The notes below the pieces were generated by a model. The model was not told where the DNA came from and made no database searches. It was given only the letters and a program-made list of their open reading frames with translations. Shown in pieces: positions 1 to 39,119 of a stretch of 39,119 bases of DNA (within the stretch, counting starts at the first letter, position 1; the number at the start of each line of letters is the position of its first letter). Source of the stretch: Candidatus Gastranaerophilales bacterium (GTDB lineage: Bacteria > Cyanobacteriota > Vampirovibrionia > Gastranaerophilales > JANQFW01); contig JANQFW010000010.1 in NCBI GenBank assembly GCA_028277625.1, positions 1 to 39,119 on the forward strand, read 5' to 3'. The translations under genes were made by a program, and so were the position numbers.

Positions 1-122
1 TCGTTTTTGGTCCAACGGCGCAAGATAACAATTTTATTTCGCAGTCTGTAATATAGAAATGCTGCGTATTTATCGTTGTCTTTTGGGCATGTGTCTTCAG
101 TTTTTGGAGCTTCTGCCGGCAA
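1..122 (-). CDS. Possible 5' part of an unknown gene running off the left edge
   Basis: On the minus strand a TTG at 122-120 opens a frame of 40 codons with no stop before the window edge. A GAGG lies at 136-133, about 10 bases upstream of that TTG, a normal ribosome-binding spacing here. The peptide begins MPAEAPKTEDTCPKDNDKYA and is rich in charged residues; I do not recognise it. The alternative is a plus-strand gene end: one plus frame reads protein-like up to a stop at 54-56 and another reads protein-like to a stop at 130-132, which would need a one-base frameshift near base 51. The uninterrupted minus reading is more economical, but the fragment is too short to decide. Confidence 0.3.
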   Translation of the reverse strand, partial: MPAEAPKTEDTCPKDNDKYAAFLYYRLRNKIVILRRWTKN

Positions 123-374
123 AATAAAATAACCTCAATCTTTTATCCAAATTTAGCATAATATATCTTTTATTTATTTAATATGTATTATAGCAGTTTG
201 AAAAATCCTTTGCAGAAATCTCTTTGGATTTTCAGAAAAAAGGACTATTTTGTTAAATTATTGTTACATTTTTTGAAAAATAAACAATTTTTATTAAAAA
301 AATTATTTTATATACTTGGGTAAAGGCAAGTAAAAAAGAATTAAACGAAAATTTGGTAATGTGCTAACGATGGT

Positions 375-397
375 GGTTCTGAAAAGAACCTTTTTTT
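375..397 (+). terminator. Intrinsic terminator with GAAA tetraloop
   Basis: GGTTCT (375-380), loop GAAA, AGAACC (385-390), then seven T. This is a perfect 6-bp stem with a GNRA-type loop. It points rightward, yet no plus-strand gene lies just upstream, so it may end a small RNA or a transcript from beyond the window. Confidence 0.7.
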
Positions 398-403
398 ATT
401 TTG

Positions 404-424
404 GGTGATAGTCATCACCTTTTA
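404..424 (+). terminator. Second tandem terminator-like hairpin
   Basis: GGTGAT (404-409), loop AGTC, ATCACC (414-419), then TTTTATTT. It follows the first hairpin by only six bases and has the same polarity, giving a back-to-back pair. Confidence 0.55.
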
Positions 425-598
425 TTTATGTCATCGCTACACTCCCACAAAAATACTTTTCATATTATTAAATCGAATTAAATCTGATTAGGACTGCAGC
501 ATAAAGTTTTTTTGCTATACTTAGAGTTATTAAAACTTAATATAAAAAAATTATACTGAACCTTAAAAATAAAATAATGCTAGAAGGACATACTTCAC

Positions 599-1540
599 TT
601 GAGTTCAAATATTGAAATATCATTGATAATCTGTACATGCAACAGAGTAGATATGCTCTACGACCTGCTAGAATCTATTGATGCGCAAAGCTTAGACAAA
701 TCAAGATTTGAAGTTCTTTTGATCGACCAGAGCGATGACGATAAAGCAAAAGACCTGGTCAAAGACTGCAAGTGGATAAATTATACTAAATTGGACTCAA
801 AAGGGGTGTCAATCTCAAGAAATAAAGGTATTGCAACAGCAGCAGGTGAGATTTTGGTGTTTATCGACGATGATGTGCTTTTGGGTGAAAAATATTTAGA
901 AGAAATTTTAAACTTTTTTAAAACCTCTGAGCTAAAGCCTGATATGATAGGCGGAAAAACCTTGATAGACTTTATTGGCAAAAAACCTGACTGGCTAAGT
1001 GGACGTTTATTAGAAGTATTAGCAGCGTCAGACTTTGGAGATGAACCCAAATATTATAGCGAACATCCAAAGCATGTGCCTTATACCTGCAATATGGCCA
1101 TCAAAAAATCTTGTGCCCAAAAAGTGGGTGGTTTTTCTGAGTTGATTAGCAAATTAGACCTAAAAATTGCAGTTAATGATGATGTTATTTTTGCTAACCA
1201 GGTTAGACAAGCGGGATATAATTTGGTTTATAACCCTAATATGCTAGTTTATCACAGAATGCCGGCTGCTAGATTGACATATGATTATTATAAAAAGAAA
1301 TATTTTTCGCACGGGCGATCTGATGCTTATGCTTATTATCTTTTAGGCATGTATAAATTTAAAGATATTTTTGGAAAATTGTTTTTGCACTCTAAGCGCT
1401 TGTTAGAGGGTTTTATTTTGCAGTTTTTTAAGAAGGATTTGACGGAAAAATATTATCAAAATTTAAGAATATATTATAATGCAGGGTTTTTGGCAGCATT
1501 ATTTGATTTATTAAAGAAAAAAGGTAAGACCACCCTTTAG
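599..1540 (+). CDS. Family 2 glycosyltransferase
   Basis: A GT-A fold glycosyltransferase of 313 residues that should move a sugar from a nucleotide-sugar donor to a surface polysaccharide, glycolipid or protein. Donor and acceptor cannot be read from the sequence. The N-terminus has the family pattern SLIICTCNR, then EVLLIDQS, then GVSISRNKGI and the metal/nucleotide-binding acidic cluster FIDDDV. A later NDDVIFANQVRQAGY block matches the acceptor-side ED-type motif. No membrane helix is obvious. The start is TTG at 599, supported by AGAAGGA at 582-588 with about 10 bases of spacing. It stands alone between a terminator-rich leader and a convergent malic enzyme gene, so no pathway can be inferred from its neighbours. 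The family assignment is firm, the substrate unknown. Confidence 0.9.
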   Translation: MSSNIEISLIICTCNRVDMLYDLLESIDAQSLDKSRFEVLLIDQSDDDKAKDLVKDCKWINYTKLDSKGVSISRNKGIATAAGEILVFIDDDVLLGEKYLEEILNFFKTSELKPDMIGGKTLIDFIGKKPDWLSGRLLEVLAASDFGDEPKYYSEHPKHVPYTCNMAIKKSCAQKVGGFSELISKLDLKIAVNDDVIFANQVRQAGYNLVYNPNMLVYHRMPAARLTYDYYKKKYFSHGRSDAYAYYLLGMYKFKDIFGKLFLHSKRLLEGFILQFFKKDLTEKYYQNLRIYYNAGFLAALFDLLKKKGKTTL

Positions 1541-1583
1541 TTTAAGTGGCCTAGCTGTTATTCTACAAAAAAACTTTTTATAA

Positions 1584-3599
1584 CTATCTTTTTAAACAGC
1601 CTTCGTAAAAATAGTTTTTAACTCTTTCAAAGACTTCTTCAGGCTTGATAGTTGTTTGAGCTATATTACTTTTTATGGCTTCTTCTGCAACTGCCGCTGC
1701 AACTACAGGAGGAACTCTTAAATCTAGCGCATGAGGAATAATATAATCAGGGTTTAATTCATCCTCTGTTATTAGGTCAGCTATAGCCTTAGCAGCTACA
1801 ATTTTCATCTCGTTTGTTATCTTTTTAGACTTAACATCTAAAGCGCCCCTAAAAATGCCGGGAAATGCCAGTGAGTTGTTCACCTGATTCTTAAAATCAG
1901 ACCTGCCGGTTGCTACAACAAACGCACCTGCTTCTTTAGCTTTATCCGGCATAATTTCAGGGTAAGGATTTGCAAGAGCAAACACAACAGGATTATTATT
2001 CATAGACTTAACCATATCCTGTGTTAGTACATCTTTTGCACTAAGCCCGATAAAGAAATCCACACCTTTTATAACTTCTGCTAAGTCGCCTTTGACTTTA
2101 TCAGGGTTGGTTCTTTTTGCTATTTCAGATTTATAGTGATTCATACCATCTGCTCTACGATCCCATATGGCACCTCTTGTATCGCAGAGGATTAAATTTT
2201 TAACACCACTTTGCAGCAATAGATTAGTTACCGCAATAGCGCCTGCACCTGCACCATTAACAACAATCTTGATATCTTCAGCTTTTTTGCCTGTTAATTT
2301 TAGTGCATTTAAAAAGCCTGCAAGCACAACAACCGCAGTACCATGCTGATCATCGTGGAATATAGGTATATTTAGTTTGTCTATTAGCTTTTTTTCTATT
2401 TCAAAACATCTTGGTGCTGCAATATCTTCCAGGTTTATGCCGCCCCAGATTGGACTTAATTGGCTGATGATTTCAACAAGCTCATCTACATCTTGAGTTC
2501 TAAGACATATTGGCATAGCATCAACACCACCTAATGACTTGAATAAAGCCGCTTTACCTTCCATTACAGGCAAAGCACCTTCTGGGCCAATGTTACCCAA
2601 GCCAAGCACTGCTGAACCATCACTGACCACTGCAACAAGATTGCCTTTTGCGGTTAAATCAAGCGCTCTCTTAGGGTCGTTTGCTATTTCTTTTACTATT
2701 TTATTAATTTCTTCAACTGAACAGATATCATCTAAACTACTAAGTTCTTTTAGTTTTAGTTTTGATTCTACTTGAACCACACCGCCGGTTCTTCTGTGTA
2801 GTTCAACAGATTGATCAACCAAGGGCATAGATGCTTCTTCCGGTTTTGCTTTTTCGAACCAGGAGTTTTTGCCCTCTGTTGTGTATTTATTATACTTGTC
2901 TATAATTTGCTCTAGTGTTAAGCCGTCTTTTGCATTGCCGTTTTCAATTAATGCTTTGGCTGTTAAGGTCAGAACTTCCCTTGCAAGCTCGAAAGCTTTG
3001 TTTTTATATTCATCTGGGTTTAACTCTGCTATGACGTTAAAAATGTCTTTTGGTATGGCTGTAGCCCCTGTATCTATAACAGATCTAAACAACATGCTCT
3101 CTAGTATATTATTTTTATTAATTAATTGCGAGTATTCGTGGCTGTATAAAACAGGTATATCTATTTTATCTTTTATTATATTTTGAACTTCTTGCGATAC
3201 GCCTGGAGAAACCTTTAACAAATCAATGCCTGCGAAGTTAGGAGTAAGTTTTAGCAATACATTAGCTAATTTTTCTATGTTATTTGTATCAACAACCAGC
3301 GGATAAGCATCTATTGCAGCGTATTCTCTATAATAAATCGCTTTTTCTTCTACTGATGGTATTGAACAAAGAACATTAGCAGATTTATCTCCCGGTGAGC
3401 CATCTGTTATTACTGCAATAGAATTGCCTCTGTTTGTTAAAGTGAATGATTTTTTTACATCGTCTGCAACAACTGAGCTAACTTTTCCTACGCCGGGAGT
3501 ATAAACTAAACTTAATGAATAAGAGTCCCTTACAGGTATTTTTAGGTCTATCCCCCATAAACCATTGTATTTTTCCCTATAATATACACTATTTTTCAT
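1584..3599 (-). CDS. NAD(P)-dependent malic enzyme with a duplicated N-terminal domain
   Basis: Oxidative decarboxylation of malate to pyruvate, cytoplasmic. Residues about 280-671 hold a malic enzyme: [20 protein letters not shown], lysine 349 in MEGKAALF, the metal-binding NLEDI (389-393) and HDDQHGTA (415-422), and a GAGAGAIA Rossmann loop (449-456). Residues about 5-160 are a diverged second copy of the N-terminal domain, with YTPGV (33-37), an aligned lysine at about 86 and AIDAYPL matching GVDAMPI. Usual small bacterial enzymes are about 400-480 residues, so this 671-residue chain is longer by the extra domain. The catalytic-tyrosine motif YTPGV is found only in copy 1; copy 2 has diverged there ([10 protein letters not shown]). 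Metal ligands are intact only in copy 2. The ATG has AAGGG upstream. It faces the glycosyltransferase tail-to-tail. NAD versus NADP preference cannot be read. Confidence 0.88.
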
Positions 3600-3703
3600 A
3601 CTTACAACCCTTTATATATAAATTAAAACCATGTAATTAAAAGATGTTTTGCATTACATATTTAATTTAAACATAAAGATTCGGGTTAAAATACTTTATT
3701 TTA

Positions 3704-6700
3704 TCAAAAATTAGTATCTACAGATGCGTCAGAATACTCATTAGGATAGTCTTCGAACTTATCCAGCACGCCAACAAGCTTATTAAGTTTCAAATCAAAA
3801 TCCAGTATTCTCTTTTCGAGCGTATCCATTCTTTTCATTACCAAGTTACTGTTTTTTCCGGTTTCATTCATAGCTGTAACCTGTCCTGCGATAAACTCTA
3901 ATATCGATCTATCTTCTTGAGGTCTTAAGCCCTCTTGAGCCTTTTGGATTCCATCCAGCTTTTTATCCAAGTGTTGAAAGCGTACTTCCATGTTGCTAAA
4001 TCTTGAATAAATTCTTTTTAGATTTTCATCAACAACGTTTCTCATCTGCTTAAAAGATGTTTCTATCAAGTAATTGATCTTATCTTCAAATTCAGTTAGA
4101 TTACCGGAATTATATTCATAGTCATAGCTGCTCTCCTTTGTTGTAGGACTTTCCAGCATGCTTTGACTTAATTTTCTCAGCTCTTCTCTTACTCTTGCTT
4201 CGTAAGCAGAAATAGAATGATTAATATTAGACATCTGCTGAGAGACACTTGTTAGCTCTGTGTCTAATTTTTGAAAATTATTTGTATTATTCTGTTCTAA
4301 ATTAGCTATCAGGGCATTTAGTTCTAGCTTGAAGTTATTAACTGCACCTGATCTGTCCATTAGACCTTCAATGCGCTTATAATTTAGGCTCATGTCTTCT
4401 CTGGATAGAGATAAATCGTTAGACATCTCTTTTAGCTTAGATAAAATATCAGTATTTAAGCTTTTTAGTTCTTTATGCTCGTTATCAGACTGAGCCAGTG
4501 CATTGCCTATATTACCTTCTAGCTTATCTATCTTTTTGGCTACTTTAATAAAGTTAGAGTCAAACTTTTCCAGGGCATTATTTAGCTCATTTTTTAGAGA
4601 GACTATTATACTTTGAAGTTCTTCATTTTTCTGATTACCTACAGTTAAAAGGTTTTCCATTGATTTGGAGTGCTTTTGTTCAACTGCTTGCATTTCTTCT
4701 TTAATAAGCTTAAATTCTACGAATAGCTTTTTAAGCTTATCATCTTTTATGTCTTTTACGTCGTCTTTAATGTCTTCTACAATATGTCCGGCACTATCTA
4801 TCCATTCTGCCAATTGAACCAGAATATTTTTAATTGTCATATAAGAGTTTTGATTGTTATTAACAGTATGGCTAAGTCTGTTAATCATGTTAAATAAATC
4901 TTTTAAGCTTTTTATAATGTGTTTTCTGGAATCTTGAACAGAAAAGCTAATTTGCACCAGGTTATTTTTTAGCCCTTCATTACTGGAGTCAAAATTGCTA
5001 TTTAATTTGTTTAATCTATCATTTATTTCCTTTGTAGGAGATTCTATTAACTGCCTGCATTCATTTAATGAGGACTTAATAAATTCAGCATCTCCCGAGG
5101 TGTTTCTCATAAAATTACTTGTTTTGGTGGTTAAATCGGATAAATCTGTTTTTAACTCATTAAACCTGCCAAAAATATTGGTCATATCGTTTCTTAAGTC
5201 CATAATGCTTGATGGACTTGGAGTTAAGCTTACATTTTTTGATGAAGTTTCTTCCAATAAATCTGAGAGCTTAATAAGTTCTTCTGAGTTAAGCTTGATT
5301 TGACTCTTAATTTCTTCTTGTTTGCTTATGATATTAGAGTAGTTGTTGCTAACTGTTTCATTTAGCCGGCTTATTTCATCACTATCGCCATTGCTGCTAT
5401 TGTAGGCTTCGCACAATTGGCTTAGCTTGGCAATATTTTCGTTTATTGTTTCAGTTATTGCTTCGCTTAGTTGATGATTATCATTGTTGTTATTATTGCT
5501 ATTACTGCTAACAAAATCGTATATTTTATTTATACCACTGTTATTATTGTCAATAGCATCATGTAGCAGATTAATTTCACTATTATAGTTGCTAACTATC
5601 TCATTTAAGCGGTTAATTTCTACAGTATTATTGTTAATAGTGCTACTGAGCTCATTATTTATATCATTAACTGCCGAAATATTTTTTAATAGATTCTCTA
5701 CTCGTTCGTTGGTATCTTTAGATACATTTACACTGTTATCAACACTTTCGGCAAATTCTTCCGTTATTCTTTTCGACTCAAGAGCTATATTAATTATTCG
5801 GTCAAAAGCTTTTTCCGCTTCTTCAATAACACTAGGAAGCACGCTATTGTAATTGTTATTAGGAGTCTTTAATTTTGCAGAAAAGTCCGTTTGTGCCAAA
5901 TTTTCTACAAAAGATTTTAACTCATTTAACTCTTCATAAATTATAGAAATTTTTGCATCTAACCCGGGAGTCTCTGGATTATGTTCAACTACGCCTAAAC
6001 TGCTTTTAATTATATTAATATCATTTAATATATTAAAGACTTCATCTTTTATAGAATTTTCTTGCAGTTTATCTTTAATGTATTCTATTTTTTCAGATAT
6101 TTCCTGGATACCTTCAGTGTTATCTATGGAGCGGTCTGGTTCTCTATAAGGTTCAGCGCCTATTGATTTTATACTATTTTTTACTTCTTCCAGCTTAAAG
6201 CTTAGCTCTTCAAATTTTTCTTCTGTTTCCAGTGATAGAAGCTGATTTTCTACTTCTTCTACATAAGTATTAATATCAACACTTTCCTGGCTAGCTTTAA
6301 ATTCTTCGAACTTTGCATTTAATAAACTTAAAATAGCTTCTGAATTAAACGATGTTGACTTTTCCTCTTTATCTTCTAAAGCAGAATTATATTGAAAATC
6401 ATTAAGCTTAGAATTTAATTCATCCAGTTTTTCAACTATAGCGTTATCAGTAGATGGCTGCTTTTCTTTTATATCCTGAAGACTTTGTAGAATATAAGCT
6501 ATTTCATCTTTTATGGTAATAGATTGTATTTGAGCTTCAATGTCATTTAATTTTTCTTTTGTTTCTTCTACTGCAAGCCTATCTTTTAGTTCTTCCAGCC
6601 TGCCTATTATTTCAATTACTTCATCTCTGACATACAATTCTTCTGCTTTACTTTTAAAATCTGCCAATACTTCGTTAAAAGATGTACTGTCTTTTAATTC

Positions 6701-9649
6701 ATCAATTTGTTCTTCTAACTCTAAGGCTGAAATGTGATCCTTAAGCTCTTGAAGTTTATCTAAAATAACAGAAATATCTTCTTTTACAGCAAAATTTTCT
6801 GACCTTTGCTGCAAATCAACAAGCTTAGAGTCAGAGTCTTCTATACTGGAAACACTTTCACTTATTTTGTTTAAAGTAACTCCAACGTTTTCTATCTCAG
6901 ATTTTATAGATAAGCCTTCTTCTTGCTTGTTTACTTCAAATACTGTTTGATCAAGTTGCAGCTGAGATGCTTTGTCTTTAAGTTCTTCCAGAGCAGCAAT
7001 AATTTCATTATTTCTACTGTTTAAATTATTTTGCAGATTTTCTACAGTTTCTTTTTTCGCCAAATTAGATATATTATCGTTTATTGAATCAATGCTCTGC
7101 ATTTTGTCTAAAATATTAGACATATCATCACTTATAGATAAATATTCTATTTTGTTTGTTACTTCTGATAGCTTTTGCTCTAAATATTCTTGCGAGAGTT
7201 TATCTGTAGGTATATCTTCTATTTTATTGGTTATATCAGATAATTTTTGCTCAATATCACCCTGAGATAGTTTATGCTTTATTTCTTCCAGGCTGGCAAT
7301 AATTTCAATATTTTTATCATTTAACCTATCTTGCAGTGCTTCTATAAGTTCAGCTTTAGGCAAATTAGATATATTATCTTTTATTGAATCTATATTCTGA
7401 ACTTTATCTAAAAGACTGTACACATCATCTTTTACGGATAATTCTTCTATTTTATTTTTTACTTCTGATAGTTTTTGATCAATGTCATCTTGAAATACTT
7501 TATGCTTTATTTCTTCCAGGCAGCCAATAATTTGTATATTTTTATCATTTAAGTTATCTTGTAGGTCTTCTATAGTTTCACTTTTTGGCAAGTTAGATAT
7601 ATTGTCATTTATTGAGTCTATATTTTGTACTTTATCTAAAAGACTGTATACATCGTCTTTTACAGATAGTTCTTCTATTTTATTTTTTACTTCTGATAGT
7701 TTTTGATCAATATCATCTTGTGATACTTTATTTTTAAGTTCTTCCAGACTAGCAATAACTTGATTATTTCTATTGCTCAAGTTATTTTGCAGTGCTTCTA
7801 TCAGGTCAACTTTTGGCAAATTAGATATATTGTCATTTATTAAATCTATATTTTGCACCTTGTCTAAAAGATTGTAAATATCATCCTTTACAGGCAATTC
7901 TTCTATTTTGTCTGTTACTTCTGATAATTTTTGATCAATATCATCTCTCAAGACTTTATCTTTAAGGTCTTCTATGTTAGCAAGAATTTGAGCATTTTTA
8001 TCATTTAGATTATCTTGTAAGTCTTCTATGTCTTCATTTTTTGCCAAAGCAGACATATTCTCATTTATGAAATCAATACCTTGCACTTTGTCTGAAATAT
8101 TATATATTTCTTCTTTTAAAGAACTTTCTTGAGCTTGAACTTGATATTTTATTTCATTTAAGGCTTTATCAACTTCTTCAACTTGAAATCTGTCTTTTAA
8201 GCATTCAAGCCTGCCTATTACTTCGCCCAAATCTTCTTTTACAGACATTTCTTCTATTTTTAGCTTTATTTCTGAGAATTGGCTGTCTAATTTTTCTTGA
8301 GAAATTATTTCTCTAATGGTCTCTAAACGATCTATTAATTGAGTATTTGTCTCATTCTGGCTATTTCTAAATTCTTCTAGTGCCTCACTTTTTGCTAAGG
8401 CAGGTAATTTATCATTTATCGACTTTACATTTTCAAATATATAATTATTTAAATCTTTTAAAAGAGAAGTTAGTGACACCAGATTTTGATTAAACATATC
8501 TATTGATAAATCTTTTTTAAACAGGTCCATAGAGTCTTTAAAATAGCTTTCTAGCCCTTTTAGCTCTTGAGAAAATTCTTCAAATTGATTTTTAATCGTG
8601 CCTTCTTCAAAAAACAGCTGTAGGTTTTCAATCCCATTTTGTACAGATACGGATGACTCTTTTAGTTGTTCTACTTCATGTTGAAAATATTCAACATGAT
8701 TAGCAACTTCGGTGCCAAATGCAATGTTTTGTTTTTCTATTTGTTTCTCTAGGTGAAAATTTATAGATTCACTGGTTTTATTTAAAACATTTTCCAGGTT
8801 AGAAAAGCCTTCTTTAAGCTCACTAGAAGAACTATCAGAGTGATAAGAGGTTATCGCAAACGATTTCATTTCGGCAAGAAAACTGCTAAACTCGTTTAAT
8901 CTTTCTTCTATATCAGCAATTCCAAGCTTAATCTCTTCTACGCCATCTTCTGAGGGTACTGCTTTTAGCAGTTCAAAAACTGCATCAAATTTTTGGGTAA
9001 CGCCCTGGACCTCTCCTTTTAGTTGGTCTATTTTTTCAGTTTGAGAGTTTTTACAAACTTCTTTAATTTCTGTTGTTATTAGTTCTAATTTTTCGAGAGT
9101 GTTTTTTATGTATTCATCTTCTTGATTTTGAGCTTGATTTTCAATATGGAATTTTAGTTGATCAAATCTGGAGTTTATAGCATTAAAATTCTGCTCATAG
9201 CTTGATAATGAGCTTTTTAAGCTTTCCAGGTCAGTTTCTGTTGTATTGTCTAATTTGTCATAAATTTTATTTATATTAGATTGAGAGCTCCAAAACTCAT
9301 CTTTTAATCCACAGACAGAATCCTTTAAGATTTCTATTTGCTCATTGCAGTGATTAAATATTTTTTCTTCTTGAATTTCTGTAGAAATATTTATAATTTT
9401 TTTAACTATATCTTCTAAAGAGCCTACTTTTTCTTCTATGATATTTTGTTTTTCTTCAATTTCTTGTTTTAAATCGGTTAGTGCCAACTCAAAGTAGTCT
9501 ACACCACCTGTCTGGGCAATAACATCTACTTTTGCTTCAAGACGATTTAATACTTCATCGCTTTGACCGGAAGATGCTACCGGGTACTTTTCTATAAACT
9601 CTTCTACTAAAGAAGCTAACCTATCAATCTTATTATTTTCAAACTCCAT
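3704..9649 (-). CDS. Giant coiled-coil protein with 76-residue repeats, function unknown
   Basis: A 1981-residue protein that is almost entirely heptad-like helix rich in Glu, Lys, Asn, Ser, Leu and Ile, with no signal peptide and no membrane segment, so a cytoplasmic structural or scaffolding filament is the likeliest role (inference). Residues about 500-870 contain five units of a 76-residue repeat (core LLDKVQNIDSINDNISNLPK, then LQDNLNDKN, then LEEIKHKV and QKLSEVKNKIEEL). An Asn/Ser-rich stretch follows around residues 1320-1420, and a less repetitive C-terminal part ends in VDTNF. Other long coiled-coil proteins would give spurious similarity, so homology to SMC, myosin or methyl-accepting proteins should not be assumed. 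No ATPase head is present. The start is supported by GGGAGAG 11 bases upstream. It appears monocistronic, with a long leader of at least 200 bases possible. I do not recognise a family. Confidence 0.85.
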   Translation of the reverse strand: MEFENNKIDRLASLVEEFIEKYPVASSGQSDEVLNRLEAKVDVIAQTGGVDYFELALTDLKQEIEEKQNIIEEKVGSLEDIVKKIINISTEIQEEKIFNHCNEQIEILKDSVCGLKDEFWSSQSNINKIYDKLDNTTETDLESLKSSLSSYEQNFNAINSRFDQLKFHIENQAQNQEDEYIKNTLEKLELITTEIKEVCKNSQTEKIDQLKGEVQGVTQKFDAVFELLKAVPSEDGVEEIKLGIADIEERLNEFSSFLAEMKSFAITSYHSDSSSSELKEGFSNLENVLNKTSESINFHLEKQIEKQNIAFGTEVANHVEYFQHEVEQLKESSVSVQNGIENLQLFFEEGTIKNQFEEFSQELKGLESYFKDSMDLFKKDLSIDMFNQNLVSLTSLLKDLNNYIFENVKSINDKLPALAKSEALEEFRNSQNETNTQLIDRLETIREIISQEKLDSQFSEIKLKIEEMSVKEDLGEVIGRLECLKDRFQVEEVDKALNEIKYQVQAQESSLKEEIYNISDKVQGIDFINENMSALAKNEDIEDLQDNLNDKNAQILANIEDLKDKVLRDDIDQKLSEVTDKIEELPVKDDIYNLLDKVQNIDLINDNISNLPKVDLIEALQNNLSNRNNQVIASLEELKNKVSQDDIDQKLSEVKNKIEELSVKDDVYSLLDKVQNIDSINDNISNLPKSETIEDLQDNLNDKNIQIIGCLEEIKHKVFQDDIDQKLSEVKNKIEELSVKDDVYSLLDKVQNIDSIKDNISNLPKAELIEALQDRLNDKNIEIIASLEEIKHKLSQGDIEQKLSDITNKIEDIPTDKLSQEYLEQKLSEVTNKIEYLSISDDMSNILDKMQSIDSINDNISNLAKKETVENLQNNLNSRNNEIIAALEELKDKASQLQLDQTVFEVNKQEEGLSIKSEIENVGVTLNKISESVSSIEDSDSKLVDLQQRSENFAVKEDISVILDKLQELKDHISALELEEQIDELKDSTSFNEVLADFKSKAEELYVRDEVIEIIGRLEELKDRLAVEETKEKLNDIEAQIQSITIKDEIAYILQSLQDIKEKQPSTDNAIVEKLDELNSKLNDFQYNSALEDKEEKSTSFNSEAILSLLNAKFEEFKASQESVDINTYVEEVENQLLSLETEEKFEELSFKLEEVKNSIKSIGAEPYREPDRSIDNTEGIQEISEKIEYIKDKLQENSIKDEVFNILNDINIIKSSLGVVEHNPETPGLDAKISIIYEELNELKSFVENLAQTDFSAKLKTPNNNYNSVLPSVIEEAEKAFDRIINIALESKRITEEFAESVDNSVNVSKDTNERVENLLKNISAVNDINNELSSTINNNTVEINRLNEIVSNYNSEINLLHDAIDNNNSGINKIYDFVSSNSNNNNNDNHQLSEAITETINENIAKLSQLCEAYNSSNGDSDEISRLNETVSNNYSNIISKQEEIKSQIKLNSEELIKLSDLLEETSSKNVSLTPSPSSIMDLRNDMTNIFGRFNELKTDLSDLTTKTSNFMRNTSGDAEFIKSSLNECRQLIESPTKEINDRLNKLNSNFDSSNEGLKNNLVQISFSVQDSRKHIIKSLKDLFNMINRLSHTVNNNQNSYMTIKNILVQLAEWIDSAGHIVEDIKDDVKDIKDDKLKKLFVEFKLIKEEMQAVEQKHSKSMENLLTVGNQKNEELQSIIVSLKNELNNALEKFDSNFIKVAKKIDKLEGNIGNALAQSDNEHKELKSLNTDILSKLKEMSNDLSLSREDMSLNYKRIEGLMDRSGAVNNFKLELNALIANLEQNNTNNFQKLDTELTSVSQQMSNINHSISAYEARVREELRKLSQSMLESPTTKESSYDYEYNSGNLTEFEDKINYLIETSFKQMRNVVDENLKRIYSRFSNMEVRFQHLDKKLDGIQKAQEGLRPQEDRSILEFIAGQVTAMNETGKNSNLVMKRMDTLEKRILDFDLKLNKLVGVLDKFEDYPNEYSDASVDTNF
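6990..8170 (-). repeat. 228-bp in-frame tandem repeats within the coiled-coil gene
   Basis: The segment encoding LDKVQ recurs at plus-strand positions about 7101, 7401, 7629, 7857 and 8085. Three steps are exactly 228 bp (76 codons). The step between 7101 and 7401 is 300 bp because a 24-residue piece containing another QKLSEVTNKIE was inserted. The two middle units are nearly identical at protein level, suggesting recent duplication or homogenisation. The outer boundaries given are approximate. Confidence 0.85.
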
Positions 9650-9965
9650 AGAAGAAACTCTCCCTAATCTAATAAATATTCCAAACTCTATCTTAAATAA
9701 TTTTATAAAAATAGACTTAATTAAACAACTCTAATCATAATTTTAGCAAGTTTTTTAATTTTTAAAAACTATTGTTCCTATCTTCTATAGGTTTAGATAG
9801 CACTGTTATAGCCACTTTTTATTAATTTTATTTAATTTAAAGATTTTTTGGTTCGACATATTGACAATTCTACAATGAATTATAGCAACAAATAACTTAA
9901 CAAAAAATATATTTATTATACTTTTTAACAATAATTATTGAAGTAGTTTCTATTAGCTATAGTAA

Positions 9966-10108
9966 AAAGTAAGTATATTTTTTTATTATGCGAACAGGGC
10001 ATAAATTTTGTTTTACAAACTTTTACAATGAAGTTTGTAAATCCTCAACTCTTCTAAATCTACTTGCTACTCGCTTGTCTCTGATTCTTAATCAGGGACT
10101 TTTTTTTT
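9966..10108 (+). ncRNA. Candidate structured small RNA (unnamed)
   Basis: Two hairpins in series lie in a region with no good gene. The first is a perfect 11-bp stem, TTTACAAACTT (10012-10022) with AAGTTTGTAAA (10031-10041) around an 8-base loop. The second is a classic intrinsic terminator at 10077-10108. A TATAGT at 9958-9963 could serve as a -10 box, giving a transcript of about 140 bases; the 5' end is a guess. It does not match any RNA family I can name. A 42-codon open frame from ATG 9988 crosses both hairpins but has no credible ribosome-binding site. Confidence 0.35.
10077..10108 (+). terminator. Strong intrinsic terminator in the intergenic region
   Basis: GTCTCTGATT (10077-10086), a three-base loop, AATCAGGGAC (10090-10099), then nine T to 10108. 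The stem has ten pairs including one G-U. The T tract is on the plus strand only, so it cannot serve the minus-strand ATPase gene that ends at 10167. Confidence 0.75.
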
Positions 10109-10166
10109 ACTCTTAATGTATGCTCGTCTTTTTCTTCCTCATCAAAAAATGCTTTAGATGTAATAT

Positions 10167-11366
10167 TTAATCAACTTCGCATAACCAATCAATAGCATTA
10201 ATTTGTTTAATTCCCTTATGTGATGTCATAGGAAATTCATCAAGTGTAAGCAAAAACTTGGGATTATGATCTTTTATGGAGTCTAATGGCTTTAGCTCTC
10301 TTACAAGAGTTTCCTCATTGTTGACAGTCTGAGCAACTTGATAATATTTGATATTTCCATCTTTTATCGCTACAAAGTCTATCTCTAAAGTTCCGATTTT
10401 TCCTACGTATATCTCATATCCTCGTCTTAGAAGCTCTAAATAGACAATATTTTCCAGAATATGTCCCCAATCAGTTTTCTTGGAGCCTAATAGAAAATAT
10501 CTTAGTCCAATATCAACAACATAATATTTTTCGCCGCTTTTTAAATGCTGTTTCCCTTTAACATCATATCTTCCAACGTGATATAAAATAAAGCTGTTAA
10601 CAAGAGCACTTAAGTAGTTTTCTACAGTCTGAGGTGAAATTTTTCTCCCATATGAGGTCATTGTATCACTTATTTTTTTGGGGGAAGAAATATTGCCAAT
10701 ATTATCAAGCATAAATTTAATAATACTTTCAAGCATATAAACATCTGAAATCTTGTTTCTTGCAACAACATCTTTTAGAATTACAGAATTATAAATACCG
10801 CTTAAGTAATCTTTTATAAGCTTTTTATCATTATCTAGTTCTAATGTATAGGGAAATGAACTATTTTCAAGGTAATTTCTATACTTTTTTGCCAAATCAG
10901 TCATATCTGAAAAAGTTGATAAATACTCTTTAAAAGATAAAGGTAACATCTGAATTTCAACATATCTTCCTGATAGCAAAGTTGATATCTCGCCTGAAAG
11001 CATATAGGCATTTGATCCGGTAAGATATAAATCAACATTTTTCTTTATAAACAAACTATCTACAGCTTTCTGAAAATCCGGAACGTTTTGAATTTCATCT
11101 AAAAATATATAGTTCATTTTATCTGGGATTAGTCGGCTTTTTATATATTTATACAGAATTTTATAGTCTGTTAGCTCTTCATAATCAACGTCTTCAAAGT
11201 TTATTGTAATAATTTGGCTTTTATCCACATTATTTTTCAATAAATAGTTTCGGAACATTTCAAAAAGCGTTGACTTACCGCATCCTCTAATCCCTGTTAT
11301 GATTTTTATAAGATGTTTATCTTTAAACCCTTTTAATTTTTCAATATACTCTTTTCTTTCAATCAT
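10167..11366 (-). CDS. AAA_14 / DUF4143 family ATPase
   Basis: A 399-residue P-loop ATPase of the widespread AAA_14 plus DUF4143 architecture, whose cellular role is not well established. Walker A is GIRGCGKS (25-32), Walker B is IFLDE (87-91), and a sensor-like YLTGSNAYMLSGEISTLLSG follows, then LPLSFKEYL, a typical segment of this family. The C-terminal half is DUF4143: YYVVDIGLRYFLLG, then GHILENIVYLELLRRGYEI and EIDFVAIKDGNIKYYQVA, the last resembling a PD-(D/E)XK nuclease core (E...D-x-V...Q-V-A). The length is normal for the family, and motifs look intact. It is a solitary gene, divergent from the MDR dehydrogenase pair. Family members are often linked speculatively with defence or mobile DNA, but nothing around this copy supports that. 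Confidence 0.88.
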   Translation of the reverse strand: MIERKEYIEKLKGFKDKHLIKIITGIRGCGKSTLFEMFRNYLLKNNVDKSQIITINFEDVDYEELTDYKILYKYIKSRLIPDKMNYIFLDEIQNVPDFQKAVDSLFIKKNVDLYLTGSNAYMLSGEISTLLSGRYVEIQMLPLSFKEYLSTFSDMTDLAKKYRNYLENSSFPYTLELDNDKKLIKDYLSGIYNSVILKDVVARNKISDVYMLESIIKFMLDNIGNISSPKKISDTMTSYGRKISPQTVENYLSALVNSFILYHVGRYDVKGKQHLKSGEKYYVVDIGLRYFLLGSKKTDWGHILENIVYLELLRRGYEIYVGKIGTLEIDFVAIKDGNIKYYQVAQTVNNEETLVRELKPLDSIKDHNPKFLLTLDEFPMTSHKGIKQINAIDWLCEVD

Positions 11367-11505
11367 ACTAACTAAAACCTTTTTTATTCCATTGTAACTC
11401 TATTTTTTTTTAAAATCAATAATTTTTTAAAATAAACTTAAAAAAATATTAGAAAAATAGATTTTTTTAAAGTAGAATATTTTTTTTAAAATAGAAAATC
11501 GGAAA

Positions 11506-11544
11506 GTAAACGAATTCTCAGGCATAATAATAAAAGTTTAAATT
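11506..11544 (+). promoter_or_regulatory. Three-block upstream motif, copy A
   Basis: GTAAAC (11506-11511), CTCAGG (11517-11522) and AAAGTTTAAATT (11533-11544). The same three blocks, in the same order and nearly the same spacing, precede the PilZ gene at 34834-34873. It overlaps a 14-bp perfect palindrome GTTTAAATTTAAAC at 11536-11549. A further inverted repeat AAGTTTA/TAAACTT lies at 11567-11590. The arrangement lies 60-140 bases before the first MDR dehydrogenase gene, a suitable place for a promoter or operator. Confidence 0.45.
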
Positions 11545-11648
11545 TAAACCAGAATAAAATATTGTAAAGTTTAATTTATGAACTAAACTTAACTTATAGT
11601 AGTATTAATATTTCCTTAAAATAAATAGAAAAATTTAAAATAAATAAA

Positions 11649-12710
11649 ATGAAAACAGCAGTTAGTACAACTGAACAAAATTTAAGGATAAAAGAGGCAG
11701 AGCTACCAACAATTGAGCACTCCGGTGCAATTGTAAGAATTTTGGGTTGTGGCTTGTGCGGATCTGACTTGGTTAAAATCAAGGACAAAAACGGCTTAGA
11801 AAATATTGTCCACGGTCACGAAATAGTGGGCAATATTGTTGAAATAAAAACACTAAATAAAAATATCCACCTTAAAAAAGGAGATACCATCGTTGCAGGG
11901 CATCACGTGCCGTGCTATGAATGCCACTATTGCAATAATAAAAACTATTCAATGTGTTCTAAGTTTAAGCAAACTAATTTTGTGCCGGGCGGGTTTAGTG
12001 AATATATTTTTCTTTCTGAAGATCACCTTGAGCATACAGCTATTAAAGTTCCTGATAATCTATCAGAGGTAGAGGCTTCGTTCTGTGAGCCGGCAGCTTG
12101 TTGCATCAGAGCAATAAAAAGGGCCGAAACAAAACAAAATGATAAAGTTATAATTATTGGCTTAGGCTCAATTGGCATAATAATGGGACAAGTTGCAAAG
12201 CACTATGGTGCTTATGTAATAGGTTGTGATCTGATTGATGAGAGAATTAAAGCAGCTGAAAACCTTGGGTTTGACGAAAGTATAAAGTTTGAAAGCCAAG
12301 AAATAACTTCAAAATATATAATAAAACAATGCAACGATATCGGTGCTGATCAAGTATTTTTAACTTCAGGCAGCAAAAGCAGCCTTGATTTGGCTATAAA
12401 ATCTGTGAGAAATGGTGGAAAAATAATAGTTTTTTCTAGTATTTCATCGCCCTATGCTTATATTCATAACAATGATATATATTATAAAGAGTTATCTATA
12501 ATAGGGTGTTACTCTGCCTCGCCGGAGGACTTAAAGGATTCAATAGCTATGTTGGGTAAAGGCATTATAAAAACCGACAACTTAACCACTGTTTATGATT
12601 TTGATGATATTAACCTTGCAATAGATGACACTGTTAACAACAAGATAATAAAGGCTTATATAAAAATAAGTCAAAACAAAAATGACACAAATAAGGAGCA
12701 GTTTAAATAA
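11649..12710 (+). CDS. Zinc-dependent MDR dehydrogenase (first of pair)
   Basis: A 353-residue medium-chain dehydrogenase/reductase that should oxidise an alcohol or polyol (or reduce the carbonyl) with NAD(P). Catalytic zinc ligands are in GCGLCGSD (Cys) and VHGHEIVG (His-Glu). The structural zinc lobe has CYECHYCNNKNYSMC, spacing C-x2-C-x2-C-x7-C. The Rossmann loop is IIIGLGSIG. The overall pattern resembles threonine/sorbitol-type dehydrogenases, but the substrate is not identifiable. The ATG at 11649 lacks a strong Shine-Dalgarno sequence. The stop codon overlaps the start of the next gene by one base, so the two are one operon and probably translationally coupled. Its upstream region carries palindromic, potentially regulatory sequence. 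Confidence 0.87.
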   Translation: MKTAVSTTEQNLRIKEAELPTIEHSGAIVRILGCGLCGSDLVKIKDKNGLENIVHGHEIVGNIVEIKTLNKNIHLKKGDTIVAGHHVPCYECHYCNNKNYSMCSKFKQTNFVPGGFSEYIFLSEDHLEHTAIKVPDNLSEVEASFCEPAACCIRAIKRAETKQNDKVIIIGLGSIGIIMGQVAKHYGAYVIGCDLIDERIKAAENLGFDESIKFESQEITSKYIIKQCNDIGADQVFLTSGSKSSLDLAIKSVRNGGKIIVFSSISSPYAYIHNNDIYYKELSIIGCYSASPEDLKDSIAMLGKGIIKTDNLTTVYDFDDINLAIDDTVNNKIIKAYIKISQNKNDTNKEQFK

Positions 12711-13741
12711 TGAAAGCAGCCTTATTTTACGGACCTAATGACGTAAAACTAGAAGATATACCAAAACCTCAAATAGGACCGGATGAAGTGCTAATAAAAG
12801 TGAAGGTAGCGCTTACTTGCGGCACTGATGTAAAAACATTTAGAAGGGGGCATCCTGTAATCATCAAAAGCATTCCATCTTCTTTTGGGCATGAACTTTC
12901 TGGGGTGATTGAGGAAGTCGGTGAGAACGTAACAAATTTTTCTGTTGGTCAAAGAGTAGTAGCTGCTAATACAGCCCCTTGTCAAAAATGTTATTATTGC
13001 GATATCGGTGAGTATAATTTATGCGAAGATCTTGAAATTTTGAATGGTGCTTTTTCTGAGTATATAAAAATACCTGCAAGCATTGTTAAACAGAATTTAT
13101 TGCCTATACCTGATCATGTAAGTTTTGAGGAGGCAGCTTTTACAGAGCCTTTTGCAAATGTGTTAAACGGATTTGAAAAAACAGAAATAAAGCCGGGGCA
13201 GACAGTAGGTGTAATAGGAATCGGGCCCATTGGATTGATGTTTGTAAAGCTTGCAAAATTTAAAGGTGCCAATGTTATTGCAATGGGGCGAAATCCTCTT
13301 AAGCTGGAGCTTGCAAAAACTTTTGGCGGTGCTGATGAGGTAATAGATTTAACAAAAACTAACGATCCTATTAACGATATACTAAGCTACACAAAAGCAA
13401 GTAAAGGATTTGATGTAGTTATAGAGGCTGTTGGATTGCCTGAGGTTTGGGAAAAAAGTATTTCTCTTGTAAGGAAAGGTGGGACTGTTCATTTATTTGG
13501 CGGGTGTAAATCTGGAACATCAGTTAAATTTGATACTCGCCGATTGCATTATGACCAAATAAAAATTATAAGTGTATTTCATCATACACCGCATTATATA
13601 AAACGTTCTCTTAAGATGATTAGCAATGGCGAGATAGATTTTAAACCTTTGATAACAAAGTCAATGCCACTGGATAATGTTGTTGATGCGCTAAAAGATC
13701 ATGAAGCTGGAAAAGCCATTAAAATAGCTATTTATCCTTAA
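12710..13741 (+). CDS. Zinc-dependent MDR dehydrogenase (second of pair)
   Basis: A 343-residue paralogue-type partner of the preceding gene. It has the catalytic zinc motif TCGTDVKTF, SFGHELSGVIEEVG, structural-zinc cysteines in CQKCYYCDIGEYNLC (C-x2-C-x2-C-x7-C) and the coenzyme loop VIGIGPIGL. All expected zinc ligands are visible, so an active enzyme is likely. AAGGAG lies about 10 bases before the ATG, inside the end of the first gene. The two proteins are clearly diverged from each other, so they may catalyse different steps, or form a heteromer; both ideas are inference. Related paired MDR enzymes occur in sugar-alcohol and amino-polyol pathways, but no kinase, transporter or aldolase is adjacent to name a pathway. 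It is convergent with the next gene. Confidence 0.87.
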   Translation: MKAALFYGPNDVKLEDIPKPQIGPDEVLIKVKVALTCGTDVKTFRRGHPVIIKSIPSSFGHELSGVIEEVGENVTNFSVGQRVVAANTAPCQKCYYCDIGEYNLCEDLEILNGAFSEYIKIPASIVKQNLLPIPDHVSFEEAAFTEPFANVLNGFEKTEIKPGQTVGVIGIGPIGLMFVKLAKFKGANVIAMGRNPLKLELAKTFGGADEVIDLTKTNDPINDILSYTKASKGFDVVIEAVGLPEVWEKSISLVRKGGTVHLFGGCKSGTSVKFDTRRLHYDQIKIISVFHHTPHYIKRSLKMISNGEIDFKPLITKSMPLDNVVDALKDHEAGKAIKIAIYP

Positions 13742-13754
13742 AAAAATTTTAAAA

Positions 13755-14909
13755 TTATTTACTGATGTGACTTTCTGGACATCTGGGCTTTACTACAATG
13801 CTTTGCAGGCATTCAATAACATCATTGGGCTTTAACACCCCTTGGACAACATAATCTTTGATTAAATAGACAGTATTTGCTATTCGCATAAGCTTGTCGA
13901 ATTCTCTTCTAATTTCGACTTTTGCCTGATTAATGCCGATATTGTACCTGAATTCTTTAGCTTTTACCAAGTCAATTTCCGCAGGTATAGCATTATTCCA
14001 GTCTACGCCTCCACCTGCCCTAAGTATAGGTATAATATCTATCAAGTTATCCCATGCTGCCGGTGGCTTGCCTGCCAAGCCCAGGTCGAATTTGTAGGTT
14101 CTTTTATTTTGTTTTTCTTCAGCTATTTTTTTCTCTACTGCAAAAACGCTTTGACTTGCATCTTGTGCTTTTTTTAATGCGTTTTCTTCTCTTGCTATAT
14201 AATCGTATGCCTCTTTGTGCAACAAGCTTTCGGTTCTTAATTTTTCTGCATTATCTATTTCTTTGTTTCTTTTTTTTATTTCTGCATTTTCTTTTTTTAT
14301 TTTTTTATTAAATTTTTTAATGCAAGCCTGGCCTTTTGTTCGGGCATCTTGTAATTTTTCATACCGCAAACCGGATAATCCTGTAAGTCGTCCAAACAAC
14401 GAATCATAGGGCTGATATTTTTTAAACTCGTTTATTGAATCTATTGCATCTTTTAACTCTGGATATTCACCGTTATCATATAGCAAAAGTGATTCCCAGT
14501 CTTTAGAGTTTAGAGGAGGCGTATTCTTCTTTTTGGCAAGCGGCCATGGCATTTTTCTTTCAGTTTTTGCTATAACTAAATTTTCATAAATTTTAGTTCT
14601 TTTTGCAATCCTGCCTATAAATTTTTCATAAATTGCATCATCCAGCAGATATGGGGATATTACTTTATCAAAGTGCCTTTCTGACTCAAACAAGTTACCC
14701 TCAAATACTTCATTGATTTTATTAATAAATTTTGAGAAATGCCCTTTAAAGGGAGTACTTTTAAGCTTGCAAGCTTTGTCCGTGCAGTCTATAAGCATAT
14801 CTATTGTTGCTTTAGAACTTTTTAAGGGGGATTCATACCCATTTGCTAATTTTTTACCTGTATATTGTCTAATTAAGCAGTTATACGCCTGTAAGGATGA
14901 TACTGCCAT
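13755..14909 (-). CDS. Hypothetical protein with central coiled coil
   Basis: A 384-residue protein I do not recognise. The N-terminus (MAVSSLQAYNCLIRQYTGKK) is not a signal peptide, and there is no membrane helix. Residues about 205-275 are a strongly charged Lys/Glu helix (KKFNKKIKKENAEIKKRNKE) likely to form a coiled coil, flanked by mixed segments with conserved-looking Trp, Gly and Pro (DLGLAGKPPAAWDNL, RAGGGVDWNNAIPAEIDLVK). The protein ends in a short Cys-Pro-containing tail. It has a GGGTG-type sequence before its ATG and its own upstream region containing a nested inverted repeat. It is convergent with the dehydrogenase operon, with only 13 bases between stop codons. No function is proposed. 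Confidence 0.75.
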   Translation of the reverse strand: MAVSSLQAYNCLIRQYTGKKLANGYESPLKSSKATIDMLIDCTDKACKLKSTPFKGHFSKFINKINEVFEGNLFESERHFDKVISPYLLDDAIYEKFIGRIAKRTKIYENLVIAKTERKMPWPLAKKKNTPPLNSKDWESLLLYDNGEYPELKDAIDSINEFKKYQPYDSLFGRLTGLSGLRYEKLQDARTKGQACIKKFNKKIKKENAEIKKRNKEIDNAEKLRTESLLHKEAYDYIAREENALKKAQDASQSVFAVEKKIAEEKQNKRTYKFDLGLAGKPPAAWDNLIDIIPILRAGGGVDWNNAIPAEIDLVKAKEFRYNIGINQAKVEIRREFDKLMRIANTVYLIKDYVVQGVLKPNDVIECLQSIVVKPRCPESHISK

Positions 14910-14966
14910 TTTATTTCACCCACATACTTTTGATATTAGTTATGAATTAAGTAAAATATTACAATA

Positions 14967-15016
14967 AACAATATATTCTAAGAATATTATAACTAAATTT
15001 TAGTTAATATATTGTT
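14967..15016. repeat. Nested inverted repeat upstream of the hypothetical gene
   Basis: Outer arms AACAATATATT (14967-14977) and AATATATTGTT (15006-15016) are perfect complements. Between them, at 14991-15005, sits AACTAAATTTTAGTT, itself an inverted repeat. It lies 58-107 bases before the hypothetical gene at 14909 and could be an operator or an untranslated-leader hairpin. AT-rich DNA raises the chance of coincidence. Confidence 0.4.
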
Positions 15017-15039
15017 ACTGTATTAGCGGGTAGGGGACC

Positions 15040-15456
15040 TTAAATTTTTAATAATTCATCTAACTTATATTTTAATAATAGTGGATTATTCATTAATAAG
15101 TCTTTTGGGATAAAGTCAACGTTTAAGCTATCAGCTACTTCTTTAATATCATAGCTGCCTGATATTATAAGTATATTTTTAACTTTATCCTGGTGAACTT
15201 TCATATTTTTAACTAGCCAAGCTCCTGCATAGTTTTCGTTTGCTATGCTTTCCATTTCTAAGTCAGTTAAGAGCAAATCAAAAGGCTGTTCAGAAGCCAT
15301 GATTTTTTCTAAAGCACTTTGTGCGCTGCTAGCGCATACAATTTCCAGAGTATCTAGCCCATAAAAAGTTTTTATTAGTCCTGCGTGATGATTAAGCCAG
15401 TCGCAGATGTCATCGACTATTAGTATTCTATAATTTTTTGATTGATTATTTTCCAT
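15040..15456 (-). CDS. Stand-alone response-regulator receiver domain
   Basis: A 138-residue CheY-like receiver with no output domain. The acidic pair is Asp15-Asp16 (ILIVDDI), the phosphoacceptor is Asp65 (LLLTDLEME), the switch Ser/Thr is Ser99 (IISGS) and the invariant Lys is Lys118 (FIPKD). All residues needed for phosphorylation are present. Such proteins act by protein-protein contact, as in chemotaxis or phosphorelays. No histidine kinase is adjacent; the nearest, at 23658-25094, is 8 kb away and may or may not be its partner. It is divergent from glmS, with about 200 bases between starts. The ribosome-binding site is weak. Confidence 0.88.
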   Translation of the reverse strand: MENNQSKNYRILIVDDICDWLNHHAGLIKTFYGLDTLEIVCASSAQSALEKIMASEQPFDLLLTDLEMESIANENYAGAWLVKNMKVHQDKVKNILIISGSYDIKEVADSLNVDFIPKDLLMNNPLLLKYKLDELLKI

Positions 15457-15661
15457 AATACTAATATCGTAATCAATACTAAAAAAAGAGTAATCCCATA
15501 TTTAATTGAGGATGATTAGTCATTTATATTTAATATTTTTAACAAAACCAAAATCTTTATAATTTCTTTACCCAAAATTCTCGATTTAGATATTTTTTAA
15601 TTTTTTGAATGTGATATATTTTTAAAATACAGACTTAAAGAAGAGACGAGGTAAAATAAAA

Positions 15662-17503
15662 TTGTGCGGAATCATCGGTTATATAGGTAACAAGCAAGTT
15701 ATTCCAGTAATATTAAGCGGTCTAAGCAACCTTGAATACAGGGGTTATGACTCAGCAGGCATTGCATATTTAGAGAATAGCAATATTAATATATATAAAG
15801 CTCAAGGTAAACTACAAAACCTAAAAGACAAAACAGAAGGCCTAATGACTAATAACAGCCTAAATATAGGGATTGGACATATAAGATGGGCAACTCATGG
15901 CGTGCCAAATGAAACAAACGCCCATCCGCATGTCAGTTACGGCAATAAAGTAGCACTTGTTCATAATGGAATCATAGAAAACTATAAAGAATTAAAAGAT
16001 GATCTGGTTAAAAAAGGATATAATATACAATCTCAAACAGATACAGAAATTATTGTACACTTGATAGAAGAAAAATTGAAAGAAACACCGGATAAAACAA
16101 CAGCTATAAGAAACACATTAAACGATTTAGATGGGGCTTATGCTCTTGGTATTGTTTTTGCAGATGAACCTGAAACATTTTTTGCGGCAAGAAAATCTGC
16201 ACCGCTAATCGTAGGTATTGGCGAAGGTGAAAACTTTATAGCAAGTGATGTTCCGGCAATACTTGAATATACAAAAAAAGTAATATACCTGGAAGACAAT
16301 GAAATTGCTAAATTAACAAAAGATAATGTTGAAATATTCAATAAAGAAAATGAAAAAATAGAAAAAAAAGTAGAATTAATCCCATGGGAGCCTGTTGCAA
16401 TAGATAAAATGGGCTATAAGCATTTTATGCTAAAAGAAATACACGAACAGCCTAATGTTGTAAGGCAAACTCTTTCTGATAAATTACATAGTAGCGAAGA
16501 GCCAGTACAGCTAAATGAAGTAAAATTAAACGAAGAAGACTTAAAAAAGCTTGAAAGAATACAAATAATAGCTTGTGGCACTTCATTACACGCTGCAATG
16601 GTTGGTAAATACATAATAGAAGAGCTTGTAGAAATACCTGTGGATGTAGAAGCTTCAAGTGAATATATTTATAAAAAGAATATTTCTGGGAAAAACTCTT
16701 TAACTATTGGCATATCTCAATCAGGTGAGACCGCTGATACTTTAACTGCAATTAGGCAGTCAAAAGAAAAAGGCTCTCATATATTAATTATAACCAATAG
16801 AGTTGATTCAACCATGGCAAGAGAAGCAGATAGCTTATTGCCAATAAATGCAGGTATTGAAGTAAGTGTAGCAGCAACAAAATCTTATACTGCACAGTTG
16901 TTAGCATTGTATTTACTTGCTCTTAACCTTGCTGAAGTAAAAAAATCTGTAAGTAGTGAAAAGTTAACGCTTTTAAAAGAAGAACTTTTAAAGACACCTC
17001 AACAAATAGAAATCATGTTGAGCAACAAAAAAGCTATTCAGCAATGCGCAAGAAAATACTATGACACAAGAGACTTTATTTATATTGCAAGGGGTATTAA
17101 CTTCCCTGCGGCGCTTGAGGGTGCATTAAAGCTTAAAGAAATAAGTTATATAAATGCAACCGGCTATCCGGCTGGTGAATTAAAGCATGGCCCTATTGCA
17201 ATGCTGGATAATACCATACCGGTACTTTCAATTCTTGTGCCTGGTACTGTGTACGAAAAGGTTTTATCTAACAGTGAAGAATCAAAAGCGAGAGATGCCA
17301 GCATTATTGCGGTTACGTCTTCTGAAGATGAAAAATTAGACTCTATTTTTGATTATATTATTAGAATTCCGCAAACCGATGAGTTAATATCACCAATAAT
17401 TACAACTGTTCCACTTCAATTATTGGCGTATTATATAGCTGAATTCCTTGGTAAGGACGTTGATCAGCCAAGAAATCTGGCAAAATCTGTAACTGTAGAG
17501 TAG
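15662..17503 (+). CDS. glmS: Glutamine--fructose-6-phosphate aminotransferase (isomerising)
   Basis: Makes glucosamine-6-phosphate from fructose-6-phosphate and glutamine, the first committed step to UDP-GlcNAc for peptidoglycan and lipopolysaccharide, in the cytoplasm. The 613 residues match the family. Translation starts at TTG 15662, giving MCGIIGYIGN, so Cys2 becomes the N-terminal nucleophile of the glutaminase domain; GAGG lies upstream. HIRWATHG, HPH and HNGIIENY follow. Two SIS sugar-isomerase domains come next: CGTSLHAAMVGKY with SQSGETADT, and YIARGINFPAALEGALKLKE with ELKHGPIA. The C-terminus DQPRNLAKSVTVE is the conserved tail. No glmS ribozyme is seen; the leader is short and AT-rich. 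A strong terminator follows directly. Confidence 0.97.
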   Translation: MCGIIGYIGNKQVIPVILSGLSNLEYRGYDSAGIAYLENSNINIYKAQGKLQNLKDKTEGLMTNNSLNIGIGHIRWATHGVPNETNAHPHVSYGNKVALVHNGIIENYKELKDDLVKKGYNIQSQTDTEIIVHLIEEKLKETPDKTTAIRNTLNDLDGAYALGIVFADEPETFFAARKSAPLIVGIGEGENFIASDVPAILEYTKKVIYLEDNEIAKLTKDNVEIFNKENEKIEKKVELIPWEPVAIDKMGYKHFMLKEIHEQPNVVRQTLSDKLHSSEEPVQLNEVKLNEEDLKKLERIQIIACGTSLHAAMVGKYIIEELVEIPVDVEASSEYIYKKNISGKNSLTIGISQSGETADTLTAIRQSKEKGSHILIITNRVDSTMAREADSLLPINAGIEVSVAATKSYTAQLLALYLLALNLAEVKKSVSSEKLTLLKEELLKTPQQIEIMLSNKKAIQQCARKYYDTRDFIYIARGINFPAALEGALKLKEISYINATGYPAGELKHGPIAMLDNTIPVLSILVPGTVYEKVLSNSEESKARDASIIAVTSSEDEKLDSIFDYIIRIPQTDELISPIITTVPLQLLAYYIAEFLGKDVDQPRNLAKSVTVE

Positions 17504-17514
17504 TAAAATAATAA

Positions 17515-17541
17515 AAATCCTCCTAAAAAGGAGGATTTTTT
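17515..17541 (+). terminator. Intrinsic terminator of glmS
   Basis: AAATCCTCCT (17515-17524), loop AAAA, AGGAGGATTT (17529-17538), followed by T to 17541: a perfect ten-pair stem. Its descending arm contains an AGGAGG sequence that is sequestered in the hairpin. Confidence 0.85.
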
Positions 17542-17593
17542 AACTTGAAGCCGAGCAAGTCGACGCAAAGCAAGGCAAAAAAAGGAAAACTTT

Positions 17594-17758
17594 ATGAAGT
17601 TGGAAATTAAACACTTTACATTGGAAAACAAAAAAAAACTAACCACAGATGATATTGAGCAAAACATACAAAAAAAGGGCTACACTCCTTTAAGGTGGTC
17701 AATAGTCGAAACCAACCAAAAAAATATCTTATTAGATACGGTTGTTATAAAAAATTAA
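17594..17758 (+). CDS. Small conserved-looking protein of 54 residues
   Basis: An ATG at 17594, preceded by AAAGGA at a normal distance, opens 54 codons to TAA at 17756. The product starts MKLEIKHFTLENKKKL, continues with DDIEQNIQKKGYTPLRW and ends LLDTVVIKN. It has balanced composition (Lys, Glu, Thr, Ile, a Trp), no membrane helix and no signal peptide, and looks like a folded small protein, not a chance frame. It sits between the glmS terminator and pgi, so it would need its own promoter or readthrough. No family recognised. The spacing to pgi (105 bases) allows co-transcription. Confidence 0.6.
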   Translation: MKLEIKHFTLENKKKLTTDDIEQNIQKKGYTPLRWSIVETNQKNILLDTVVIKN

Positions 17759-17863
17759 TAAAACTGCTCAACAGGTAAATTGCACTATGCACATTTATTA
17801 CTATCATTTTATTACTTAGCATGTAAAATAAGAAATAATTAGTACAATAAAAAGGAGCAAAAA

Positions 17864-19246
17864 ATGCTGGAGTTTAATTGGAAAAATGTTGATGAAGCTG
17901 TAATTGGAAAAGAGCATGGTATCAATGTAAAAAAAGAATTTGAAAGCTATAAAGGCAAAGTGGCAGATATAGTTTCTGATATATATTCAAATAAAAGTAC
18001 GGCAGGCAAATGGTTAGCGTGGATGAACCTTGGCTATAATGAAGACTTAATAAAAGAAATAAATGAATATGCGCAGTCTGTAAAAGGAAAATTTGATAAT
18101 TTATTAGTTTTAGGTATTGGTGGTTCTGCATTAGGCGGTATTGCCGTAACTGAAGCATTATTAAAACCGTATTGGAATGTACTGAATAACGACCAAAGAA
18201 ACAATATGCCAAGAATATTCTTTGTTGATAATATTGACCCTGATCAAATTCAAGGTTTATTAGATGTTTTAGACCTTAAAAAGACATTAGTTAATGTTAT
18301 TACAAAGTCTGGCAGTACAGCAGAGACAATGTCTGCATTTATGATTATAAAAGAAATGCTTGAAAAAGAGCCGGGTGCTGATTATAAAAATAACATAGTT
18401 GCAACAACAGATATTCACAAAGGTATCTTAAGGCAAATAGCAGATGAAGAAGATTTAAAATCTTTTATAGTACCTGATGATGTGGGGGGCAGATTCTCTG
18501 TATTTTCAGCAGTAGGACTGTTGCCGTTTGCGCTTGTTGGTATTGATATTGCAGAAATATTAAAAGGTGTTAGAGATATGGATAAAGCCTTATCTAACAC
18601 AGATATTAATAATAATATTGCTGCACAAAATGCTTTAATTCATTATTTAATGGATGAAAATGGCAAAAATCTTTCTGTAATGATGCCTTATTCAAGCAGA
18701 TTAAGATTTGTGTCTGACTGGTATGTACAATTATGGGCAGAATCTTTAGGTAAAGACAAAGATTTAGATGGCAATGATGTGAATATAGGTCCTACACCTA
18801 TTAAAGCTTTAGGTGCAACAGACCAGCACTCGCAAATTCAGCTGTATAATGAAGGCCCTAATGACAAGCTAATTAACTTTATTAGAGTAAAAGAATTTGA
18901 CAACACATTAGAGATACCTAAAGTATTCCAAAATACCGGCATCAGCTATCTTGGTGGAAAAACTATCAATGATTTAAATAATGCGGAAGCAGAGTCTACA
19001 AAAGTAGCACTTAATGACTATAAAAGGCCAAATGTAACTATTACTTTGCCAAAGGTGAATGAGTACTATTTAGGTCAAATTTTATATATGTTAGAAGTTC
19101 AAACTGCAATCGCAGGTGCGCTTTATAATATTGATACATTCAATCAGCCTGGTGTTGAGCAAGCTAAAAACTATACTTATGCTTTGATGGATAGAGAAGG
19201 CTATGAAGAAAGCGCTAAAACCTTAAAGCAAAAAATTAATGCTTAA
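17864..19246 (+). CDS. pgi: Glucose-6-phosphate isomerase
   Basis: Interconverts glucose-6-phosphate and fructose-6-phosphate in glycolysis and gluconeogenesis, linking the glucan phosphorylase and glmS branches in this window. At 460 residues it is the shorter bacterial type. Visible motifs: VLGIGGSALGG, the phosphate-binding ITKSGSTAETMS, DVGGRFSVFSAVGLLP (the PGI signature region), and GATDQHSQIQLYNEGPND with the catalytic-region His. The C-terminus carries QPGVEQAKNY, with the family Lys. A strong AAAGGAGC precedes the ATG. It is followed by its own hairpin terminator, so it is probably transcribed alone or with the 54-residue small gene. Confidence 0.95.
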   Translation: MLEFNWKNVDEAVIGKEHGINVKKEFESYKGKVADIVSDIYSNKSTAGKWLAWMNLGYNEDLIKEINEYAQSVKGKFDNLLVLGIGGSALGGIAVTEALLKPYWNVLNNDQRNNMPRIFFVDNIDPDQIQGLLDVLDLKKTLVNVITKSGSTAETMSAFMIIKEMLEKEPGADYKNNIVATTDIHKGILRQIADEEDLKSFIVPDDVGGRFSVFSAVGLLPFALVGIDIAEILKGVRDMDKALSNTDINNNIAAQNALIHYLMDENGKNLSVMMPYSSRLRFVSDWYVQLWAESLGKDKDLDGNDVNIGPTPIKALGATDQHSQIQLYNEGPNDKLINFIRVKEFDNTLEIPKVFQNTGISYLGGKTINDLNNAEAESTKVALNDYKRPNVTITLPKVNEYYLGQILYMLEVQTAIAGALYNIDTFNQPGVEQAKNYTYALMDREGYEESAKTLKQKINA

Positions 19247-19269
19247 TTAAATATTAAAATAATTAGACT

Positions 19270-19300
19270 TAAAGAGGGGCTTCGGTCTCTCTTTAATTTT
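19270..19300 (+). terminator. Terminator hairpin after pgi with TTCG loop
   Basis: TAAAGAGGGGC (19270-19280), loop TTCG, GTCTCTCTTTA (19285-19295), then ATTTT. Eleven pairs including two G-U, capped by a stable UUCG tetraloop. The T tract is short, so termination may be partial. Confidence 0.65.
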
Positions 19301-19420
19301 AGATGAGCGCATTGATAATACAAAAAATATTAATGTAATAACATCTAGTATGAATACATTAAATATCTTATGAAAAGTCAATTTGCATGTTGTAAATGTT
19401 TTTTGATAGACTAAAATAAT

Positions 19421-19459
19421 AAGGTTTCCTGCTTAGAGTATAATAACTCTAAGAACCTT
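19421..19459 (+). promoter_or_regulatory. Bulged hairpin in the leader of the flavin oxidoreductase gene
   Basis: AAGGTT (19421-19426) pairs with AACCTT (19454-19459); after a one-sided five-base bulge TCCTG, CTTAGAGT (19432-19439) pairs with ACTCTAAG (19446-19453) around the loop ATAATA. That gives 14 pairs in all. There is no T tract after it, so it is not a terminator. A possible promoter lies just upstream (TTGTAA at 19390-19395, 16 bases, TAAAAT at 19412-19417), which would place the hairpin at the very 5' end of the transcript. It could be an RNA-stability element or a protein-binding site. Confidence 0.4.
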
Positions 19460-19565
19460 TCAGATTATGCAATCATGTTAAAAAATAATACAAGCTTATG
19501 CTCTGAAAAGGCTTTGTTGAATTTAATTAATGAGTGGATTAATAGTAAAAACTACGGGGATAAAT

Positions 19566-20657
19566 ATGAAAACTCTTTTTGATGAAACAAATATTGGCAA
19601 ATTAAAGCTTAAAAACAGGTTTATAAGATCCGCAACGCATTTATCTTTGGCGCAAAAAGATTGCCATGTAAGTGAAAAGCTTTTAAATGCTTATGAGGAC
19701 TTAGCTAAAGGTGGAATAAGCACTATAATTACAGGTTTTGCTCATGCTTTTGTAGATGAACAGCCTGCTGTTAAAATGATTGGTGCATATGATGATAAGT
19801 TTATTCCAGATTTTAAACAAATAACAGAAACTGTGCATAAACACAATTGCAATATAATAATGCAACTAGCATACGGTGGATCTCAATCAAAGCTATTAAA
19901 AGCAAAAAGAAAAATTATGGGACCATCTGCGGTTGAGCATATATTTACAGGTATAAAGCCTATTGAGATGACTAAACAAGATTTTAAAGCTTTTTCTGAG
20001 AAGTTTGGGGATGCTGCTTTAAGAATTAAAAAAGGTGGCTTTGATGGTGTGCAATTGCACTGTGCGCATGGTTATATGCTTAGTCAATGCTTAAGCCCGT
20101 ATCATAATAGAAGAACTGACGAGTATGGCGGACCTATTGAAAACAGAGCAAGAATAATATTTGAAACTTATGAGAATATGAGAAAAAAAGTTGGCAATGA
20201 CTTTCCTATTCTAGTAAAAATCAATTGTTCTGATTTCTTGGGTGAAGATGGTTTGCAATTAGAAGAATGTAAGGTTTTATGCAAAAAATTAGCGGAAATA
20301 GGTATAGATGCTATAGAAATTAGCGGAAACGTTGCTTATAATGAAAATGCTCCACTTATTTTTGAGAAAAAAATTAGTAGAGATAAGTCAAGGCAATCAT
20401 ATTTTAGCAAATATGCAGCTGAAATTGCAGCTGAAATAGATATACCTATTATTGTAGTTGGGGGTAACAGAAGTATTGATGTGATGACTGATATATTAAA
20501 CAGTACAGACATAAGTTATTTCTCACTTTCCAGAACTTTATTATCAGAGCCTGATTTAATAAATAAATGGAAAGAGGATGAGAATTATAACCCTAAATGC
20601 GTTGCTTGCAACAAATGTTGGTCACTAAAAGGCAATATATGCATTTTAAATAGATAA
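19566..20657 (+). CDS. Old Yellow Enzyme-type NADH:flavin oxidoreductase
   Basis: An FMN-binding TIM-barrel oxidoreductase that reduces activated C=C bonds; the natural substrate is unknown. I chose ATG 19566 (MKTLFDETNIGKLKLKNRF, the family's usual N-terminus) over ATG 19530, which would add 12 residues; the ribosome-binding site is weak for both. Motifs: NRFIRSATH, IIMQLAYGG, the catalytic FDGVQLHCAHGYMLSQCLSP, NRRTDEYGG, and IIVVGGNRS for phosphate binding. It ends with a Cys-rich tail CVACNKCWSLKGNIC. Relatives with a C-terminal FAD domain (2,4-dienoyl-CoA reductases) carry an iron-sulfur Cys cluster at this place, but this protein, 363 residues, stops there. Whether a cluster is bound is unclear. 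It has its own leader and terminator. Confidence 0.9.
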   Translation: MKTLFDETNIGKLKLKNRFIRSATHLSLAQKDCHVSEKLLNAYEDLAKGGISTIITGFAHAFVDEQPAVKMIGAYDDKFIPDFKQITETVHKHNCNIIMQLAYGGSQSKLLKAKRKIMGPSAVEHIFTGIKPIEMTKQDFKAFSEKFGDAALRIKKGGFDGVQLHCAHGYMLSQCLSPYHNRRTDEYGGPIENRARIIFETYENMRKKVGNDFPILVKINCSDFLGEDGLQLEECKVLCKKLAEIGIDAIEISGNVAYNENAPLIFEKKISRDKSRQSYFSKYAAEIAAEIDIPIIVVGGNRSIDVMTDILNSTDISYFSLSRTLLSEPDLINKWKEDENYNPKCVACNKCWSLKGNICILNR

Positions 20658-20691
20658 ATATTTTTTGATCATCAAAGTTAATAGAGTTTTT

Positions 20692-20714
20692 AAGGGCGCA
20701 ATGCCCTTTTTTTT
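20692..20714 (+). terminator. Intrinsic terminator after the flavin oxidoreductase
   Basis: AAGGGC (20692-20697), loop GCAAT, GCCCTT (20703-20708), with eight T in total running to 20714. Compact and strong. Confidence 0.85.
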
Positions 20715-20813
20715 ATTTTCTTCTCTTTCTTATTAAATATAATCTCTATATTTTTTTAAATAGTAAATTATATAAATAATAATAAATTCGCTGTTAGTTA
20801 TTGTATAGAACGC

Positions 20814-20841
20814 TTGTTTATGGTATAACACCACTTATACT
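20814..20841 (+). promoter_or_regulatory. Probable sigma-70-type promoter of ppdK
   Basis: TTGTTT (20814-20819) and TATACT (20836-20841) are 16 bases apart. Transcription would start near 20848 and give a leader of about 38 bases ending in the AAAGGAGAGG ribosome-binding sequence. Confidence 0.4.
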
Positions 20842-20885
20842 ACATTGTGTCAATTTAGATATTTGAAACAAAAGGAGAGGTTTTA

Positions 20886-23573
20886 ATGTCACAGAAAAGA
20901 GTCTACCTATTTAGAGAAGGTAATTCAGACATGAGGAATCTGCTTGGTGGTAAGGGAGCTAACCTGGCAGAAATGACTAACGCTGGACTTCCAGTTCCTC
21001 CGGGGTTAACAATTACTACTGAAACATGTATTGAATACATTGACAATGGCAATAAAATGCCTGTGAGCTTAATGGATTCTGTTAAAACAGCATTAGTTGA
21101 TGTAGAAAAAGAAACAGGTAAAAAGTTTGGTGATGCAACAAATCCGTTGCTACTTTCTGTTAGATCAGGCGCAAGATTAAGTATGCCTGGTATGATGGAA
21201 ACCATTTTGAACCTAGGCTTGAACGATGAAACATTAAAAGGGTTAATTTCTTTAACAAACAATGACAGATTTGCATTTGATAGTTACAGAAGATTTCTCT
21301 CTATGTTCGGGGGGGTTGTTTTAGATATTGACAAAGATGAATTTGAACATAGATTAGATAAAATTAAAAAATCTAAAGGTGTTGATTTAGACACAGACTT
21401 AGACACTGAAGCATTGAAGGAAGTTGTTAAAGAATTTAAAGCTTTAATTAAAGAGAAAACAGGAAAGGATTTCCCTCAAGATCCAATGACTCAATTACAA
21501 CTATCTATAGAGGCGGTATTTAAGTCTTGGAACATACCAAGGGCTGTGGCATACAGAAACCACTATAAAATTGATCACAGATATGGTACAGCTGTAAACG
21601 TTCAAAGTATGGTATTCGGTAATATGGGTAGTGACTCTGCTACCGGTGTATCATTCACCAGAAATCCAAGTACAGGTGAAAACATATTCTACGGTGAGTA
21701 TTTAACAAACGCACAGGGTGAAGATGTTGTTGCCGGTATTAGAACTCCAAAACCAATTTCTGAACTGGCAATTGAAATGCCTGAATTGTATAAAGAATAT
21801 GTTGATATCGCACAAAAGCTGGAGCGTCACTATCAAGATATTCAGGACATGGAATTTACTATTGAAAAAGGTAAACTTTACGTTCTTCAAACAAGATCTG
21901 GTAAAAGAACTGCAAAAGCGGCATTAAAAATAGCTGTTGACCTAGAAAAAGAAGGAATTATAAACAAAGAAAAAGCTCTCCAATTAGTAGATCCTTCTCA
22001 ACTTTATCAATTACTATTACCTAGCTTTGATTTAAAAGCTAAAGAAGAAGCTATAAAAAATGGCAAGCTTCTTGCAACCGGTCTAAATGCATCACCTGGT
22101 GCTGCAACCGGTATGTTGATATTTGACGCTACTGAAGCTGCTGAAAGAGCAGAAAAGGGCGAAAAAATTATCTTAACAAGAATAGAAACATGCCCTGATG
22201 ATATTCACGGTATGATCCCATCTCAAGGTGTATTAACGGCAAGAGGCGGTATGACCAGCCACGCTGCTGTTGTAGCAAGGGGCATGGGTAAACCTTGTGT
22301 TGCCGGATGTGAGTCTTTAAAAGTAGACTTGGCTAACGAAACTATTACAACTACTGATGGTAAAACATTCAAAAAAGGTGAAGTTATCTCAATAGATGGC
22401 GGAACCGGTGAAGTATTTGTTGGCACAATTGCAACAGTTGATCCTGAATTGGGCGGTGACTTTGACCAATTGCTAGAATGGGCTGATGAAATAAAACGTC
22501 TTGTTGTAAGAGCTAACGCTGATACTCCAGAAGATGCTGAAAAAGCAATTGAGCTTGGTGCTAAAGGTATTGGCCTTTGTAGAACTGAGCATATGTTTAT
22601 GGCTCAAGATAGATTGCCTGTTGTACAGCAAATGATTCTTGCTGGTACAGCAGAAGCAAGAAAAGAAGCTTTAGCTAAGTTGCTTCCGTTCCAGTACGAA
22701 GATTTTAAAGCTATATTCAGGTCAATGAACGATCTTCCTGTAACAGTTCGTTTATTAGATCCTCCTTTACACGAGTTCTTGCCTAATCATGAAGAATTAT
22801 TGGCAGAGGTTGTGGAATTAAGAGTAAAGGGAAATAATCCAAAACTCTTAAAAGAAAAAGAAGAATTATTAGAAAAAGTATCAGAATTAAGCGAATCTAA
22901 CCCTATGATGGGTTTAAGAGGATGCAGATTAGGTTTAACCTATCCTGAAATTAATGAGATGCAAGTAAGAGCTATTTTCCAAGCTGCTTGTGATCTTAAA
23001 AAGGAAGGTATGGACGTTAAGCCTGAGGTTATGATTCCTTTAGTTGGTCATGTTAACGAATTAAAAACAGCAAGAGAACAATTAGAATCTGTTGCTAAAG
23101 AAGTAATGAATGAAAAGGGTGTTGAAGTTAATTACCAATTCGGTACAATGATCGAAATACCTAGAGCTGCTTTAACTGCTGATGAGGTTGCAGAGTATGC
23201 TCAGTTCTTTAGTTTTGGTACTAACGATTTAACGCAAATGACATTTGGCTTTAGTCGTGATGACGCAGAAGCTAAATTCTTAACTAATTATACAGAAAAG
23301 CAAATCCTGCTTGAGAATCCATTTGAGACTTTAGATCAGGATGGTGTAGGTCAATTAATGAAGATTGCTATTGAAAAAGGCCAATCTGCAAGACCTAATA
23401 TCAAGCTTGGCATTTGCGGTGAGCATGGTGGTGATCCTAAGAGTGTTAAATTCTGTAACCTAATTGGATTAAACTATGTAAGCTGTTCGCCTTTCAGAGT
23501 TCCTATTGCAAGACTATCAGCTGCGCAGGCTGTGATTGAGCAACAGGAAAAGAAAGTTCTTTTAACAAAATAA
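20886..23573 (+). CDS. ppdK: Pyruvate, phosphate dikinase
   Basis: Interconverts pyruvate, ATP and phosphate with phosphoenolpyruvate, AMP and pyrophosphate; in fermentative bacteria it serves PPi-dependent glycolysis or gluconeogenesis. At 895 residues it is full length. The N-terminal ATP-grasp domain begins with GGKGANLAEM and contains SVRSGARLSMPGMMETILNL. The swivelling phosphohistidine domain has RGGMTSHAAVVARGMGKPCV with the catalytic His. The C-terminal PEP/pyruvate barrel has GIGLCRTEHMF, NPMMGLRGCRL, FSFGTNDLTQMTFGFSRDD and the catalytic Cys in GICGEHGGD. ATG 20886 has a strong AAAGGAGAGG. Promoter and terminator elements flank it, so it is monocistronic. With malic enzyme in the same window it can complete a malate-pyruvate-PEP route (inference). 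Confidence 0.97.
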   Translation: MSQKRVYLFREGNSDMRNLLGGKGANLAEMTNAGLPVPPGLTITTETCIEYIDNGNKMPVSLMDSVKTALVDVEKETGKKFGDATNPLLLSVRSGARLSMPGMMETILNLGLNDETLKGLISLTNNDRFAFDSYRRFLSMFGGVVLDIDKDEFEHRLDKIKKSKGVDLDTDLDTEALKEVVKEFKALIKEKTGKDFPQDPMTQLQLSIEAVFKSWNIPRAVAYRNHYKIDHRYGTAVNVQSMVFGNMGSDSATGVSFTRNPSTGENIFYGEYLTNAQGEDVVAGIRTPKPISELAIEMPELYKEYVDIAQKLERHYQDIQDMEFTIEKGKLYVLQTRSGKRTAKAALKIAVDLEKEGIINKEKALQLVDPSQLYQLLLPSFDLKAKEEAIKNGKLLATGLNASPGAATGMLIFDATEAAERAEKGEKIILTRIETCPDDIHGMIPSQGVLTARGGMTSHAAVVARGMGKPCVAGCESLKVDLANETITTTDGKTFKKGEVISIDGGTGEVFVGTIATVDPELGGDFDQLLEWADEIKRLVVRANADTPEDAEKAIELGAKGIGLCRTEHMFMAQDRLPVVQQMILAGTAEARKEALAKLLPFQYEDFKAIFRSMNDLPVTVRLLDPPLHEFLPNHEELLAEVVELRVKGNNPKLLKEKEELLEKVSELSESNPMMGLRGCRLGLTYPEINEMQVRAIFQAACDLKKEGMDVKPEVMIPLVGHVNELKTAREQLESVAKEVMNEKGVEVNYQFGTMIEIPRAALTADEVAEYAQFFSFGTNDLTQMTFGFSRDDAEAKFLTNYTEKQILLENPFETLDQDGVGQLMKIAIEKGQSARPNIKLGICGEHGGDPKSVKFCNLIGLNYVSCSPFRVPIARLSAAQAVIEQQEKKVLLTK

Positions 23574-23609
23574 AACTTGAACTTATATAGATTCAAGGTT
23601 CGTATAAGA

Positions 23610-23641
23610 GCGAGTGTTAATTATAGCACTTGCTTTTTTTA
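23610..23641 (+). terminator. Intrinsic terminator of ppdK
   Basis: GCGAGTG (23610-23616) pairs with CACTTGC (23627-23633), one G-U, followed by eight T. It separates ppdK from the convergent histidine kinase gene. Confidence 0.75.
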
Positions 23642-23657
23642 TGAAAGTAATTATTAT

Positions 23658-25094
23658 CTAATTGATATGCAAACTAAATATAAATGTTGTGCATACTCCT
23701 TCTTGAGTTTCAAACCAAATTTTTCCACTATGTGCTTCTACTATTTGCTTAGCTAGATATAAACCCAGACCTGTCCCTATTTTTCTTTTTTTCATAGGAT
23801 ATCTTTGAAAAATATTTACTTGTTCCGCTTCTAGTATACCTTTTCCATTATCCTTAATAGACACTTCTATAGTATTATCAACTTTTCTTACTTTTATTTG
23901 GATTTCTTTTCCTTTTGTATTGTGTCTTATAGCATTGCTTATCAGATTTACAAGCACGCTTGAGATTTGCCCTTTATCCACTTTTATCAATGGCAGATCA
24001 GGCTCAATATTAACATCAATAGTAGATTCTTTATCTTTTGCGAGGTATTTAATGGATCTAACTGCGCTATAGACTAGATCAGCAATATTAACGCTTTGAA
24101 GATTAAGCTCTAGTTTGCCTGACTCATAGTGATATAGAGATAGATAGTTATTTACCATATACAGAAGCTCTTCGTTAGTTTTATAAATATCTTGAAGGGT
24201 TTCAAAAAAGGGTTCAAATTCTATATCTGCTTTTTTGGACAATATTACTTCTAAAGCCTTTTGTTCAGCAAAAATGGGGCTTCTTAGGTCATGTGTTAGG
24301 CCGGCTACAAAAGTATTTTTTTGATTTATTAATTCAACCAGTTCAACTGTTTCTTTTTGCTTTTCTATTAATTTTCTTGATGACTCTTGCTCCATCTTGA
24401 GCGAGTGTTTAACCCTTGCCAGCATAACCAAAAAGCTGATAATTAAGCCAAGAATAACTAAGCTATCTATAAAAATATAAACAAGGCTTAGGTTATTATA
24501 GTACTCATTTTCGGCTTGAATTCTTTTGTTAACCAGCTCAATAAACTCATCTATTGGAATTATTATAGTTAACTTATCGTTATTATAAGATTCATCATGC
24601 ATAATTCTTATTGCAAAATCACGCATTGTTTCATTTGGCAGCATTAAATTTTGTATTTTTTCAGGCATTTTTCCTTTGACTGCGTTCATTGCAATTATTT
24701 CTTTTTTTACAAGATTGTCTGAATTACTTTGTGCTTGGTCTAATTTTTCGAATTCTTCTGGGGTAAAGCCAAGTTGCTTCATTAAAGTTTTTAGGGAAAT
24801 TGTTCTTCCATCAGGACGTGAGGCTTTTCCGTTGCGAACATCTAAAATATGCCAAAATAAACTTTCGTATTTTGGATTGCCTGTAACCACGTAGGTTCTT
24901 ATATACTTTGTTAATTCTTCCGAGCTGGTCCTTAATTCATAAGCAATTTTATTGGATTCATATCCCATCTTTTGAGACTGTAAAAGCTTCTTTTGATTAT
25001 TTATCAAAAGAAAAGTAAATATAATATATAAAACAAGTAAAATTATTGTAGTTATACATAAAATTTCTTTAAAGCAACATTTTACTATTTTCAT
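23658..25094 (-). CDS. Membrane sensor histidine kinase, orphan
   Basis: A 478-residue sensor kinase. Membrane helices lie at about residues 11-32 (ILCITTIILLVLYIIFTFLL) and 204-226, bounding an extracytoplasmic all-helical sensor of about 170 residues. That sensor carries a TKYIRTYVVTGNPKYE and ILDVRNGK pattern also seen in methyl-accepting-type four-helix sensors. The kinase core has His268 in GLTHDLRSP (H box), N box ISNAIRHN, G1 DNGKGI and G2 GTGLGLYLAKQIVEAHSG. All boxes are intact. No response regulator is adjacent; the lone receiver at 15040-15456 is a candidate partner only by absence of others. Shine-Dalgarno is weak. The ligand is unknown. Confidence 0.93.
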   Translation of the reverse strand: MKIVKCCFKEILCITTIILLVLYIIFTFLLINNQKKLLQSQKMGYESNKIAYELRTSSEELTKYIRTYVVTGNPKYESLFWHILDVRNGKASRPDGRTISLKTLMKQLGFTPEEFEKLDQAQSNSDNLVKKEIIAMNAVKGKMPEKIQNLMLPNETMRDFAIRIMHDESYNNDKLTIIIPIDEFIELVNKRIQAENEYYNNLSLVYIFIDSLVILGLIISFLVMLARVKHSLKMEQESSRKLIEKQKETVELVELINQKNTFVAGLTHDLRSPIFAEQKALEVILSKKADIEFEPFFETLQDIYKTNEELLYMVNNYLSLYHYESGKLELNLQSVNIADLVYSAVRSIKYLAKDKESTIDVNIEPDLPLIKVDKGQISSVLVNLISNAIRHNTKGKEIQIKVRKVDNTIEVSIKDNGKGILEAEQVNIFQRYPMKKRKIGTGLGLYLAKQIVEAHSGKIWFETQEGVCTTFIFSLHIN

Positions 25095-25271
25095 AAAGTC
25101 ACATAAAAATAAACTAATAATGATATTTTTTGATTATTCTTTAATGATTTTCAATACTCCTAGTGTGCTTTATTTTTAGGCAATATCTGGAGTTGCAAAA
25201 AGGACAAAGCCTGTTGCTTTAAATCAGAATTCGCCTTTCTTTAAAAATTTATCTAAACATAAAGCACTTCT

Positions 25272-25505
25272 TTAATACAGAAGAAATGCTTTTATTGGAG
25301 ATCCTACAATAAAGCCAGACCTTTGAGCAATTAAAGTAACTGCAGAATCTTTTGAAAAGCCGCCATTATCAATTTTTAAATCTAAACCTCTAGTTTGTTG
25401 CCTTGGCGATGGTACTCTAACAGCTGAGTCTGATGAACTTTTTTTGCCTCCAGCTTTACAAGCCACTACTCCTTTTATGCCTAATCCTAATCCCATTGCT
25501 CCCAT
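25272..25505 (-). CDS. Small protein downstream of the S8 proteases
   Basis: A 77-residue frame starting ATGGGA, with GAGGG and AGG upstream, 59 bases after the end of the first S8 protease gene and on the same strand, so co-transcription is likely. The protein starts MGAMGLGLGIKGVVACKAGG, then a Ser/Lys/Arg/Pro-rich linker, then LDLKIDNGGFSKDSAVTLIA and a hydrophobic end IKAFLLY. Its start (Met-Gly, short glycine/leucine stretch, basic Ser/Pro-rich segment) resembles the first 40 residues of the neighbouring protease. It may be a protease inhibitor, substrate, chaperone or a reduced paralogue; none of these is shown. No cleaved signal peptide is clear. Confidence 0.6.
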   Translation of the reverse strand: MGAMGLGLGIKGVVACKAGGKKSSSDSAVRVPSPRQQTRGLDLKIDNGGFSKDSAVTLIAQRSGFIVGSPIKAFLLY

Positions 25506-25564
25506 CCTAAAACCCTCTTTATCTTCTTTTTTAACTAATTAACTTTTATCTTTTGGTTTATATA

Positions 25565-27049
25565 TTATTCAATAACTGAAAACACTTCTTCTGGCGGAAA
25601 CCCTTTGTGAAGAGCTTCTTTTTTTACTTTATTTTTTTTAGCTTCAAGTATTTTGTGTTTTTTATTGTATTCTTCTGCTAATGCTGTAGGTGCTGCAAAT
25701 GAAGTCCCTACTATAAAGGTAGATGCGTGTCTACCAGAATTGTCAAAATCGAAAAACAAGTCAGTATTTTTATCAAATTTAGTGTTTTTATCTTGTTTAG
25801 CCTTTTCCTCAAATTTTACGTATTTTAAAAATTCCAGCCCTATAAGCTTTTCTATATACTTATCTATAAATACTCTATTTCTAAGCTCTTTGCCAAGTTC
25901 TTGCTCTCTTAATATTGCTTTTTGAATTTTTATCCTAAGATCAGAGCTATCAAAACCAAGAATATGCTTATTTAAGTCAGATAATCTTTCGTGCAACATA
26001 TTTTTTAGGTTTTTCCTTTCAGCTGAGTCTCCGTATTTTTTTGATATATAATCTAGTAAATTTCCTGATTCATCAAAAAACTGGTCATTTTTATCTATGT
26101 CTATATCTAAAACATCAATGATTTCAAGATCTTTCTTGAGTTGCTCTTCAAAAGAGTTTTCTTCAGAAGGAATTTGAACATCATTACCGCCTGTTAAGTT
26201 AAACCCTAAAACTTTACCTCTATCATCTTTAATGGCTTCTACGTTATAAGTTCCCTGTGCCCATTCGGAAACTAAAGAATTATCTGCAGAGTAACTCTGT
26301 TTATGTCCTTTAGCGTCTGTAGCACCTACAACAACAGCCCCATTAGCAAAACTTGTAGGGCTAAAATAATTCACTCCATCATTGCCTGCTGCTAAATAAA
26401 CAGGTACTCCTAAGGCGGTTACTCCTTCTATAGCTTTCATTAGCTTCTGGTCTAGCATAGGCAATTGGCCTCGAAGTTCTGCCTTGTAGTCCACTAAATT
26501 TTCTGGATTTACCTCCTTTTTAAGTAGCTTAGTAGCACTTAAATGTTTAGAGCCTGAAGCATTTTGGACTGTTTGCTTTTGAAGTAGCTCAGACTTATCA
26601 CCATAATTTAAAGATGATCCGACAGATAAATTAACCCCATCTATTTGTTGTCCTTGCTTTATAGCACGCTGTAAACCTTCAATTTTTGATATAACTTCTG
26701 CGGTTGCCACTTTTCCGTTTTTTAAAATTGGCACAGGCTCTCTTCTTACATTTGAGCCGGGACATAAAGACTTAATGATTGCTTCAATAACTTCTCCATG
26801 AGAGCTTTTAGCAATTACATTATCTGAGTCAAAATTATCAACTACAGCAAATACAGGAGACCTATCACTTGTATCCTCAGTAGAGCACGCTGTTATAAAA
26901 ACTTTTGGCCCTCGTGATGTATACAAAGCCTGACCCCTTTGAACATAACCAACGCCTCTTTTTGCATGAGGAGTTCTCCCACTACTTTTTTGCCTTTGCA
27001 TTGTATTTGTTGCAGCTAAAAGACCTGCTTGTAATCCAAGTGTCCCCAT
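25565..27049 (-). CDS. Subtilisin-like S8 serine protease with inserted domain (copy 1)
   Basis: A 494-residue serine protease of the S8 (subtilase) type. The catalytic triad reads Asp71 in FAVVDNF, His84 in SHGEVIEAI and Ser450 in GTSFAAPTALAE; the oxyanion Asn is Asn223 in VYLAAGNDG. Ordinary subtilisins have about 65 residues between Asn and Ser; here there are 227, so a domain of about 160 residues (about 270-435, containing LLDYISKKYGD and ILGFDSSDL) is inserted. The N-terminal 50 residues are basic and low-complexity after MGTLGLQAGLLAATNT and are not a standard signal peptide. The C-terminus GFPPEEVFSVIE is shared with the second copy. GAGGA precedes the ATG. Secretion route and substrate unknown. 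Confidence 0.85.
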   Translation of the reverse strand: MGTLGLQAGLLAATNTMQRQKSSGRTPHAKRGVGYVQRGQALYTSRGPKVFITACSTEDTSDRSPVFAVVDNFDSDNVIAKSSHGEVIEAIIKSLCPGSNVRREPVPILKNGKVATAEVISKIEGLQRAIKQGQQIDGVNLSVGSSLNYGDKSELLQKQTVQNASGSKHLSATKLLKKEVNPENLVDYKAELRGQLPMLDQKLMKAIEGVTALGVPVYLAAGNDGVNYFSPTSFANGAVVVGATDAKGHKQSYSADNSLVSEWAQGTYNVEAIKDDRGKVLGFNLTGGNDVQIPSEENSFEEQLKKDLEIIDVLDIDIDKNDQFFDESGNLLDYISKKYGDSAERKNLKNMLHERLSDLNKHILGFDSSDLRIKIQKAILREQELGKELRNRVFIDKYIEKLIGLEFLKYVKFEEKAKQDKNTKFDKNTDLFFDFDNSGRHASTFIVGTSFAAPTALAEEYNKKHKILEAKKNKVKKEALHKGFPPEEVFSVIE

Positions 27050-27100
27050 ACGTTAATATCCTCTTTTCCATAACTAATTTTTTTTAAATTTAACCAGTTA

Positions 27101-27130
27101 TTCAAAGTTCAAAATAGATATTTTTTAATA
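27101..27130 (-). promoter_or_regulatory. Shared upstream box, protease copy 1
   Basis: Thirty bases, 52 upstream of the ATG, matching 25 of 30 with the box before protease copy 2. On the coding strand it reads TATTAAAAAATATCTATTTT followed by GAACTTTGAA. It contains TTGAAC, possibly a -35 element or a regulator site. Confidence 0.5.
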
Positions 27131-27181
27131 GCCTCAAATAATTATTTACAAAAATTCAAACCATCAATTTTTATCAATTTA

Positions 27182-28567
27182 TTACTCAATAATTTTAAAT
27201 ACCTCTTCTGGAGGAAAGCCGTTGGTAAGACCTTCAGCTAAATCTTTACTGCCTGTCTTTTGTTGATCTAGAAAATCTCTTACCATTGCGGCAGGGGCGG
27301 CAAAAGATGTTCCTGCTATTACGCCAAAAGCATTTCTACCAGAGCCATCAAAGTCAAAAAATGGTTTTCCTTCTTTGTCAAACTTTACATACCTTAAGGT
27401 TTCCATATCCTCGAGCTTATCTATATATTTATTTATAAACGCTTTATTAGTGAGTTCTTTATTGGGTTCCAAAATTGCTTTTTGTACTTTTAGCATAAGC
27501 TTAAAGCTATCAAAACCAAGGATATCATTATTAATTTCAGATAATATGTCACACCTTTTATTACTTATAGCTTTACAACCTTCGTCTTTATATTTTTTTG
27601 ATATGTAATCTAATAAATTTTCTGAGTTTTGAAAATGTTCATCATCCTTATCTATTTCTATACCTAGAGTATCAATAAGTTTAAGCTTTTCTTCACATTG
27701 ACTTGGAGGAGGAGTACCATTCACAGGCAATTGAACTTGATTACCACCTGTTAAGTTAAAGCCCAATATTTTACCATCCTTATCCTTGACGGCTACAGTG
27801 CTATAAGTACCCTGTGCCCAGGTTGATACCAAAGAATTCTTAGCAGAGTAATCTTCTTCATTGCCTTTTACATCTGTCGCACCTACAGTCTTAGCCTTAT
27901 TAGTTAAAGACATAGCATTAAAATGGGCTTGACCATTATTACCTGCAGCGATATAGACAGGTATGCCTTGCTCTTCTAAAGCTTCTATAGATTGCATCAA
28001 CTCTTGCTGGTCATCATTTAATTTTTCTCGCAATTGAGCCTTTTTATCAGCTATGTTTTCTGAAGTTACTTTTTGATTAAGAACTTTAGAAGCTTGTTCA
28101 AAATTTGACGTAGCTTCACTTGATATGTTAACTCCATAAAATTGAGTACCCCAATCACTAGCTTTTTTTACTCCCTTAAGGTTAGCTATAAGATCTGAGT
28201 ACGACAACTCTCCCTCTCCTAAAGGCAATAAACCCTGCCTTTTAACAACGGCACCCGGACATTTTGCTTTTATAATAGCTTCAACAACCTCTCCATGAGA
28301 CAGCTCCCCTTTTCCGTCTCCGTCAGAATCAACGGTTTTCGTTAGAAAGTTATCTACAACTGCAAAAGTAGGATGCAATACTGCTGGTGTGTTATCATTT
28401 TCACTGACTGAACATCCTGCATAAATTACTCGTGGCTGTCCCACTGGAGAAAAAAGCCTGGTTCCTCTTTGATGAGCAGGCATAGATAATGCAGGAGCAT
28501 TACATTTTCGTCTTCCTGCAAATATTCTGCTATTTGGAAATTGTAATTGTAGTAGTGTTATCCCCAT
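27182..28567 (-). CDS. Subtilisin-like S8 serine protease with inserted domain (copy 2)
   Basis: A 461-residue paralogue of the neighbouring protease. Triad residues are Asp72 (FAVVDNF), His91 (LSHGEVVEAI) and Ser421 (AGTSFAAPAAM), with Asn210 in VYIAAGNNG. The same long insertion is present (about 270-405, LLDYISKKYKD, DILGFDSFKL), as is the same C-terminal GFPPEEVFKIIE. A DSDGDGKGE acidic loop between Asp and His could bind calcium (inference). The N-terminus is MGITLLQLQFPNS followed by a basic Pro-rich segment, again no classical signal peptide. AAGGA precedes the ATG. It is separated from copy 1 by 132 bases that contain a related upstream box, so each copy may have its own promoter. All key residues are intact, so both copies are probably active. 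Confidence 0.85.
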   Translation of the reverse strand: MGITLLQLQFPNSRIFAGRRKCNAPALSMPAHQRGTRLFSPVGQPRVIYAGCSVSENDNTPAVLHPTFAVVDNFLTKTVDSDGDGKGELSHGEVVEAIIKAKCPGAVVKRQGLLPLGEGELSYSDLIANLKGVKKASDWGTQFYGVNISSEATSNFEQASKVLNQKVTSENIADKKAQLREKLNDDQQELMQSIEALEEQGIPVYIAAGNNGQAHFNAMSLTNKAKTVGATDVKGNEEDYSAKNSLVSTWAQGTYSTVAVKDKDGKILGFNLTGGNQVQLPVNGTPPPSQCEEKLKLIDTLGIEIDKDDEHFQNSENLLDYISKKYKDEGCKAISNKRCDILSEINNDILGFDSFKLMLKVQKAILEPNKELTNKAFINKYIDKLEDMETLRYVKFDKEGKPFFDFDGSGRNAFGVIAGTSFAAPAAMVRDFLDQQKTGSKDLAEGLTNGFPPEEVFKIIE

Positions 28568-28611
28568 GTTTATATCCTTTTATATACTTAGCTTCACATT
28601 TTTAATAATTG

Positions 28612-28641
28612 CTTAAAGTTCAAAGCAGATATTTATTAATA
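28612..28641 (-). promoter_or_regulatory. Shared upstream box, protease copy 2
   Basis: The counterpart of the box before copy 1, 45 bases upstream of the ATG. On the coding strand it reads TATTAATAAATATCTGCTTT followed by GAACTTTAAG. Conservation of non-coding sequence here supports either a recent tandem duplication including the promoter or a common regulator. Confidence 0.5.
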
Positions 28642-28674
28642 CCTGCAGACAATTAAAATTTAAAATTCTACCCA

Positions 28675-28717
28675 TAAAAAAAAAGAGTGCTCAAGCTTTT
28701 AACACTTTAAGCACTCT
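28675..28717 (-). terminator. Intrinsic terminator of the RTX protein gene
   Basis: On the minus strand AGAGTGCT (28717-28710), an 18-base loop, AGCACTCT (28691-28684), then a run of T down to 28675. It lies 29-71 bases after the RTX stop codon and separates that gene from the protease genes. Confidence 0.85.
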
Positions 28718-28745
28718 CTAGTTTTTTAATTAAGAATCAGTATAA

Positions 28746-31700
28746 TTATATCCAATAAATCTGAAGCTCCTGCATTAATTGTGTATCTTCAGATACTTCA
28801 TCAACATTTTTAAATTCAACACTATTTGAATCTTCATAAGCTGCTATATGATTTATTATACCGTTTATATCTGCAGATAGGCCAGATGACACTTCTATAT
28901 TTTCAACCGCATATTTAGGATTGTTATACTGTTGAATTGATATAATATCACCCTCGCCGTACTTAAGATCAAGGTAATAGCCACCTCTATCAAAAAATGC
29001 AATACTTTCTTTTTGGATTTCTGTACTAAATAATACTCTATCTTCTGTGTCATTGCCCTTATCAAAAACTCTATCCTTGCCATCACCTGTATTAAAGAGA
29101 TAGGTATCATTACCTTTGTTGCCGGCCAGATAATCATCGCCTTTATTTCCTTTTAGCGTATTATTTTTTGAACTTCCTTCAATCCAGTTATCATAATTAT
29201 TACCTTCGGCAACAACCGCATTTCCTCGTAGGCATAATTTTTCTATATTATCAGATAGCGTATAGTCTATATAAGAATAAACTCCATCATAGCCTTCATC
29301 ATCGATAATAACATCATTGATATTATCAATAACAAATCTATCATTACCAGCAGCACCATTCATAGTATCAACACCAGTACCACCATTAAGGTAGTCATCT
29401 CCATCGCCACCAGCTAAACTGTCATTACCATTTTTAGCATAAATTTTATCTTTACCTTCTCCCCCTTGAAGTATATTATCCAAAGAGTTTCCAACAATGT
29501 TGTTATTTAAGTCATTACCTGTACCTATTATTGCATCGCCTGTTAACTCCAGAATTTCTATACCTCCAGGTAGAGTATAGTTTACAGATGATATAACATA
29601 GTCTCGCCCTGCACTATCTATAACAACCTCGCCATTATTATCAACATAGTATCTGTCATTACCAGTGCCACCATTCATAGTGTCAATCCCAGCACCTCCA
29701 TCTATGATATCATTGCCACTGCCTCCATCGATACTGTCATTGCCATCTTTACCATAGAGCTTGTCTTTATCATCCCCACCTAATAACGTATCAGCACCAG
29801 TACCACCATTTAAGGTATCTTGGCCTAGTCCTCCATCTATACTATCATTACCGGCTTCTCCACTAATGTTATCGTTTCCTGCTTGTCCATCGATAGTGTT
29901 ATCTAGATTATTTGCAGTTATAGTATCATCTTGTTGAGAACCTACAATACTTTTTGTAGCTGAAGCGGTTTCAGATTCGAGCCAATTTTCTTTTCCAAAT
30001 AGCAAATAAGCTTTTCCTGAGTGATCACCGTTTTCACTTGTATGAGAAGCACCGACTAGTACGTCGTCAATACCGTCATTATTGACATCTCCACCAGTAC
30101 TCAACCCATAGCCAAAATGGCTGTTAATTTCCTCGCCGTTAATTCTGATCACTTTATCTTGTGATTTTAAGTCACTCATATATAACTCATCAGGAAGTGC
30201 ATTCCATTCTTCTTCTGGCCTTCCAAAGATAATATAAGCTTCTCCAGGTTTATTTGTTGCTGGTACAGCATATTGATAAGCTCCAACCGCAATATCATTA
30301 TAGCCGTCATTATTTATATCACCTGCACTTGTCACAATGACACCAAAGTCGTTTTGTTTACCATTACCTATAAAACGAATCATACCATTTGACTGGCTGA
30401 CATTATTTAAGTCAAATTGTCCATCTTGGTCAGTTAAACTATCAAGATCTTCTTTACTTCTTCCAAATATTAAATATGCTTCTCCTGAATCAAAGCCATC
30501 ACTATTAGAACTTTCTGCACCTATTATAATATCATTTAGACCATCACCATTAACATCTCCTGCAGTACTAAGACCTTGACCAGAGACATCATCTTCATCA
30601 CGGCCAATGAATGTATATATCTCATCAGCTTTATTTGCATTAATTAATTCATAATTATTCTTTTGATCTGTTAATGACATCCACTCACTTCTTGATCTGC
30701 CCAAGAATAGATAAGACTCTCCTTTGAGATTATCACTATATTTAGCGGATATAAGCAAATCGTCAATTCCATCATTATTAATATCACCCATTTTTTCACT
30801 CATGCGCGATAAAGCAGAAAAATTTTCCGGTTTACCAACAAAGTGAATAACTCCATCATCTGACGATAAGTTTTCAATTTCTCCCAGGTTAAATTTATTA
30901 TCGTCACCAACCAGAGTACTCCATTCTGATTCAGACCTGCCGAATAGCAAATAAATATTACCTGTTATAAAACTATTATCATAGCCATAACCACCTGCAC
31001 CAATCAAGAAGTCATCATAACCGTCTGCATCTATATCTCCTGCATTAGAAATGCTGGTACCTGACTCACCAGCATACTTGTTTCCAAGGAAGCTATAGAT
31101 TTTACTGGATTCGTCAATATTATTCATATTAAAATTTCCATCGGTTGGAGCTGCAAAACTGTTCCATTCTGCATCACTTCTACCAAAAATGATATATGTT
31201 TGCCCTGTTTTCAAATCAATTGTTGAATCAGAATCCGCACTAACAACTATATCATCATAGCTATCTCCATTAAGGTCTCCACCGTTAGCTACTTTAAAGC
31301 CAAATCTCTCTCCGTTTGTCTTACCAATTAGTCTTATGACTTTATTATTTGCCCAGCTGGAATCCGCAGTATTAAATTTACCGTCTGCACCTATTAAACT
31401 ATTCCACTCTTCTTTTTCTCTACCTAATACAATATAAGCCTCACCAGGTTTTGTCTTAGTGTCATATGACTGGTTTGCACCAATAACAAGATCATCTATC
31501 CCATCACCGTTAACATCTCCAGCATTACTAACAAAATGTCCTAAAAGATGCTCTTCTCCTTTTCCGATAAATTGAACTGTATTGTTTAATTCACTTACAT
31601 TTAAGTCATATTCTAGATCGTCAAGCAAATCAACTGTATGATTATATTCGTTATTTTGTCTTACTGCGCTATTTTTAAGATCAACGTATATATTATTATT

Positions 31701-33935
31701 TTTAACAGAGCTAAAGTCTAAGCTATTTAGACCATTGGAATCTTTAACAGTGTCTTTACCCCAATTATCATTAAATTTATAGGTATCATTGCCACCTTTT
31801 CCTTGAAGGTCGTCATTTCCTGCTTGGCCATCAATAATATTATCTATACTATTAGCGATTATTGAGTCATTACCCTGAGAGCCTATTATATTTGTATCAA
31901 TTTTTTTAGAACTCAAGTACCATTTTTCTCTTCCAAAAAGGACAAATGTTTCTCCACTGTTAGGGCCACCACTACCTGCCCCTATTGCTCCAATAGATAT
32001 ATCAGCATAACTATCATTATTTATATCTCCAATTCCATTTAAGTCATAACCTAAGAAATCTCCTTTATTTTGTCCAATAATTCTAATCATTTGAGTGTTT
32101 TGAGAGGCTTGATTCATGTCAAAATTTGCATTTGATGATAAATTTGACCAATTATCAGCGTCTCTACCCAAAATAATATAGGCTTTGCCCTGATCATCCT
32201 CTGATTGATTTTTTTCTGCTTTAAAAGCACCTATCAGAATATCATCATAACCATCAGCATTTATATCATGAGCCTTATTAACACTTTGGCCAAAATTATC
32301 ATTAGAGCTTTCTCCTATAAGCTTTATTCTATTTTGAAAGTTATCTATATCATACGAGCCTTTAATCCAGTCATTACTTCCAAAAATTAAATAAGCAGCT
32401 CCAGATTTAGTGCCATTAATTCCAGATCCCGGAGAACCTATTATCATATCGCCAAAACCATCATTATTTATATCTCCAGCATAGCTCACTGACTCACCTA
32501 AAAGCCCACTCTCATCACTTCCAATAAATTCAAATGTATTATCCTTTATACCAATATTAGATAAGTTGAATAAGTTTGTATTATCTGTTAGATCTGCAAA
32601 GTCAGACCTGCCCAAAATAACATAAACTTCTCCTTTTGGATTTCCCCCTTCTTGACTTATTAAACCAACATTCGGTGCACCTATAATAATATCACTATAT
32701 CCATCTTTATTAATATCACCTGCACTAATGCTTCTACCGGCATAATCCCAAGAGTCCTTGCCTCTTATTTGAATTATATTGTCAGAAAGATCATTTATAT
32801 CATTATTAAGTGTACTTAAATCATATGATACTGATCCATTTGTTAAGTCATCCCACTCTGATGATGTTCTTCCTAATAAGAGATAAGTTTCACCAACTGC
32901 CCAATCTCCGGTAGTATGATCTGATAATGGGGCAGATATTATTAAATCATTAAAATTATCGTTATTAATATCTCCAGCAAAGCTAACATCATAACCTAAT
33001 CTGTCATGTTTTGTTTTACCTGTAATAACTTTTATATTATCCTCAGGTGTTATTGTTTCTAAATCTAAATTTCCACTTATGTCCGTTAAGTTTGACCAGC
33101 CTGCAGCGTCCCTGCCAAATATTATATAAGCAGCTCCGGAAGCAACTTTGTTACCACCTCCATATGCGGATATAACTATGTCATTATAGCCATCATTATT
33201 TAAATCCTGTACATTGCCAATTGTATTTGAGTTTCTGCCAAAATTATCGCTAAAATCAGCACCCATAACTCTGATAATACTACTATCTTCTGAAATATTT
33301 GATAAGTCAAACTCTGAAGACTCATTTATAAGTCCACTCCAACTAAGATTATTTCTTCCAAAGACAATGTAGGCCTCGCCAATGCCACTTCCATTTTCTC
33401 CAGGAGCTCCTATAATAAAATCATTATATCCATCACCATTTATATCACCTGCGCTTGACAAGCCCATTCCCAGATTATCATTTGCTTCTCTACCAATAAA
33501 TTTAATTGTACCATTTTCATAGCTCATATTATCAAGATCATAATTACCATTTTCCTGAACAACAGATAGAAAGGGGCTAGCAGAATTAAACTTCAGGGTA
33601 TGATACACTTGAGCATTTTGCTTGACTATAGCTTTATTAAGGTCAATATTTACAAAATTACTATTTTGATCTATAGCACTAAAATCCAAACTATTTATAC
33701 CTTTAAGGTCATAAATAACATCTTGTCCCCAATTGTCATCAAACTTATACGTATCATTGCCAAGCCCTCCATGTATGATGTCATTGTCTAAACCTGCTAT
33801 GATAATATCATTTCCATTATAAGCGTGAATAGTATCATCTCCACCTTTTCCCTCTATGGAGTCATTTTCTTCGGTTCCATTTAGAACTTCAGCATTATCT
33901 GAACCAATAATTATATTAGTATTCTCTATTACCAT
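28746..33935 (-). CDS. Large RTX protein with two seven-repeat FG-GAP propellers
   Basis: A 1729-residue, probably secreted or surface-attached protein. Residues 1-70 hold RTX-type calcium nonapeptides (GGDDTIHAYNGND, GGLGNDTYKF). Residues 150-670 contain seven FG-GAP (integrin alpha-like) repeats of about 80 residues with calcium loops DINGDG at 164, 244, 322, 407, 488, 557 and 637. A second RTX cassette (685-725) follows, then seven more FG-GAP repeats with loops at 807, 887, 968, 1051, 1127, 1206 and 1283. A long RTX array occupies about 1330-1615 (GGTGADTLLGG, GGSGNDIIDGG). There is no N-terminal signal peptide. RTX proteins usually leave through a type I system using an uncleaved C-terminal signal; the acidic, Ser-rich end (EDTQLMQELQIYWI) fits loosely. 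No type I transporter genes are in the window. Adhesion or extracellular matrix is the likely role. GAGAGGA precedes the ATG. Confidence 0.92.
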   Translation of the reverse strand: MVIENTNIIIGSDNAEVLNGTEENDSIEGKGGDDTIHAYNGNDIIIAGLDNDIIHGGLGNDTYKFDDNWGQDVIYDLKGINSLDFSAIDQNSNFVNIDLNKAIVKQNAQVYHTLKFNSASPFLSVVQENGNYDLDNMSYENGTIKFIGREANDNLGMGLSSAGDINGDGYNDFIIGAPGENGSGIGEAYIVFGRNNLSWSGLINESSEFDLSNISEDSSIIRVMGADFSDNFGRNSNTIGNVQDLNNDGYNDIVISAYGGGNKVASGAAYIIFGRDAAGWSNLTDISGNLDLETITPEDNIKVITGKTKHDRLGYDVSFAGDINNDNFNDLIISAPLSDHTTGDWAVGETYLLLGRTSSEWDDLTNGSVSYDLSTLNNDINDLSDNIIQIRGKDSWDYAGRSISAGDINKDGYSDIIIGAPNVGLISQEGGNPKGEVYVILGRSDFADLTDNTNLFNLSNIGIKDNTFEFIGSDESGLLGESVSYAGDINNDGFGDMIIGSPGSGINGTKSGAAYLIFGSNDWIKGSYDIDNFQNRIKLIGESSNDNFGQSVNKAHDINADGYDDILIGAFKAEKNQSEDDQGKAYIILGRDADNWSNLSSNANFDMNQASQNTQMIRIIGQNKGDFLGYDLNGIGDINNDSYADISIGAIGAGSGGPNSGETFVLFGREKWYLSSKKIDTNIIGSQGNDSIIANSIDNIIDGQAGNDDLQGKGGNDTYKFNDNWGKDTVKDSNGLNSLDFSSVKNNNIYVDLKNSAVRQNNEYNHTVDLLDDLEYDLNVSELNNTVQFIGKGEEHLLGHFVSNAGDVNGDGIDDLVIGANQSYDTKTKPGEAYIVLGREKEEWNSLIGADGKFNTADSSWANNKVIRLIGKTNGERFGFKVANGGDLNGDSYDDIVVSADSDSTIDLKTGQTYIIFGRSDAEWNSFAAPTDGNFNMNNIDESSKIYSFLGNKYAGESGTSISNAGDIDADGYDDFLIGAGGYGYDNSFITGNIYLLFGRSESEWSTLVGDDNKFNLGEIENLSSDDGVIHFVGKPENFSALSRMSEKMGDINNDGIDDLLISAKYSDNLKGESYLFLGRSRSEWMSLTDQKNNYELINANKADEIYTFIGRDEDDVSGQGLSTAGDVNGDGLNDIIIGAESSNSDGFDSGEAYLIFGRSKEDLDSLTDQDGQFDLNNVSQSNGMIRFIGNGKQNDFGVIVTSAGDINNDGYNDIAVGAYQYAVPATNKPGEAYIIFGRPEEEWNALPDELYMSDLKSQDKVIRINGEEINSHFGYGLSTGGDVNNDGIDDVLVGASHTSENGDHSGKAYLLFGKENWLESETASATKSIVGSQQDDTITANNLDNTIDGQAGNDNISGEAGNDSIDGGLGQDTLNGGTGADTLLGGDDKDKLYGKDGNDSIDGGSGNDIIDGGAGIDTMNGGTGNDRYYVDNNGEVVIDSAGRDYVISSVNYTLPGGIEILELTGDAIIGTGNDLNNNIVGNSLDNILQGGEGKDKIYAKNGNDSLAGGDGDDYLNGGTGVDTMNGAAGNDRFVIDNINDVIIDDEGYDGVYSYIDYTLSDNIEKLCLRGNAVVAEGNNYDNWIEGSSKNNTLKGNKGDDYLAGNKGNDTYLFNTGDGKDRVFDKGNDTEDRVLFSTEIQKESIAFFDRGGYYLDLKYGEGDIISIQQYNNPKYAVENIEVSSGLSADINGIINHIAAYEDSNSVEFKNVDEVSEDTQLMQELQIYWI

Positions 33936-34107
33936 ACTCTTCTATCCTCTCTATTTTTAACAATCAAAATTATTTATAAAAATAATATAATAAAAACAGT
34001 AAAAATCTATAATTTATAATACTTATTTTTTTGCAAATCCAAAGGTAAACATATATAACTATATACGCTCAAGATATTGCCCAAACAATATGTTTATATT
34101 AAATTTT

Positions 34108-34743
34108 TTATTTGCTATAAAGCTCTTTAAGTCTTCTTATATCATTAGAAGACAATTCTTTATTTGTTATTCCTCTATGAAACATAATATCATCAGACGA
34201 AGCACTATGATTTAAGCCTAAAGAGTGTCCAACTTCATGTAGTGCTGTTCTTCTTACGCGCTCTACCCTAGCGGAATCTGTTGCCATTTTATCAATTTCT
34301 GGAAAAATAACTATGGTTATTTCAGCTTTTTCTATAATATTTTTTATTACTTTTAAATTATTATGCCCAGACTCATAAATACGCCCGTGTACAGTATTTG
34401 ATGCCCAGTTTATTATTATATCTGCACTGTTTTTATTATAAATTCTTTTAAACTTAACAATGTTACTTGCTTCTGCCCAGGGCAAAAAGCTTTGTTCAAT
34501 TGCCTTTACAAAATTCGGTAAAAATTTTTCATGACGACAGTCTAAGTCTATATAAAATTTTAAAGGAAAATTTTCATCAATCCACTTAGGGCACTCATGT
34601 TGCTTGCTTTTTTCATTTTCTTCCCATTGATTTAGCTTATTAACATCATTAACAGCCTGGGCTTCATCAGTATTAGATTGAGAGATAAGGCCTGAACTTT
34701 TAGTATAAATTTTTATATTATTAAACTTATTGATCTTCATCAT
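34108..34743 (-). CDS. Metzincin (matrixin-like) zinc metalloprotease
   Basis: A 211-residue protein with the extended zinc motif HEVGHSLGLNH (HExxHxxGxxH) and a following Met-turn-type DIMFHRG, diagnostic of metzincins and closest in appearance to the matrixin/M10 group. The catalytic domain occupies about residues 60-211: FPLKFYIDLDC begins it, and ADIIINW is the usual strand before the active-site helix. The first 50 residues form a polar, possibly propeptide-like segment, but contain no cysteine-switch motif and no signal peptide. Start ATG-ATG at 34743/34740 follows TAGGA. It lies directly upstream of the RTX gene in the transcription direction, 172 bases away. It may be secreted by the same unknown route as the S8 proteases, or act inside the cell. 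Confidence 0.88.
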   Translation of the reverse strand: MMKINKFNNIKIYTKSSGLISQSNTDEAQAVNDVNKLNQWEENEKSKQHECPKWIDENFPLKFYIDLDCRHEKFLPNFVKAIEQSFLPWAEASNIVKFKRIYNKNSADIIINWASNTVHGRIYESGHNNLKVIKNIIEKAEITIVIFPEIDKMATDSARVERVRRTALHEVGHSLGLNHSASSDDIMFHRGITNKELSSNDIRRLKELYSK

Positions 34744-34833
34744 GAAAAATCCTATAAAAAAAGACTTTTTTATTTTATTAATATATTTTATTATAATAAT
34801 AAAATAAAAAAAATTTTTTATCCCATGTAGGAA

Positions 34834-34873
34834 GTAAACTAACCTCAGGAAAGCGTAAACTAAAGTTTAAATT
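34834..34873 (+). promoter_or_regulatory. Three-block upstream motif, copy B
   Basis: GTAAAC (34834-34839), CTCAGG (34844-34849) and AAAGTTTAAATT (34862-34873), the same blocks and order as copy A before the MDR dehydrogenases; a second GTAAAC is at 34855-34860. It ends 17 bases before the PilZ start codon. A TATAAT at 34882-34887 is too close to the ATG to be a normal -10 box for the annotated start. Confidence 0.45.
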
Positions 34874-34890
34874 ACGGGCAATATAATAAT

Positions 34891-35499
34891 ATGAAAGAGA
34901 TTAAAAGCGGACAAAAAGTAAAGGTATCTTTTCAGACGATTTCATCAAAAGAAAACGTTTTTTGTTCTGTAAAATGGTGGGAATCTGACAGAATAGGCTT
35001 GTTATTCCCACCGGATAAAGACCATTTAATAAAATTTTTGCCGGAAGAAAAAGAGCTGAATGTTCTATTATTCTCGGATAAAGGCATTTTAAGCTTTAGG
35101 TCTATAGTTATAGAATCTCCTGCTAATATAGACTTTGTTGTGGAAATACCTGAAAATCCTGAAGTAGTACAGCGTAGAGAATACTCTAGGGTTCCAACTT
35201 GTACAAAGTTTTTAATTTCAAATAAAACCAAGGCTGTTAATTGCGAATCTATTGATATTAGTGGAGGTGGATTGAAATTTATTTGCAAAGAACGCTTAGA
35301 GTTAAATACTATTTGGACTATTTCATTGATTTTAAACCAAGAGCCCATAAAGATAAATGGTAAAATTTTACATTCTAGAGAACTGGAGAGCACGTTTATT
35401 TATGCGGTTAAATTTACTGACATAGCTGAGACTACTCGAAGTAAAATTATTAAATATTGTTTTGATCAGGAAATAAAGTTTCGTAAAATGCAAAGATAA
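34891..35499 (+). CDS. PilZ-domain cyclic-di-GMP receptor (YcgR-like layout)
   Basis: A 202-residue two-domain protein. The C-terminal PilZ domain (about 95-200) has both c-di-GMP binding motifs: RRxxxR as QRREYSRV and DxSxxG as DISGGGLKF. The N-terminal 90 residues are a small beta-rich domain of the kind paired with PilZ in flagellar-brake proteins (GQKVKVSF, KVKWWESDRIGLLFPP-like region). No membrane helix. It would respond to cyclic-di-GMP and alter motility or polysaccharide export; no flagellar or pilus genes are nearby to choose. The ATG has no strong Shine-Dalgarno, and an unusual upstream motif is shared with the dehydrogenase operon. The TPR gene follows after about 125 bases on the same strand. 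Confidence 0.88.
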   Translation: MKEIKSGQKVKVSFQTISSKENVFCSVKWWESDRIGLLFPPDKDHLIKFLPEEKELNVLLFSDKGILSFRSIVIESPANIDFVVEIPENPEVVQRREYSRVPTCTKFLISNKTKAVNCESIDISGGGLKFICKERLELNTIWTISLILNQEPIKINGKILHSRELESTFIYAVKFTDIAETTRSKIIKYCFDQEIKFRKMQR

Positions 35500-35625
35500 A
35501 TAACAGAAAAATTTTTTGTTATTTCATTAAATATTATCCATAAAAAATCACATAAAAAGGTGGTTTTTAAAATTTTACAATTAGCTAATATTATTAGTAT
35601 GTGTATCTTTAATTAGAGATTGAAT

Positions 35626-37230
35626 ATGACTGAAATAAAGAAACCAACACAAGAAACAAAAGATATTAAGGCAAAAATAAATTTCGCATATAAAAGTGGT
35701 AATTTAAAAGAATCTATACGGCTTTGTGTTGATGCACTGGAGCAGGATCCTACTAACGGTGACTTGCGCTTAAAACTGGGTAATTTATATTTGGAGCGGC
35801 ATTTGGATGTTACTTACCCGAGAAATTATCTGGATGAAGCCATTACCGAGTATCAACGTGCTTTTGAATCTGAAGTTAATATAGCTTTATTGCATTATAA
35901 AATGGGGCTGGCTTTTTATTATAAGGGAGATTTTGATAAAGCTATTTCTCATTTTAATATTAGTATAGAGAATAATTCTAAAATGTCAGAGTCGTATTAT
36001 ATGCTTGCTAAGATATATAGTACAAAAGAAAGAAATGCTGAGGCTATATCGTACTTAAGAAAAGCTATTGAAATAAGTCCTTTAAGTCAAGCTAAAGCTT
36101 ATCTTTTATTATCGAAGATGAAATTATCATTTGGTCTATTTTCACTCATTTCAAGCCTATTCTATTCTCTTATGTTTTGGCTAACAATTCCTTTTGATAA
36201 AGAAGGCATAAAAGAAATAAAAAAACAATTTACCTATCTAAAAATGCTGCCTGTTTTTATTAAAGGAAAATATTATGAAAAGTATCAAGAAGTAGATCAA
36301 TCAATCGATATATATTACAAACAAATAGAAAAAACACCTAAAGTTCCTATTTTATATGTACTTGCAGGAGAAACTTACAGAACTGGCGGCAAAATTAGCG
36401 AAGCAATCGGTGAATATAAGGCTGCACTTGAAATTGATAAGGTTAATATCTTTGCATTAAAAGCTTTGTGCTATATTTATGAAGAAATAGGCGATTATGA
36501 CAATGCAATCAAAGTATATGAAAATTTAATTGCAATTAATCCAAATAATGCTATCTATTACAGTAATCTTGCAAATATTTATTATTTAAAAGGTGAGATC
36601 AAGCCGGCTATTGCAAATTATCATGCAGCTATAACATTGAATCCTAATAAAAAATGGACAAGTGTTGTTTCTCAAACACTAGGGTTTATATTGCAAGAAT
36701 CTAAAGAAAACTATGATGCTGCTATTGTTGCTTATCAAAATGCTTTTCTTTTAAATCCTGAAGATATTGATATTTATATAAACTTAGCAAGTGCTTTTTA
36801 TGATAAGGGAGACTATAGTAATGCATTGAATGTATATAGAATTGCATTGGAAGTTGCACCGGAGAATGCTAGAATACATTGTAACTTAGGCTATCTATTA
36901 TGGGGCAAAGGCTTTATAGAGGAATCTATTAAAGAGTATGAAACAGCTATTAAATTAGACTCTAACTATGATATAGCTTATAATAATCTTGGTGTTATTT
37001 ATTTAGATGATTTAGGCTATGTTCAAAAATCTATAGAATACTTTGAGCAGGCTATTAAGCATAATCCAAATTATGCGCTGGCTTATTACAACAAGGGTAG
37101 AGCTGCGGCATTAAAGGGGAATAAAATTCTAGCGGCAAAAATGTTCCAGACCTCGCTTGATTTAAATTCTTACACAAATGAGCTTGATAGCAATGAGGTT
37201 AAATCCAGGATTAATGACTTGTTTGATTAA
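35626..37230 (+). CDS. TPR-repeat protein with an internal hydrophobic segment
   Basis: A protein of 534 residues made of about a dozen tetratricopeptide repeats (for example YNNLGVIYLDD, IHCNLGYLLWGKGF, YYNKGRAAALKGN), a protein-interaction scaffold. I chose ATG 35626; a TTG two codons upstream would add two residues, and the ribosome-binding site (GAGA) is weak for either. After the fourth or fifth repeat the array is broken by a hydrophobic stretch (FGLFSLISSLFYSLMFWLTI, residues about 170-190) and a basic linker, after which regular repeats resume. The segment is long enough for one membrane helix, which would put the two TPR blocks on opposite sides, or it may insert in the membrane surface. 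The partner is unknown. It may be co-transcribed with the PilZ gene, though an A/T-only hairpin lies between them. Confidence 0.85.
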   Translation: MTEIKKPTQETKDIKAKINFAYKSGNLKESIRLCVDALEQDPTNGDLRLKLGNLYLERHLDVTYPRNYLDEAITEYQRAFESEVNIALLHYKMGLAFYYKGDFDKAISHFNISIENNSKMSESYYMLAKIYSTKERNAEAISYLRKAIEISPLSQAKAYLLLSKMKLSFGLFSLISSLFYSLMFWLTIPFDKEGIKEIKKQFTYLKMLPVFIKGKYYEKYQEVDQSIDIYYKQIEKTPKVPILYVLAGETYRTGGKISEAIGEYKAALEIDKVNIFALKALCYIYEEIGDYDNAIKVYENLIAINPNNAIYYSNLANIYYLKGEIKPAIANYHAAITLNPNKKWTSVVSQTLGFILQESKENYDAAIVAYQNAFLLNPEDIDIYINLASAFYDKGDYSNALNVYRIALEVAPENARIHCNLGYLLWGKGFIEESIKEYETAIKLDSNYDIAYNNLGVIYLDDLGYVQKSIEYFEQAIKHNPNYALAYYNKGRAAALKGNKILAAKMFQTSLDLNSYTNELDSNEVKSRINDLFD

Positions 37231-37251
37231 AAAAAGGGTGTTGGCTCACCC
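37229..37251 (-). terminator. Terminator of the glucan phosphorylase gene
   Basis: On the minus strand GGGTG (37251-37247), loop AGCCAA, CACCC (37240-37236), then seven T (37235-37229). The T tract overlaps the stop codon of the convergent TPR gene. Confidence 0.7.
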
Positions 37252-37329
37252 CTGTCCTTGTTCTCTTATTTTTTTTAACGTAGTTTTAAAAAATTTAAAG
37301 ATGCTGTTTAAGATTTGTCAGAGCACAGC

Positions 37330-37365
37330 AAGAAGAAGAAATAACCTGTATTTCTCCTTCTTTTT
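37330..37365 (+). terminator. Terminator of the TPR gene
   Basis: AAGAAGAAGAAATA (37330-37343), loop ACCTG, TATTTCTCCTTCTT (37349-37362), one mismatch in 14 pairs, then T. It ends 29 bases from the stop codon of the convergent phosphorylase gene, so the two transcripts overlap by about 100 bases. Confidence 0.65.
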
Positions 37366-37393
37366 AATATTAAATTTATTTTTGTATCATACT

Positions 37394-39079
37394 TTACTTG
37401 ATGTTGGAATATGTCCAAGCATTAAGATTTGGTCTTTCTTTTACAATAATGTCTTTTGGTTTTTCTTTGTTAGAACTATGAGCGATTGGCTTATACAGTC
37501 TGTTAAAGTATTCAATAACCATTCTATCAGAGTGGAAGTATGCTTGCGCCGTTCTGATAGCTTGACACATTAATTTGGACCATCTTTCTTTATCTGTATA
37601 GTATGTAGGAAGAATATCATTTTCAAGAAGATCCATCATTGTTTCATAATCTTTCCAATGTCTTTCTTCCCATGGAATATCATCATCAAGACCCGGATAA
37701 GTTACGCAATAACCATTAATATCATGGAATGTACCTTCAACTGTCCATCCATCATGGATTGATAAGTGTAGTGCGCCATTCATATTTGCGGACATTCCTG
37801 ATGTACCGGATGCTTCAAATGGTCTAAGCGGTGTATTTAACCATACATCAGTACCTTTTTTGAGCAGGCTACTGAGTTCTAGTTCATAATTAGGCAGAAC
37901 AACTACATTTGGAAGTTCGTAAGATTGTTTAAGAATATTATTAAACATATCTCTACCTAATGTATCAGCAGGGTGGAATTTACCTGAGAAAATAAGTTGA
38001 ACTTTATTTTCTTTTAATAGCTTGCCAATACGATCTCTGTTCATTAAGATTAACCAAGCACGCTTGTAGTCAGCAAACCTTCTTGCCCAGGTTATAGTTA
38101 AGACATTTGGATCAAATCGTTTACCGGTTTTTCCTGCAACATATTTGAATAGTTCTTTTTTCATTTCAACTTTAGCGTCTAAGAGGTCTGTACCGGTTTT
38201 GGCATTATTGACTCTTTCATCTTGCCAATAGTTGAGGTTAACAGCATTTGTAATAGCAATAATAGGACATCTATCTTCTACAGATTCCCACATCTTGTTA
38301 GAAACTAAGCCATGAAGCTGAGAAACTGCGTTTGCAACTCTACTCATTTTAAGAGCAGCAACTGTTAAAGAGAAATTTTCTCCCCCTAATTCAATAGCTT
38401 TTTCTCTGGATACACCTGAAAAGAAGCCTGCATCGTTTAATAAATCAATCCAATGAACTTCGTTACCCGCGGATACAGGTGTATGTGTAGTAAATACGGT
38501 TTTTTCTCTTACTTTTTCCAGATCGCCATTGTATTGGTGCAAAAGTTCAAATGCAGCTGGTAAAGCATGACCTTCATTCATATGAATAAGATCAAAATCA
38601 TACTTTGCAGCTTCTAAAACTCTTACTCCTCCAATACCTAAAACTATTTCTTGGCTTATACGCGTTCTTTCGTTTGCATCGTATAACCTGTGTGTAATTT
38701 GACGATTTTCTGGGGAGTTTTCAGGGATATCTGTTGATAAAAGGTAAATAGGAACTGTTCCAAAAATTTCGGGCTCTAATCTAAAAGCTTTTACTTTTAC
38801 ATTTTGACCATAAATTTGAACATCTACTGTTATTCCTGTATCTGTTAGAAAGTCATAGTGCTTTCTAAAATATGCAATCTCTACATTACCTTCTGCATCA
38901 ATTCTTTGATCATAATAACCATAAGACCAGAGAATACAAACCCCCGCCATTGGCATGTCAAGATATCCGGCAGACTGCATATGACTGCCAGCTAAGAAAC
39001 CTAAACCACCGGCATAGGTACTTAAAGCTTGATCAATTGCCATTTCCATTGAAAAATATGCAACTTTTGGTAGTGACAT
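37394..39079 (-). CDS. glgP: Alpha-glucan phosphorylase homologue lacking the PLP lysine
   Basis: A 561-residue protein of the short alpha-glucan phosphorylase group (GT35, TIGR02094-like). The family releases glucose-1-phosphate from glycogen or maltodextrin. Visible landmarks are VAYFSMEMAI and YAGGLGFLAGSH (N-terminal domain), LIHMNEGHA, TTHTPVSAGNE, the phosphate/PLP-side RRFADYKRAW and SGKFHPAD, and RPFEASGTSGMSANMNGAL. In the family the last motif normally reads EASGTSxMK, with the Lys forming the Schiff base to pyridoxal phosphate; here residue 430 is Ser (codon TCC, read directly). The protein may therefore be a non-phosphorolytic or differently acting relative, so the gene symbol denotes homology only. 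The start at 39079 gives MSLPKVAYFS, and AAGG lies 12 bases upstream. Confidence 0.8.
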   Translation of the reverse strand: MSLPKVAYFSMEMAIDQALSTYAGGLGFLAGSHMQSAGYLDMPMAGVCILWSYGYYDQRIDAEGNVEIAYFRKHYDFLTDTGITVDVQIYGQNVKVKAFRLEPEIFGTVPIYLLSTDIPENSPENRQITHRLYDANERTRISQEIVLGIGGVRVLEAAKYDFDLIHMNEGHALPAAFELLHQYNGDLEKVREKTVFTTHTPVSAGNEVHWIDLLNDAGFFSGVSREKAIELGGENFSLTVAALKMSRVANAVSQLHGLVSNKMWESVEDRCPIIAITNAVNLNYWQDERVNNAKTGTDLLDAKVEMKKELFKYVAGKTGKRFDPNVLTITWARRFADYKRAWLILMNRDRIGKLLKENKVQLIFSGKFHPADTLGRDMFNNILKQSYELPNVVVLPNYELELSSLLKKGTDVWLNTPLRPFEASGTSGMSANMNGALHLSIHDGWTVEGTFHDINGYCVTYPGLDDDIPWEERHWKDYETMMDLLENDILPTYYTDKERWSKLMCQAIRTAQAYFHSDRMVIEYFNRLYKPIAHSSNKEKPKDIIVKERPNLNAWTYSNIK

Positions 39080-39119
39080 AATATCTTTTAACCTTTTTCT
39101 TAAATATTACTCTACTTAT

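Follow-up and report, generated by a model that had tools for sequence, protein, structure and literature searches.

A tandem pair of divergent subtilases with a long insert before the catalytic serine in a Gastranaerophilales genome

A domain placed between the oxyanion Asn and the catalytic Ser, just ahead of the Ser, is found in the PA-domain subtilases tomato SBT3, C5a peptidase and P57. In P57 the PA domain spans residues 340-479, with the catalytic Ser at 492, and it binds substrate (PMC5177683). In CspB, an insertion of ~130 residues interrupts the subtilase domain and stabilises or stiffens the protease (PMC3567191). Subtilases without a signal peptide are intracellular, and short N-terminal extensions act in them as inhibitors (PMC6220982). 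In ISP and AprX, such an extension replaces both signal and prodomain (PMC6220982, PMC9549277), and the N-terminal pro-peptide of ISP carries a LIPY/F motif (PMC6220982).

Two adjacent genes, P1 and P2, lie in a 39,119-nucleotide stretch of DNA from a Candidatus Gastranaerophilales bacterium, the whole of which was analysed and is referred to as the window. As in the PA-domain enzymes, the insert of P1 and P2 precedes the catalytic Ser directly, but it is predicted, at low confidence, to be helical rather than beta; no PA domain was matched in Pfam at E <= 1, and the PA-domain enzymes are secreted with a signal and a prodomain. CspB differs in keeping its prodomain and in having a beta jellyroll as its insert, and no sequence link to it was found. 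By hydropathy, P1 and P2 appear to lack a signal peptide, as ISP and AprX do, and like these they have only a short N-terminal extension where signal and prodomain would stand. They are, however, very distant from these enzymes in sequence and have inserts, and the LIPY/F motif is absent from the first 70 residues of both. The best NCBIfam matches by score are T7SS mycosins (TIGR03921) and PatA-type proteases, all weak (E 3.5e-4 to 0.08); the TIGR03921 scores of 18.5-19.8 bits, against a cut-off of 278.75, do not place the proteins among the mycosins, and the window contains neither T7SS nor cyanobactin genes.

The two protease genes and their surroundings

P2 (27182..28567, minus strand) encodes 461 residues and P1 (25565..27049, minus strand) encodes 494. 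Translation confirmed both ORFs, and a 77-codon ORF beyond P1, at the positions first given for them, each starting ATG-GGN (Met-Gly). P1 and P2 are 49% identical in an alignment over their whole length, far above chance, and both frames are open and coding-like. An element upstream of P2, TATTAATAAATATCTGCTTTGAACTTT (28615..28640, minus strand), has a second copy upstream of P1 (~27108-27134), which supports a tandem duplication that included the upstream region. Judged by sequence, P1 and P2 are tandem duplicates of one divergent member of the S8 family.

The Asp-His-Ser order of peptidase family S8 (clan SB), with S8-type surroundings, is present in both P2 (D72, H91, N210, S421) and P1 (D71, H84, N223, S450), as are an oxyanion Asn in AAGN-G and the motif GTSFAAP. 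Against the Pfam S8 model (PF00082), P2 scores 24.5 bits, above the cut-off of 21.8, and P1 scores 15.6 bits, below it, which shows the divergence of the family. Four relatives (L013, L024, L089 and L092) exceed this cut-off, and the best relative gives E 2e-7 in a match that covers the catalytic Ser. Every PDB entry matched by a family profile was a subtilase (best E 1.6e-5). In a global HHalign comparison of P2 with subtilisin BPN', D72/D32, H91/H64, N210/N155 and S421/S221 are in register, as are the core strands and helices. Together these results make the identification of P1 and P2 as subtilases well supported, and the original prediction of two S8 proteases of one design is upheld. An AlphaFold model of whole P2, built from an alignment of only three sequences, had a mean pLDDT of 45; Foldseek returned no subtilase for this poor model, which is evidence neither way.

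The family departs from other S8 subtilases in its spacing, with 13-24 residues rather than 32 between Asp and His, a longer part between His and Asn, 84-227 rather than 66 residues between Asn and Ser, and, in nearly all members, 12-44 rather than 54 after the Ser. The Asp-His distance is mostly 19 among the members measured. A short distance, put forward at first as a peculiarity of the pair, is indeed present (19 in P2, 13 in P1) but is a family-wide trait. Many members have an Asp-rich stretch here (e.g. DIDGDNIPD, DINGDRIPD or DIDGDGVTD) that resembles a calcium loop. In P2 this stretch reads DSDGDGKGE; in P1 it has been deleted. Since only 10 of 34 members match a strict calcium-loop pattern in this stretch, some of them out of register, calcium binding by this loop is left as a possibility.

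Asp, His and Ser are retained in nearly all full-length members of the family. The oxyanion Asn is replaced by Ser in three relatives and by Asp in one, and activity may thus be low or absent in part of the family. These substitutions, the loss of the Asp-rich loop from P1 and a frame change that breaks the same-genus homologue of the pair in its deposited contig could be taken to mean that P1 and P2 are a decaying or regulatory pseudoprotease duplication that no longer catalyses. This is improbable, as all four catalytic residues and GTSFAAP are kept in both copies after ~50% divergence, in open and coding-like frames, and the frame change may stem from misassembly of a metagenome bin.

Both proteins end in GFPPEEVF-x-x-IE, as translated from the ORFs (P2, GFPPEEVFKIIE, 27185..27220; P1, GFPPEEVFSVIE, 25568..25603; both minus strand). 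The predicted identical-type C-terminus is therefore confirmed, and a pattern search found it encoded nowhere else in the genome. The looser form GFPPEE-x-F-x-x-IE is confined to the pair and the same-genus homologue (GFPPEEAFSVIE), and the motif is thus real but narrow. A role as a general sorting tag was rejected because only two genes in the genome carry it.

Upstream of P2, the region 28746-33935 (minus strand) encodes a 1729-residue protein with FG-GAP and RTX calcium-binding repeats. An inverted repeat, AGAGTGCT...AGCACTCT, with A/T runs (28684..28717) lies between this gene and P2 and is terminator-like by eye; its loop exceeds the length limit of the inverted-repeat scan, which for this reason does not include it. 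The repeat suggests that the RTX gene and P2 do not simply share one transcript. The RTX gene has no counterpart next to the pair's same-genus homologue. In G001 (L041), an RTX protein whose C-terminal end is similar occurs near a subtilase paralogue. Adjoining the RTX gene is a gene for a 211-residue matrixin-like (M10) metalloprotease that has neither a signal peptide nor RTX repeats (34108-34743, minus strand). A defence system was rejected as there was no PADLOC match, and a phage origin was rejected as none of 18 pattern matches in viral contigs was a relative.

The insert ahead of the catalytic serine

In P2, the insert comprises residues ~275-414 (27326..27745, minus strand), between a GFNLTG turn and the GTS motif; the homologous insert of P1 comprises residues ~288-443 (25721..26188, minus strand). 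The Asn-Ser distance is 211 in P2 and 227 in P1, compared with 66 in subtilisin BPN', which amounts to ~145-160 extra residues. By HHalign, they replace the loop formed by BPN' residues ~205-216, just ahead of the catalytic Ser. Over the family the distance ranges from ~84 to 227, with P1 and P2 at the long end; it is ~198-211 in members from a second order of the same class and 84-101 in the many relatives that have no insert.

The insert is also present in a close homologue, L040, which belongs to the same genus but another genome and is 40-44% identical to the pair. Among other genomes, the nearest to carry this insert is Candidatus Gastranaerophilales bin PL23b_bin.96. Of the novel inserted domain that had been proposed, the insertion itself is real and is kept in this homologue, but it is not limited to the pair, as other families and another order have counterparts.

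An insert profile of the pair and the same-genus homologue matched that of the other order in HHalign at 79% over 138 columns, with a score of 37.6, while shuffled controls reached at most 17.4 (0/25 as good). The inserts of G004 and G009 matched the other order at 98.6%. The insert profile of group C showed similarity that was absent or marginal to both the pair's group and the other order, and not all long inserts can consequently be called homologous; the G090-type inserts have no similarity to that of the pair. Sharing is strongest at the flanks, with a G-[FY]-x-[IL]-x-G turn preceding the insert and G-x-x-x-D-x-D-G-S-G-R following it. The corresponding GFNLTG-type turn and FDFDGSGR of the pair are common to long members elsewhere.

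In a tree built after removal of poorly filled columns, P1 and P2 are each other's closest relatives (92/78), and the same-genus homologue joins them in one clade (100/98). The distribution of long inserts on the tree needs at least two changes, and five on the best tree. Since the pair's insert resembles those of the other order by profile, it is probably old, and the simplest reading is that it was shortened or lost several times in relatives; some inserts may have been gained independently. AlphaFold, run on the insert alone with three sequences, gave a mostly helical model of low confidence (mean pLDDT 43).

P1 and P2 are recent tandem duplicates within a class-wide subtilase family and most likely active endopeptidases, in which the insert would overhang the active site as a specificity or access-control module. 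The overhang is proposed because the replaced loop lies along the primed (S1'/S2') side of the cleft; for the access-control role, the PA domain of other subtilases, which sits at the topologically equivalent position, is the precedent. Active enzymes with an insert that shapes access to the primed side, and a variable leader that may act as a short segment for inhibition or sorting, are the reading we favour, with some reserve, from sequence and from analogy.

The insert could instead mainly stabilise or rigidify the enzyme, or aid folding where there is no prodomain, rather than select substrates. The family has no recognisable prodomain (17-145 residues precede the Asp), so that help with folding would have to come from elsewhere, and the CspB jellyroll is a precedent; but relatives without the insert are many and presumably fold, and we regard this alternative as rather unlikely. 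A more far-reaching suggestion is that the insert is a new, class-ancestral helical fold, a built-in lid that takes the place of the prodomain and controls entry to the active site, possibly with the help of calcium, in a family that has multiplied and diversified. Calcium enters this suggestion through the Asp-rich loop that many members have between Asp and His, and the whole is offered tentatively, as something we doubt more than we believe. The range of insert lengths, 84 to 227 residues by Asn-Ser distance, forms a natural series in which the role of such inserts could be tested.

N-terminal leaders and the 77-residue ORF

The N-terminal 60 residues of P1 and P2 contain 7-8 K/R against 2 D/E and have a pI >10. 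A hydropathy scan found no strong hydrophobic segment at either N-terminus (no 19-residue segment >0.5), and no separate prodomain was matched. Export of P1 and P2 by Sec appears unlikely, and their basic N-terminus would act as a flexible leader rather than as a Sec-type export signal. Some relatives carry hydrophobic leaders or membrane domains. Across the family, 17-145 residues precede the catalytic Asp, in some members only 17-18, and in fusion proteins >300; the leader sequences differ too. The basic Met-Gly N-terminus that was first noted is shared by P1, P2 and the 77-residue ORF but is not conserved, as the same-genus homologue begins MITKLL. The possibility that the Met-Gly start is N-myristoylated was discarded because none of the three proteins has Ser or Thr at position 6. 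Unrelated proteins of the lineage often open with a short low-complexity, often basic leader, e.g. ...FKG or ...FSG (L048:1320-3299, L055:3476-4915, L047:4952-6673 and 13755-14909 in the window), and the leaders of P1 and P2 may be instances of this lineage-wide habit.

The 77-residue ORF (25272..25505, minus strand) lies 59 bases downstream of P1 on the same strand. Its codon score is 0.44 bits per codon, compared with <=0.25 for other non-gene ORFs of 45-100 residues, and it looks translated. Adjacency, strand, coding-like codons and a Met-Gly, basic start could all point to a protein that inhibits or activates the proteases, or is cleaved by them, and that has an export route of its own, in line with the original prediction of a protease-plus-accessory system. 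The comparisons speak against this. Searches found no homologue, either in the rest of the genome (E <= 10) or among 146 relatives (E <= 0.01). There is no related small ORF downstream of 19 other family members, and the 77-residue ORF is absent beside the same-genus homologue, which stands alone; the frame is thus not conserved beside homologous proteases. Its similarity to the protease leaders is not significant (329 and 333 of 500 shuffles were as good). The partner role is accordingly very improbable, although the protein may yet be a fast-evolving or very recent partner. The ORF is best called an unrelated orphan gene that happens to follow P1, which corrects the earlier proposal that the locus may encode a protease and its partner. 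A truncated third protease was rejected as an explanation of the ORF, with no family match there in a search of the genome at E <= 1 and an alignment not above shuffles.

Distribution of the family

Within Gastranaerophilales, the family was found in 49 of 286 sampled genomes and 21 of 50 sampled genera, and in a second order of the same class in 4 of 11 genomes. In a phylum-wide sample, the only matches outside Gastranaerophilales were in another order of this class. As sampling was partial and the profile was built from Gastranaerophilales, absence elsewhere is only suggested. A single-protein scan of GTDB contigs found no relative, and a search with a close alignment found one locus, the same-genus homologue. 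Title- and abstract-ranked searches of the open literature returned no paper on this family. It appears to be a lineage-specific and undescribed subtilase family of gut-associated, non-photosynthetic cyanobacteria, with several copies per genome.

The 2.9-Mb genome analysed here has six members: the pair, one each on C20 and C139, and two in tandem on C146. The second tandem pair of the genome (L049:5601-6539 and 6561-7295) lies beside secDF-like genes. Its second copy has no oxyanion Asn (SAGSDG), and the same is true of L034 and L035 (GGSKG).

In the same-genus homologue (L040:8200-8403), the frame changes shortly before the GTS motif, and a tail with GTSYAAP and GFPPEEAFSVIE follows in another frame; this may be an assembly error in a metagenome bin or real damage. 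In L022/L056 (G109:C1), a stop splits a family member into ORFs of 181 and 141 residues, likely a broken gene or a sequence error.

In genus g28, the subtilase follows ~300 residues that contain hydrophobic segments and a HEIGHA/HEVGHA (HExxH) motif, and that received no confident Pfam name. From their sequences, these proteins (L013:1375-3030, L015:1387-3087, L016, L017, L019, L021 and L064) are apparent fusions of a membrane metalloprotease with a subtilase.
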